From Diphasiastrum complanatum (Eukaryota; Streptophyta; Lycopodiopsida; Lycopodiales; Lycopodiaceae): a stretch of 64,000 nucleotides of DNA. Below the pieces are notes generated by a model. It had not been told where the DNA came from. It did not search any database and was given only the letters and a program-made list of their open reading frames with translations. The stretch covers positions 30,787,632-30,851,631 of the forward strand of contig CM055102.1 in assembly GCA_029204225.1 (NCBI GenBank), in the 5' to 3' direction. Of this stretch, positions 1-64,000 are shown piece after piece; the first letter of the stretch is position 1, and each line of letters starts with the position of its first letter. The position numbers were made by a program, and so were the translations under genes.

Positions 1-551
1 TGACACTTCCTTCCCTCCTTATAATGCATTCTCCAGTGAGTGACTTTTGTGCAAAATGGTTCACCCATATAGCGGACCCAAAATCTCTATTTCAAATAAT
101 GGTTTTTGATTATATTTTGTGCAACTATAGCTTTGGGATCAACAATCTTTGGTGGGGTGATGCTAACCAAACTTTTTGTAGATCAGTTACTAGCACGTCT
201 TCACATGTCTTCTATAAATATGGTACCTTCATCCCTGCAAAACAACCACATTATTCTCCTCCTGCTATTGGCACCCACTCCTATCAGTATCTTCAGACCC
301 ATGCATACGATGGCATTTCGGTGTTTGGAAAAAGACATGTATGCATAAGGTTAGCAATGTGTCTAACATGATCAAATTGATATGTGTAGATATATTGTGG
401 TGTATTAAAGTTGGAAGAAGTGTTGAGGCACAACATGAACAATGTTCCTCTTTTCTCCCTATAAGATCCATTTCACGTACGATTTGTGAAAAATTTCAGA
501 TCATTGATGATCCAATCCACAAAAAGATCTTGGGTTATAAAAGAATATATC
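1..551. other. no recognised gene; unassigned flank of copia LTR
   Basis: No protein family is recognised here. An open frame runs 24-371 (115 codons) on the plus strand, and an overlapping frame at 106-348 is strongly hydrophobic and could encode two membrane-like stretches. Neither has a motif I can name. The right edge, from about 552, matches 28530 onward and belongs to a copia LTR. The rest may be host DNA or an older element. Confidence 0.3.
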
Positions 552-1131
552 CTACCAATCTCACCAATGTAGAAAAATCATCATCTACATACAAAATGAG
601 ATGCAAACTCTAATAGAACTTGATCAAACATGAATCAAATGGTAATGTATTGTTGTTGTCCGTACAAAACCAGCAAGCTACTGTATTTCACACGTGTGGA
701 TCAAAAAATAGCAATTATAGATCATTCTACACGTAGAATTGCATGCAATCACAAGTATATTGCACCAATGGAAACTAGAGACCAAGAGAACCATGTATAA
801 GCATGAAATGAGATAGAGAAGAGAGAAGATGTGTCTCTCGATGAGTTACATCCATTTATAATAGGTCCAAACCCTGTTTGGCCACTTGGCTTTTCCTCCA
901 AAATGCTAACCCTACTATTTTTGGGTCTAGATTCAAAGTACCCAACATTCAAATTTGAATCTACTCAAACTCGACTTCTAACTTTTCCACACTTTCGAAA
1001 AGTGTTTATTCAAATGAAATTTAGACTAATGAACTTTCCTAAGTCAAAATCTAAGTCTAAAACAAAGTTGGACTCAATTTGTCAAATATGGAAATATAGC
1101 AAATATGATCAAACTAGTTGAATCTTTCACA
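552..1131 (-). repeat. copia LTR, family 1 copy a
   Basis: This stretch matches 28530-29070 over nearly its whole length, and its inner edge is followed by a polypurine tract on the minus strand (1132-1141, plus strand ctccctttt). Read on the minus strand it opens with TGTGAAAGATTC, as an LTR should. The stop codon of the RNase H tail lies beside the boundary. It contains two palindromic CACGTG-like sites near 690-745. The left edge is set only by where the match to the second copy ends. Confidence 0.75.
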
Positions 1132-1345
1132 CTCCCTTTTCTACTAGTTTTAGCATGGACTTTGATAACACTCCAAGTGATGTCCTATGCTTCATGAACA
1201 AGTCCTTTCCCAATGCTTTGGTGAAGATATCAGTTACATATTCCCTTGAGAACACATGTCGAAGCTCCACCTCCTTTGCAATGACTTGCTCCCTCACAAA
1301 ATGTTGTAATATCATTTTCAGTACGACATGAAGAATTACATACAT
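1127..1345 (-). pseudogene. copia RNase H C-terminal tail
   Basis: The minus-strand reading has the block that ends Ty1/copia polyproteins: HFVREQV, then a stretch ending in VTDIFTKALGKDLF, then a conserved run of about 20 residues to the stop. In the family this is the last part of RNase H, which degrades RNA in the RNA-DNA hybrid. The catalytic core in front of it is absent; 1346-2054 holds unrelated sequence instead. The stop lies directly at the polypurine tract and LTR. The same tail recurs at 29066-29300. Confidence 0.8.
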
Positions 1346-2054
1346 GAAGAATTACATAGAATGTAAATGAGATGATTCCTCCATGCTATCAACTCTGAAC
1401 TTTCTGGAAAAATACAGCAAATAAACAATAAATGTGAGTGATCAACATTTGCTTGCATGTCTCCTCCTTCTTTGTCCTTTGTTGCCATGTATCCACCATG
1501 ATGCTTCATGAATGAGCCTCCATCTCCATCTTGCAATAAGATGCCATCATCACTTGATGACTTTACCATGAATGCAACAGTTTCATTTCCATCAGCAAAA
1601 CCAACCAAGAATGCTAGTACAAATCCAACATCAAAATGATGCTCACCAATGTAGCTAGTTTGACCATATCTTGACAATTTGCACACATCCACATGAAAAT
1701 GCTCAAACATGAGACACGACAAAAGTAAACTTGAACAATGCTTCCTTGATGCTCCTTTGACCTTACTTGAGTCTTCAATAAGCTGCAAAAACAAATCCAT
1801 CACATCTTTGCTAATTACCTCTCCTTTGATGCTCTTGACTAGCTCCAAATTGCCACCTTTCCTTTTGTCTTGTTGAAGCCTTTGAGATCAACCTCTTGAT
1901 TATGAACTTGACCATCAAAGTAATTGAGCAAAATTTGTTTTCTAGATCCATTACTTGTTTTTACAGCAAGATAACATCCATCCAATTGCATAGCTCCATC
2001 TACACAAGAAGATCCCCCAGAAGATGTGAGAAAAACAAAATGAGTCACTTCCAC
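1346..2054 (-). other. unknown segment replacing reverse transcriptase
   Basis: Between integrase and the RNase H tail a copia element should have about 1.5 kb of reverse transcriptase and RNase H. Here there are two open minus-strand frames (1839-2054 and 1336-1848, 170 codons) with no RT motif. A diverged copy of the same segment lies at 27790-28490, also on the minus strand; both hold related text such as a HHFD-containing stretch and a DLKG/DLKE stretch. Occurrence with two copies of the same LTR family suggests it travels with the family. The function is unknown, and it may be non-coding. Confidence 0.5.
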
Positions 2055-2215
2055 TTGCTTACCCTTCTCATCATATGTGAGCCTTCAAGGTACTTGTCTT
2101 TCCCTTGATGATCTCCTTGGCTTTTGACTTGACGAAGGTCCATCATCATCACCATCCAAAGTAGGATCCTTTACATCAACATCAAGAATGTTAGATCCAT
2201 CCACACCATTATCAA

Positions 2216-3133
2216 TCATGCTTGAAGACACTTTTGGAATGTTCCCCTCATCAAAGATGACATCTCTACTTTGTTAGCAGTAGGAATGTAAACCTCGTAG
2301 GCTTTACTCACCTCACTATATCCAACAAAAATACCTCTTTCTGAAGATGGATCCTCCTTGGTCCTATCATCAAGAGTAATGTTGACATAGCATGTGCATC
2401 CAAAGGTCCTTAGAAAGTTGACACTCGGCCTCCACTTCAATTGCATCTCAAAAAGGTGTCCTTCCATCCAAAATAACACTCGACCACCTATTGTACAAGA
2501 AATTGGCATAGAACAAAGCTTGATCCCAAAATAGTTTGTCAAGATTAGCACTTAACCTCATGGCTTTAGCTTTCACATAAAATCCTTTTCTTCCTTTCAG
2601 CAACTCCATTTTGTTGTGGGGTCCTTGATGTTATATACTCCCTCTTGATCCCATGCTCATCACAAAAGGCCTTGACCTTGGTAGATATGTACTCACCAAC
2701 ATTGTCACTCCTTAAGCACTTGATCCTTGTGGTTCTCCCTTGCATTCGTGAACTTGATAAACTCATCATGCACTTCATCCTTGCTCTTTAGTAGATAGAT
2801 CCAACAAGATCTACTAAAATCATCAATGAATGTTACATACATCTTAGCTCCACTATTGCTAATTGTAGTAAATCCATGAATATCCGAATGTACAAGTTGA
2901 AAAGGCTTTGTAGATCTAGTATAAGGTAGTCTATGTGACTTAGACAAAGCACAAGATTCACAAACATGTTTGATGCTACTTAAGGAACTTGGAAGACCTA
3001 TCACAATCTTGTTCCTAGCCATTACCTCCAATGACTTGAAGTTGAGGTGTCCCATCATTTTATGCCAAACTTCTTGAATATAGTATTTGCTCTCTTGCAA
3101 CACATCCAACTTGGTTAGCAATAACACAAGCAT
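2216..3133 (-). pseudogene. copia integrase
   Basis: Three minus-strand frames join into a Ty1/copia integrase, which inserts the DNA copy into the host genome. The HHCC zinc finger is visible (WHKMMGH then CESCALSK). The catalytic core shows its first Asp in HSDIHG, the second in RSDNVGEY and the Glu in PQQNGVAERKK. The tail at 2216-2551 includes GIFVGYSE, typical of the region after the core. Two frame changes, near 2570 and 2740, break it. It lies directly after the GAG-pre-integrase part at 3060-3416 in minus-strand order. Confidence 0.85.
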
Positions 3134-3416
3134 CTAGTCTGAACAACTTCCCTTGCCTTTTACCTTTTCCAACCAAGACATCCTTCCTTTTGATCACACA
3201 AACATCTCCATCAAACTCCACCTTGAGGCCTTTACTTAGCATTTGACTCACACTAAGAAAATTCTTGGTAGTAGATGGAATAAACAAGACATCCTCCAAA
3301 TGAACATTCCTATTTGTAGAGAGAGAAATATGAATTGTGCCAATCCCTTTGATTGCACACTCACCATCATTGGCCGTGTAGATCAGCCTCTTGTGGAAAG
3401 CTGCTGTGTGGAGCAT
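3060..3416 (-). pseudogene. copia protease end and GAG-pre-integrase region
   Basis: The minus-strand frame reads IKGIGTI, then DVLFIPSTTKNFLSVSQM, then KGLKVEFDGDVCVI. This is the pattern between protease and integrase in plant copia polyproteins. The protease active-site DTG/DSG is not seen, so the 5' part is lost. The same region of a related element lies at 29570-30075. The frame overlaps the integrase zinc finger, so a frameshift lies near 3090. Confidence 0.75.
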
Positions 3417-3419
3417 CGT

Positions 3420-4120
3420 CGATCGTCGATAGCCACTTCATTCAAAATCATTGCCTTGCCCCATGCAATGCTATTGTGTGGATGCAGGTAGCAACAACTC
3501 ATGGAGGTAGATGAAAGAGTCAACATCTGTGTGGAAAAATGGGTGATAACTGCTTCCTAGTCACACTCACAGTCCACTCATTGACTCTTGAAAAGCCTCT
3601 TTTTGCAGGAACTAAGCTAATCCAAAGATGTGGAGGAATCAAACCTCCACCTTCCAAACGGTGGGCCTAGATTCCAAGGTGGAAAGTGAGGTCCATGGTA
3701 CTCTTCTGCCCTCCGTAATGCTCATGCTCAAAGTTCATGTGTATTTTGGAGGCACCTCCTCCCATAAAGTTTTCAAACAGATAGTTCGTAATGCCACAAT
3801 CTGCAAAATGCCTGTGACAATTGGATTACTAGCCTTTTCTACCGGAATGATGGATCTGAAAGCTGGCTTAGTAGTCCATTCTGCATGAATCTCACCCTTC
3901 GCATGCACCCTTTGCACTGAGCATTACGCAGGGGAAGGCCCGGGCCCTCGCGCCTTCTGTGTAGTTCGGGCCCTGCCCTCGGGCCTCCCACGAACTATTT
4001 AAAAAAAAGAATCTATTTTACATAATGCTCCCATTCTAATTTTAACACTCTTGAGAAATCTATTTTTTAACTATTTGATTGAAAGGTTCGAAATGTAACA
4101 CGCGGGGAAGGACTAGGCCC
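3420..4120. other. no gene; GC-rich patch
   Basis: No coding family is recognised. Short frames at 3628-3888 (plus) and 3735-3917 (minus) overlap on opposite strands and carry no motif. A GC-rich patch near 3925-3990 repeats GGGCCC and CTCGGGCC and contrasts with the AT-rich surroundings. It may belong to the outer promoter of the TFIIA-gamma gene or mark an insertion edge. Confidence 0.3.
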
Positions 4121-4123
4121 CAC

Positions 4124-4304
4124 GGTCACCGTAACGCCAAACCTCAACCAATCAGGAAGGGACCTGGGTCACCCGTAATGCCAAACGCCATCGTGTAGAC
4201 AAAGTTGTCGACTATGTGACCAAGGCGGGTGGGTACCTATATAAAGCACAGCCGCTGGCCCAATTGCAACACCCAACAAGAAAAGAAGAAGATTGATCAC
4301 TCTT
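4124..4304 (+). promoter_or_regulatory. promoter of TFIIA-gamma gene
   Basis: A CCAAT box lies at 4148-4152 and a good TATA box (tatataaag) at 4238-4246. Start of transcription would be expected near 4268-4275, giving a 5' leader of about 30-40 nt before the ATG at 4305. A direct repeat, ggtcaccgtaacgccaaac at 4124-4142 and a near copy at 4167-4186, flanks the CCAAT box and could be a paired factor site. That the gene has a standard promoter argues against a simple processed retrocopy, unless it landed by a ready-made promoter. Confidence 0.6.
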
Positions 4305-4760
4305 ATGACAAATAGAAGGAGAGGGAGAGGGAGAGGGAGCGGGAGCATAAAAGCGAGAGATGTAGATGTAGATGTAGATGTAGATGGAGATGGCGAGAGG
4401 GAGAGACGACTCTCAAACTTTATGAGTGGCGAAATGGTGCCATTGAGCACCATCTCATCCAGGGGGCTGGTAGAGGCCCTGGATGAGATGGTGCTCAATG
4501 GCACCATTTCGTCGCTCTTGGCCGCGAAAGTGCTGAAGCAATTTGACAAATCCTTTATCGAAGCGCTGCGGACAAAGGTGCACTCCAAGATCAGGTTCAA
4601 GGGCCATCTTGACTCTTACAGGTATTGTGACAACGTTTGGACCTTCGATTTGAAGAACGCTAGCTTCAAGACGGACAATGGTGACATGCAAGCAGTGGAT
4701 CGTCCCAAGATTGTGGCCTGTGATGCAGCCTGCGCTACGATTAAATCATGGCAGCTGTGA
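4305..4760 (+). CDS. transcription initiation factor IIA gamma (small) subunit, altered N-terminus
   Basis: The product is 151 aa without an intron. Residues from about 58 on match TFIIA-gamma/TOA2, which with the large subunit stabilises TBP on the TATA box: LDEMVLNGTIS, VLKQFDKSF, then KGHLDSYRYCDNVWTF, then PKIVACDA. These cover the helical domain and the beta-barrel domain. The usual start of the family (ELYRRSTIG type, about 15 residues) is missing. Instead the frame has a GRGRG run, a DV repeat from a GATGTA hexamer, and codons made by an inverted copy of the LDEMV region. The usual length is about 105 aa; a start at the internal ATG at 4422 would give 112 aa. It may be a functional divergent copy or a young pseudogene; the open frame and preserved core favour recent selection. 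Confidence 0.85.
   Translation: MTNRRRGRGRGSGSIKARDVDVDVDVDGDGERERRLSNFMSGEMVPLSTISSRGLVEALDEMVLNGTISSLLAAKVLKQFDKSFIEALRTKVHSKIRFKGHLDSYRYCDNVWTFDLKNASFKTDNGDMQAVDRPKIVACDAACATIKSWQL
4430..4511. repeat. 35-bp perfect inverted repeat inside TFIIA-gamma coding region
   Basis: The arm 4430-4464 is the exact reverse complement of 4477-4511, with a 12-nt spacer. The right arm encodes the conserved LDEMVLNGTIS part, so it is the ancestral copy. The left arm is an inverted duplicate that overwrote the domain start. In RNA it would form a strong hairpin near the 5' end of the message. Confidence 0.95.
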
Positions 4761-5094
4761 GCGTCGCAATAAGTGCTTTGGGGGGGATTCATTAACTAGG
4801 TTTATGATTTTGTTTCGAGCGATAGAGATGACGGATTAATGGAAGATGAATTATCGACATCTTTCAAGAAAATTTCTGAGAGTCATTTTTGTGGTTGCCT
4901 ATATACCTGGTTAGAGAATACAGACCTAAAACAAGCTATTATGAAACGTGATATCAGCTCAAAGTTGCTTCTCAAATTTTTTGAGTCTTTTCTCTCCTCT
5001 TGACCTAGAATAGACTCTATGTGAATGAATACTGCACGATTTTGATAATTTGTTTTTCGTTAACACGTGGCATGTACTATGTTTCTGTTTTAGC
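4761..5094. other. 3' flank of TFIIA-gamma, no gene
   Basis: No coding pattern is seen. It probably contains the 3' untranslated region; the nearest AATAAA-like word is aataag at about 4769. The next feature is a copia gag fragment on the opposite strand. Confidence 0.35.
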
Positions 5095-5107
5095 TTAGCC
5101 TAGCTTG

Positions 5108-5473
5108 TCAGACTGGTAATGAGTTTTTTCTTGAGCTTGGACTTGGAGATCCTTCTTGATCTTCACCTTTGACTTCATTCTTCTTGAATGCAGCACCCTT
5201 GCCTTTGTATTTGCTCTTGCTCTTGCTGAAAAGAGCCTTGTCATCTCCATTATTGAGGGAGAGCTTCTCCATCCTTGACTTGATGTGAGTTCTCCTACTC
5301 TCCTTGGCCATGAGGACTCCTTGGAGATCTTCAAGTGAGGGCAACTTGCCCATAATTGCATAGCCTTGCACTAGGTTAGCAAAATCCACACTCAAACCAG
5401 CTCCAAAACTCTTCACACCTATGAAAGTACACCTGTTGTTGCCTATGTACTGTACCTGTAGCTCCAAACTCAT
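5108..5473 (-). pseudogene. copia gag fragment, C-terminal part
   Basis: The 121-codon minus-strand frame carries SLEDLQGVLMAKESRR and then ALFSKSKSKYKGKG, a layout seen in plant copia gag just before the zinc knuckle (a short helical end, then a basic linker). The zinc knuckle and the rest of the polyprotein are absent downstream, where an end of the TFIIA-gamma flank lies. The stretch before it, MSLELQVQY, does not fit gag well and may be another source. Gag forms the virus-like particle. Confidence 0.55.
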
Positions 5474-6979
5474 TCAATCATCACAAAAAATCCTATGCCA
5501 ATAGCATTCATCAATCGAATCATAGACTCAAACTAGTCAAGAAGGAAAATCTCAATTTTGCTCATAATTGGATGGAAATCCCATCACATATTTATACATG
5601 TAGAGCTCAGATCTGAGCATATTAGGGCTTCTATGTATTCATCATAACCTAACCCTAACATCTAACCTAAAGATCCACTTGATCCACTCTATTTAAAATC
5701 AATGCCTTGAGATCCAAAAACAATGAAAAAAATGCTATTTTTAGCTCCTACTTTTTTCTGTACCCTATCTATGCACTCTTTGGACATATCCCAAAGGTAC
5801 CATTCCAAATCTAGGTTGATGATTTGACTTAGAATAAGGTATCCTATGCTTTTGGCACATGTGACATCCCACAACATGGCCTCAAAGTCATTTACAAGTG
5901 GTAATTGTGCAAACTAGCTTGTGTAATTTAACATTTATAACCTTTCATGACGATTCTATTAAACAAAAAAATGTATGCTCAAGATGAGGACTTTACTGTC
6001 AATACATTCACAAAACACCACTTAGCCTAAGATAGCCTTTATTGGCTATAGTTTTTAATCATAATAGAAATCCATATGGGGTGAAGGGAATCTAAAATAC
6101 CGATCTTCAATGTCCCTTGGTTTTCACTACTAATGTAGGAGAATACTAACTTTTAGAGATTGATTTACATGATCAAGATGAATGTTACTAGCTTTTCATA
6201 TCATATCATCCATGATCCATGGGTAGTAATTGCTCCCTCTCAAGAAATCATATGAAACCAAATTACCCATCTCATAATATCAAGAAATTCACAAATATAT
6301 TCTAAATAAAGAACAGATTTATGGGATTTTGATTTTATAAATTTCAGATATCCATGATTCCAACAAAAATATTCTATTATGATCGATTGCTTTAGGAATC
6401 TCTTAGAATATGCAGCCTCACTATTGTCAAATATATCCAATCAGTATTGAATCTCCTCTTTGGAATTGTCTATGTCCCATACCACAGATCTTTCTCCAAG
6501 AAAACCCTCAACTTCACGATTTTACTATCCAGAGTTCAAACATGCCATCTAGAATGTCCTAAGGAACTAGACCTTACAACCATATCCTCAAAGAACCCAT
6601 CTCTTGGATCAATTATAGCCATTTAATATGGATTGGAAAGTCCATCTATGCATCACAAAGAAACAAAACTAATTGGAAGAATCCTATTAAAATTCTTATT
6701 TTATTGAACCATCATTTAATAAGTAACAAGTGTGAAAACTAGTAAATTGCAACTTGACTATTTTGAGGCCTAAACTATGAGATGAGTTGTAATTGCTCAT
6801 TCCAAATTTCCTGCATTTTTAGCAGGTGTTTAAATGTCAAGGGAGGCATAAATCATTTTCCATTATTGGTCTAAAGTGTAGGAGAAACATAGACCCTTGA
6901 AATTAGTGAAGATTGCCACATTAACCTTGATCTTGATCAAGGGAGAGAAGTGGATAAGCTTCAAATTTGGGTGGATTAG
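5474..6979. other. no recognised gene
   Basis: AT-rich DNA without a protein family or clear repeat. The right part, from about 6730, is probably the U3 region of the gypsy LTR whose R-U5 part is recognisable from about 6980. I cannot place its start because the matching LTR at 24685 has diverged there. Confidence 0.3.
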
Positions 6980-7704
6980 ATTCCATAGGGCAAAGTGCTA
7001 TAGGGTGGCCAGACTACTATAAATACCAAGTCATTGTACATAATTTTAGTAGTTCTAGTGAAAAAAAAGTTTTCTTGAGAGATGGTGTCATCTATTTTTC
7101 TATCTATTCTCTCTTCTTCTTGTGAGATTGTACTAGATTGTGGATAGTGTGATGATATATGCATATTATGAGTTATGAATCATTTCAGCCTATTTCTAGA
7201 TGATTATGATCATATCTAATGCTTTCACAATAAAGAAGATCATTAGCACTAGCTTTCATCCTCCTAATCCACAAAAACACACAATAGTAAAATAGCATCT
7301 AGAAACTTTCATGAGAGATCACTATGATCTATTAGTTAGTCTACTTCCATTGTTCCCCTCCCTTGAGAATCTAAGCCTCAAGAAGGAGAAGGTTTAGAGT
7401 TCGAAGAGCCTAAACAGCCCAAGAAGAGCCAAGATCCAAAAAGAGGATCTTCACCTATCAAAACCCTAAAAAGAGTCAAGAAGAGTGTCAAGCACCCTTT
7501 TTTCAAACTAAGCCATTCCACCATCAGATCATATGCCAAGATTGACACCCTTGGTAGGCTTAGTTCCCATTTAGATTTGTAGTTTAACCCCCTCCCCATT
7601 GGATCGAAGCCCGTACTACACGACAACTCACCCGGTTGGAGATCCAAACCCTAAACTTGCTCTCTTGATTGCTATGAAAAGGGAGGCACGTAAAGGGACC
7701 AACA
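6980..7704 (+). repeat. gypsy element 1 LTR (3' part)
   Basis: The stretch from about 7240 matches 25300-25786, including the phrases ctcccctcccttgag and gacaactcacccggttgg. It ends in ACA at the same place as the other copy, a few bases before a primer site. A TATA box (tataaatacc) at 7018-7027 and the counterpart at about 25136 fit an LTR promoter. The 5' limit is not determined. Confidence 0.7.
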
Positions 7705-7710
7705 TTTTTC

Positions 7711-7728
7711 TAGTGTCGTTGCTAGGAA
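7711..7728 (+). other. primer binding site of gypsy element 1
   Basis: tagtgtcgttgctaggaa resembles TGGCGCCGTTGCCGGGGA, the tRNA-derived primer site common in plant gypsy elements, with several transitions. It follows the LTR end by six bases. Confidence 0.6.
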
Positions 7729-7802
7729 GACGGTGCTAAGCTACTATTAGATGGATTTCTGTTTGCCTTTTGCTTGAATTTTTCTTGCATTTTCATAGGT
7801 TT

Positions 7803-8298
7803 ATTACTCGTCGACAGACTTTTCTCTGTTTTTCTTTACTATTTTTTCTTGCCACTTCTCCAGAGTGCTAGGCAGGCTCCAAACATTGTTCTGTGAGCTC
7901 AGCGAGCTATATATTATAACTCGCCATCAAAGACATTACTCGCCTTGTCATGTATTACTCAACAGAGAGTTTTTTGACACATTTTTCGAACCAAAATTAC
8001 TCGCCATCAGATCAGGGTAAATAGCAGCCTCAGAGCTATCATTTTGATAATCGGTGAGTTATTAGACTATTACTCGCCATCAGAATTTTTTCAGTTTTTA
8101 TTCATTATCTTTACTTGCCATCAAAATAGTGACCTGAAAACACAAAGATCTATCATATGAGAGACTTGAAAGTTATAATTTTATTACTCGCCATCTTTAT
8201 AGATTATTCTGATCATCATTTTTCACAAGTAGACAACTCGATTAGTGAAAATCCTATTACTCGCGTCTGCTATTACTCATCCTGTATAACTCGCCATT
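7803..8298 (+). repeat. dispersed ATTACTCGCCATC motif array in gypsy leader
   Basis: About eleven copies or near copies of the 13-mer attactcgccatc occur at uneven spacing in the untranslated leader, for example near 7995, 8070 and 8185. Variants differ at one to three positions. They are not in a constant reading frame, so they do not encode a peptide repeat. The same motif fills 22756-23113. Confidence 0.85.
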
Positions 8299-8600
8299 AG
8301 AGAGATTCTAGAAATTTTCTTCATTTTTTCACAATCAAAACCCATCTGTATTTTCTGTATTTTCATTTTCCCCGATTGCCTTTTGGAATTATGTCACTTC
8401 TCATCCGCTCGTCCAACTTTTGTTTTGATCCCAATCTGATGTTGATCTGAGATTCACCATCGCATCGGTTAGATCCCTTATCTAAGCACGTATACATCGA
8501 ACGTGCTTACAAAAAATATACCTGAGGAAAAAAAAATTAGAAAAAGACCAAAAATATCATAAAGATGAAAATATTAAAAATAGTCCTAATTTTCGTTCCG

Positions 8601-9511
8601 TTGTATGCATCTTAGATCCGAAAGGAGATTATCCACCCTAGATCTCCCTGAACTCGAAGAGTTTGTCAACGTACCAATCGAGATATTACCCAAACCAGTT
8701 GACATAGATCCACCCCCAATGGCCGTTTGTACCTCACACAGTCCGGAATTTTTCCAAGATCGACTTTCCAAGGTTTGATGGCAAGAGAGATTTGCGAAGA
8801 TTTCTACAAATCTACACCCAAGCGTGTAGAGCCTATGGAAACGACAGCCCACAAGAGCTGTAAAGATACTTCAATCTGTGCTTAACCGATACCGCCAAAG
8901 ATTGGTATTTCAATCTTGAGCAGAACAAACGTGATGATTGGGATATTTTACAGGCTAAATTCACCACAAGATTCAAAACTACACGTTTTCTTTCTGATCC
9001 ATTTTTGCAATTGGGATGAATCTGTATGGATAAGAAGAATGAGTCCCTATGAGATTACATTGAGCGGATCAAAAGACTGCATGGCGGATGCGACCCTAAA
9101 AGCATCCTAGACCATAGCGTCCTGACCTGGTTCATGGCAGGATTATCTAAGGGGATCAAACAACAAATGAAACGAAGGGACAAATATGCATCTTTTCAAG
9201 CAGCCTGCGCTGATGCCATCAAGAGAGTCAACGATAGTGAGAGCACTAGTTCGGACTCCAATAACTCCATCCAGGAATGAAAACGCAGAAGGGAATGAAG
9301 AGCCAAATGTAAGCACAAGTTGCATGATGACGCCTCTACCTCTACTACCAATACCACCAACACCATCAGATCTGCCAAGGAGAGGCTGCACACGCAAAGC
9401 AATGAGCAAATCAAAAAGCTCACGACTGACCTTACTACGGTTGTAGACCAAAAGCTGAAAGGCATGCAACCAGGCCCTACCCCCGCCTATCCTAGGAGAG
9501 AATCCACCTAG
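8601..9511 (+). pseudogene. gypsy element 1 gag (capsid part)
   Basis: The plus strand reads PRFDGKRDLRRFLQIYTQA, then TDTAKDWYFNLEQN, then FTTRFKTTRFLSDPFL and DYIERIKRL: the retrotransposon gag capsid domain of plant Ty3/gypsy elements. Several in-frame stops (for example near 8860 and 9018) and shifts make it a pseudogene. A related gag lies at 55675-56270. The zinc knuckles follow at 9793-10068, as expected. Confidence 0.75.
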
Positions 9512-9792
9512 TGTCCACACTACCAGGGCAACCACACAGGAAATGAGTGCCCGTAGTTGAGACAGAGATTAGAGCGACCAGCTCAATACTGTCATATCTA
9601 TAATATGAGCAACCATGTTACAGCTGAATGTCACTATAATATCAGGAACTGAACAGCCCTGCACCCAATCCTACTCTGTTGGCGCAATTCCAAGGTGTTC
9701 TATCCCAACCACCGCCTAGACTGGCATTACCTCCCATTCTCCTCAGAACCCAAGGTTTAGTAGTACGAAACCTGCAACCAGCTGCTTAGCAG

Positions 9793-10068
9793 TTGAACAT
9801 GGTCGAGGTGACCAAAGAACCCTACTACCCTAGACAGGAAGTGCAAGAAACTATTCTAGTGCGTTTCATGAATGGAGAGAACGGAGACTTAGTGCCTATC
9901 TACGCCAATCAGCTTAGAGGTGCTGGATTTAGAGCTCCCATCAAATGTTACGGATGTGGAGAGAACCATAGAATTGTCGAGTGCTCTAACAAGCCACAAG
10001 GTAACTTTGTACCTCTATGCCAAGTTTGTGGGTACGGACACCCATATATCACGTGTCCAAATAGATAG
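9793..10068 (+). pseudogene. gypsy element 1 nucleocapsid, double zinc knuckle
   Basis: The frame holds two CCHC knuckles, CYGCGENHRIVEC and CQVCGYGHPYITC, both with CX2CX3HX4C spacing. The usual retroviral spacing has four residues before the His, so this shorter form is a lineage trait or a decay product; both knuckles sharing it favours a trait. These bind element RNA during packaging. A stop right after the second knuckle ends the frame. Confidence 0.75.
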
Positions 10069-10514
10069 GAGAAGAAAGGAGAAGCCTCTGCCCCTCTACA
10101 TTTGATGAGTGTGGTAAGAGAGCCCAAGGCATCTATGATGCCAGTATTCATCTAGATGAGAGCCCAGAAGAGAAAAGAAAAAGAGCCATCCAAGTCTGCT
10201 ACCATTGGTCTTGGTAGTGGATCTTTAGGTTCTTTATACGTAGGTGAATACCCCAACCCCACGTGGGTGAAAGAAGCCCAAGCCCTAGATCAGACTAGAG
10301 AAGCAACCCGAGAGCACAATCAACATCAGCCTGATGGTGCTAACAATCAACTGCCCATCGCTTTCCCTCGCTCCCTAGTAAATCCTAGGCTATGGCAGTT
10401 CATCCGTGAGACCGGACAAATGCAAACAAGCATTCTGGTTTCAAAGTCCCTTTCCATAGCAAGGAAGAGAAGAAAGACCACAACGTTGTCCTAGTCGATC
10501 TGTTCAGAAGTGAT

Positions 10515-11084
10515 GTGAGAATGCCCCTCGACATCTTACTCAAGACGCATCCGACCCTTCGGGAAGGATTGAAGACTTATATAGATGGACTAGGCAGTGA
10601 AAAACCAGAGGTGCGCCCTACAAATTTGGTGCCAAATGAAGAAGTAGAGAAATCACAACCAGTCCATCAAGTAGGTGTTGGTTGGAAAAAGGATGCCAAA
10701 CATGTGACCATCCCGATCACACATCATGGATTTTCAAGAGAATCAGCCATAGTCGATGGAGGATCCGAAGTGAACATCATATCCTCCAAACTTTACCACG
10801 AATGGGGACTTACTCACATGGTAAGCGCTCCTTTTACGATCTGACTAGCTGACCAATCTAGTGTGAAACCATTGGGCATAGCCAATTATGTGCATACCAA
10901 AGTAGCCGAAATTCGTTTCATGCTAGATTTTGTAGTCTTGGACTTGCCTGATTCTCCCCAATCCTATAGCATCCTGCTAGGTAGACCTTGGCTCAGAACA
11001 TCACAAGCTCTTCATAACTGGGAACAAAATCGTATTGTGCTGCAAAATCACAATTCCACACTGAAGATCGATCCCGATGTCTAG
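10515..11084 (+). pseudogene. gypsy element 1 aspartic protease
   Basis: Two joined frames give a retropepsin: HVTIPITHHGFSRESAIVDGGSEVNIIS, where DGG stands for the active-site DTG/DSG, and later SYSILLGRPWLRTSQA, the flap-to-C-terminal pattern of plant gypsy proteases. A single stop near 10842 separates them. In the family the enzyme cuts the Gag-Pol polyprotein. The Thr/Ser to Gly change at the active site would weaken it. Confidence 0.75.
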
Positions 11085-12480
11085 ATTACGAAGCCAACAG
11101 ACCAACGAGCCATGGTTTCAAGCTCTGCTTCTACAGTCCATTCTGATGAGAAATCAGATGACGGACGTCGATGTAGGAGGATTGTCATACATGATGATTT
11201 GCAAACCGATGCGGTGAACTAGACAGAAACCCTAGCCACAATCAATTGTCTTTAGTTTGATATTTCATCAGACAAGCAATTCTCCAAGCAAAGGTCATAT
11301 GTTGACCCATTTTACCATGTGGACAATATCCCTATGAAGAGATTAGAACAACCAACAAAGAAATCTAGCGAGGGCCATCAAGATTCCGTTTCACTTTTTA
11401 TGATGAGCCTAGAGGCTATACCCCAGAAACCGCTGCAAGGAGTCTGTAGTGAAAAGAAAATTGAAGTTCTTCAGGTGTTCACCCTAGAAGAAGGTCAAGA
11501 GTACAAGAATGAGGATTTCCTCCGATATGTTGATCCTGATTGTTTTAAAGCTGCGCAAAAATCCCGAAATACTAGATTAATGAGAGCCTCTAGCGAACGC
11601 AGATTTCATCAAAACCCCAGAGTTCCACAAGGCAATGTTGTCATAGGCCAAATGGATATTGTGACTGATGGATCCATGATTAGTGTTCCTATAACTGTCG
11701 ATGATCTCTAAGAGAATGTATAGATTGGGACCTAGATGAGGATGAAGCTCTTTATAAGGTAGAAATCTCGTTATGGGACAGTAGCATAAATATGGTAAAA
11801 GATCTAACCCTTGATCCACGATTAGAGATGCCTACAAATGACAAGAAAAAAGAGCCAATTACTTCGGATTGTCCATAGAGAGAATCCCTGAAGGAAAAAG
11901 CTCCAATAACCTTCATAGATCTGGGTATGAAACCATCAAAGAGTGTTAGAAAACTTGACCGCACTCTGAAAAGATTGGGTATTGACAATTGACCACCCAC
12001 CAGCCCGCTCCGTGAACGTAAACCCCTATATAAGGCAAAAACCGATGCATGGAAGGCTAACAATGATAAAAGAGGAATCAAGACCGAGTTGATGACCAAT
12101 CATGAGTTACAAGATAAGATCCGGTAAGACTCCATAGAAGAACCTAAACCTACGCATGATGTGCCACAATATTTCAAAGATTATGAGATAGATGAAGTGG
12201 TAGTGGTTATGCCCAGGGCAAAGAGAGAACTCTTAGTAGAAACCTCCCAAGGAGCCAACGTGTATGAAGGTCCTACACTAAAGAGATAGATCTGGCTGAG
12301 AAGGGAGAGGAGAGTCGTATGGTATCAGTAGGGGAAGATGTAGAAGGAGAAGAACTCGAGGATCTCAAGACACTTCTCTCCAAATACCGTGATTGTCTTG
12401 CTTGGAATTAGGCTAAGCTGAAGGGCATATCATCAGATGTAGTAGTTCATACCATTCCACTAGCTGATGGCACAAAACCC
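11085..12480 (+). pseudogene. gypsy element 1 protease-RT linker
   Basis: This 1.4 kb lies between protease and reverse transcriptase in the expected order. One long frame (11319-11711, 130 codons) is acidic and lysine rich and carries LQVFTLEEGQEY; it resembles no catalytic domain. The end, near 12420-12480, has the lead-in typical of plant gypsy RT (HTIPLADGTKP, then RPYKSNPHYAQLI). Multiple stops occur. The length is large for a linker but is seen in some plant lineages. Confidence 0.5.
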
Positions 12481-13336
12481 ACAGTTAGTAGGCCTTATAA
12501 GTCCAATCCGCACTATGCCCAGTTGATCCAAGAGGAATTGAAAAAGCTTCTAGATGTAGGATTCATCTACCAGATGGAGCACACTAATTGGGTATTGTCG
12601 ATCGTGGTAGTACCTAAGAAAAATGGAAAACTTAGAATCTATGTGGACTACAAGAAACTGAATGTCGTAACCAACAAAGACCGTTTTTCTTTACCATTCA
12701 CGGAAAATGTGTTAGAGAGAATAGCTAGAGAAGAAGCCTATAGCTTTCTAGATGAGTTTAGTGGCTATAACCAGGAGCAAATAACTCCCAGAAGATCAGC
12801 ACAAAACCACCTTCTCCACTGAGTGAGAAACTTATGCTTACAAAGTGATGCCATTTGGGTTGTGCAACGCTCCCAGCACTTTCCAACGAGTGATGAGTTA
12901 TGCCTTCAAGGATTTTCTTCGAAAGTTTCTTGAGATATTCATGGACGACTTGTGTGTCCACTCCTCTAGAGCCCAACATCTAGCTTGCTTAGAGAAAGTG
13001 TTCATCCAGTGTCGATTGTTCGGCATATCCCTAAACCCGGCCAAATGCCAATTTTTGGTCACGCACGGTATAGTGCTAGGCCATGTAGTCTTGAGGCATG
13101 GTATCGCCACTGACGTCGACAAGATCCACATAATACTTGCATTGCCTGAACCTAGAACTATACGTGAAGTGTACATCTTTATGGGGCATTGCAATTATTA
13201 TTGGAGATTTGTCCTAAACTTTGCTAAGCTGGCCTATTTAATCTATCAAATGACTATCCAACTAGAATGGATAGCTGAAGCCACTAAGGCTTTTCACAAA
13301 CTCAAGAAGGCCTTAGTTACTGCACCAATTTTTTGA
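12481..13336 (+). pseudogene. gypsy element 1 reverse transcriptase
   Basis: Motifs in order: LIQEELKKLLDVGFIYQ, then VVPKKNGKLRIYVDYKKLN, then SFLDEFSGYNQ, then MPFGLCNAPSTFQRVM, the catalytic box as FMDD, then GHVVLRHGI and VYIFMGHCNYY of the thumb and connection. This copies element RNA into DNA. A frame change at about 12820-12845 divides it. FMDD in place of YIDD/YVDD keeps both aspartates. Strong overall match to 56279-57060. Confidence 0.85.
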
Positions 13337-13934
13337 CCTCCTATCTGGACCATAGAATTTCATGTCCACACAGACAAGTCTAATTATGCAATAGAGAGTG
13401 TTCTGACCCAACTAGGAGAGTATAAGAAGTATTATCCGAACTACTTCACCAATAGGCAGTTGATTCCTACGGAGATGAACTATACCACTACCGAACATGA
13501 AGTGCTAGCCATGGTATACAGTGTGAAGAAATTCTGCCATTACCTGCTAGCCAACCCCTTTGTCTTCTTTGTAGATCACCAAGCCCTACTATATATGGTA
13601 AATAGACCCTGCACAACCGGACGTATCACCCGATGGCTGCTAGTTTTTCAAGAGTTCGACTTTACAATCGTCATTGCAAAGGGAAACAGCATTATCTGGC
13701 CGATCACCTCTCAAGGATCCGAATTGTTCCCGAGAGTAGAGAGGTTGATGATGAGCTCCTGACGCCATATTATTCCATGTCGATGTCATCCTTGAGTGGG
13801 CTGCTGACATTGTAGGATATCTTATGTCGGGACGTACTCCCCCTGAGATGAGCAAAATAGAATGACATAGGTTAGTCATTAAATTTGCTCCTTTCACATT
13901 GATAGCAGGACAGTTGTATCACATGTAGAACAAC
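13337..13934 (+). pseudogene. gypsy element 1 RNase H and start of integrase, truncated
   Basis: RNase H residues are visible as HTDKSNYAI (first Asp), TTEHEVLAM (Glu) and FVDHQALLYMVN (Asp), followed by ITRWLL and a KGNS stretch. A short piece of the region before the integrase zinc finger follows (IAGQLYHM). The element then ends abruptly at 13934, where a copia LTR starts, so insertion or recombination there removed the integrase. Confidence 0.8.
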
Positions 13935-14892
13935 TGATCAAATAGATCTTGATTCTACTAACAAAGAGCGTAGTTTACTTGACAAAAGATGAGAAAGAAA
14001 CGAACGCGAACTCGAAACATTTCTATTCGTGACCAACTCGAAAAGATTTGCGAAGTTTGTCTTGCAATCAACTCAAAAAATTCGCGAAACAATTTCTTGT
14101 AGAAGCTCGTGGCTTTCTTGTTGAAGCTCGAAAGATTCGCGAACAGAATCTTGTCGTGAAATATTTTGTTTATTGTTTAAGCCTCAAATGTCACGAAATT
14201 GTCACAAACAATTCGCGAAATCTTTTGGACTGTTCTTCAAGCTCACCTGTCGCGAAACTATCTTGAACAATTCGCGAAATATTCTAGATTTCTTCTTCAA
14301 GCTCAAGAATTGTCATCTGTCGCGAACAATTTGTGAAAGACAAAAATGTCGTGAAGAGACAAGTGTCACGAACAATTCGCGAAACACGAAGCTAAAACGA
14401 AGAGATGGACTGTTGCGAATAATTCGTGAACAGAATTTATTTGACTCTGGAAACAGAACATCTATTTGAATATCAATCGTTGTAAACGGTTAGATATCTA
14501 CTGTTATAATAATAAAAGGCCAAAACACCTGTACATAAAAGGCCAAAAGACCTGTCCTATAGCAATATTAAATACATGTGCACTACTCGTTGTAACACAC
14601 TCACTCAATTAGAGACACAACAACGAGATAAGACAACAAGAGATGTATATTGATGATTCAGATTCAAAATTATAAAAATTCATTTTTGATCAATAGTTTC
14701 TTATTGTCTAAATTGTCTTAAGTTGTCTCTTATTTCCGCATATAATTTCTGCACGCATATTCAATCAGAACAAATATTGTTCTATTAGTACATAGATCAG
14801 ATAAAATCGCGATTGAAGACATTGATATTAGTTTGATTTATTCAAACTTGCATCATGTTCTCTGTGGAAGAATAATTACTATTTTTCCTACA
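13935..14892 (+). repeat. copia LTR, family 2 copy A
   Basis: It opens with TGATCAAATAG, ends in CCTACA and is followed one base later by a copia primer site. Parts recur at 15604-15857, 16985-17628 and about 20570-20641. The left half holds a repeated TTCGCGAA palindrome. The start is inferred from the end of gypsy sequence, not from a second full copy. Confidence 0.7.
14081..14383 (+). promoter_or_regulatory. array of TTCGCGAA palindromes in LTR
   Basis: Perfect 8-bp palindromes lie at 14081, 14136, 14212, 14271 and 14376, with many one-base variants between. They sit in about three degenerate units of roughly 60 bp, each opening with a form of ttcttcaagctca. The position upstream of the transcribed part of an LTR suggests enhancer sites. 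A partial second array lies at 16985-17200. Confidence 0.7.
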
Positions 14893-14893
14893 A

Positions 14894-14905
14894 TGGTATC
14901 AGAGC
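14894..14905 (+). other. copia primer binding site, copy A
   Basis: tggtatcagagc is an exact match to the primer site complementary to the plant initiator tRNA-Met, one base after the LTR end. Confidence 0.9.
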
Positions 14906-15007
14906 ATACAGAATTAAAGTTGATACAATAGTATCTTCGCATCCCTCTCAGCATTCTTCATACATCCATCAGTAAGCCGCTATCTGGAGCTTATTCAGAA
15001 TTAAAAG

Positions 15008-15319
15008 ATGTCGTTGATCACCAATATTCAAGCTAAGATCACTACAATCTTGGAGCCAGAAGGTTCAAACTACTTGATTTGAAAATTAAAGACTTCACTC
15101 TTGTTAAAGGACGAAGGTCTATGCCAATGGATAGAACCAATTGAGGAGAAGCCAGAAGCTACTTCTAGCAAAGAACTTCGCGAATGGAGTTTAAAAAATG
15201 ACAAAGCTATAGCAATTATTGCATCTTCAGTGCATGACAATATAATGCTAGATCTTACGTCAATTTCAAACACAAAGGATTTATGGGAAAAATTGCAAAC
15301 CAAGAATTTCAGGTTGTTT
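15008..15319 (+). pseudogene. copia gag start, copy A, broken into foreign segment
   Basis: The frame from the ATG at 15008 shows the start of a UBN2-type copia gag: LCQWIEPIE, EWSLKNDKAIAIIASSVHD and DLWEKLQTKNF. One stop interrupts it near 15080. After about 104 codons it breaks into segment X at about 15320, so most of gag and all of pol are missing. Copies B and C break at the same residue. Confidence 0.85.
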
Positions 15320-15603
15320 TTGACGTAAAATCATCGTCACGCGCTATTACGCCAATGCGGACTGCTTAAAACTGACGCGTAAATGGCCCATTATGGCCGG
15401 TTGCACTTTTATTGAAACTCTATCTATTTATTGATTTATGCTGGACTTAAATTTATTCAAGAGGCCTATGCCCCTAGTTCCCGAGTTTGTCGGGGCTAGG
15501 AGTTGCCAGTTCGTCTTATAAATTGCAACTTTATTCACTATAGGCCACTTTAGTGATTTAAAACCAAATTTGGGGCTCAGCCCTTAAGTTTGGGCCCAAC
15601 TTA
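15320..15603 (+). other. segment X, copy A (short)
   Basis: Non-gag DNA begins with ttgtttttgacg and is shared by copies B and C. It includes gcccctagttcc and a tail gggctcagcccttaag. No reading frame is convincing. In this copy X is cut at about 15603 and followed by the 3' part of another LTR copy. X may be a captured host sequence or another element. Confidence 0.7.
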
Positions 15604-15857
15604 AGAGATGTATATTGATGAATCAGATTCAGAATTATAAAAATTCATTTTTGATCAATAGTTTTTTATTGTCTAAATTGTCTTAAGTTGTCTCTTACTT
15701 CCGCATATAATTTCCGCATGCATATTCAATCAGAACAAATATTGTTCTATTAGTACATAGATCATAGAAAATCGCGATTGAAGACATTGATATTAGTTTG
15801 ATTTATTCAAACTTGCATCGTGTTCTCTGTGAAAGAATACTGACTATTTTTCCTACA
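15604..15857 (+). repeat. copia LTR, family 2 copy B (3' end only)
   Basis: Matches the last 250 bp of copy A from gagatgtatattgatg to the CCTACA end. The left part is absent, replaced by segment X. Confidence 0.85.
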
Positions 15858-15858
15858 A

Positions 15859-15870
15859 TGGTATTGGAGC
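15859..15870 (+). other. mutated copia primer site, copy B
   Basis: tggtattggagc differs from tggtatcagagc at two positions, and lies at the same place relative to LTR B. Confidence 0.85.
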
Positions 15871-15972
15871 ATACATAATTAAAGTTGATATAGTAGTATC
15901 TTCGCATCCCTGTCAGCATTCTTCATACATCCATCAGTAAGCCGCTATCTAGAGCTTATTCAAAACTAAAAG

Positions 15973-16281
15973 ATGTCCTCGATCACCAATATTCAAGTTA
16001 AGATCACTACAATCTTGGACCCATAAGGTTCAAACAACTTGATTTGGAAATTAAATACTTCACTCTTGTTAAAGGGCGAAGGTCTATGCCAATGGGTAGA
16101 ACCAATTGAGGAGAAGCCAGAAGCTTCTCCTGGCAAAGACCTTCGAGAATGGAGTTTCAAAAATGACAAAGCTATAGCAATTATTGCATCTTCAAGGCAT
16201 GACAACATAATGCTAGATCTTACGTCAATTTCAAACGTAAAGGATTTATGAGAAGAATTGCAAACCAAGAATTTCATGTTG
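15973..16281 (+). pseudogene. copia gag start, copy B
   Basis: Begins at an intact ATG and reads as copy A (LCQWVEPIE, EWSFKNDKAIAIIASS) with an early stop near 16024 and a stop near 16250. It joins segment X at the same point as copies A and C. Confidence 0.85.
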
Positions 16282-16984
16282 TTTTTGACGGAAAATCATC
16301 GCCACACGCTTTTACGCCAATGCGGAACTGCTTAAAATTGACGGGTAAATGGCCGGTTGCACTTTTATTGAAACTTCGTCTATTTATTGATTTACGCTGG
16401 ACTTAAATTTATTTAAGAGGCCCATGCCCCTAGTTCCTGAGTTTGTCGGGGCTAGGAGGTGCCAGTTCGTCTTAAATAGGAGTTAAATGATAGCTTTATT
16501 CACTTGTGTTCAGAGAGCTCTTGGTGAGAAGGTGAAAAGAGAAGGAAGGAGAAGAAGTTGTTGTGTTTGGTGCCTCCACTATCAGCCTCTTCCACCTTGC
16601 TGTGTATTCCATTTCACTGTTATTGATTCATTGGTTTGATCTTTAGCATTGTGGTTTCACCATTTTATTTGTGGAATCAGATTTGGTGTTGTTTGATTTT
16701 GCAGTCTCTTATCTTGTGATTGCAGACCCTGCTATTGTGGGACTTCATTTTGTATCTCTTTGATGTCTCTGACATTTGTTTGCAGATTGTGGGGATTAGG
16801 AGATCACTTCTTGTTCATTGATAGATTTATTTCTTCTTTGTATTCCCTCTAACCTTGTGGATGCAGGCCTTGATATTGTGAGGATTGTACTTGTATACTT
16901 TTGCCATTTCTAACATTTAGTTGCAAAACTTGAAGGGTTACAAGGGGGGGTTTGCCCAGAGTTTTGTTCACCTATATGATCATT
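16282..16984 (+). other. segment X, copy B (medium)
   Basis: Begins like the other X copies, then from 16560 includes ccaccttgctgtgtattcc and onward text shared with 18540-18900. It has repeated tgcag junction-like words (tttgcagtctc, gattgcagacc, tttgcagattg) about 30-60 bp apart, which look like intron ends or a degenerate repeat. It ends at catttgg, where a family 2 LTR begins. Confidence 0.65.
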
Positions 16985-17628
16985 TGGACTGTTCTTCAAG
17001 CTCACCTGTCGTGAAACTATCTCGAATAGTTCACGAAATATTCTTGATTTCTTCTTCAAGCTCAAGAATTGTCATCTGTCGCGAACAATTCGTGAAAGAC
17101 GAAAATGTTGCGAAGAGACAAGTGTCACGAACAATTTGTGAAACACGAAGCTGAAACGAACAGATGGACTGTCGTGAATAATTCGCGAATAGAATTTATT
17201 TGACCTTGGAGAAAGAGCATCTATTTGAATATCAATCGTCGTAAACGGTTAGATATCTATTGTTACAACAATAAAAGGCCAAAAGACCTGTCTTGTAGCA
17301 ATATTAAGTACATGTGCACTACTCATTGTAACACACACACTCAATTAAAGACACAACAATGAGATAAGACAACAAGAAATGTATATTGATGAATCAGATT
17401 CAGAATTATAAAAATTCATTTTTGATCAATAGTTTCTTATTGTCTAAATTGTCTTAAGTTGTCTCTTACTTTCGCATATAATTTTCGCATGCATATTCAA
17501 TCAGAACAAATATTGTTCTATTAGTACATAGATCAGATAAAATTGCGATTGAAGACATTGATATTAGTTTGATTTATTCAAACTTGCATCGTGTTCTCTG
17601 TGGAAGAATACTGACTATTTTTCCTACA
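16985..17628 (+). repeat. copia LTR, family 2 copy C
   Basis: Matches 14226-14892 from actgttcttcaagctcacc to the CCTACA end. Several TTCGCGAA sites have decayed by CG to TG or CA changes, as expected for methylated transposon DNA. Confidence 0.85.
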
Positions 17629-17629
17629 A

Positions 17630-17641
17630 TGGCATCAGAGC
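17630..17641 (+). other. copia primer site, copy C
   Basis: tggcatcagagc, one change from the exact site, two bases after LTR C. Confidence 0.85.
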
Positions 17642-17742
17642 ATACAGAACTAAAGTTAATATAGTAGTATCTTCGCATCCCTGTCAGCATTCTTCATACA
17701 TCCATTAGTAAGCCGCTATCTAGAGCTTATTCTAAATTAAAA

Positions 17743-18059
17743 GATAGTCCTCGATCACCAATATTCAAGTTAAGATCACTACAATCTTGGACCCAAAAGG
17801 TTCAAACTACTTGATTTGGAAATTAAAGACTTCACTCTTGTTAATGGGCGAAGGTCTATGCCAATGGGTAGAACCAATTGAGGAGAAGCCAGAAGCTACT
17901 CCTGGCAAAGACCTTCGAGAATGAAGTTTAAAAAATGACAAAGCTATAGCAATAATTGCATCTTCAGTGCATGACAACATAATGCTAGATCTTACGTCAA
18001 ATTCAAACGCAAAGAATTTATGGGAAGAATTGCAAACCAAGAATTTCAGGTTGTTTTTG
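17743..18059 (+). pseudogene. copia gag start, copy C
   Basis: Same start of gag as copies A and B. A one-base insertion breaks the initiator ATG (ATAG) and a TGA follows near 17922. It joins X at the same point. Together with A and B this shows the gag-X fusion arose once and was then copied. Confidence 0.85.
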
Positions 18060-18449
18060 ACGGAAAATCATCGCCACACGCTTTTACGCCAATGCGGAAC
18101 TGCTTAAAACTGACGCGTAAATGGCCGGTTGCACTTTTATTGAAACTTCGTCTGTTTATTGATTTACGCTGGAATTAAATTTATTTAAGAGGCCTATGCC
18201 CCTAGTTCCTGAGTTTGTCGGGACTAGGAGGTTCCAGTTCATCTTAAATACGAGTTAAATAGTAGCTTTATTCACCGTAGGCCACTTTAGTGATTTAAAA
18301 CCAAATTTGGGGCTCAGCCCTTAAGTTTGGGCCCAACTGCTAAAAAGCCCTTGTTGGTGCCCATTCATGAAGAGGTGCACCTCTTTGGGCCCCGGCCTTC
18401 CGTAGCATTAGAGGGGGCCAGCCCTCTACGTAACATTCATTCATCTTCT

Positions 18450-18511
<62 letters not shown>

Positions 18512-19206
18512 CTTGTAGAGAGAAACTTGTGCCACTCTCAGCCTCCTCCACCTTGCTGTGTATTCCACTTCACTGTTATTGATTCACTGATTTAATCTTT
18601 AGCATTGTGTTTTCACCATTTCATTTGTGGATTCAGATTTGGCGTTGTGTGCTTTTGCAGTCTCTTATCTTGTGATTGCAGACCCTGCTATTGTGAGACT
18701 TCATTTTGTATCTCTTTGTTGTCTCTGACATTTGTTTGCAGATTGTGGGGATTAGGAAATCACTTCTTGTTCATTAATAGATTTATTTCTTGTTTGTATT
18801 GCCTCTAACCTTGTGGATGCAGGCCTTGACATTGTGAGATTGTACTTGTATACTTTTGCCATTTCTAACATTTGGTTGCAAAACTTGAAGGGTTACGAGC
18901 CATTTGCTATCTCCTTCATAGGGATCTAAGACTTGGAAGATTGCTATGTCTCGTCTTACAAGAGCTTGATTCATTTTCTTGTAATGTCCTTCATAAATTG
19001 TGTGTTAAATTCTTAAAATCTGAGAAGTTGGTTATGATTACTCATTACTCAGAGAAGAAATCACATTCTATCTATCTTGTATGTTGTCACAAAAGTCTAT
19101 TTATTGTTTGAGCCCTGCTAGCCTTAGTGCTCATTCATTTTCTGAGAACTGTGGCTTGTCTGTGGGTTGGTTTGCCCAGAGTTCTGTTCACCTATATGAT
19201 CATTTG
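18060..19206 (+). other. segment X, copy C (long)
   Basis: The longest X copy. It has the shared start, then gggctcagcccttaag, a (GA)n run, the text shared with copy B, and further DNA to 19206 where cacctatatgatcatttgg ends the similarity. No protein family is seen. The last 19 bases equal the end of X in copy B, so both may share a true right boundary. Confidence 0.65.
18452..18507. repeat. (GA)n microsatellite
   Basis: About 28 uninterrupted GA units inside segment X. Copy B lacks the expansion. Confidence 0.95.
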
Positions 19207-19339
19207 GTTACTACCTGACTGAAACCCTTGTTGCCTTCTATAATCCATTTGAGAGTTTTCAACACCTTACAGATCGCTGGTTGCAGATCAGTATCTTGCA
19301 AGACAGCCATTGGGAGTTAAAGTTTTAAAAGCTTTTCCC

Positions 19340-19930
19340 ACTCTGCTATCATTTTTTGTCCAGTGGGCCTGTGTAGTAAGTTGCCCATCGCTGCTTGGAA
19401 AAGAGGTTTTTGCCTCTTCTTCCCAGCGGCTCTCTCTGCCCGTTTACTGACCCTGTCTGCAGCCCATCTTCTAAGTCTGATTTGCGGCCTGCTGAGTATC
19501 GTGCTTGCATTCTAATCCTTCTCCTGTCTGCCCCGTGCCCTCCGTCTCTTGTCTCCAACCCCTGCCTAGCGCTCCCTATCCGCCCTCTTCACTGCCCTGC
19601 TCACGGTTTCTCCTATCTCTGAACACGACCTCCTTTCTTGCTGCCAGGGGCCCTTCCTTCACTCCCTGCCTAGCGCTCAGCCTCTACCTGTGTAGGAAAA
19701 CCTCTTTGCTGCCCACAGATTTGTTTGAAGCCCTGTTGTGGCCCGCTCCGTCTTCCTGTCTTGCTCCGTGCCCTCTACCTTGTGCCTTTTCCTTACCATG
19801 GGCTGTGCCCTCTACCTTATGGCCTACCTTGTGCCTTTTCCTTACCAAAAACCTTGCTATCAAGTATCCATCCCTGCCTGTAGGGTTTCAATTAGCATAT
19901 CCCTGCTTACAACGTATCTCTGTCTAAACT
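19340..19930. other. pyrimidine-rich stretch, no convincing gene
   Basis: The plus strand is rich in C and T and gives an open 140-codon frame (19505-19927) of mostly Pro, Ser, Leu and Cys. That composition follows from the base bias. A direct repeat of accttgtgccttttccttac lies at about 19777 and 19826. No family is recognised. Confidence 0.4.
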
Positions 19931-20288
19931 TGAAATGGTCTAGAAGGAAATTTTGATAAATGTTCAGGCATCGTTTGAAGTGGCTTGGAAATTGTTCCAT
20001 AAGCTGAATGCTCGGCATTTGCACGACCAAAATAGCCGCATACAGGGAAACACTAAACTTACATCTCATTTGTTAATGCTTTAGGATCTTTTCTATGAAC
20101 ACACAGTAGTGTGAGGGTTGTTCGAAGTCTTTAAGAACTGCAATGTTGTCTAATTGCTGAACATGAACTGAACTTTGTAAACACTTGCTTCACTTATTAA
20201 GAATCACTAATAAGCAAGGTATAAGCCGATTGATTCTAAGAAACCCTAGCGACCATTGCCTGACCCACATAACCTTGACTGACCGGAG

Positions 20289-20513
20289 GTGATGCTATCC
20301 CCCACCACCTTGAAAGAGTTGCGATATTTCCTAGGCAGAGTGGGCTATTATAGGAAGTTTCTGAGTAACTACTCTTCCCTCATCTCTCCATTAGTGAGAC
20401 TCTTGAAAAAGAACGAACCTTTTACTTGGACTGAAGAGGATCAGAAAGCCTTCGAACAATTGATTGGCTTGGTCTCTATGATCAATCAGTCTCAAGAATT
20501 TATGTTAGCTTGA
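20289..20513 (+). pseudogene. gypsy RT connection fragment
   Basis: The frame reads [27 protein letters not shown], then [14 protein letters not shown]. This is the region between the RT thumb and RNase H in Ty3/gypsy polyproteins. Upstream near 20220-20285 weak RT text may precede it; nothing follows. It differs from elements 1 and 2 in sequence, so it represents another gypsy lineage. Confidence 0.8.
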
Positions 20514-20569
20514 ACTGTAATCGAGATATAGACTGACTCCTTTACCATTTTCTTCGCATCGATAACTTG

Positions 20570-20798
20570 TTTAGGGTTCATTTTCTATCCCATCACTTGC
20601 ATCGTGTTCCCTGTGGAAGAATAATTATTGTTTTTCCTACAATGGTATCAGAGCATACGAAATAAAAGTTGATACAGTGGTATCTTTGCATCCCTCTCAG
20701 CATTCTTCATACATCCATCAATAAGTCACTATCTGGAGCTTATTTAAAATTAAAAGATGTCGTCGATCACCAATATTCAAGCTAAGATCACTACAATC
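20570..20798 (+). repeat. copia family 2 copy D: LTR end, primer site, gag start
   Basis: Matches copies A-C from gcatcgtgttc through the primer site (exact tggtatcagagc at 20643-20654) to the gag ATG at 20757 and about 14 codons. It stops abruptly at about 20798 against minus-strand sequence of the extra-ORF family. Confidence 0.85.
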
Positions 20799-20805
20799 CT
20801 TCTTG

Positions 20806-21129
20806 TCAGTAATTCTCTTTGCCCTCTTTTTTTCCTACGGTTTCACATCCACACACCAGTTGGGTGTTGTTCGTTGCCAAATGGAGTACCCGACTATCCA
20901 ATGATGCCTTGGCTGCTACCATGTCCTGGATGAATACTCCCAAGGCTTGGTAGGCCGTCGTTAAGTTCGTTGGAGCAGCCGGTACACTGGCGCCTACAGG
21001 GGCTTGTGTGGTAGTGGCCCCGACGACCTTTATAGTGCCATCGTCGTTGTCTTCAATGAGGTTCTCCGGTGATCTCTTGTCATTTGGTGCGGTTATGCAA
21101 ATGATGGCTTGTATGAAGTTTGGTCGCAT
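20806..21129 (-). pseudogene. extra-ORF family fragment, central part
   Basis: The minus-strand frame has PENLIEDNDDGTIKV, then APTNLTTAYQALGVFIQDMVAAKASL, then VLHLATNNTQL. The same blocks occur at 34990-35300 (minus) and 37979-38160 (plus), so it is a third copy of this protein family. It ends where the coiled coil should begin. Function unknown. Confidence 0.7.
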
Positions 21130-21207
21130 TCAAAAAACTTAGGAAATTTGGTCGAAATTTGAGTAGAGCTTCGCTCGGAAAGGTGACAAATAACTCGAAT
21201 TCAACCC

Positions 21208-21795
21208 TTAATTTAGAGTGTGTATTAAGTGGATTTTGATTCCATTTATGCCCCTTGTGAAGGTTGGTTTGATGATCTTGATGCTCTGCGAAGGTTTATG
21301 CAGAGCTTCGTGGCGTAATTGTAGAAATTTGGATTCATCAAGGCGTTGTGTTGTGGCAATCCTTAATGAAGGGACTAAAAACTCTACTGGCATTACGGCA
21401 TCCTGACCATATACAAGTTGGAATGGCGTTTGATCAGTGTTTCCCTTATATGCTGTCATGAATGCCCACAGAGCAGCATGCAACTTGTGTTCCCAATCCA
21501 ATCTGCTTGCTTCAACTATTTTCGTGAGCACGCTACATAGGATCTTTTTGGATGATTCTGCTTGCCCATTACCGCGAGGATAATAAGACATACTGGTTCT
21601 ATGGATCACGAATAATTCCTCCAACAGGACCTTGATGGTCTCATTGATGAAATGACTTCTACGATCGCTGAATATCTCCACCGGGCACCCAAAGCGCAAA
21701 ATGATATTTTCATAGAGAAACTTGCCAGTGGTCCTACCATCTGCTACTCTTACTGCCTTGGCTTCGACCCACTTGGTGAGGTAATCGGTGGCCAC
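21208..21795 (-). pseudogene. gypsy integrase core
   Basis: The 195-codon open minus-strand frame reads ATDYLTKWVEAKAV, then FGCPVEIFSDRRSHF (second catalytic Asp), then YPRGNGQAESSKK (catalytic Glu), then AYKGNTDQTPFQLVYG and AVMPVEF. These belong to the Ty3/gypsy integrase core and its C-terminal end. The zinc finger and first Asp are missing upstream. The frame is undisturbed, so this copy is younger than most here. Confidence 0.85.
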
Positions 21796-22180
21796 GATTA
21801 TATATCGAGCCTAGGTACTTCTTGTTGTTGATCATCCAGATCTCAGATTCATCCAATGATGGGGTCCGAGATAGTTGGATCTTGCTTGTACAATGGGATG
21901 CACTCTGGATCTTAAGGATCTGATCAATCTGATTGGTCGAAGATAAAAATCAGGCCCCTTACGGTGGATTTTCCTTGATAACTTTTTACTCCTTGCACTG
22001 ATTGACCTGAGATTTTAACAGTAGCTAGATCTAGTGCAGATATTTCCACTAATCTAGTCTGTGAGGGTTCTCTAGTGCGAGGGTTGGCTATGTGAGAGGG
22101 TTTTTTGGCTGTTTTGCAGACAAAAAACCATGATATCTCTGAGATCATTGGGAAGTAACTCTCGCCAGGATCACAGGAGC
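21796..22180 (-). other. possible LTR piece, no gene
   Basis: On the minus strand this starts with TGTTAGCTCC directly after a purine-rich tgcagtgggggca at 22186-22198, the layout of a 3' LTR. No second full copy is in the window, and it runs into integrase at its other end, so only part is present. Confidence 0.4.
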
Positions 22181-22354
22181 TAACATGCCCCCACTGCAAT
22201 TTTGGTGATAGTCCCTTGGCACCTACGTATGTCGTTGGTCACGAAGCTACAACAAGAGCTTCATCAGAATCTTCTAACATGCCCCCACTGCAATTTTGGT
22301 GATAGTCCCTTGGCACCTACGTATGTCGTTGGTCACGAAGCTACAACAAGAGCT
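22181..22354. repeat. 80-bp tandem duplication holding an inverted element end
   Basis: 22181-22260 and 22275-22354 are nearly identical, separated by 14 nt. The first 57 bp of each is the reverse complement of 24628-24684, which precedes an LTR as a polypurine end. The last part, acgaagctacaacaagagct, is the start of the coiled-coil ORF. Confidence 0.9.
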
Positions 22355-22740
22355 CATGATTGCTCAATAATACGAACAAGATGGGCATCGGGAGATCAAA
22401 AAGCTCCAGCAGAAGGAGGATGGCCTCAACCAGTATATCCAAAGCCTCTCCAAAGCGCTAATAAATGCCTCCACCAAGGTGCGAGAGCTTTAGTTTGAAG
22501 CGTCCCAACGACTTGCCCCCCTCCAGACGCAACTCCAGATATATGAAACAGAAAATACGCGCCTGGGGGCGGAGGTGCAAGCCCTGCAAAGCGAAAAACG
22601 TGTCTGGTTAGCTCAACCCGCACCTGACTCAAGGCCACTCTCTCAAGCAGAGATGAATCTTTTCAGGCATCAGGTGTAGGTCTATAGCCAAACTCTGAAC
22701 AGCTTCCAGGCTACCGAGCCAGCACAACTCAAGAGCTCGC
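22236..22740 (+). pseudogene. extra-ORF family coiled-coil region, copy 2
   Basis: The plus strand reads TKLQQELMIAQ, then EIKKLQQKEDGLNQYIQSLS, then STKVREL, then RLGAEVQALQSEKRVWLAQ and PLSQAEMNLFRHQV. It aligns along its length with 34616-35095 on the minus strand. Heptads of Leu and charged residues predict a long coiled coil. At least three stops break it. It precedes the ATTACTCGCCAT array. Confidence 0.75.
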
Positions 22741-22755
22741 CCAAAAATCTATCTC

Positions 22756-23113
22756 ATTACTCGCCAATTATTACTCGCCGATTACTCGTCATTCATTACT
22801 CGCCATGACCATTACTCCATCACTATTACTCGCCATCTGTATTACTCACCAATTACTCATCTGTTATTACTCGCTGCCATCAGTTTAATCGCCATACATT
22901 ACTCATCGTCTGTTTATTACTCGCCTTCATCTTTACTCGCCATCCAATTACTCGTCGAACATTATTCGTCGCTCGATTACTCACCGCCATGTTTATTCGC
23001 CATCTGTGATTACTTATCATTAGTGATTAGTCATCGATTACTCAGCCCCCATCATTACTTGCCATCATCATTTCTCGCCCTTTGTTTACTCGTCGTCTCC
23101 ATTACTCGCCATC
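22756..23113 (+). repeat. dense ATTACTCGCCAT motif array
   Basis: About two dozen exact or near copies of attactcgccat in about 360 bp, spaced on average 15-17 bp but not regularly. The motif is the same as in the gypsy leader at 7803-8298. It contains no stable reading frame. Confidence 0.9.
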
Positions 23114-23168
23114 ACCAGTTAAACTCATCCTTTGACTGTCATTTATATATGAGTACCTGACAACATCC

Positions 23169-24322
23169 ATGGCACCGAAATGTCGACTTTTGGGCGCTAC
23201 TGGCCCCCTAGCCAAAGATTCTACGTCACCCGAAACATCGTCGCACCATCAAGCCCCAACCATTCCTCCCCAACCTAATCCACGTCCCCTATCCAAGAGG
23301 AGGGAGAGACATCTCCCCATCTGCCCGCCGAACCGCTACTGCTCTAGGCACTTGCGCACCTTCATAGTACACCATCCTTCCATTACTCACAGGGCAAGAG
23401 ATCGCAGCTCTTCGCGCTGATAGTTGCCTAGCAGTCTTGACTACCGCAGGCCTCCACAATATGGAAGTACCCATCTTCCAGGACCTTTTCCTAGTTGAAC
23501 AAGCATGTTCCACCTTTGACACCGATCAATTCACTATAACCTATAAGGGGCAAGACTATGTAGTCGCCCTAGATCCCGCACTAATTTCGTTGGTGCTTAC
23601 CCTTCCCGCATTCCAACCACCTACCGGCCACCCGAACCCTTGCCAAATTCGACACATGAATCTTTTTTTGTCCTGATCATGATGATGTTAAGACAAAAAC
23701 CAACAACAGGTACTTGATTTCACAAATTGGAAATCCAAACCTCCGTGACGCGATACATTTTCTATCTGCCACCATCATTGTGAGTTCCGACCGCCCTCTA
23801 TGCATGTCCAAACAAGTCATAGTCATGACGCCCATGATGGAAGGACCGAATACCATCTATGATTGGGCCTCGTTTCTCGTAAAGGAGTTGCAGACAACTT
23901 TCAAACACCCCTCACGGATCACCTGCGATGGTCTAATTACAGTCATCACCTACACTCACCTAGAAAGTCTAGGAGTCAAAATGCCTATAGTGCTCTCCTC
24001 CCCATCCGCTAGCTCATCCCCAAAAGATGCTCTCGCAAAATTGTTGGCAGTCACCCGCATTTACAGCTTCACCTACTCCATCGATCAGTGCACACCAGCC
24101 CTACCCTTTTTTTTGCCCTTTTCAACATCACGTCCCCTAACCGTTCCTCCACCATTCTTCAAATTACATCTCCCATTCGTTCGCAACCATCATTTCTTCA
24201 TCCATCACCACGCTCGCCATTGTCAAGTCATCCCCCCTCACGGTCACTTTTTCACTAACCTCTTCTCATGTTCATCCCATAGTCATTCCCACTATTGCCG
24301 AAGATGCGAAGGCAACAACTAG
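23169..24322 (+). pseudogene. retroelement-associated ORF, possible plant transposon protein domain
   Basis: Frames 23169-23420, 23437-23676 and 23714-24322 lie in series on the plus strand. The first is Pro/Ser rich. The second has FDTDQFTITYKGQDYVVAL. The third has NPNLRDAIHFLSATII, then DWASFLVKELQTTFKHPS and RITCDGLITVITYTHLESLG. That order resembles the putative plant transposon protein domain found in gypsy-related ORFs, in which a helical stretch ends in a LITALC-like motif before a GV. This is my inference from layout, not an alignment. An LTR follows at 24685, so this ORF also lies near a 3' LTR. Confidence 0.4.
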
Positions 24323-24627
24323 AGAAGGCTCTCTGAAGCATGTCTCCACACCTTCTATCCATTAAAAAAAAAAAAACAGAAATCCAAGAAGTTCAAAAAA
24401 TGTATCAAGGGACTCACTTTTTTTTTTCTTGTTTTTCACCATTAGTTTGATTTTCTTTCTTTTTTTTCCTTTATCTAATTGTACATATGATTTCTCTGTT
24501 TCCCCCCCTCTCAACCTCAATTTTGTTGCCACAAATTTTTTTCCTAACTTTTCGCAACTTCTCAACCCCCTCTTGTCTATACCCCTCTTCACTTTCCTTG
24601 CCACGGTCTCACATCGCCGCGCACACC

Positions 24628-24684
24628 AATGCCAACGACATACGTAGGTGCCAAGGGACTGTCACCAGATTTGCAGTGGGGGCA
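24628..24684 (+). repeat. element 3' end, inverted relative to 22181-22237
   Basis: About 57 bp complementary to both 80-bp copies at 22181-22354, ending in the polypurine run gtgggggca just before an LTR. The two inverted ends enclose 2.3 kb that holds the coiled-coil fragment, the motif array and the ORFs at 23169-24322. Confidence 0.85.
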
Positions 24685-25786
24685 TGTTAGAAGATTCTTC
24701 TAACGGATTCCATATGCTAGAAGAGTCTAACAAATATCAAGTGAAGGAATCAAGCCGCCAAACTACATTACGGAGCGTCGACAAATAATCGAGGAGGAAT
24801 TCCAAAATCCATATGTATCGGGAACGTCAATACTAGAAAGTTAACAAGTCGCTAATTAATGAGCGACATATTTTATGGTGATAGGAACAAAAGCATGGTC
24901 GAGTCGGCATAATGACTTAGATCTATTTGTAAAATAATGTCAGACACCTTTAGAAAGTACATTGTACTCGCAAGCCAATGGCGTGAGAAGAAAAATAGAT
25001 CTATACTCCAATGGGCCAAAAATAAGAAAGGACCCAAGAAAGTTACAAATGCAAATTGGTTTAGAACTTTTTATAAACTCAACCTCTTATGGCACATGGT
25101 TTTGGGTGCACCAAAATCCTAACCCTAGCTTTGTCTATAAGTAGGGATGTGACACCATTTTTTATTCACTTTTCATTGTCAAGAATAGAGATTGAGAGAG
25201 AGAAGCTAAGCCTTCTCCTACTACATTGTGAAGCCCTCCTTTTTTGCTATTGGATGAATGTTTGTGGATGAATGAATGCTTTAATGTTGTTGCTTAATCA
25301 TGCTATCACACATCAGAAAGATCATTAGCTCAAGCTTTTATCCATCTAATCCACAAAATCACACATTAATAAAATAGGTGTTAAAAATCCATTTGAAAGT
25401 GATCATTAAGATCCATTAGGTAGGTTTTACTTCCATTGCTCCCCTCCCTTGAGAAGATAAGCCTCAAGAGGAGAAGATCTAGATCCCAAGAGGCATTGAT
25501 AACCCAGAAAGCTAAGATCCAAGAAGAGGATGCAGGGAAAACCAAAACCCCAAAAAGAGATAGGAAAAGGAAGTAGATCTCACCCCATATCAAAGCCATT
25601 ACACTTCTAGATCCGATGCCAAGATTAACACACTTGGTAGGCTTAGATTCTCATCTAGATCCATAGTTTAACCCTCTCCCCATTGGATCAAAGCTTGTAC
25701 TACACGACAACTCACCCGGTTGGAGATCCAAGCCTCTTTCATGCCCTCTTCATAGTGACGATTAGGGGGTACGAAAAGGGTCCAAC
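24685..25786 (+). repeat. gypsy LTR, same family as element 1
   Basis: Opens with TGTTAGAAGATTCTTCTAAC after a polypurine tract, ends in CCAACA and is followed by a weak primer site at 25789-25806 (ttgcttcggttgccaag). R-U5 matches 7240-7704. A TATA-like word lies at 25134-25141. The 20-bp opening is itself a palindrome. Length is about 1.1 kb. Confidence 0.8.
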
Positions 25787-25821
25787 AATTTGCTTCGGTT
25801 GCCAAGCTTGTAGCTATTAGA

Positions 25822-26812
25822 TTGATCATCTCTCTTGCTACTACTTTCAATTGGAAGCTCTATCAGCTTGATGTGACTAATGCTTTCCTCAATGGCTACT
25901 TGGAGGAAGAGATCTACGTGATGCAACTCGAGGGCTTCATCAAGAAGGGATTGGAAGACAAAGGAGTCTTTATGGACTCAAACAAGCACCTAGAGCTTGG
26001 TACTCTAGGCTCAACATTTTTCTAAACTCTATTAATTTTGTGTTAAGCTCTTATAATCCGTATATAAGATTTAGAGATAGCAAAATCACTTTACTTGTTT
26101 TCTATGTAGATGATAACATTTTAAGTGGAAATGATCTTGATGGCAAAGAGATGTAAAAATTGCATTGTCAAAGGAGAATGGTAGATCTCGGGCTACTTTA
26201 TTTTATTCTTGGCATAGAGATTTCTAGAGGCATAGATTTTAGCTTCATTTGTCAATCTAAGTATGCATCATTCATCCTAGAAAGATTTGGAATGAAAAAT
26301 TGTAAAGGCATAGAGACACCTATGGAGCAACATATAAAAGCATCTATAAGTGATCATGAAGCATCCTTTGAGGACATCACACTTATAGAAAGCTTATAGG
26401 CTCCTTGATTTATTTGAATATAACTAGACCTGATCTTAGTTATAGTGTAGGATAGTTAAGCCAATGTATGCAAATTCCACTTGTTTCTCAATGGAAAATG
26501 ACCAAAAGAGTTCATCTTGGCCACTAGAAATTTTGGCATAGCTTATGAAGGGACTAACATTGGCTTAAGAGCCTTCTCGGATTCAGACTTTGTAGGTGAC
26601 AAAGTGGATAGAAAATCCATTAGTGCATTTGCAACATTTTTTTTGTGATGGAGTGATGTCTTGGCTTTCCAAAAAACAAGATACTATTTCACTTTCTTCA
26701 ACTGAATATGAGTATAAGGTCTTGACTTCTACAAAAAAAGAGTATTGTGGCTCAAGAGGCTATTGGTGGAGCTTCATGTCATGGAGATTGACGTGAGATC
26801 AAGATTTAGGAG
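25822..26812 (+). pseudogene. copia reverse transcriptase and RNase H
   Basis: RT motifs: LYQLDVTNAFLNGYLEEEIYV, the catalytic box FYVDDN near 26102, then LLYFILGIEISR and ETPMEQ. RNase H follows as DSDFVGDKVDRKS and SWLSKKQDTISLSSTEYEY. Several frame changes separate the parts, and the RT start and the end of RNase H are missing. It begins some 15 bp after the gypsy primer site, so a breakpoint lies near 25810. Confidence 0.85.
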
Positions 26813-26980
26813 TCTTTGTTAATCTCGAGTTTTCTCTCTATTTTTGTTGTGATTTTTTGATGTGGATGCAATCCAAACTTAGTGTAATCAATTCTTTGAC
26901 ATCAGGCCATACTACAAACTATACTTCACATGCGTGGTATTTTCTAATGTTCTTTCTTGTTCTGAGGACAGAACCAGTTC

Positions 26981-27328
26981 AAGGAGGGAAGAATGTTGTG
27001 TCCATGTCCTATATAAAAGATTCGGTATAATTCTAGACTTGGATACACGATACTCAGTACTTGAGTTTATTGGTTATGCCTCGTCATTCTAAATTAGGCC
27101 TAACTAATAATCTTGTGAGGACAGTCACACATATTGTGACGTGTGGAGCCATTTCATGGGTTAGGATGGCTTGTGTATTTAGTCATCGTGGCTCAAGGGT
27201 GAAGCTGATTGGGGTCTAACTCTCAGTTTCTAGTTGGTTGGGTGGTTTGGCTCCACAATAGTCCTTTTGGTGCATAAAATAAGATCTAGGAGATCTTTAC
27301 TTTGTGATTTTTAGAATGGTATCAGAGC
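26981..27328 (+). repeat. short copia LTR with polypurine tract and primer site
   Basis: The polypurine tract aaggagggaagaa is at 26981-26993. An LTR of about 320 bp starts tgttgtgtcc at 26994. An exact primer site tggtatcagagc lies at 27317-27328. Internal signals on both sides of a single LTR mean that it served as 3' LTR to the left piece and 5' LTR to the right, or that recombination left a junction. Confidence 0.8.
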
Positions 27329-27329
27329 T

Positions 27330-27789
27330 TGGCTTTGCATTAATCAAAAGGTGGAGGCACTTTTTTGATAATATCTCCTTTTTTTTTCTTCTTGGTGGTG
27401 AAATAGACCTCCAAGTAAGTGGCTTATGGCAATTCTTAGTACAAATTGAAATATTCTTTTTAAAAATGTAACTTGCTATTTTGATAACACTACTATGCTC
27501 CGTCTTAATAATTGACTATCTCTTAAGAATATATCTTTTCTCTAAGATCATATAAATGATAAATGAAAAGATTTCATGATTGTAGAGAATAGTGTCCAAA
27601 TTGGATTCTTCTTCACTATTTTCTACACTAATTTTACATACCATGATTGAAAAATTGACATGAAAGAACAAATAGAATCATAATGAATGAATTCCTTCAT
27701 GCCTATACCTTTGGTATCTCTATAAAACAATAAAATCAAATGGACGAGTGCATGTTTGCTCCCTCCATATTGCACCTCACTTGGAGCGT
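27330..27789. other. no gene
   Basis: AT-rich DNA downstream of the primer site. No gag is recognisable before the minus-strand remnants begin. Confidence 0.4.
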
Positions 27790-28490
27790 TTGCAACATGA
27801 AACTCCATGAATGAGCCTCCATTGCCATCTTCTCATAAGAGATACACTTGAGATCCTATGTATGAATGCATGACATAATGAACCTTCCTCAGCTCCATTT
27901 TCATCAGCAAAACTAGCCAAGAATAGTAATCCATTCTCAAGATCAAAATGATGAAGAACAATGTACTAGTTTCATCATAACTTGACAATTTCATCACATT
28001 GATCACATAACATTGCTCAAACATGAGACAAAATGAGTAAAGTAGGATATAATAATACTTCATTGATGATCGTTTTTTTTTACACAAGTCTTCAAACACT
28101 TACAAAAATAGATCCTCATTGCTTTGAACCTTGAGTTCCATCTTGATGCTTTTTCTTATCTCGAAATTGCCAAATTTCACTTAGTTTTTTATGAAGCAAA
28201 CTAACACCAACCATATGCTCTTCCAAAAGTACATCATATTCTCTAGTCATAATATTTTTTACAGATCCAAACCTCTGTAAAATCAGCATCTCAAACATGT
28301 AATTGAGATCAAAAACTTTACATAAAAAATCACTAGCCATAGTGAAATCCATGTCACCACCATAAAAAATGAGATAGAGGTTATGATCCTCCTCAAATAT
28401 AAAATAGAATAGTTGAAAATGAGTGTTAATCATGATCTTTGCTGCCCCTTTGAGTCCTTTCCAATCCTCCTTCAGATCCTTAAGATCCAA
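27790..28490 (-). other. second copy of the unknown segment of copia family 1
   Basis: Diverged from 1346-2054, with matching text on the minus strand such as LMFEQC (LMFEHF in the first copy) and a HHFD stretch. Open frames 28116-28490 (124 codons) and 27833-28099 cover much of it. It follows the LTR at 28530-29070, whereas in the first copy it precedes the RNase H tail, so its native place in the element is unclear. Confidence 0.5.
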
Positions 28491-28529
28491 TCAACTTGAG
28501 AGATCTTTGATTAGAAAGAGAAATACACT

Positions 28530-29070
28530 ACCAATCTCACCAATGTAGAAAAATCAGCATCTACACACAAAATGAGATGCAAACACTAATAGAACTTGAT
28601 CAAACTTGAATGAAATGATTACTGTTGTTGTCTGTACAAAACCAGCAAGCTACTGTATTTCACACATGTGGATCCGAAAATAGCAATTATAGATCATTCT
28701 ACACATAAAATTGCATGCAATCACAAGTATAGTGCACCAATGGATAGTAAAACCCAAGAGAACCATGTATAAGCATGAAATGAGATAGAAAAGAGAGAAG
28801 ATCACTCTCTCCATGAGTTACATCCTTTTATAACAGGTCCAAACTCTATTTGGCAACTTGGGTCTAGATTCAATGTACCCAACTTATTCAAATTGAATCT
28901 ACTCAAACTCGCATTCTATTTTTTCCACACTTTCAAAAAAGTGTCTATTCAAATGACATTTAGACTAATGAACTTTGAAAGTCAATCTCTAAGTCTAAAA
29001 ACAAAGTTGGCCTCAATATGCCCAATATGAAAATATAACAAATATGATGAAAATAGTTGAATCTTTCACA
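28530..29070 (-). repeat. copia LTR, family 1 copy b
   Basis: Near-colinear match to 552-1131. On the minus strand it starts TGTGAAAGATTC next to a polypurine tract at 29071-29080 and the stop of the RNase H tail. Confidence 0.85.
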
Positions 29071-29300
29071 CTCCCTCTTTAACTAGTTTTAGCATGGACT
29101 TTGATAACACTCCAAGTGATGTTCTATGCTTCATGAACAAGTCCTTTCTCAATGCTTTGGTGAAGATATCAGCTACACATTCCCTTGAAGACACATGTTG
29201 AAGCTCCACCTCCTTTGCAATGACTTGCTCCCTCACAAAATGTTCCAATATCATTTCAATGAGCCATGAAAAATAAAATACAATGTAAATGAGATTATTC
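29066..29300 (-). pseudogene. copia RNase H tail, family 1 copy b
   Basis: Reads ILEHFVREQVIAKEVEL and ADIFTKALRKDLFMKHR to the stop, as at 1127-1345. The frame continues back to 29380 through a stretch also found in copy a (DHSHLLFVCCIF), so the same breakpoint in RNase H is shared by both copies. Confidence 0.8.
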
Positions 29301-29439
29301 CACCATGTTTTCAACTCTGAACTCTCTGAAAAAATACAGCAAACAAACAATAAATGTGAGTGATCAACTTTTGCTTTCATGTCTCCTCCTCCTTTGTCCT
29401 TTGTTGCCTTGTGAAGAATGAGCCTCCCTCTTCATCTTG

Positions 29440-29552
29440 TCTCAAATGACATTTAGACTAATGAACTTTGAAAAGTCAATCTCTAAAGTTGGCCTCAATA
29501 TGCCAAATATGGAAATATAGCAAATATGATGAAACTAGTTGAATCTTTCACA
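29440..29552 (-). repeat. copia LTR fragment, family 1
   Basis: Repeats the outer 110 bp of the LTR (minus start TGTGAAAGATTC) directly beyond the RNase H tail, with small internal deletions. A short tandem left by recombination or repair. Confidence 0.8.
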
Positions 29553-29569
29553 AGAACCCCTCTTAGTAA

Positions 29570-30075
29570 AAAGGTAGAAGACTCTTCTTCTTGACTAGCT
29601 TGCTCATCAATCACCTCAATTCTATCCAACATAGAATCACTTGATCTAGTCTAATTATTGAAATATGGATATTAGTTGATGTAAAAAAATACCTTCATTG
29701 GCTCACCAAAAGAATCACCACCATTTGCAAAATTTACACTTGAAGAGGACAAGCTTACTAGTACCATCAAAACTAGTAAAGTACACATGAGAAGAGAATG
29801 AGACACTGCACTTGATGTCACATCTTTTCCCATCACACATCAAGCTTATAAAGCCTTCCTTGTCTAATTCCCTTTAAAATCATGAAATCTCCTCCATTCA
29901 TCTCTACTTGAGTCCATTGTCAGCAACACTAAGAAGACTCTTTGAAAGTAAAGGAATAAACAATACATTTTTAAGTCTCAATTTTTTCTTATTTGAGATA
30001 GTAAGAGAAACAGAGCCAATACCTTCAATGACACACTCATCATTATTTGCCATGTAATTCACTTGTTCACTTGCT
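29570..30075 (-). pseudogene. copia protease and GAG-pre-integrase region
   Basis: Minus strand: MANNDECVIEGIGSV, then LKNVLFIPLLSKSLLSV, then DKEGFISLMCDGK. This matches the section between protease and integrase, related to 3060-3416. Stops interrupt it about six times. No active-site Asp is visible. Confidence 0.7.
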
Positions 30076-30087
30076 TGACTCCATCAT

Positions 30088-30213
30088 GATGGAATCTTGT
30101 TGCAACGCTTTCAGCTCTGATACCACTGATGGAATCTTTTTGCAGTGCTTTCAGCTCTGATACCACTGAAAGAATCCTTGTGGCAGAGGCAGTTGTGTGG
30201 CTCTGAAACCACT
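30088..30213 (-). repeat. tandem triplication of a copia primer-site segment
   Basis: Three units, 30088-30127, 30128-30167 and 30168-30213, each hold the complement of the primer site: exact at 30114-30125 and 30154-30165, one change at 30200-30211. Units one and two differ at three positions. A normal element has one site. Confidence 0.9.
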
Positions 30214-30983
30214 GATGTGATTTCAGCATTTTGGCTGCTACGATCTAATTTTTGATGTAAAGCTAGATAGAGTCAATTTACTCAATTGCAACTACTTCTA
30301 CAAACTACGATCCAACCCTTCTAATCTAAACTTGTAACTATTGTAAGCAAGCATCATAGAAATCAAAGATTGTAGATCGTCGTACAGATTGGAAATGAGA
30401 CAAAAATCATCTATTTCATATATAATCAAAATAGAGTTTACGTCAAAATTGTGAGCGCTGCTTGGATCCCAAACAGCGCGTCACCGCAAGAGAGTTACGC
30501 TCTCTCACGAGTAACTAGCTATTGCTAGCACACACTCTCTCTTCTCTTCTGAGTAGTTGAGTAACTAGTATCACAAATACTAGGATGCACTCATGCATCT
30601 TCCTCTCTCGTTGATTCTATATGTAAAGAAACGGAGAGATGATTAATTAATCTAACGTGTAGTAATCAAAAGAAGTCTTATGTTAATTCTAACGGCTTCC
30701 CTGCGCTGATTCAAAAATGCGAAAACTGTGAAAAGGCGTCGTAATATTCAAAAAATGTGAAAGAGTTCTAGAACAGCCGTGAAACCGTGTGCACAACAAA
30801 GTTTGGCTTTTTCGAAAAAGTCAAAAAATGCAAAAGTCAGCGAAGCCAAGTGCTGAGTCATATTTTGACTTCGTCACTAAAAGCCGAAGAATGCGAACTG
30901 TGCGATACTCAGTGTAAATATGTAGACTGTCATATTTTATGAATTTTATAAAACATCCGAAAAATATGAGAAAGTCAAAGAGA
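30214..30983. other. probable LTR, no gene
   Basis: By position on the minus strand this should be the 5' LTR of the element with the tripled primer site. It contains ctctctcacgagtaactagct-like repeats of agtaact near 30515-30560. No second copy is in the window to confirm it. Confidence 0.35.
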
Positions 30984-31409
30984 GCAAAAAAAAGGATCCT
31001 CCACTTGTGCAATCAGCTTATCATGTCTTGACAAGATCAGTGTATCATTTACATAGACACAGATGATGATGATTTTTCCATCTATGACTTTCACATAGAC
31101 ATTATAATCAGCCATTAGAGGTTGAAACCGAAGGATCTGAGAGCATGATCCTTCTTCTTGTACCACAGCCTAGCAGATTGTTTCAGTCCATAGATGCTTT
31201 TATGCATCCTGCAGGCATTATTAGCAAATGATTTACGGGTAAATCCTGGTGGTTGATCTATATAGAACTCTTCCTTGAGATCTCCATGCAGGAACTCATC
31301 TACAATGTGGATCTTCAGATTGTAAGCTACTATAAATCTGTAAGAAACCTTTTGAAACTAGTCTGGTTTTGTATCCTGACACCTTGCCGTCTGGTCCATA
31401 CTTGTATTT
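30984..31409 (-). pseudogene. copia reverse transcriptase fragment
   Basis: Minus strand: PDGKVSGYKTRLVSKGF, then DLKEEFYIDQPPGF, then IYGLKQSARLWY, then the catalytic box as VYVNDTLI. The Asp to Asn change in YVDD would abolish catalysis. A deletion lies between the first and second blocks. The piece ends exactly where LTR G1 starts, so G1 interrupts it. Confidence 0.8.
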
Positions 31410-32251
31410 TGTCGGGGGTATTCCCAACATATTGTAAATAAATAAAATCGGAAAAGTAGAAATGGTTGTGAGGGTCATGGCATCCTACGCGTATAAGCCC
31501 ATGGCCCAATGAGCGCGCAAATCAAGCTGTAAATAGAATAAGGGACTTGGGCCTTAGTGCTAATTAAATAAAACTTGAGGCCACAATGTCAAGTTAATAA
31601 ACTTAGTCTAAACTTACAAAGTTGGGTCCAAAGTGAAACTCAGATGTATCATGTGATTTCTAATGTATTTTTTTAAGACCCTTGGATTAGATTGGACCCA
31701 ATGTGACTGGTGAAAATTAGAACTCGTATTTTTAGAATTAGCCAATAGGATTTTGGGGCAAGGGCCTTCATCATTGATAAAAATGCATCATTTTTACATA
31801 TTTTGCATGCTTAATGAGAAGGAGAAAACTCTACCATTTTCGAGAGAAGTATCCTCATTTGCTATTCACTACTTGCTAATGCCATTTGTGTGTATTTGCT
31901 ATTTTGCTTTCTACTTTACATGCTTTTTGGTTTCCATAGTGAATGTTTCTCCATTAGTGTGCATAATGAGCAAATGAGCTAACCTCTGCTCTCAATCTCA
32001 TCCTCTATCTCTTGCTCTACTACTTCTATCTTTCAATCCACATCGCTTCTCTTCTTCCCTCCCTCTTTCACTCTAAATCATGACTAGTATGTGGATAGTG
32101 TAAGGAAGTGTAGTGTTAAAGGTGGTAATGTTAGTGTAAAGGGTAGAAAGCAATTAAAAGTCGCATCTTAGCATAGTTAGGTATCTATCTAGTGAACTAA
32201 CCCTTTTTGACAGGCAAAAGGGTTGCTCACCGACCAAATCTACACCCTACA
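31410..32251 (+). repeat. LTR G1
   Basis: Starts TGTCGGGGGTATTCCC and ends ACCCTACA (842 bp). Inverted copy G2 at 32759-33587 and direct copy G3 at 38270-39019. A gypsy-type primer site follows one base later. Confidence 0.85.
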
Positions 32252-32252
32252 G

Positions 32253-32270
32253 TGGCCTCGTTGCCGAGGA
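32253..32270 (+). other. gypsy primer binding site after LTR G1
   Basis: tggcctcgttgccgagga is close to TGGCGCCGTTGCCGGGGA and lies one base after the LTR end. This supports a gypsy affiliation for the G LTR family. Confidence 0.7.
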
Positions 32271-32271
32271 T

Positions 32272-32717
32272 ATGTTTTCACTAACTAGTTTAGTTGTTTT
32301 TGCTTTGAGCTTTGGTGTTACTGGCTCCGCTTTAGATTTGGCCCATTCAGCCAGGAGGCTCTTGGCTCGTGGTAGAATCCACAATAATTCTCCAAGGGAT
32401 AAGTTAACACGGCTTGCTAGCAAACTTGTGAGCACCTCAGTGTGCGGATCCTCAGGCTCCACTATGTGGAAAGGTGGTTCATGATGATGCAACCGATCCT
32501 TCTGATCGATTCGTAATGGTGAGTCCGTTTGTGGTATCGGTTCTTCACTGACAGGAGGTTCTGCATGTATGTCTTTCACTTGAGCTTTTTCCTCCTCTTG
32601 CGCCTTCTGCACCCAGTGGCATATCCTGTGATATTGTCTGCCCTCTTCCCTCACGTTAGGATATGGTCTTGTAGTTGAGGGTTGATCATCAACTGATGGG
32701 GGTGGTGATGGGGCCAC
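32272..32717 (-). pseudogene. gypsy-like ORF between gag and protease
   Basis: The minus-strand frame of 156 codons is rich in Pro, Glu and Lys (for example REEGRQYHRICHWVQKAQEE) and then has LASRVNLSLGELLWILPRAKSL. That last block resembles the segment before protease in plant gypsy Gag-Pol, like MPLDILLKTHPTLREGL in element 1 (10518). It lies downstream of LTR G2 in minus order and is cut by the primer-site region of G1. Confidence 0.5.
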
Positions 32718-32758
32718 TTCCTTCTGCTTGTGCTCGCGTGACTGCTAGCACTGGGGCA

Positions 32759-33587
32759 TGGAGGTGTGTGGGGTCGAAGATCTCTCGTAGTATAGCCCTT
32801 CCGCCTGTCAACAAAGGTTAGATCACTGGATAGGTGCCTAACTATGCATAGATGCTACTTTTAGTTAATTTCCTACTTTCTCCCTTAGCTCTACTCACCA
32901 CTATACTACTACTCTTTAACTCTACTCCTCTACACTATCATTCATCATAGTTTGGTTGAAGGGAAGGAATGGAGAATAAGAGATTGAGAAGAGAAGAGAA
33001 AGAGAGAGAAAGAGAGTAAGGGTGAAGGTTAGCTCAAATGCTCCTTATGCTTGCTAATGGAAAAACATTCACTATTGGCAAACAATAAACATGGAAATAG
33101 AAAGCAAGAGAAAACACAATCAAGAGCAATAGCAAGTAGTGAATAGCAAATGAGGATGCTTCTCTTCCAAAAATGGTAGAGTTTCTTCCTTCTCATTAAG
33201 CATGGAAATAGTGTACAAATGGTGCCTTTTTATTAAATGGGAAAGGCCCTTGCCCCTCAATCTTACTGGCTAATATTCACAATGATCCTAACCATTCATC
33301 TTGGACTCAACTTGATCCAAGGGTCCACAAAAAGTACATTAGAAATCACAAGATTCATGTGAGTCCCAATTTGGACCCAACTCTAAAAAGTGATCTCTAA
33401 GTTTAAAAATGACATTGGGCCTCTAGTTTTATTTTGATTACAAGGCCCAAGTCAAGTTTATTTTATTTACAACTTCAATTGCGTGCTCATTGGGCCATGG
33501 GCTTATACACGTAGGATGTCATGCCCTCGCAACACATTTTATTGGAGGATTTTATTTATTTACACTTTGTTGGGAATACCCCCAACA
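32759..33587 (-). repeat. LTR G2
   Basis: Reverse complement of G1 with moderate divergence. It opens TGTTGGGGGTATTCCC on the minus strand. The extra ORF ends about 47 bp before it, and the gag-linker ORF lies after it, so internal sequence flanks both sides. Confidence 0.85.
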
Positions 33588-33589
33588 GG

Positions 33590-35930
33590 ACCCACGGCCT
33601 GAAGTAGTGCCAGTCCCTCGGCACTCTGCCGGTTTAGTAGAGCGTTCTCTTGGACTGCCTCTGGTTGATGAGATATCCTGTAACGTCTTCCATGAAGTTG
33701 AGACGGTCCAGTTTTTTCGAGTCCTTTGGTGTGTGGAAGGACTTGTGAACTCCTGTCAACCATTCCTGATCCACCCATGCTTGGAATCGTTTCGTCCTGG
33801 GATCGCCAAGGAATACAGCTCGGTAATATACGCGAGCGACTGGCAGCTGGTCTTCGACTTTGTTGGAAGCGAGCGCCTTATTTGGATCAAAAAATATGGA
33901 GGGAAGGAAATCATCCCATTTTGTTTCAATGCCCATTAGATATTTTAAGTCCCAGGCGTAAGTGGCTGCCGCGCGGACTGTGGGATCGAGGCAATTGATG
34001 TAGTGGCTGACGAATGCAGAGAGAACCCTTCTGGCATCTACATCCGTTGTCCACCCATATTCGAATTTGATGATTGGCCAATTGAAATTGTTGAGTGTGA
34101 TCTGGTCCAGAGGAGTGCCGCATTCCGCCCATTCAAATCTTCTTGGACATGGCAAGAAATGCGCGTTCACCTGTAACTGTTGCAGACTCGTCACGTAAGC
34201 CCTGATGGCCGCAGGGTCTCTCTCAAATAACTGTTGTCGCCACTCCGGTTGTGGTTGGAGGGTGGATAAGGCTTGCAGTTCTTTTCTCTTGATGGTCTGA
34301 GCTGAGAATGATAACTGCCAGCTGCCTCTTGATGACTCGTGGAGATATTTGGATTAAAATTCATTGATGTTGCTTGGCCCTGACTGGTGGTTGTGTCTTG
34401 GCTCTGGTCGCGCGTCTTAGTGGTCGCATCTGTCTGCCCTTGGTCCTGGCCTTCGGACCCTTGATCTGGTTGAATTTCCCCTACTGCCTGCTGGCTCTGA
34501 TCTTGGCTAGTACTAGCCTATGCAGGTCAAAATTAGCTGGCGGTGGAATTACCACGGGGGAGGGTTGGGCCTTCGTTTTCATGTATCTCTGGCATGCCTT
34601 GAGGGCTTGCTTGGCCTAGGCGAGCTCTTGCGTTGCGCTTGCCCGATACTTATCGAACTCCGCCTGGTAGCTGTTCAGGGTTTGGCAATAAATCTGCACT
34701 TGACGCTGTAGAAGATTCATCTCTGATTGGGAGAGCGGCCTTGTGTCCGGTGTAGATTGAGCTAACCAGACGAGCTTCTCATCTTGTAAGGCTTTAACCT
34801 CCGTCCCCATGCGCATGTTCTCTGCTTCCAAAAGTGTAAGTTGCGCTTGGATGAGGGCAAGCCATTGGGATACTTCAGTTTGAAGCTCCCACATCTTTGT
34901 GGAGGCCTCCGTCAGCGCTTTGGAGAGGCTTTGAATATATTTGTTTAGGCCCTCCTCCTTTTGCTGCAACTTGGCAATCTCCTGGTGCCCTGCTTGTTCG
35001 TGTTGCTGAGCCAGAATCAGCTCTTGCTGCAGCTTGATGAGGTCTTCTCGCAGTTGTGTATTACTTGTTGCCAACTGTAGTACCCTGCTTTTCAAAATAG
35101 CTTTGGCTGCTACTGCATCCAGGATGTATTTTCCTAGGGTTTGGTACGTCGTCGTTAGATCCGTGGTTGCAGCTGGTACACTGGCACTGGCAGGGGCTTG
35201 TGTTGTATCGGCCTAGATGACTTGTGGAATTCCGTCGTCATTGTCTTTGATCAGGTTTTCATTTATCCTGATGCCATTTGGGGCGGTAGGGTCAGCCTGA
35301 TCTGGTGATGCTACAAAAACTATTTGTACAAATGCGTCATCAGGCAACAGTTGGCTGTCCTCGGCAACCTTTGGCGAAGCAGGTGGGGTGTGAGAAACAA
35401 CTGTGGAAACAGGGGCGAGGACGGTTTGTTCGAACGAGAGGATGGGAGGAACATTGGGGAACTGAAGGGTGGTGTGGAGTATGGAAGAAGGTGAGGATGG
35501 AGCAGAAAGTGTCTGGTGTGGGGGTGAAAAATTGATAACTTGTATCCATGCTAGAGTGTCGGGGGACAGTTGCGAATCAGAAGGGTTGAATGTGAGAGGA
35601 GCAACGGTGGTTGCAAGAGTAATGGAGGATGCGATAGTGATGGATGGAGCAGCGGACACTAGAAGAGAAGTAGGAGTGTATCAACAGAAGAAACGGGGAT
35701 GGAGACAGAAACAGATGTGGATGGAATAGGAAGAGAGGTAGCGACAATAGTAATTGGAGTGGGGGGTTGCACGAAAGAAGAAGTGGTGGTGGTTGATGGA
35801 GTAGTTAGTGCGGCAGTGGAGACACCTGACATTCGTCTCATGGTTGCGAATATCAACGTCTACTGTAGCTATTGCCTCTTCGGGTAGGTCACTGCATCGG
35901 ATCACCTGGTTGTAGCGCTGCTTCAACTGA
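33590..35930 (-). pseudogene. extra ORF upstream of the 3' LTR, longest copy
   Basis: Read on the minus strand. A Ser/Thr/Pro-rich start (35930-35400) is followed by LLPDDAFVQ and NLIKDNDDG (to 35213). A coiled coil (34616-35095, 159 codons open) has ELILAQQHEQAGHQEIAKLQ and LNKYIQSLSKALTEAS. After a broken part (34200-34600) comes a 186-codon frame (33634-34194) with ETKWDDFLPSIFFDPNKAL, EDQLPVARVYYRAVFLG and FMEDVTGYLINQRQ. It ends next to LTR G2. Related copies: 37222-38240 and 57904-58400. I know no named family. The position after pol is that of env-like or additional ORFs in some gypsy lineages, but no membrane segment is seen. Confidence 0.65.
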
Positions 35931-35955
35931 TTCTTCTTATTCGCAGGTGCCTTGG

Positions 35956-36270
35956 GTGGTTCGATCCTTCATCCTGTGAAGCTGAATACAAATATCTTAC
36001 AACCACAACAAAAGAGGTTTTAGCTAAAGTGTTATGCAGATGAAGATCTTCCAATTATCAAGAATGATAACATTTCTGCTCAGGCTCTTGCAAATAATCT
36101 AGTCTTTCATGCAAGGAGCAAGCATATTGAAGTGGCTCATCATTTTGTAAGAGAAAAAGTCATTGGGAGAGATCTCAGTGGAACATGTTGCTTCTTCAGA
36201 TTGTGTTGCAGATCTTCTCACCAAGCCTCTACTCAAGAATATATTTATGAAGATGAGGTCAAACTTTGGC
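35956..36270 (+). pseudogene. copia RNase H
   Basis: Reads SCEAEYK, then ISAQALANNLVFHARSKHIEVAHHFVREKV, then SDCVADLLTKPL in shifted frames. This is the C-terminal half of copia RNase H, including the His-rich KHIEV..HFVREKV block. It is followed at 36400 by a polypurine tract and an LTR. A frame change lies near 36170. Confidence 0.8.
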
Positions 36271-36408
36271 CTAATTTTGAAGTCTATGCTGATAGAAACA
36301 TAAATTTTAACGAGGAGTGTGAAGATTATAAATATTATCTTCCTATCTCGAGTTTGGGGCCTTGTCCATGGTGATTTCCACTAAATTTCATATTGTACAT
36401 AAAAGGAG

Positions 36409-36990
36409 TGTGAATTGAGCACATGTAGCTCGGATTTGAGTTAAATAGGTTCAATTTTGATGACATGCAGTAGTTTAGATAACATGCAAAGTCATATTGT
36501 ATGCATGCAAGCCACATGCAATCAGTGCATGCAACATGCAAACTAGTTTCTGTGATCTACACATGTCTAGGCAGTTTTATGAGTTGACATGCAGTACATG
36601 CAACATCCATGTATGTAGTTACACATGTGGATCTCTGGTAGGTGTATTAGTTCAGTTAAGTGGACTTTCCATGCAACTCCACTGTATGAATTCGAGTCTC
36701 TCTCATGTAGGAAAAGCTGGGCATGTTTTGCCAGATTGTGAATATTGAGATTTTGGTGTTTTGGACTCATTCTCTCGCTACTTGAGTTTTCTATGCTTGA
36801 TTTTCTCTCTCTACCCGAGAGCAGCCTCTTTTTTCTATAATGAATACTTAGAATTTTTTCTGACATTCATTTCTCATAGTGAAGAGTTAGAATTTTTTCA
36901 TCAGATGTATGCCATTGTGCTCTTGCCTTAGATTTTTCAAGCATATTGTTCTTTGATCAATCTTGTGCAATCACAACACCTCAGTAAGAT
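36409..36990 (+). repeat. copia LTR with CATGCA cluster
   Basis: Starts TGTGAATTGAGC right after aaaaggag. Between 36460 and 36610 there are about nine catgca or atgcaa words, including tatgcatgcaagcc and gtgcatgcaacatgcaa. CATGCA is the core of the plant RY element bound by B3-domain factors. The 3' limit is uncertain. Confidence 0.6.
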
Positions 36991-37221
36991 CCTGTAGGGT
37001 GTGTGGTGAAGTTCACACGTGCTAAAAACTTCACAAGTAGTGCCATACGACTGACATACTTTCCTTTTGCACGAACTCTCCATTTCCATCAAACCTAACA
37101 CACGCGACCGTATCGCAATAGGACCCCTGTTGTGTAACTTTGCCTATGCACTTTTCGAGGAGAAGGTTCACGAGTTTAACCGATCTAGCATTTTGTCTGC
37201 CACTGTCCCACACACTACACT

Positions 37222-38240
37222 TTGTACCAGCCTTCTGAAGCTTCCACCTCCCATCAACCTGCAGTTACTGATACAATGGCCAACAAATGCATGTACGGCG
37301 CAGCCCCCTCCTCATCAAGTCCTCCTACTACCAGACGACATACCACACCTCCGCAACTAACCACCACCACTTCCACAACCATAGTTTCTTCTTCTGTTCA
37401 AACCTCCACTTCTACTACCACATCTATTCCTCTTCTCCCTATTCCAACATCCTCTACTTCTATTCCCATATCTTCCACTGCTTCTATTACCATTGCTTCG
37501 TCCATACCCTCTGCTTTTGCTTCTACACCACTCCTTCAAATCAACCCTTTGTCTCTCAGCTCTCTCTTGACACCTTGTCGTGGATGCAACTCATCAATCT
37601 TTTGTCGCCTTGCCAAGTTTCCTCACCTCCCTTGTCTCCATCCATTTTCCAAACCACCCTTCAGTTTCTTTCTGTTCCTACCATTCCCTGTTTTGGACAA
37701 TCTGTTCTTACACCTGTTTCCACCTTTGCTACTCCTCTCACACCCCCCATATCTCCTGTTAAGGCTGCCGAGGATGACAAATTGTTGCCCGATGACGCAT
37801 TTGTATAGACAAAATTTGTATCATCACCCCTTCGTGCTGATTCCACTGCACCAAAGGGTATGAAACCGCCAGAGAAGTTGATTGAAGGTGACGACACTGG
37901 CATGCAGACCATTCGGACGACAACAAATGCAACCCCAGCAATTGCCCGCTACCGGCTGCTCTCACCGCACCAGAGGGTATGACACCGCCAGAGAAGTTGA
38001 TCGAAGATGACGAAACTGGCGTGCAAATCATTTGGGCAACAAGAAAAGCAACCCCAACAAGTGCCATGTTACCGGATGCTCCCACAGACCTCACGACGGC
38101 CTTCCAAGCCTTAGAAACATTTATCCAAGATACGGTAGCGGCCAAGACCTCACTAAACAAATTCATGAAGACGTCATTGGATATCTCATCCATCAGAGGC
38201 GCACTAGGCGAACCTTCTACTAAACCGGCCGAGTGACAAG
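37222..38240 (+). pseudogene. extra ORF family, internally deleted copy
   Basis: The N-terminal part is Ser/Thr rich (37222-37860). LLPDDAFV and PPEKLIEGDDTG follow, and then a duplicated PPEKLIEDDETG block (37860-37910 and 37980-38030). After DAPTDLTTAFQALETFIQD the sequence jumps to the C-terminal end (HEDVIGYLIHQRRTRRTFY in another frame). The coiled coil and the WDD-containing domain are deleted. It ends about 40 bp before LTR G3, as the minus-strand copy does before G2. Confidence 0.7.
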
Positions 38241-38269
38241 GGACCGGCACTAGTTCAGGTCGTGGGTCT

Positions 38270-39019
38270 TGTTGGGGGTATACCCAACATATTGTAAATA
38301 AATAAAATCGGAAAGTAGAAATGGTTGCAAGGGTCATGGCCTCCTGCGTGTATAAGCCCATGGCCTAATCAGCACGCAAGTTAAGTTGTAAATAGAATAA
38401 GGGATTTGGGCCTTAGTGTTGATTAAATAAAACTCGAGGCCACAATGTCAAGTTAATAAACTTAGTCTAAATTTACAAAGTTGGGTCCAAAGTGAAACTC
38501 AGATGTATCATGTGATTTCTTATGTATTTTTTTAAGACCCTTGGATTAGATTGGACCCAAGGTGAATGGTGAAGATTAGAGCTCATATTTTTAGAAATGG
38601 CCGATAAGATTTTAAGACAAGGGCCTTTCCCATTGATAAAAAGCACCATTTGTACATATTTGCATGCTTAATGAGAAGGAGAAAACTCTAATATTTTGGA
38701 GAGAAGCTTCTGCATTTGCTATTCACTACTTGCTAATGTTATTTGTGTGTATTTGCTATTTTGCTTTCTAGTTTACATACTTTTTGGTTTCCAATGTGAA
38801 TGTTTCTCCATTAGTGAGCATAATGAGCAAATGAGCTAACCTCCACACTCAATCTCTTTCTCTACCTCTTGTTCTACTACTTTATCTTTTCTCTTCTTCC
38901 CACTCTCTTTTACTCTAAATAATGACTAGTATGTGGATAGTGTAGGGGAGTGTAGTGTTAAAGGTGGTAATATTAGTGTAAAGGGTAGAAAGCAACTAAA
39001 AGTAGCATCTTAGCATAGT
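38270..39019 (+). repeat. LTR G3, 3' truncated
   Basis: Starts TGTTGGGGGTATACCC and follows G1 closely to gcatagttag, then breaks; about 70-80 bp of the end, and the primer site, are missing. Confidence 0.85.
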
Positions 39020-39815
39020 TAGATTTATTGTCGTAAAACGTGGGGATGACTGGCAGCAGAAGCTCGAAGCTTTGAGCGTAGATGTGTAGGAGCAGAAATG
39101 CAACAGCTAGCAGCAAAAATATTCAAGAAGAATGATTCATACAGATTGTGCAAATGAATAATACAGTAGTGAGACAAAAATTGCACTCTGATTAATATCA
39201 ACATCGAGTACAATGACTTGAAGTAATAACTTCAGCTTGTTGAGCGTGATAATGCTGGCTACAGATAACTCTGATTGAAAAAGAACACTTACATAGCTTG
39301 ATTCAGCTAGTATATATATTTGCAAGTGTCGAGAGACAAATATCCTATAAGCCTTGAATGCCATTTACGCCAGTCTTTGTATATGCACAAAGTGGGTAAC
39401 CGTCCTTGGGATATTTAGCGGTCCAATTGTTTTTAGGGTTGTTGATAAGTTGGCGACGTCGGTCTGCCACTGTTTGGAAAAATCCGAAAACCCGAGGGTG
39501 CCCTTAGACTGAAGGCATGTAAAACCCGAAGGTACTCTTAGATTGAAGCCATGTAAATCTCGAAGGTGCCCTTGGAGCGAAGGCATGAAAAATATGAAAA
39601 AAGCTGAAGGTAGGCCTAAAATGGATTCTAAGACATTCTGGCCACTGTGTCGTATTTTTCTCAAAAGTGCGAAAAAGGCGAAGGTGCTTTAAAAATGTTT
39701 AAGGCACAAAAAACCATGAGGGAAAATATGTGAAGGTCCAAAACATGTAATCGATTTTCAGAATGTTCATTACTTGAACGATTTTTCTTTAAGACTGAGC
39801 ATAAGAAATCTAATA
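39020..39815 (-). repeat. probable copia LTR with 34-bp triple repeat
   Basis: On the minus strand it begins next to a polypurine tract (complement of actcccccttaatgac, 39814-39829). Three 34-bp units lie at 39491-39524, 39525-39558 and 39559-39592 (cccgaaggtgcccttagactg type). No other copy is in the window. Confidence 0.45.
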
Positions 39816-39835
39816 CTCCCCCTTAATGACGTTGA

Positions 39836-39975
39836 TCTTCAGGTTTAACCCTCCTATAGTTTTTTGAGCTTTTCTGAACTCGCACATGTGAATTCTAGGT
39901 GACAGGTTGATGTGGCAAGAGTTTTGTTCACTAGGTCTTCCTCTGTACTGAGCTTTATAGCACCCAATTTGGTGT
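39836..39975 (-). pseudogene. copia RNase H tail remnant
   Basis: Minus-strand reading KLSTEEDLVNKTLATST then HLEFTCA fits the ADxFTKxL block near the end of copia polyproteins, and it is followed by a polypurine tract. Short and shifted. Confidence 0.5.
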
Positions 39976-40594
39976 CATGTAACCGAAGTTGTGATCATCT
40001 GAAGTTTTGCAATTTTGTGAGAAAAATTGGTAGAATTTCGAATTGTTCTGATTGCATGCAAGTCAATTTCCTATTTTGAGGTATTGTGCTTGCATGGAAT
40101 GTCTGCATGTTGAATCTCAGAGTGATTCTGACATGCATGAGTGGTTTAGATCTGTTTTGAGTAATTATACACATGTGCTCCGACTGATAGATACAAAACT
40201 GAGTTTTATAGCTAACAATTTCCGTAGAACTAGATTTTACGTAAAAATTCGTAATGGTTAAAAATTAGTTTAATGTTGCTTGCATGCTTGATGGACATTA
40301 ATGTAGTAGGGTTAAGAATAGAACAATGAATCAAATTTTCAATTTCGATTGCTTAATAACTGACATTGGTTTTTTACGAATTTTTTGAAAACGTAAAAAT
40401 TTAAAAAAAAATAAATTAAATGTGCGAAAATTAAAATTTTTTAGTTTCTTCCAGTTTCTTGAATTATTTATGAAATTGACTAAAAACAGTGATTTGACCA
40501 TGCTGGAGTCAATTTCAGTCGATTTTGGTCAACTGTGCTTCACTATAAGTTAATATTATCTAAACTTAGTGATTTTCAAGATAGATAAATCGAG

Positions 40595-41713
40595 ATGGCT
40601 GAAGAAACTTCAAATCAAGCTGCAAATCCAGGTGCACCATCTTACATGGTGATTTGTCAGCAGTTGAATACGGCGCTCAATGATATGAATAATCGTAATC
40701 AGATGAGAGATCAACAAATGGAGGTTCCATTGAATGAAGTCAAATTGATGTCTTCACCCAATCTCAGTTTTCGACCGGAGGTTTATGCGAGGGAGAAGAA
40801 GGAGAAGAAACCTGAAGTCGTCGAGGATTGGCTGGCCAAGTGGAGTAGTTACTTCAATTTGCACGGAGTTCCTAATGAGAAGAAAATTGAAAGCGTCGTG
40901 TTGTTTTTATGCGGCAAAGCGTCATCGTGGTGGCGAGACTTACCGGTGAAGCCAACTACCTAGGATGCGTTTGCAAAAGTTTTCCTAAGAGCTTTCGTAA
41001 TTGCTGATGACGTTGACTACTACCTGAAGTTCGTGAACTGCAGGATGGGTACAAAGAGTTTAGACTCTTATATCCAGGAATTCATGGACCTATGAAATAG
41101 GGTTCCATCATTTGATGCGAAGTTGGCACTTTGGCAGTTTGTCCTAGGTTTGCCAGTCGACTATCAGAACAAATGCAGGCGAAATGTGCTTCAAAACCTC
41201 GAAAATGTGTTTCGGATTGCGAAAGCATATGATTCCACAGTGGTGGCATCCAAGAAGAAGTTTGCGCAAATTTCAACCACTTTGAAAACCAAGAAGGGTA
41301 AGAAGCGAGGTCTAGACCAAGTAAAATATTTTGACGAATTAGATCAAGCAGCATCGGAACCCAGGAAGCCGAAGAGAAAGAGATTTAAGAAATCTATGTC
41401 CTGGGAAAAGGCCAAGAAAGAAAACTTATGTTTTGTTTGTAAGAAGCTTAGACATATGATGAAATTTTGTCCAGAAAGGAAGAAAATGTCTGCCCATATG
41501 ATTGAGATCCCAGGAGGCAATGGTAAGACTTTGGAAATCAACCTAACCGATTGTGAGTGTGAATGTTCTTTCAGTACTACTTCTTTCTTGCCTAATGAAC
41601 TTTTCCGTTTAATTGGCACAATTAAAGATCAAGAAGTGAGTATTCTATTGCCCAAAATTTTATGTTCTTTGATCACCATTGTCTCAAAAGTGAAAAACAT
41701 TGGAAAATTGAGT
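40595..41713 (+). pseudogene. gypsy gag with zinc knuckle
   Basis: From an ATG at 40595 one frame runs about 370 codons with two stops (about 40963 and 41093). It has KPEVVEDWLAKWSSYFNLHGV, then ASSWWRDL, then FVIADDVDYYLKF and SLDSYIQEFMDL of the gag capsid domain. A Lys-rich linker and one knuckle, CFVCKKLRHMMKFC (CX2CX4HX4C), follow. The start of a protease-like stretch follows before the end. Unrelated in detail to the gags at 8601 and 55675. No pol follows. Confidence 0.8.
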
Positions 41714-41716
41714 TAA

Positions 41717-42284
41717 ACAAGCCTAGTTACAAGTGAAATTTAGAAGAGCATTGTTCAAAAAAGGGAAACTTTTGAAGAGATTTTCTTATTCCTATGGTAT
41801 AAGCTGATTAATTTGTTATAGGGATTGTCAAAATGCATATATACATCCATATCAAGATTAAACACATTGGGATGTAAATGGTGTATCTTTGTTCATTTAA
41901 AATAAACAAAGGTGAGCAAGTGACGCTCTTCTCTTGGAACAAGAGGAAAATTTTCCATAGAGTAAGATGGACGTCATGTCTGAAACTGCTCCCTATAGAC
42001 TTTCAAAAAAATGCTGCATTAAGAAGTTGGATGATAAATATATTTGAAGTTCTATTTGCCTCAGTTTTTCAGAGATAAGGGTATTATCCTCTACTCTTAA
42101 GATCTTGACAAGGTTTCTGCTGTGATTTTACGCGCAGTCCTGTACAAGGGACTCCGTTAAATTGTACTGTCGTGCTTTTTGCCTGGCCTTTCAAGACTTG
42201 TTCCACTTGGTCCTCAATGTGTGGCATTACTTAACAGGGAAATGCATGAGGCACTAATGTTTTGCAACTATAAGATTCGATCGT
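41717..42284. other. no recognised gene
   Basis: AT-rich DNA between the gypsy gag and the two-exon remnant. Nothing recognised. Confidence 0.35.
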
Positions 42285-42556
42285 TCAAATTAAAGATTTC
42301 AGAAATCTATTCAATATGCTTCTAAAAAGGCGAACAACAAAGAAATGACAGAGCATCTGCTTCTTTCTTGGTCTACGATTGCTAGGACGCAAGTAAAAGC
42401 CATAGGATTGACAATATGGTGTCTGAATGTAAAGATCAGCATCTAATATGTGAATAATCAACTTTGTATATAAAAGGGACAATTTTCAATAACACAATGT
42501 GGTTGCAGAAGCTGTTGGCAAACTAAAAGCAAGAAACTCTCAACCAGACAAAGTAC

Positions 42557-42931
42557 CTCAACAGCATCAGGGTTATAAATTCCAGCAATGTCGTTTTCAT
42601 CATCAGCAAAAGTGTGTTCCTCTAGCTCTGATGCTGCAAAAGATGTAGTTGTAAGTAACTGTATGGCGTTCAGTTTGCGCTGCAATTAAGATAATGTTAA
42701 AAGGCTGAAAACAAATATGCCGGATATGACTTCTATGTAATGACAGAAGTTGGATGAAAGGAAGGAAATATTTACCAATGCAAGATTCTGCGAAGGAAAG
42801 AAGATCTGCACTGCCATATTGTAGGAAAGGTTTGCACGCTCGGAGCCTACAAGCCTGCTCCTTCTCCTTCCTATCAACGAACACAAGTCCAAATAGAAAG
42901 ATCGAAACGCTACTTCCGTTACTTTGAACAT
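42557..42931 (-). pseudogene. two exons of an unidentified host-type gene
   Basis: Minus strand: exon 42931-42776 (156 nt) is preceded by an AG acceptor (cccttag) and followed by a GTAAAT donor. A 96-nt intron ends ATTGCAG. The next exon, 42679-42557 (123 nt), ends at GTACTT. Both exons are multiples of three and open in the same frame: GSERANLSYNMAVQIFF, then RKLNAIQLL, then ELEEHTFADDENDIAGIYNP. This looks like a cellular gene, not a retroelement. I do not recognise the family. No clear further exon is found on either side. Confidence 0.55.
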
Positions 42932-43213
42932 CTAAGGGCAGGCCTCGGAATGCAAACTAAATCTAGAAGGCCATTTTGCATTTTCTCATGTTCCTTTGTA
43001 TGCTATTCTACATTTCTCTTTCCTAGGCGATATGGAATGGCTAAGGGCAAGCCCATTGGATGCCAACTTTACATTTCAGCTTGTCGTGTTTCATCACATC
43101 ATAGTGTTTCATTACATATCATAGGGCTAGCTGAGTTGGTTAGTTTGGCATCCAAAGCCCCTTTCGTCCCAAGTTCAAGTGCCCCCTCTCTCCCAAAAAC
43201 CAATATACATTAC

Positions 43214-43690
43214 ATCACAGGCATCCTCCCACACATGGTGAGTTGATGTATAATTCTTGAATTGGGTTCACCCACTTAGCTACAATTCTTTGTGATTCCA
43301 GAGGTCAATAATAGCAAGAAGCATTACCTTATAGGATTCTTCCCATATATGTACATGTGGTGAGTCTATGTATCATGCTTGAGTTTGGCTCACCCAAATC
43401 ATGTTTGATTCTTTGTGATCCAACATGCTGATAATATCAAAAAGCATAAGATTATGAGCATCTTCTCACACGTGGTGAGTTGGTCTTGCCACCCAAGTTC
43501 AATTGTCTGCGATCCTATGGTTTGATAATACAAAGAAGCACTATATGTACATGTGGTGAGTCTATGTATCATGCTTGAGTTTGGCTCACCCAAATCATGT
43601 TTGATTCTTTGTTTGTGATCCCACATGCTGATAATATCAATAAGCATTACATTATGAGCATCTTCTCACATGTGGTGAGTTGGGCTTGCC
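43214..43690. repeat. 196-bp composite tandem repeat
   Basis: 43346-43541 and 43542-43690 repeat with a period of 196 bp (tatatgtacatgtggtgagtc). Each unit is made of two related halves, both with tggtgagt, then ccaa or cacc, then ttctttgtgatcc, and ending gataata; a diverged earlier unit covers 43214-43345. No coding potential. Confidence 0.85.
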
Positions 43691-44815
43691 ACTCCACCTA
43701 GGTTATCTCAACGTCATTCTATGTCTCTTCACATGATGGTCCACTTGAAGAATGTCCTATTGGACAAGTGCCACAATTTCTGCCATACAACACATCCTTG
43801 TTTTTGACAGAAAAAGTCAAGCTGGCCTATAATAGCCTACAAAGTAATCATAAAATCAAATAAAAAGACATTCATGTGTTTTCCTTTTCTAATATTTAAA
43901 AAAATTATTCAAATTGTGCATATTTTACAATGGTTACATGGTACTAGAATATTTTTTCAAATACTTTGGACTCCTATTGATGAGAAATCTGGAAAAATGT
44001 CAATGGTCGATGGCTTCACTGATTTTGGAAATCTTTGTTGTTCATTTGCAAGATTGTGTCATTATGCATGTGTGCCAAGTTGGATTCAAATAATGGCAAG
44101 CATAGCCTATAAATTCATGTCATGTGCTAAGGTTAGCACATTAGCTAATGGTATTTCTGATTGTAAGTTTGAGGGGCTTTGAAGGAAATTAATAAATCAT
44201 TTGTACCTCTCCTATACCCCTCAAGCTAATAGTTAGACCATTATGAGATAACAGTGGTAGGTCGGAGATAACGATGGTAGGCGAACTCTTAGAGATAGTT
44301 AACTTGTGGAGGTATGAAAGCTCCTCAAGGTCCAACTTACAAGACAAAACGCTTGCATATCATGCAAGAAATCAACAACCTTCTAGATCTCAATGATTTT
44401 GTCACCAAATTGGTAGTCGGTAGGCAAATCTAGGACAAATTGCCATAAAGCCAACTTAGGATCGAATGATGGAACTCTATTCTAGAGGTCCATAAATTCT
44501 TGGATATGAGAGTTCAGGCAGCAAGTTAATTTGAGGAGTGTGCAAAAATGAAAATTCTACTTGACTAGTTTTGGTCATTCTTGTAAACTTTGGTATGGAT
44601 AGTCCACCACGGCCTCCACATTGATGTAATATTTCTTTTATATATGTTAGAGTCACTTAACATGTGTCGCCACTTTGTAAGGCCAATGCATGCTTGTTTT
44701 CAAGTGGGGAAAGTCAGGCCCCTATTACGTATTTTATCTAGACAAGTTTGTGTCATAAGTTTGGTGACTCACAGGTCAAGGAATCATTGAATTTAGAAAA
44801 AAAATAGGGCATGTG
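43691..44815. other. no recognised gene
   Basis: Short frames at 43874-44182 and 44590-44790 carry no family motif. The right part may contain decayed gag, given copia pol from 45060. Confidence 0.3.
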
Positions 44816-45059
44816 GAAGCCCAATGCATGCTCAAACAATTTGCACAAAGAATGGGAGGAAGAAATAATAATCAAGGGCCAAACAAGAATGCTTATCAAG
44901 CAAATAGTTTCTTGGATGAAGTGGAAAATTCAAGTGAAGAATGACATACATATTTGAGAGCCTCATTACATTATTTGTGATTATAAGGTGCTTTGTGCTA
45001 GTTTCGACCATATGCAATGTTTTTTTTTTATTGATGATGATGATATGCTCACATCATGA

Positions 45060-45765
45060 ATGATTCTCATTGTTCGAGAGGCTAATTGCAAAATGGTACT
45101 TGGTGATAATAACATCCAAGAAATCAAAGGGCACAAAAGTGTGTCAATTCACTTGGATCAAGGCGATAAAAATAAATCAAGAAATATCTTTTTCATACTT
45201 GGTCTCACAATGTATTTACTATCTATTGAATGCATAGTTGATAACAACACAAGAGTTGAGTTCTATAATAATTTTCTCATCAAGAACATGCACAAGAATT
45301 TCAAATTGATTTCCATAAGAGTTAGGATTGATAGAAAATTGTACATAATTCAATCATCATTGATCAACAAGCTTTCATTATACACAAAATTAATCAATCA
45401 TGATTATGGCATAATTAGTATGGTCACTTTAACTGTACAAATCATTGTCCAATTAAAAGATGATCAAGGGTTTACCATAGATTGAGAATGAACCAGGAAT
45501 ATATAAAGTCTGTGTCATGGGAAAACATCATCTACTCCACTTTCCTACATGAGGAGCATATCATGCAAAGGCACCATTGGCGCTAATGCATAGTAGTCTA
45601 TGAGGAAAGGGGGTGGGGGGGAGCATCTCATATGCAATCTATCAGTGATTTGATACACTTCATTTTTTAAATTGATGATTTCTCTAAAAAGACTTTTATT
45701 TACTTTATGAAGTATAAGTCACAAGTGATAAATGATTTCATTAAATTCTCATAGACAAGGAGAAA
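45060..45765 (+). pseudogene. copia protease end to integrase start
   Basis: A 141-codon frame has MVLGDNNIQEIKGHKSVSI, then NIFFILGLTMYLLSIE and FKLISIRVRIDRKLYI, the GAG-pre-integrase section. Beyond the stop, shifted frames give integrase pieces HHLLHFPT, HAKAPLALMHSSL and a KTFIYF stretch near the first catalytic Asp, with that Asp lost. A poly-G run (45608-45621) lies in the broken part. Confidence 0.65.
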
Positions 45766-45769
45766 GAAG

Positions 45770-46185
45770 AAGTTTTCTCTACTTGAGATATCCCTTCTTG
45801 TAGTTGACCTTGGAGACATGGGAGCACCAGAGATTGACATCTCTATCTCAGGGTGTTTAATTGAAAAAGTACCAATTGACTCTGGGTCAAGCGTTAATAT
45901 TATGACGGAAGATACGGAACTTGAACTTATTGATATCAAGCCTACTCATAGAAAGATTAAACTGGCCAACTCAACAAGAAGGAAGCCTGTAGGAGCGTCA
46001 TGAATTTTATTGTCATCCGACCAGTCGAAACAGGCAACTACTCTATCCTTATCGAAAGACCTTGGCTATATCAAACAAACACCAATGTTCATTGGAGGAA
46101 AAAGGAGTTGCGGTTTTGAGTAAGAGAACATGATGAACAAGGTGCCGCCCATATTTCCCGATCGCCGGACTCTGATTTTGAAGAG
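45770..46185 (+). pseudogene. gypsy protease fragment
   Basis: The frame reads EIDISISGCLIEKVPIDSGSSVNIM, with the retropepsin DSG active site, then LIDIKPTHRKIKLAN. Shifted text after 46005 fits the later GRPWL region (SKDLGYIKQT). It follows copia integrase and precedes a copia LTR without its own ends, so it sits at a recombination junction. Confidence 0.7.
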
Positions 46186-46189
46186 GGAG

Positions 46190-46860
46190 TGTGAGAGATT
46201 TCAACAAGTTTAGTGTTTAGTCATATTTCAACAAGTTTAGTCTAGTTTAGTCATATTTTAGTCTAGTTTAGTCAAGTTTATTCTAGTTTAGTCTAGTTTA
46301 GTCATATTTTGATAAATTGTTAATATGAGGCCAAAACTCATTTTAGACTTAGAGATAAACTTTTTGAAGTTATAAAATACATTCAATAAACACTTTTTGA
46401 AAGTGTGGGAAAGTTGGTAGTTGAGTTTGAGAGAGATTCAAATTTGAACTTTGGGTACATTGAATCTAGACCCAAGACAAAACCTTCTATTTTAAGCACT
46501 TTTGGTCCATTTTTCTACTATATAGAGAACTAGTGAAAACTCTTCTAGAAGTATAAACTCGACTTTTACAGCCTATTCCACATGTGTGAGCAGACCTCTA
46601 CACATGGAATGTGATACCTAATCTCATGATGTGGATCATGCAATCACTAGATTGATGCCATGTGGCATAAAACTTAAAAACTTGATTTTGGCCTTTTTAG
46701 CCAATAGAATTTGGATTAAACCATATGTACAAGTTGTATGATTGTACTACATGAAAAGTACATTTATTTCACATGTGGGAACAGGCTCCACACATGTGTA
46801 ATCATAATAGACACAAGTCTTTATGATATTTACAATGTTTGATCAAGTTTGCTTGTGCCA
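46190..46860 (+). repeat. copia LTR related to family 1, plus strand
   Basis: Begins tgtgagagatttcaac after gaagagggag. The middle matches the family 1 LTRs (aaagtgtggg, caaatttgaa, gaatctagacccaag), and the end includes tgtttgatcaagtt. A tract near 46200-46320 repeats agtttagtct or agtttagtcat about ten times. Inverted CACATGTG sites lie at 46571-46605 and 46770-46803. Confidence 0.7.
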
Positions 46861-47329
46861 ATTTTCACAGTTGCCATGATGTTGTTGGTAGAAGACGTGG
46901 CAATTTGTGACCATGTCGTTAGCAAGGTTGCCAGTATTCACACCTATCAGCTTGGGCCGATAAATTTTATTTTTTGCCTTTGTAAGGGTTGATGGTGCCA
47001 AGCTGGCTGTGGATCAAGGAATTTGGCCACTTCTTTATAAGTTTTTCATCAATCGAGGTTGGGAAGAATATAGCTGCCTCGCTCCTTGGTTTGAAACTTC
47101 TTGCCGAACTCTTGAGATATCAGCATTTCCTTGCTAGGTGCATTTGGAGTGATCCTAAGCCTTATTGAGGGTGCTTCAGCTGCAAAGGCATGTTCCTCTT
47201 GTGGATTGGGTTGAAAGGAGTACAACTATAAGTGGGAAGAAAAGATCTCTGACAGCCCTCAAACACGAAAAGCTACCACCAACTATGGTTGTCTCTTACA
47301 AATGATGGTCTAGCAACACTTAGGGCACA

Positions 47330-48371
47330 GGACAACTGCAATCCTCAAAGAACTCGAAGATCTGTATCATGCCACCAGAAAGCGGGCCAGTCCTTAAGTA
47401 TCAACCGAACTCGCCTCATCTGCACCTCCCACAAAGAAGCAAAAGGGTAAGGGCATAAGAACTAAAAAAGACATCTCCCCTGATATCTTATCCAGTGATA
47501 TAGGGGCAAAGTATGTTGAATCCGATGGAAGCCTTAAAGCTTCCCAGGTCCCAAACGAACTATTGGTGCAACAAGAGGCCCTACTTCAATAGGCCCAACG
47601 AAGAAGACAAGTAGTAACAGCTGCCATTAGCTCTTTTGATGGAGGCACTTCCAGCTCCAGCAACTTAGATCAGTTCAGCTATTCAGGTATCGTCTCCTAC
47701 TAACACCACTCTCCTTCCACCATTACCTCTACCACTTATTGCCATATCCACACCTTCCATTACATTTAACATGGGCCTTGATACCATTCCAAAAAGACCA
47801 TCTCCCGTACATATTTCCCCTCTGCTTGACTCTTTGATCAACGTAGACAGTTTTGCCTTACACTTACTAACGCAAACCCAATCCACCACTATAACAACCA
47901 GTCCCATCCATTCTTCTCAACATGTCCTTCTATATGAAGGATCAGTTGGAACAGGTCAACTTCACAGACTTTGCACCTCCAGCTATTCCCAAGGGAACTC
48001 AGATTCCAGTGGAGGCATATCAAAAGTTGGCACAAAAGTTAAAGGCCACAATGGAGCAACATACCCAAATGCGAAAAGCATATACTACCTCTGTCGAGGC
48101 CTTAAACCAATGTATTGCCACCCTAGAAGAAAATCTAAAGGCAGCCACCCAATCGGCACCTTCTGTCCATGTAGAACACACTGAGTTTCACCAATCAGGG
48201 TATTATTACGATGGATCCGATGGTGGTGATGGGATAGGTTTTCAAGGGCCTACAATAGTAAATCAGGTGTCAACGTTTCAAGTCTTAGATCAAGTGTTGG
48301 CAGCTCCTCCACCAATCGACCTACATTGGTGGTACTTCTTCCCAACATCTCTTCCACTCTTTCGCTTCTAA
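47330..48371 (+). pseudogene. unrecognised coiled-coil reading frame
   Basis: First part (47330-47690): open except for two stops, with a basic PPTKKQKGKGIRTKK stretch like a nuclear signal and ELLVQQEALLQ. Second part (47922-48371, 149 codons): VEAYQKLAQKLKATMEQHTQM and ALNQCIATLEENLKAATQS, predicted coiled coil, then a Gly/Asp patch GSDGGDGIGF. The general design (Ser/Thr-rich region, coiled coil) resembles the extra-ORF family, but I cannot align them. Function unknown. Confidence 0.4.
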
Positions 48372-48469
48372 CCCCATTGACACAACTAACTTTCCCTTCA
48401 TCTGACCCCAATTTTCTCCTGGATCCCAATGCATTGCTGAATCTAATCCATCACCACCTCTCTCGTGGG

Positions 48470-48872
48470 GTCGTTCAACGTCATGGTAAGGGAAAAGAGA
48501 TCGCTCGGTGGAATGCGATCTGTGTGTACTATGTGCACTTCGACTAGGACCATCAAGAGCTTCCATCGTTGCACGTAGTTTGGGATCCTTGATCAGCTTT
48601 ACGACAATACCATCATTGGTCTGAGCAATGGTTTTGTCATCGTCAATTAAGAACGTCTTGAAGTAGTTTTGATTTTAACTGGTGCCCTTGCTATAAATGG
48701 TCTCTCCAGCTTCTGGAAAGCCAATTAGTTGAATCCTGGTTGGGGTAATGTCGATGGTGATGTAACTGCTAACCTTGTGAAAATCAAAAAGCCATCCAGC
48801 TTGACTTTTGGGGTTGATGGAGATTTTCATCTTGCATGTTGTGTTACAATCAAAATTAGCCTTGTAGGAACT
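48470..48872 (-). pseudogene. unrecognised minus-strand reading frame
   Basis: The minus strand is open for about 130 codons with one stop: CKMKISINPKSQAGWLFDF, then YITIDITPTRIQLIGFPE, then TFLIDDDKTIAQTNDGIVV. The composition is that of a folded protein and the frame is not explained by base bias. I do not recognise the family. It abuts the opposite-strand coiled-coil frame. Confidence 0.4.
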
Positions 48873-49059
48873 CGAGCTACATCATAATGTCTAGTTGTCA
48901 TATGTGACATGCATATAGACTTAATTCATGAAATGGCCAAATTTGAGCTAGTAGGAACTCGAGGTACCATAAATGCACAAAGTCCTAATTTTCCAAAGTG
49001 ACATGCAAGGCATGCAAGAGTTGTCATGGACACATGCAAGTGAATTTGTACATTATTGA

Positions 49060-49820
49060 CTCAACGCATGAACGAGAACAATTTGCGATAGTCAACGTGT
49101 CTTTGACTCAAAGCACGAACGATTCGCGAATCAATCACGAATCGCAAACACCCCTTCAAGACCACAAAGCCGAAAAAGGGACGCGAAACGAAAACTACGA
49201 AAAGAACGAAAGCAAATGGGAGATAACGAAACAAACAAAGGAAAATCTTTTGCGTTGCCAGCTGGCAGCTCAACGGGCTTCACGCCCAGCTGAAACGAGT
49301 AGCAACGACACAGACTAACTAAGTAGTTGATTAGCATTAACTAGTGATGTGATTCTATGTTTAGCTATCTTGTAAACTCCACATAGTGGAGGTATAAACG
49401 ATCCTCTCTGGATCATAAAGTAAATAGTGAATACAAGTAGTGTATACAGAGATCGATAAGAGACAGAGAGAGACGTAGCAAATAGAGTAAGAAAGAAAAG
49501 ACACCATAGCTATGCATGAAAGTCTGCCAACGAGTAGAACACAGCGAAAGAGTAGAATGTCATTCCGCCAACGAGTGAGACACTGACGAATTCACTCTAA
49601 ACTAAAACTGATAATTCAGTCACTCTATTTTCGTGCATCTTGTCTTGTGCTGTGGATCATGATTGCTAGAATAGAATATGTTCTTTGATGCGTAGTTGAG
49701 TGTCTGGGATCCTGTAAGGACTTCCGCATAAAAGAAAATCAAAAGACAGAAAATTGTTTGCAATAAAGAAGACGAAGTGAGGACGAACACAAACCAGTCC
49801 CATGCACACACTCCCGCGAC
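49060..49820 (+). repeat. probable copia LTR before primer site
   Basis: Lies directly before a copia primer site and gag. It includes gattcgcgaatc and tcacgaatcgcaaa near 49110-49145, similar in kind to the TTCGCGAA sites at 14081-14383. No second copy is present, so limits are inferred. Confidence 0.45.
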
Positions 49821-49821
49821 A

Positions 49822-49833
49822 TGGTATTAGATC
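49822..49833 (+). other. copia primer binding site
   Basis: tggtattagatc, two changes from tggtatcagagc, about 50 bp before the gag ATG. Confidence 0.75.
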
Positions 49834-49883
49834 CACCAGGTTGTCACTATTGATATCCCAGCGATTCTTCCAGACAACATAAT

Positions 49884-50519
49884 ATGGCTACGGCAATCCA
49901 AACCAGAGTAGCAATTAGTCTCGATGGCGCAAATTACAGAATCTGAAAATTCAATATCAAAACACTCCTGAAGGGCGAAGACATCTGGTCGGTGACCGAG
50001 CTCTCAGAGGTGCAGCCTCCAGAGTAAGACCCGAGGAGAGCTGAATGGATCAGAAAAGATGAGCACGCAATGGCGATCATCGTTTCGTCCATAAATGAAG
50101 ATCTACTCATGCAAATTGAAGACTGCAAAAGCAGCCATGCAGCATAGGAAAGATTAAAGCAGAAGTATGAAGTGAGGACTGCAGCTTCAGTCATGCACCC
50201 TCATAATCAACTACAATCAATAAGGTGGGATGGCAACCAGTTGGATCAGCACGTTGAGAAGATCAGAACGATCTTCGCTCAACTCGTTGCATGAGGACAA
50301 GAGCACCAGGTCCCAGCACCACAGCAGCTGATGTACTTCATGAAATCTGTACCGACGTCCTATCAGCAACTGAGAATGCTCATACTGAGTCTACCAAATA
50401 TGACATTCGACAAAGCAGTCAGTCTTGTCGCTGATGAGAGACTGATGAGAGATGAAGGAGAGAGAAGCAGTGATCAAGAGAAGGCTCTCTTCACGAAAGG
50501 CAAGAAGAAACAATTTTAA
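49884..50519 (+). pseudogene. copia gag
   Basis: One frame from ATG to TAA is 211 codons with four internal stops. It has TLLKGEDIWSV, EWIRKDEHAMAIIVSSI, MYFMKSVPTSYQQLRMLIL and EKALFTKGKKKQF, a UBN2-type copia gag. The zinc knuckle and pol that should follow are absent; the methyltransferase-like gene begins within a few bases of the stop. Confidence 0.85.
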
Positions 50520-50521
50520 AT

Positions 50522-52757
50522 TCTAGACATAAATCAATGTGATAGGCCACTTGTAGATCCAATAACAGGAGACAGGCCAATGGAAGTTACAGAGCCTAAT
50601 GAAACACATGTACATAATTTAAAATTAAACTTTAAAGATCATACACAGGCCATAGTTACTCCCTTTGTTGTTTTGGTTGATCCCAACGAATGCAATGATG
50701 TTGCAAATTTTGATTTTTCTTTATTAGATTCATATCATTTTTTTTGTTCTTGGGGGGATATACAGTTTACAAGCTCAAAAACAATTATCTCAAGAATATC
50801 CCCATATTCCAAGCTTTCAAACTGTGAGTGCCATTGCATTTGCTGGCCTGACAATGGAAGAAGCAAAATTATTGGCTTGGGACCACAATATTGATTAGGA
50901 CTACCGGATGAAGATGACCGTGATACAAAGAAGTCCTTTTTTTCACAAAGAATACATGAGAGTCTCCAAAGCAGGAGATGTAAATCAACTTGAGCTGAAA
51001 GCACTATGTGCTCAAGAGACAGGCCTGTCTTTTGGTTTGAAAAATCCTACACAGAGCCTTACTAAATACGATAATTTTTTTCAGCCTGCTTTTGGTAGTG
51101 GCCAGGTAATTTGTTTGGCTATGCTCATTATGGAATGCTCTGGTCATAATATATGTTGTAATCTTTTTAAATTGTTTTTATCAGACTAAAATTTTGAGCT
51201 CAATTTTAATATTGGTTAAATTCTTTATCAATTAATTTTTTTTTAATTTCAGGTGTGGGCCCTTGTTGATAAATTTTTTGAAAACTTTTCAAATAAAAGG
51301 CCAACCTGCTCAGGGTGCCTCAAAACAAAATTGTGAGCACTCAAACTCTGAAGCCAATCCCTACTGAAATGAGAATATTAGAGTGGAAGAATATGCAAGG
51401 GATTAGCTCTTCAGAGCTAATAATAAGTGTTCTTTCAAGAGTTGCCGATGGTCAACTTTCCCTGACAAAAATAGGAAAAGAATTTCAGAGGTAATAATCA
51501 TAATTTAAATATTTATTTTCATGTTACCTTTTTTAATAAAATGATTTTCATAATTTGATTGGATTTCTAACAATTATATTTTTTAAATGCAGGCACAAAT
51601 TATTTATAAAAGTTCAAGAAGCCCTTGTAACAGGGTTAAATTGTCAAGATTTCGATAAGTGCCAGAGGCTTTATCCTCTGAGCAGCCGAAATGAAGCCCT
51701 GAGTCCATTTTTGATTTTGTTTAGAGACATGGTATTTATTTCACCCATGCTTAGCATAGGTGCTTATTAATTGTTTCTTTTCTATATTCTATGTCTCCTA
51801 TGCTAAGCATAGCTTTTTCTTTATTTAATTATTATTTTTTGATAAGTTAAGTCTCCTATTCTATTTTATATTTTTTTGTCTCCCATGCTAAGCATTGTTT
51901 TTTCCTTTTCAGTCTCCCGAAGACAAAAAAAAACAAAGTCCTTCCAGAGCAATTCAAGAGACATGTTCTGAAGGCAAAAGCAGAAAAAAGAGACAAGGAG
52001 ATATTGGCACGGGGTGAGACCATTGCGGAGGAGGATCCATTAGAGACCTACTTTCCCAAAAGTGTCGATGATCAACCATGCTTTTACTCTATTGAGGAGG
52101 GCGATTGCAGAGAAATTTCAAAATTTTTAAGAAAAAGGCCTTAAAAAAACACTCTACATCGCCGATACACATATGGATTTCAGATGAAGGAATTATTAAA
52201 TGATGATACTCCTTTCAAATTCACTAAAGTCCATAGTTTTATGCAGGGCTTTCTTGAAGTCACAACTTCTCCAATTTGGAGGGTTGTTATTTTTCATTCT
52301 TCTTGGCAGTCAGCATCAGTACAGAAAGCTCTACTAACTTTCTGCAATGCGGGAATTGCGAATGCTGTGTGGTAAGTTCTTAAGTTTCTGAATTATCAAT
52401 TCGTATTTTAATTCATAATTTTATTTTAAATTTTTTATTTTAAAATTAAAATTTTTAAATTAAAATTTTTAAATTAAAATTTTAAATTGATTTTACTTGT
52501 AATGTTCCATGTCAGGTACAAGCCCAATGTCGGGAACTCGGGAGGAGCTCGACTTTGCAATGAAATAGAATACATAATCATCAGTTATTATTCTTTGGAT
52601 GGCAAATGCTCGATGCTGCATTATAACACTTTCGGACTGACAAGTTTTGGAAACTTGTTCCAGTATCCAACTGTGACAAAAAAATTAAAAAATCCAATGA
52701 CGGGTTCCGTGGCTTGTCCCTACCGAAAGCCACAACAATTAATTAATCATTTATTTG
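50522..52757 (+). pseudogene. five-exon ParB-like / DNA N4-N6 methyltransferase-like gene, decayed and truncated
   Basis: Exons: about 50522-51105, 51253-51490, 51593-51731, 51913-52371 and 52516-52757; introns of 147, 102, 181 and 144 nt, all GT-AG with matching phases. Exon 1: PFVVLVDPNEC, then GGIYSLQAQKQLSQEYPH, which fits a ParB-like domain, then GLTMEEAKLLAWDHN. Exon 4: TLYIAD followed one base out of frame by YGFQM, where a DPPY motif IV would lie. Then WRVVIFHS and, across intron 4, NAVWYKPN. Exon 5: EIEYIIIS, NLFQYP and CPYRKPQQLI, as near the end of amino-methyltransferases, before the FxGxG SAM site, which is lost. These enzymes methylate adenine N6 or cytosine N4. Frameshifts lie near 50745, 51315, 51925 and 52145-52170. 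Domain calls rest on motif order only. Confidence 0.6.
51732..51912 (+). repeat. intron with three copies of a palindromic 15-mer
   Basis: catgcttagcatag (51746), ctatgctaagcatag (51798-51812) and catgctaagcat (about 51893) occur in this intron, twice preceded by tctcc. The same palindrome is at 62755-62769. Confidence 0.85.
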
Positions 52758-53210
52758 ATATGTAATAATGTTTTCGTAAAGAAAACGCATGACAATCTTT
52801 GTGTTGGCGTCCTTTCTTGCCCGAGCCTCAATCCATTTAGTGGCATAATCTGTGGCTATTAGGATATAACGGGCTTGTGTGTGTTTCGCTACTGGGCTGA
52901 TTGGTCCAACAAAGTCAATTCTCCATTTATGAAAGGCTTCGTTTTTTATAATGGGAGTCAAAGGTGTGAAGTCTGCTTTCGTATTTTTCTTGGCTCATTG
53001 ACAGACATCACATGTTTTAATGACAACAAATGTGTCTTTAAATAATGATGGCCACCACAAGCCTTCTCAAAGGATAATCTTAGCTGTCACTTCAGCAAAG
53101 AAGTGACTGCCGCCAATGCCCTCATTAGCCTGAGATATGATAGGTCATAGCTCAGATTCATAAGCACATCATCGGATAATATCGTCAACGTCCCTTCGGT
53201 TGAGATCAGG
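52743..53210 (-). pseudogene. gypsy integrase zinc finger and core start
   Basis: Minus strand: the H2C2 finger region (GIGGSHFFAEVTAKIIL, then TCDVC in shifted frames at 52990-53140), followed by KWRIDFVGPISPVAKHTQAR and LIATDYATKWIEARA with the first catalytic Asp (open 52743-52961). The rest of the core is missing where the methyltransferase gene ends. This is a different gypsy lineage from 21208-21795. Confidence 0.8.
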
Positions 53211-53780
53211 ATGGAAGGCTCCAGTCAAGATTTAACAAGAAGCCTCCGATTGAGCTCTGATAGGAAGTTTTGATCGAGATCTAAGAGAAATCCTCCGGAC
53301 GAGAGCTAACAGAAAGCTTCGGTTGAGATGTGAGAGAAAGCCTCCAGTCAAGATGTGACAGGATGCATGATTTGAATGGAATGCCCTCAGTCGAAACTTG
53401 ATAGAAAGCTTTGGTTGAGATGTTACAAGATGCCTCCAGTTGAGATTTGACAGAACGCCTCCTGTCGAGATGTAACTGAAAGGCTCGGGTGAGATTTTAT
53501 CGATGAGCATCGGTTGAGATTTAACTCAAGACTTGGCAAGATATTTCTAGTAGTGATTCGGTCGAGAGTTGATGTGTAGTTTTAATAAGTGAATGAAACA
53601 AGGTTTGGTCCGGTCCAGACGAGAGTCGTGGAGCTCGGCTAGATAAGGATTGTGAAGCCTCGGTTGAAAACAAAGCTATATGTCGGTCGAGACCAAAGTG
53701 ATGAGCTCGGTAAGGATGCATGTGAGAGATTTCAGAGCGATGGTTTGGCAACACAGATTGGAAAGGTTTAACGTCGATAA
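53210..53780. repeat. degenerate 30-33 bp minisatellite
   Basis: About ten units of the type aaagcctccggttgagatgt occur from 53210 to 53530, with units near 53290, 53322, 53352, 53408, 53436 and 53466. More diverged ggtcgagac words continue to about 53700. It abuts the integrase fragment. Confidence 0.8.
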
Positions 53781-55358
53781 GTGTCTGTGTAGCTGTATAA
53801 ATGGTGCCAAACGTTCACACATTCCAGCCCAATCTATGAACACGATTTTCTTCTTTCTTTACTTCTTCTCTTTGTTATGTCTCAGGTGGTTACTGCTCTA
53901 GAAACTGGGTGTTCTACTCGTTTCCAAAAGACAATTCTTTACAATTAAGCCTCTTGTTTAGAATGGTTTCCAGGCAGAAGTATTTCTCAGTTTGCAGCAT
54001 GTATTCCCAGCCTGTCAGTGGGATGAAATGGTTACGTTCACTTAGCTACATGCATTTACAAGCCATACAACCAAATCCTTGCTCAAGCACAGATTAACGT
54101 TTTGGACAGAGAGCAAATCTACAATCTATCTACCAAACTATCCTAAGAGATCAGGGAACAATACAATAACAGGATTAAGCTACTCAACAAGAAACAAGAA
54201 TAAAAAAAGCTAATCTTCCTAACAACATTTTAGCAACCCACGAATCGAGAAACACCCATTTTTTGATGCTTGGAATATCCAAGGGCAATCAAGGATATGA
54301 TTGTTAGTAAAAAATGCAAGAGCAGATCCACAACCTCAGCCTATATAGTTTACCTGAATGCTCAAACTACAAAATCAAGAAACAAGAAAATTAATCCACA
54401 TCTACATTCCACAAAACAAGAAAGTAAGCAAGAAATCTAATTAATCCACAATCACACAAAGAAATCAGAACATGCTCATAGGAATTTCACTCGAGAAGAT
54501 AGCCATGAACAAGGAGCTTCTCAATTGCCAAGAATTCGTGGAATATCTTCTTTATTCAATCAAGAGAAATGACAATACAATCAAGATGTTAGTAGAGAAA
54601 TTGATCACGCACATCGCAAGCTCTAATACCATGTGAAAAATAAAGTTTCAAACATTAGAACTAGGCCAAGAGTGAATGCACAAGCCTCCAAAGATCATGA
54701 GGTAGACAAAACACTCACAACTGTGCTTCTAAGATCAAATTCACATCATGCATTATTGAAATGATAAAAATAAAACTTAATCATCATCAGAGCTGATAAC
54801 TATTTGTTCTCTTTCAAGAAACCTTCACTGGGTTGCAAACACCTTCGGTTTTGATCACAAAAACTTCAGTTTGAAAGGCAAACAATCCTTCCTAGCAGAT
54901 TTCCAAAAACATTAGAAAAACCGTCAAAAAACACCAAAAAATCATCAAAACCCTTAAAATACAGAAAGAGAACCTTCGTCCGATTCATTGTGCATAGGTG
55001 TGATTCAGATCTATCTACTACCAAGTTGGCGAAGAATAATACCAGAAATAGATGGTTTTTTCAGAAGATCAGTTGTCATATTGCCATATTTTTGCCAAAA
55101 AAGTCACTTTTTTGCAAAAATACTAGTATTAGCCTTGATCCTTCGCCAAAACCTCTGGCGAGTTTCCAGAACATTCCTTTTATAATAAAATACTATTTTT
55201 GAGTTTGACGAACATTCTTCTTATCCATATCATAGAAAATCTTGAGCCATAGTTTTATTTGTGTCAGATTTTGAATCTGAGAGTTTGACGAAGGTTATTT
55301 CCCTAAAAATTGTCATAAAAATCTGATCAAAGAGTTTTTTTCCAAAATAGCACAGTTG
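53781..55358. other. no gene; possible LTR and copia primer site
   Basis: A copia primer-site complement (gctctaatacca, one change) lies at 54620-54631 on the minus strand. A TATA-like tgtataaatgg is at about 53792. No gag is recognised to the left of the primer site. The right part, to 55358, is AT rich and may be the leader of gypsy element 2. Confidence 0.4.
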
Positions 55359-55405
55359 AACTTTTTCCTATGGCCTTAACAAACGCAGCACAAGATTGGT
55401 ACTAT
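55359..55405 (+). repeat. 47-bp copy of gag sequence in leader
   Basis: Identical to 55892-55938 inside the gag gene, in direct orientation 533 bp upstream. The surrounding sequences do not match, so it is a short templated insertion. Confidence 0.95.
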
Positions 55406-55674
55406 TTCTATTTCGCCAGTTCTATTTCTAGGTTCTGATTTTTCAGATCAAGTCTCTGTCAAAATATGGGTCAAATCTGATACAGTCTGATTTGGATTCT
55501 AAGAAATTTTTCATTTTTTAGAAGTATCGATTGAATTTAATTTTGAAATCTTTTTCATGATATAGAAATCAGATTCTTGAAAAGTGGAATAGATCTAGCA
55601 GATCTGATCTGGAATAGTTTTGATTGAAAAATCTAGATCCAATCTCATTGTCTGCTTGATTTGAATTTGTGAAG

Positions 55675-56616
55675 ATGGCTGCCCCTGGAGGTGCTCCTTA
55701 GGAAGTCAATCCAATCATTGTTAGAAGAGCCAAGAAGCATTACTTTTAAAAAAAGCCAAGAAGCATTGCTAGAAGAGCACCCGATTTGGATCTACCCAAA
55801 TACAATGGATTAACAGATCCAGTTAGATTTCTTCATATCTGTGCTGAATCATGTGAAGTTTGTGGTGAAATTTTCCCTCAAGATAAACTTAAACTTTTTC
55901 CTATGGCCTTAACAAACGCAGCACAAGATTGGTACTATAATCAAAATGAAACTGAACATGCAGATTGGGAGGTTGTTAAACGAGCCCTTATCACACAGTT
56001 CAAACATCGAAAGTTTATGGAAGACCCTTTCCTACGTTTAAGTAAAATTAAAATGGGAAAGAGAGAAATGGTTCGAGATTACATTGAACGGGTGAAACAC
56101 CTCAGATCTGAGTGCAAACCTGAGCTAATTAACGAAAATGCCATGATTATATGGTTTTTGTTAGGTGTACCTAAACGAATCAGACGTGAGCTAAAACGCT
56201 ATAATGAGTATGCAGTCTTGCAAAATGCTATGGATGATGCAATTCGGGATACGAAGTTCTATTGTTGTAATCCTAATGTTGCGGACCTGATAAAGAAAGA
56301 ACTTCAGAGATTGCTTGATGCCAATTTCATTTATGAGATCGAGCATACCGAATGGATCTCACCGATTGTCATTGTTTCTAAGAAGAATGGGAAATTGCGA
56401 ATTTGTGTGAATCTCAAGGCTTTGAACAAAGTGACGTGGAAGGATCACTTTTCGTTACCTTTTACTGAAAGCATTTTGGATCGCCTTGTTGGAACGGAAG
56501 CATATAGTTTCCTGGATGGATTTAGTGGTTACAACCAGGTTAAGATTGCACCTGCCAATCGCCACAACACGGCTTTTCACCTATTCATACAAAGTAATGC
56601 CGTTTGGACTCTGTAA
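55675..56616 (+). pseudogene. gypsy element 2 gag fused in frame to reverse transcriptase
   Basis: From ATG 55675 with a stop near 55699; open 55786-56616 (276 codons). The first half is gag capsid (DLPKYNGLTDPVRFLHIC, AAQDWYYNQNE, DYIERVKHLRS). At about residue 160 of the open frame it passes directly into RT (LIKKELQRLLDANFIYEIEH, SKKNGKLRICVN, SFLDGFSGYNQV). The zinc knuckles, protease and linker, about 2 kb in element 1, are deleted without loss of frame. Confidence 0.85.
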
Positions 56617-57060
56617 TGCACTAAGTTTGTTCCAAAGAGTGATGCAATTTGCTTTATAAGATTATCTACAAAAATTTCTTAAAATTTACTTGGATGACCT
56701 GGGAGTCCATAGTACAGATACAGACCACCTGGATCGATTGGAGAAAGTATTTGAAAGATGTCGCAAATATCAAATATTTCTAAATCCAGAAAAATGCCAG
56801 ATATGGGTTTCCTACGGGGTTGTGCTTGGGCATGTGATATTGAGACATGGTATTGCCGCAGATTATTCTAAAATCAAGATTATTGTGGAGTTGCCACCAC
56901 CAACAACGATTTGTGGAGTTTATGTGTTTATGGGTCATGCGAACTACTATCGAATTTTTATTATCTTCTTTGCGGATTTAGCAAGACCTATATACAAACT
57001 GACTATTGTTCCTATTTGGACAGTAGAGGCATTAGAAGCCTTTGAAAAATTTAAAAAAAA
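56617..57060 (+). pseudogene. gypsy element 2 reverse transcriptase, second part
   Basis: After a frame change, the MPFGL counterpart (near 56600) and the catalytic box KIYLDDLGVHS (56680-56710) are visible, then FLNPEKCQIWVSYGVVLGHV and GVYVFMGHANYYR. Both catalytic aspartates are kept. An A-run near 57049-57062 shifts the frame before RNase H. Confidence 0.85.
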
Positions 57061-57458
57061 AAGCATTAACTTCAGCACCAATACTACATTTTCCAAATTG
57101 GATAATTGAATTTCATGTTCACACGGATGCCTCAAAATATGCCATTGGATCAGTTTTGACGCAACCAGATGATTATAAGAAGGAATATCCTATACGATTT
57201 GCAAGCAGACAACTTACAGATCCGGAGAAGAATTATTCAACAACAGAACGTGAAGCGTTAGCCATGATTTTTTCTGTTCGGAAATTTCGTATGACCCATA
57301 AACGATTTGTGGAGTTTATGTGTTTATGGGTCATGCACTTTTTATTTTATACGGATCACCAGCCGTTACTATACTTGGTAAACAAGACATGCAATACAGG
57401 ACATATTGCAAGATGGTTACTATTATTGACTGCATTTGACTTTCGAATTGTGGTTTGA
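57042..57458 (+). pseudogene. gypsy element 2 RNase H with 36-bp internal insertion
   Basis: HTDASKYAIGSVL (Asp), TTEREALAM (Glu) and YTDHQPLLYLVN (Asp) are present in one open frame of 138 codons. Between the second and third lies a 12-codon insert (57301-57336), identical to 56905-56940 in the RT region and read in another frame. It disrupts the helix before the last catalytic Asp but keeps the frame. Confidence 0.85.
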
Positions 57459-57903
57459 AAGGGCAAGTAACACTATCTAGCCGATCACGTTTCACGAATC
57501 AAATCCGCACCAGTTAATACTGAAGTGGATGATGAATTACCAGTTTCTATGTCGAAGTAGTACCTGAGTGGGTAGCAGATATTACAATATTCTACGTAGA
57601 TGTGTTTTACCGCATGATCCCAGATTTAATCATGTTTTCACATGATGGCATGGGCGGAGGACATTTCTCTACAGATATTGTTGTTCGCAAACTTTTACAA
57701 TCAGGTTGTTGGTGGCCTAAACTTCATAAGGACACAAAAAATAATATTTAGACATGTGATGTTTGCCAGTCCGCATCGGGAGAGCAGCCAACATGGAGAG
57801 TTACCATTTTTGAGAAAACTCTGGAATCTATCAGGAGTTATGTGGCCAGCCCTTGCCAATTGCGGGTAGATCCGTATTATGTACCGATGCTGAGAAGGAA
57901 TAA
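57459..57903 (+). pseudogene. gypsy element 2 integrase zinc finger
   Basis: A tether stretch (SRIKSAP, VVPEWVADI in shifted frames) precedes the H2C2 finger: GGGHFSTDIVVRKLL, then WWPKLHKDTK and TCDVCQSAS. The catalytic core that should follow is absent; the sequence passes within about 130 bp into the extra ORF. Confidence 0.75.
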
Positions 57904-58400
57904 ATGGAAGGATTAGGGATTGGCTATGGACAAAATCACAATACATACGCCCAATTGGCCAATCATCCATCAGCCATACACCTGGACGATATCAGTGGAT
58001 TTCCATTGGGCCTTACAAGCATACCAGTGGGAGTATATCCACTCTCCTCATCCGACAGTGCGACAATCGGCGATGTTTGCAAAAGATTTAACTCTATTGG
58101 CATCAGTGACAACCAGATGGGATGATTGCCTTCCTACTCTGGCATTCGATCCAAATAAGCCAATGGCCTCAGAGAATATCAAGGATCAACTACCGGTTGC
58201 TCGACTATATTTTCGTGCAGCAATGATGGGAGGCTCCTGGGAATCTCGCTTCACATCTTGGATGACCTCAACGTGGATTGCAGGAGCCCATCATTGTCTT
58301 TTGCCACATAATTTGGATTTTAATCTGTCCGACTCGACTTTATGGAGAAGGTGCAATACCATTTAATAAAAATTCATCACGAAGCTAATAAAAGTCCCCA
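57904..58400 (+). pseudogene. extra ORF family, C-terminal domain before the 3' LTR
   Basis: The frame 57920-58366 (148 codons) reads VRQSAMFAKDLTLLASVTTRWDD, then LAFDPNKPMASENIKDQLPV and RLYFRAAMMG. It aligns clearly with 33634-34194 on the minus strand (ETKWDDFLPSIFFDPNKAL, EDQLPVARVYYRA). After a shift near 58340 the ending FMEKVQYHLIK matches FMEDVTGYLIN. It stops about 60 bp before a polypurine tract and an LTR unlike the G family, so the same ORF goes with a second LTR family. Confidence 0.7.
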
Positions 58401-58454
58401 ATAACTGCATCTTGCAGGTGTTGTGGGACCGCCACCAGTTTTGGTGGGGGATAC

Positions 58455-58729
58455 TGTTGGAGAGTTTGTGGATCCCAAGGCAACCCTAACCCTAGTTAAT
58501 AAGTGAGAGAGATTTGGCACCCTACGTGTGTAAGTCCAACCCAATGATCACATAGAGATTTGATTATTTAGAAAGCCAATAAAAGGACTTTAGGCCTTTT
58601 TGCGGGACTTTTAATGTCGCAGGGCCTAAATGTCAAGTTGTCAAGAATTAGATATGCAACATCAAGCATTCACCATAAGCAATCACCACAAGAAGATGGA
58701 AGAAGAACACGCACTGTCACTTTATCACA
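58455..58729 (+). repeat. gypsy element 2 LTR start
   Basis: Begins tgttggagagtttgtgg after the polypurine run ggtgggggatac (58443-58454). Only about 275 bp is assignable before the minus-strand copia element. No matching 5' LTR is seen. Confidence 0.65.
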
Positions 58730-59242
58730 CTAACTCATACAGAATGTGAAAAGTACAGATAAACCCTGAACCAATTTACATCTACCTAATGACTTAGTAA
58801 AAATATCTGCCATTTGATCTTCAGATTTACAAAAAACAAGATCAATGGCTCCATCAAAAATTTTCTCTCGAACAAAATGGTAGTGTATTTTGATGTGCTT
58901 GGTTCGAGCATGTAGAACTGGATTTTTGGCAAGGTCAATGCAACTTTGATTATCGCAAGATATAGTAGTCGCATCCACTTGTGGTTGACCTAAATCCACA
59001 AGCAACCTCCATAACCATACCGCTTCTTGTGTAGCATTGTTGAGTGCTCGATATTCAGCTTCCGTTGATGATAAGACTAATGTAGGTTGCTTTCGGCTGC
59101 TCCATGAAATTGCAGCTATACCATAACTGAATGTATGACCAATGGTAGATCTTCTGTCATCAATATTACCTGCCCAACCGGCATCTGTATAACCTACCAA
59201 CATTGGCGCTTCAGGCTGATCATACTTCAAACCAAAATTCAA
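58730..59242 (-). pseudogene. copia element 3 RNase H
   Basis: An open frame of 170 codons on the minus strand: VGYTDAGWAGNIDDRRSTIG (first Asp), ISWSSRKQPTLVLSSTEAEY (Glu), ISCDNQSCIDLAKNP (Asp), HARTKHIKIHYHFVREKI and MADIFTKSL. All family catalytic residues are present. This is the end of Gag-Pol in the most complete copia element of the window. Confidence 0.9.
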
Positions 59243-59248
59243 TGTCCC

Positions 59249-59829
59249 TCAAATGTATCTGAGAACACGTTTAGCAGACTTCCAATGTGCTTGACTAGGA
59301 TCTTGCATAAATTGACTAACAACACCAACAACATAAGAAATATCAGGTCGTGTGTGTGTCAAATAAATCAAACTACCCACCAACTGTCTATACAAATAAG
59401 CATCCACTTTCTCATATTCATCATATGTAGTAAGCTTCATGTTGACATCCATAGGTGTACTCAAAGGCTTACAATCCTGCATATTGAACTTATAAATTAA
59501 ATCTTGTGCATATTTGCTTTATTTCATCAACTATAATAATCAGATCATACACTTACAACACAATGAACACTATATATGAGCTTGTAGGATCAGCATCACT
59601 CTTTAACATTCCCCTTCGCTTGAAGTGTTCATCAATGCAAGAGTACCACGCCCGTGGTGCTTGCTTCAATCCATAAATGGCCTTGTTGAGCTTACAAATG
59701 AGATGCTCTCTCCCTGGCTCAACAAATCCTTGAGGTTGTACTAAGTACACCTCTTCATCCAGCACTCCATTAAGAAAAGCATATTTATTGTCTATTTGAT
59801 GGATCTTCCAACCATAGAAAACAGAAATA
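59249..59829 (-). pseudogene. copia element 3 reverse transcriptase, C-terminal part
   Basis: Minus strand: NKYAFLNGVLDEEVYLVQ, PQGFVEPGREHLICKLNKAIYGL and APRAWYSCIDEHF (59553-59829). Then come CKPLSTPMDVNMKLT and LVGSLIYLTHTRPDISYVVG (59249-59482). The YVDD catalytic box and about 80 residues around it are missing at 59483-59552, so the enzyme is dead. Confidence 0.85.
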
Positions 59830-60184
59830 GCAATGATAGAACGATTCCATTGAAAATCAGATCTTTACAGTCCTAGAATTTCCTTTCCAAAATTACTGAT
59901 GTCCCATACCATCAGCTCTTCCTTCCAAAAAACTCTTGACCGCCGTATATGATATTCTAGAGATCTCCTGATCATCTAGATGTTCTATAGTCCATATAGG
60001 GTATTATCTTTTGTTCCCAACATTGGAGAAATCATTTATTCGGATGACTGGCATGCTTATCAGATGGATACCACAAATCCACATCTGACCTGTGATCTAA
60101 GCAGAAGAATTAACATGGTTTAGTATTACATTCTGATCTTTTCTGATTAATGATAAGCTTCGAAACCCTTCTGATGCATAAAAT
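59830..60184 (-). other. 355-bp insertion splitting copia RT
   Basis: RT sequence stops after GIDFEKTFP at 60185 and resumes at 59829 with GWKIHQIDNKYAFLNG. The DNA between has no RT similarity and no terminal repeats I can see. It may be a small non-autonomous insertion or filler. Confidence 0.55.
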
Positions 60185-60982
60185 CTAGGGGAAGGTTTTC
60201 TCAAAATCAATACCTTCCCGCTGCTCAAATTCTCTCGCAACCATCTGTGCTTTGTACTTGTTGAGTTGCCCATCAGCTCCATATTTGATCTTGTATATCC
60301 ATTTGCAAGTGATAGGCGTCTTACCATCAGGTAGCTCAACCAAGTTCCACGTCCTATTTTTCGTTATAGCTTCCATTTCTATTTCCATAGCTTCACCCCA
60401 CTCCTTGTGCTCCTTTGCTTTATCAAATTTTTTTGGTTCTTGAGCCTTGAGCACAGAACCCATTAGGGCTAGATTCATCTCTAATCTTGCAGGAGGTTTT
60501 CGATTTCTACTTGATCTTCTAAGATCTCCCTGCTCACTAAATTTGGGAGTATCTCCCTTATTAGCATCACTTGTTACTGACAAGTACCACTTAGGCACTC
60601 TCCTAGGAATCTCATTATTGACCCTGTCTTTTTCCATTGGCTCTTTCATATCGACACCAACTTCTTCCTTCACTTGCACTTTAGCTTTATCATCAAAGGG
60701 ATCAATTGTCAATTTTATTTGGTCATTTTGACCCATCTCATAAAAAGTAGTATCTCTGGAAATCATGATCTTTTCATCAGGTACATGAGCGTAAGCATTA
60801 CAACCAAATACTCGTAAATGAAAAACGTTAGGTTTCTTTCCAGTAAAAGCTTCGTAAGGTGTCTTACCCTCCACGGACTTTGTAGGACATCGATTCAAGA
60901 TATGAGTAGCTGTGTTGCATGCTTCTGTCCAAAAAGTATTTGGCAAACCCTTGCTCTTAAGCATTGCCCTAGCCATCTCCAC
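60185..60982 (-). pseudogene. copia element 3 integrase end, linker and RT start
   Basis: An open frame of 265 codons: MARAMLKSKGLPNTFWTEA, NRCPTKSVEGKTPYEAFTG and LRVFGCNAYAHVP (integrase C-terminal region). A charged linker with DLRRSSRNRKPPARL follows. RT begins with WNLVELPDGKTPITCKWIYK, then YKAQMVAREFEQREGIDFEKTFP. The long open frame suggests a fairly young element. Confidence 0.9.
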
Positions 60983-61767
60983 AATGGATATGTCTTTCCA
61001 TTCTGCAACTCCGTTCTGTTGTGGTGAATAGGGTGTAATTATAAACTCTGTTGAAAAATACTCACCGCCACCATCTGATCTGAGGGTCTTAATATAACAA
61101 CTTGTTTGTTTTTCAACTAGAGCCTTGAACTCTCTAAACTTGGCAAAAGCATCAGATTTCTTGCTTATGAAATAAATCTAGATATGTCTACTATAGTCAT
61201 CAATGAATGTGATGAAATAGTAACAACCACTAATGGACCTAGTTTGTATTGGTCCACATAGATCACTATGAACAAGATCAAGAATGCCATTGGCTCTTCT
61301 TGCTCCATCTTTGGGAAATCTCTCTCTCTCTCTCTATGTTGTTTTCCCAAAATGCAACCCTCACAAATTTTTCCTTCAAAAGAGATATCAGGCAATCCAA
61401 CAACTAGATTACCTCTTTTAAGAATTTGCAAGCTTTGAGCACTGATATGACCAAACCTTTGATGCCAAAGATCACTTCGACTATCAACAATGCTTACCAT
61501 AGCTTGAGTAAAACATCTCGCATTCAATTTGTAGAGTCGATTCCCGTTGACTCTAGCTCCTGTAGCAATCACTTTGTATTGATTCTTGATGTCTTTGACA
61601 AGACATTTGTCACTGTCAAACTCAACCTTGAGTTGTTGATCAGCCATCATCCCAACAAATAGTAGATTGCTAGCTAAGCCAAGTAAATATTGCACGTTGC
61701 GTATCTGCTTTATCTTCCCGCTGGCTAACTTCACTGGTACCACTCCAGCTCCTTTAACAAATAGCAA
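60983..61767 (-). pseudogene. copia element 3 integrase and GAG-pre-integrase
   Basis: Minus strand: NVQYLLGLASNLLFVGMM, then zinc finger WHQRFGHISAQSLQ and CEGCILGKQHRE, then the first part of the core (61165-61260). A core section in another frame (60983-61164) contains the second Asp and the QQNGVAEWKD stretch. A short (TC)n run at 61320-61336 lies after the zinc finger and encodes RERERD, replacing normal linker residues. Confidence 0.85.
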
Positions 61768-61919
61768 TTTGACATTATCTTGTCCAACTTCATCACCATT
61801 TCAGTTTCCTTGAGTTCTGAAAACCACTCTTTCCTTGAAGTCATTTGCTTGGATGCACCACTATCAATGTACCATGTATCCTTGGCTTCATCACTTGTCA
61901 TTAATACTATAATGAACAA
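61731..61919 (-). pseudogene. copia element 3 aspartic protease
   Basis: Minus strand: DTWYIDSGASKQMTSRKEWF, with the DSG active site and the CX-like ASxxMT pattern of copia proteases. Frame changes join it to the pre-integrase part at 61767. Confidence 0.85.
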
Positions 61920-61949
61920 TTTTGAACTACACCAAAGAAGGATTTCTTC

Positions 61950-62470
61950 TAGCCATTTTTATCTCTCCAAGCTTTCACCTCCCGTGAAGGACTTTCTCAC
62001 TTCATTGTAGAAAAATAGTCAAGCTCTTCATACTTCAACTTTTGAATCGATTGATATGCTATGACATTTCAGACTAGGCCATTTAAACTTCAAAAGTATT
62101 CGACAAATGCCAAATCTAAATTTAATGCAAGATCTACCATCTATTAGCAAATTGACTTCTCTTTGTGAAAGCTGTATTATCAGCAAACATGCCAGAAGTC
62201 CATTCAATTTTGATTCAAAAAGCTTTGGACCAGATTTGTGAATTTATCACCTAGACCATTTAGGATCACTTGGACAAGTTCACTATCATGAAACTTCTCT
62301 CCAGTAGAAGCTAACTCTCTACTATCGAACGTTCTATATGTATCTAAATTGTCGACAAATCTAGTATCAATACGCAAAATTACTAATTTAGCTCATAGGG
62401 TAGAATTTGAATCTGATCAATGATGAATTGTCGATAGGACGAATACGACTCCATCTTTGTGGATATCACA
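61950..62470 (-). pseudogene. copia element 3 gag remnant
   Basis: Minus strand 62190-62330: ELASTGEKFHDSELVQVILNGLGDKF followed by LVQSFLNQN, a UBN2-type copia gag block (the family pattern is sDEELVxxLLNGL). The rest is shifted and interrupted. The Cys-His knuckle is not seen. The 5' LTR should lie beyond 62470 but is not recognised. Confidence 0.65.
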
Positions 62471-63000
62471 AGTCAGTTTTTAAAATTTTTTCCCAATAGT
62501 AACATTGGCCTAAAACTTTATATTAACCCAAGCACAGTTTTCTCTCTCTCGTAACTTTTACTCTAAATTCTGTAAACTAACTAAGGACATGGTCTCTTGT
62601 TTAATTTTACATAGACCATAATGTCAGTCTACGGTCTAGAATCATCTTGTGCTTAGGTCTTCAAATGTTCTTATTTGTTCTTTTTTTTTTTGATATCATA
62701 ATCTATTCAAACTAGCATACCTTTATTTTTTAAATCCATGTTGAGCATAGCTCTCTATGCTTAGCATAGAATTAAGTCTTTAGTTTTTTTTGTTTTTTGT
62801 CAGCTTATTCAACCATGTGTCGAGACTAAAAGCAAAATTGTAGTTGTTTTAAATTTTGTCTTTGTAGTATTTTGTCTTTGTAGTTGTTTTTTTGTTTTTT
62901 GTCAGCTTATTTAACCATGTGTCGAGACTAAAAGCAAAATTGTAGTTGTTTTAAATTTTGTCTTTGTAGTTGTTTTGAATTTTGTCTTTATAGTTTAGCA
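62471..63000. repeat. AT-rich DNA with 77-bp tandem duplication
   Basis: 62791-62867 and 62893-62969 are nearly identical (tgttttttgtcagcttat to tctttgtag). The palindrome ctatgcttagcatag is at 62755-62769, as in the methyltransferase intron 3. No protein family is seen. Confidence 0.8.
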
Positions 63001-63123
63001 ATGGAAAGCTCATCTTCTTCAATTCCTCTTGCTGTAATTTACTACGGCGGAGTTTTTACGAGTTCATCATCCGACATCAAAAAGAAAAGCTGGAAAACAC
63101 TCAAGGTGTACATTTCTTTATGA
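63001..63123 (+). other. 40-codon open frame, possible first exon
   Basis: ATG at 63001 gives a Ser-rich start then IPLAVIYYGGVFTSSSSD and IKKKSWKTLK. A gtgtac donor-like site follows the KTLK codons. I recognise no family. The upstream palindrome shared with the methyltransferase intron makes a link possible but unproven. Confidence 0.25.
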
Positions 63124-64000
63124 TAAAAACTACATGGTTTATAAAGGAGCAGCAAAAGACCAATGATATGATTTTTTGTCACAATTGTCTAGGACATTAC
63201 ATAGAATTAAAATACTATGATTTTTTAAGTAGAATAAAAGATTAAAAGAAGAATATCAATTGATTCAATTCATATAAGTAATTAGTTAAAACTCTTGAAA
63301 GTGCATGACAATGTTCATGATGAATTCTATTGATGTGTTCAACAATTATATATTTGTATTGCTGCAAATTTGGTAACATAATTTGTAATTTACGTTATAA
63401 TAAACAAACATCTTAGTCCAATTTAGACTTAAAAATTGCTATGTTCTAGACAATTTGTGGAATAAATATGGTCAACAATTTCATTTTAGTACCTAGCCAC
63501 TATTGAACCTACTCCTTATGTGAATAGGGCAGTTAATCCTTGGCGGAAAATGTAAGCTATTTTTGTCGAAGAGTATGTAGGTTCGAAGCTATTTATGGTA
63601 TAATAATATACTTTCTTTAAAAAATTTAGAAAGTTTAAAAGTTCAAGATTCTCCATTATGCAAAAATGACAAACTCAAAAAATTCAGCTACAAAATTCTT
63701 AACTCCATTGTTAATATTTCATTTGCAATAATAGGAAATTGGATTCATAAGGTCTATCTATAAAGTAACATCGGCAACTCTTTGTGCTTTTGTTGTCATT
63801 TCTTACTCCAAATGAAAATGTCAACAAATTATACCCTTGTTACTCAAAGATCGGCCAAATTTGCATGTTCAAGTATTTTGCTAGCATACACGTGTTCAAG
63901 CATCTACATAGTGGGTGGCCATAATGAGATGAGCTTGACACACTTAAAGACATCATAAAGCTCACCTTTGGGGCAATAATAACGTAGAAGTCCTTTGTGG
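63124..64000. other. no gene seen
   Basis: AT-rich intergenic DNA. No element motif, repeat or reading frame of note. Confidence 0.4.

Follow-up and report, generated by a model that had tools for sequence, protein, structure and literature searches.

A probable decayed, truncated copy of a plant ParB-methyltransferase gene family in Diphasiastrum complanatum

A 64,000-nucleotide stretch of the Diphasiastrum complanatum genome, hereafter the window, contains at about positions 50522 to 52762 a sequence that was originally predicted to be an intron-bearing gene joining a ParB-like domain to a DNA amino-methyltransferase. Is this a working gene, to which family does it belong, and how might a lycophyte have come by it? 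In our view this sequence is very likely the truncated and decayed remnant of a gene from a plant ParB-methyltransferase family, the intact form of which comprises a ParB/Srx-like domain and a ParB-type HTH followed by a beta-class amino DNA methyltransferase. Homology and decay are seen directly in this copy.

Exon-intron structure and decay of the locus

Homology to the relatives described below begins at about 50522 and ends at 52762, all parts lying on the plus strand. The exon 1 remnant (50522..51105) covers the ParB/Srx-like domain, reads DPITGDRPMEV...VLVDPNEC...VLGGIYSLQAQKQL...LAWDHNID*DYRMKM...FQPAFGSGQ and, together with later exons, is 39% identical over 288 aa to the relative P0001; tblastn alignments cover it as well. 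Intron 1 (51106..51252) is of the GT-AG type with phase 0, and the homologs are continuous across the join (G-x-x-W). Exon 2 (51253..51490) represents the ParB-HTH-type region, VWALVDKFF...IPTEMRILEWKNMQGISSSELIISVLSRVADGQLSLTKIGKEFQ, and is separated by intron 2 (51491..51592; GT-AG, phase 2) from exon 3 (51593..51731), the linker HKLFIKVQEALVTGLNCQDFDKCQRLYPLSSRNEALSPFLILFRDM, which aligns with P0032 and P0020 (HKVYMKIQE...). Following intron 3 (51732..51912; GT-AG), in which a 49-base unit is repeated at 51775-51907, exon 4 (51913..52371) carries further linker and the first half of the methyltransferase with YSIEEGDC, the motif IV region IADT/YGFQ and FHSSWQSA. Intron 4 (52372..52515; GT-AG, phase 2) contains an AT-rich inverted repeat at 52405-52488, and the exon 5 remnant (52516..52762) continues the methyltransferase, WYKPN...NEIEYIIISYYS...PYRKPQQLINHLFDM, aligning to P0002, P0029 and P0039. 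In tblastn P0039 (model Gb_37443) aligned to the 3' half of the copy, exon 4 included, at 3e-15, the alignment continuing to the final DM. The motifs quoted in the original prediction were all found in the sequence.

The four GT-AG introns that had been proposed are thus present, and the reading frame is kept at joins 1 (phase 0), 2 (phase 2) and 4 (phase 2), but the claim that all phases agree does not hold for join 3, which is one base off relative to the homologous frame: the final letters of exon 3 are ATG, up to 51731, and exon 4 is in the frame of its homologs from 51914 onwards. Alternatively, the frame changes inside the A9 run at 51925-51933. The relatives give independent support to intron 2, since 21 of the 31 proteins that carry the box preceding it (31 of 53 relatives) terminate at the matching codon, its position thus being common to relatives whose ORFs end there. 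We infer that these 21 proteins are single-exon ORF predictions from genomic DNA. As for the other ten, P0020, P0032 and P0047 continue into the homologous next exon, P0029 and P0039 into later exons, and P0034 and P0037 into different sequence, and P0015, P0016 and P0022 terminate 2 to 17 residues beyond the intron 2 codon.

The original prediction had overlooked frame changes and a stop codon, and what it described as a gene is a pseudogene. In exon 1 the frame changes in or close to the T8 run at 50738-50745, and a TAG stands in frame at 50896-50898. In exon 2 it changes near 51297, and in exon 4 twice, in or close to the A7 run (52143-52149) and within motif IV, at about 52164-52175. The 5' part of the gene is absent from the copy. 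At the other end the exon 5 remnant stops directly 5' of motif I (DPFSGSGTT in P0029); this motif is lacking in the copy, and no significant C-terminal piece was found elsewhere in the window. Having lost its frame, its 5' end and the SAM-binding motif I, the window copy can neither bind DNA nor methylate it. Long-read assemblies err in homopolymers, and since three of the five frame changes are in or beside such runs (T8, A9, A7), some of them may be assembly errors. That all are, and that the gene is alive, is nevertheless very unlikely: the TAG and the frame changes near 51297 and within motif IV lie outside long runs, the window yielded neither the 5' part nor motif I, and the end is adjoined by integrase-like sequence. 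Even if the homopolymer changes are errors, the TAG stop, the two remaining frame changes and the truncations remain.

Relatives and domain composition of the family

As query for the homology searches we used the read-through translation with X at the breaks, in versions of 564 aa and 186 aa for Pfam. Neither version matched any Pfam family at E<=10, and the two profiles on which the original prediction had relied for the spliced translation, PF02195 (ParB N-terminal domain) and PF01555 (N6/N4 methyltransferase), were both unmatched by the window's own translation. Since the read-through is without a Pfam match, this direct test fails by the standard set in the prediction itself. The read-through matched the 555-aa protein P0001 with an E-value of 8.1e-55, and a Diphasiastrum protein, P0002, with 4.7e-6, exon 5 being 73% identical over 37 aa. 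P0002 (O6H91_Y145100) is a predicted ion-channel protein whose residues 332-368, at its end, correspond to one exon of the methyltransferase family; the model is probably a chimera, and the exon a further relic of the family.

In total 53 relatives were collected, 37 via P0001 and 33, overlapping with these, via a 13-row profile that included the read-through. When all 53 were compared by tblastn with the real 2.5 kb, 140 segments were obtained at E<=10, the best scoring 115 bits, in contrast to 1 to 18 segments each and at best 29.3 bits for 21 control sequences (one reversed, 20 shuffled in two-base blocks). Named relatives come from Ceratopteris (one) and Adiantum (three), and seven EukProt models are labelled Gb_, which by this label we take to be Ginkgo biloba; relatives therefore occur in ferns and, it seems, in Ginkgo. 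A tree of 24 relatives, chosen from the 53, and the window copy contained a fern-like group, a Ginkgo-like group with its kin and a group of Adiantum only, with the window copy and P0035 on long branches of unsupported placement. The seven Gb_ models (Gb_10123, 03516, 37443, 14868, 17912, 14004 and 39111) are close to each other, yet their exon content varies and so do their motifs I and IV, which suggests that the family multiplied in one plant, read as Ginkgo. They are a poor sample, because in several of them exons are missing or these motifs vary.

The ParB-like domain of the original prediction was borne out by the predicted fold of a relative and not by the profile of that domain. PF02195 matched neither the window read-through nor any of the 24 relatives scanned out of 53, the weak Pfam matches in relatives being to DUF6551 (best 0.0064) and, once, to HTH_ParB (0.05), and a PDB profile search returned no ParB by sequence. 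Structure comparison, however, revealed the ParB N-domain fold in one relative, in the predicted structure of its N-terminal half. In the structure alignment with VIA-align 7bnr ranked first by Z (10.6) but superimposed with an rmsd of 10.4 over 137 residues, and we therefore quote the tighter row, 7bm8. Across the fern-like group the ParB box, GGSHSAEAR, hardly varies; the boxes known from ParB-type proteins are GERR and GGCHR. The plant family thus resembles the ParB/Noc/KorB and sulfiredoxin superfamily in the predicted fold of a relative, with a GGxHS box replacing GERR/GGCHR, and differs from it in its fusion to a methyltransferase and in lacking PF02195 in the 24 relatives, CTP binding being putative.

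The assignment of the C-terminal half to the beta-class amino-methyltransferases, with motif IV where the original prediction had placed it and in an intron-bearing plant gene, was supported via the relatives. PF01555 scored above its curated cut-off in five of the seven Gb_ models, only relatives matching it, and reached 7.8e-19 in Gb_10123, where motif I is DPFSGSGTT. At the position of motif IV the window copy has IADT / YGFQ, compared with IADAPYGFK in Adiantum P0037 and IVDIPHGYN in Gb_37443, and in the latter (P0039) motif IV precedes motif I, with IVDIPHGYN at 376, NPYQKPQ at 516 and DLFSGSGTT at 541. This permuted order of IV, KP motif and I, together with matches of relatives to PF01555 and to the phage family phrog_67 (1.5e-27 for the methyltransferase part), is shared with the beta-class N6-adenine/N4-cytosine methyltransferases of bacteria and phages such as CcrM, RsrI and MboIIA. 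The plant family differs from these enzymes by its N-terminal ParB-like part, its introns and its variable motif IV, and is about 25% identical to the phage enzymes over the domain. Amino-methyltransferases were matched weakly in the PDB profile search, at E 0.077 or worse (MboIIA 0.077, RsrI 0.76), and NCBIfam methyltransferase models, including CcrM, far under their cut-offs. The AlphaFold model of P0039 (pLDDT 51) was too poor for a structure search with the methyltransferase.

The consensus of the catalytic motif IV is [DNS]-x-P-[YFW]. Among the five relatives in which a pattern located motif IV, one has D-x-P followed by an aromatic residue (DAPY), the others having DALY, DISQ and, twice, DIPH. 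Motif I is DPFSGSGTT in one of five relatives, and the motif I region of P0037 is still more degenerate. Catalysis in the family is uncertain, since motifs IV and I vary among the relatives. As these motifs vary among copies while GGSHSAEAR hardly changes among the fern-like relatives, the family may have lost catalysis and be a DNA-binding protein of the ParB type with a degenerate methyltransferase fold still in place. We regard this reading as possible and no better than tentative, for Gb_10123 combines its strong PF01555 match with an intact DPFSGSGTT, Adiantum P0037 has DAPY, and several of the sampled copies themselves appear to be mis-modelled or decayed.

Flanking retroelements and the origin of the family

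Both ends of the copy adjoin retroelement-like sequence. On the 3' side a piece of Ty3-type integrase on the minus strand (52743..52994) adjoins the truncated end; its match to PF00665 (rve) is weak, with E 0.0023 and 18.6 bits against a curated cut-off of 32.6. On the 5' side adjoins an ORF on the plus strand (50295..50519), gag-like by eye and without a Pfam match, which presumably resembles a Ty1/copia gag. The 5' edge is blurred, some tblastn alignments extending to 50442-50502, across a stop and into this ORF. Upstream of sequence that is gag-like by eye, at 49822, lies TGGTATTAGATCC, which we take to resemble a copia-type primer binding site. Next to the integrase piece, degenerate tandem-like units with an offset of about 90 to 125 bases occupy 53194-53476. 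Farther along the window a degenerate Ty3-type element extends over 55750-57455, with gag (PF03732, 5.9e-9) and a weak reverse transcriptase in one ORF and RNase H at 6e-29, and Ty1/copia-type pol pieces are found on the minus strand at 60188-61800 (gag pre-integrase 2.1e-15, RVT_2 8.5e-11).

In the simplest reading both ends were cut by retroelement insertion or rearrangement, with decay afterwards. Retroelement-like sequence at both ends, weakly matched at the 3' end and recognized by eye at the 5' end, where the ORF has the same sense as the gene, is also what capture and carriage of a gene fragment by a retrotransposon (transduplication) would leave. We judge this to be very unlikely, as the introns are kept and the two flanks seem to come from elements of different types, oriented oppositely. 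Moreover, no LTR pair was detected within 46000-60000 and no second copy within the window, where seven relatives gave just four off-locus matches, at E 0.6 to 2.4. The proposal of a transposon-borne gene is accordingly unsupported.

For the family as a whole we infer a bacterial or phage ancestry. PF01555 makes acquisition from bacteria or phages plausible by established knowledge, and the horizontal acquisition put forward in the original prediction is plausible in view of the similarity between the methyltransferase part and phage enzymes; a donor was not found. A search of phages with P0039 gave 536 records, with about 25% identity where most of the domain aligns and none covering 80% of P0039. 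Viral contigs contained no relative of P0001, and P0039 gave two short methyltransferase-like matches there, L005 (31%) and L006 (35%). In prokaryote genomes, patterns derived from P0029, which catch close relatives only, matched 296 times and yielded no relatives.

A ParB-methyltransferase fusion had further been called typical of phages, which was not reproduced for near relatives. In the four phages whose CDS tables were read (L001-L004) the match falls in a methylase gene that stands alone, 675, 768, 789 and 786 bp long, respectively, and none of the annotation listed under the phage matches (the 15 best and 60 spread over the 536, overlapping) names ParB. Searches with the ParB part gave no match at E<=1, with P0041 in phages and plasmids and with P0034 in phages. 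Phage ParB-methyltransferase fusions exist and may be too distant for such searches.

Intact members and other eukaryotic amino-methyltransferases

To our knowledge, accepted eukaryotic writers of bacterial-type amino-methylation on nuclear DNA are few. The fusion of a ParB-like part to a methyltransferase rests on the gene models P0029, P0032, P0037 and P0039 and on the collinear order in the window; no transcript uniting intact versions of the two parts was found. In intact members the ParB/HTH part would bind DNA and the C-terminal domain would methylate the exocyclic amino group of adenine or cytosine, base specificity and use of CTP both being putative.

Two eukaryotic enzymes lend themselves to comparison. 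Marchantia MpDN4MT1a/b, which writes 4mC in sperm, is also a plant amino-methyltransferase, and a bacterial origin is stated for it in PMC12344493, PMC8566409 and PMC8885841. As described in PMC8885841, the Marchantia enzyme is without additional N- or C-terminal domains, unlike the present relatives, which carry a ParB-like domain, preceded in the fern-like group by another N-terminal one; the comparison is one of descriptions only. The bdelloid N4CMT, likewise a eukaryotic beta-class enzyme with an added domain, bears a C-terminal chromodomain according to the same paper (PMC8885841) and has an SPPY motif, in contrast to the N-terminal ParB-like domain and D-x-P-type motif found here. No chromodomain was matched by Pfam in the 24 relatives, five with PF01555 among them. 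The architecture is thus distinct from that of both enzymes. Membership of the window gene in the DN4MT1 4mC family, to which a shared plant occurrence and the reportedly bacterial origin of the Marchantia enzyme (PMC12344493, PMC8885841) might point, is unlikely in view of this difference, and none of the protein matches, most of which are without a species name, is named Marchantia.

The plant ParB-methyltransferase family is apparently undescribed, as no description of it was present among the matches listed in the open literature. It is possible, and we put this forward tentatively, that ferns, Ginkgo and probably lycophytes carry functional, undescribed amino-methyltransferases, writers of 4mC or 6mA with a ParB-type domain that loads the enzyme onto DNA, which would be a third eukaryotic solution beside DN4MT1 and N4CMT and would make the window copy its relic. 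Ferns and Ginkgo, like Marchantia, have motile sperm. The candidate family would offer genes with which 4mC or 6mA could be tested directly in vascular plants, and would be an instance of plant chromatin reusing a partition-type domain from bacteria; it may also indicate an unstudied DNA mark in ferns and Ginkgo.
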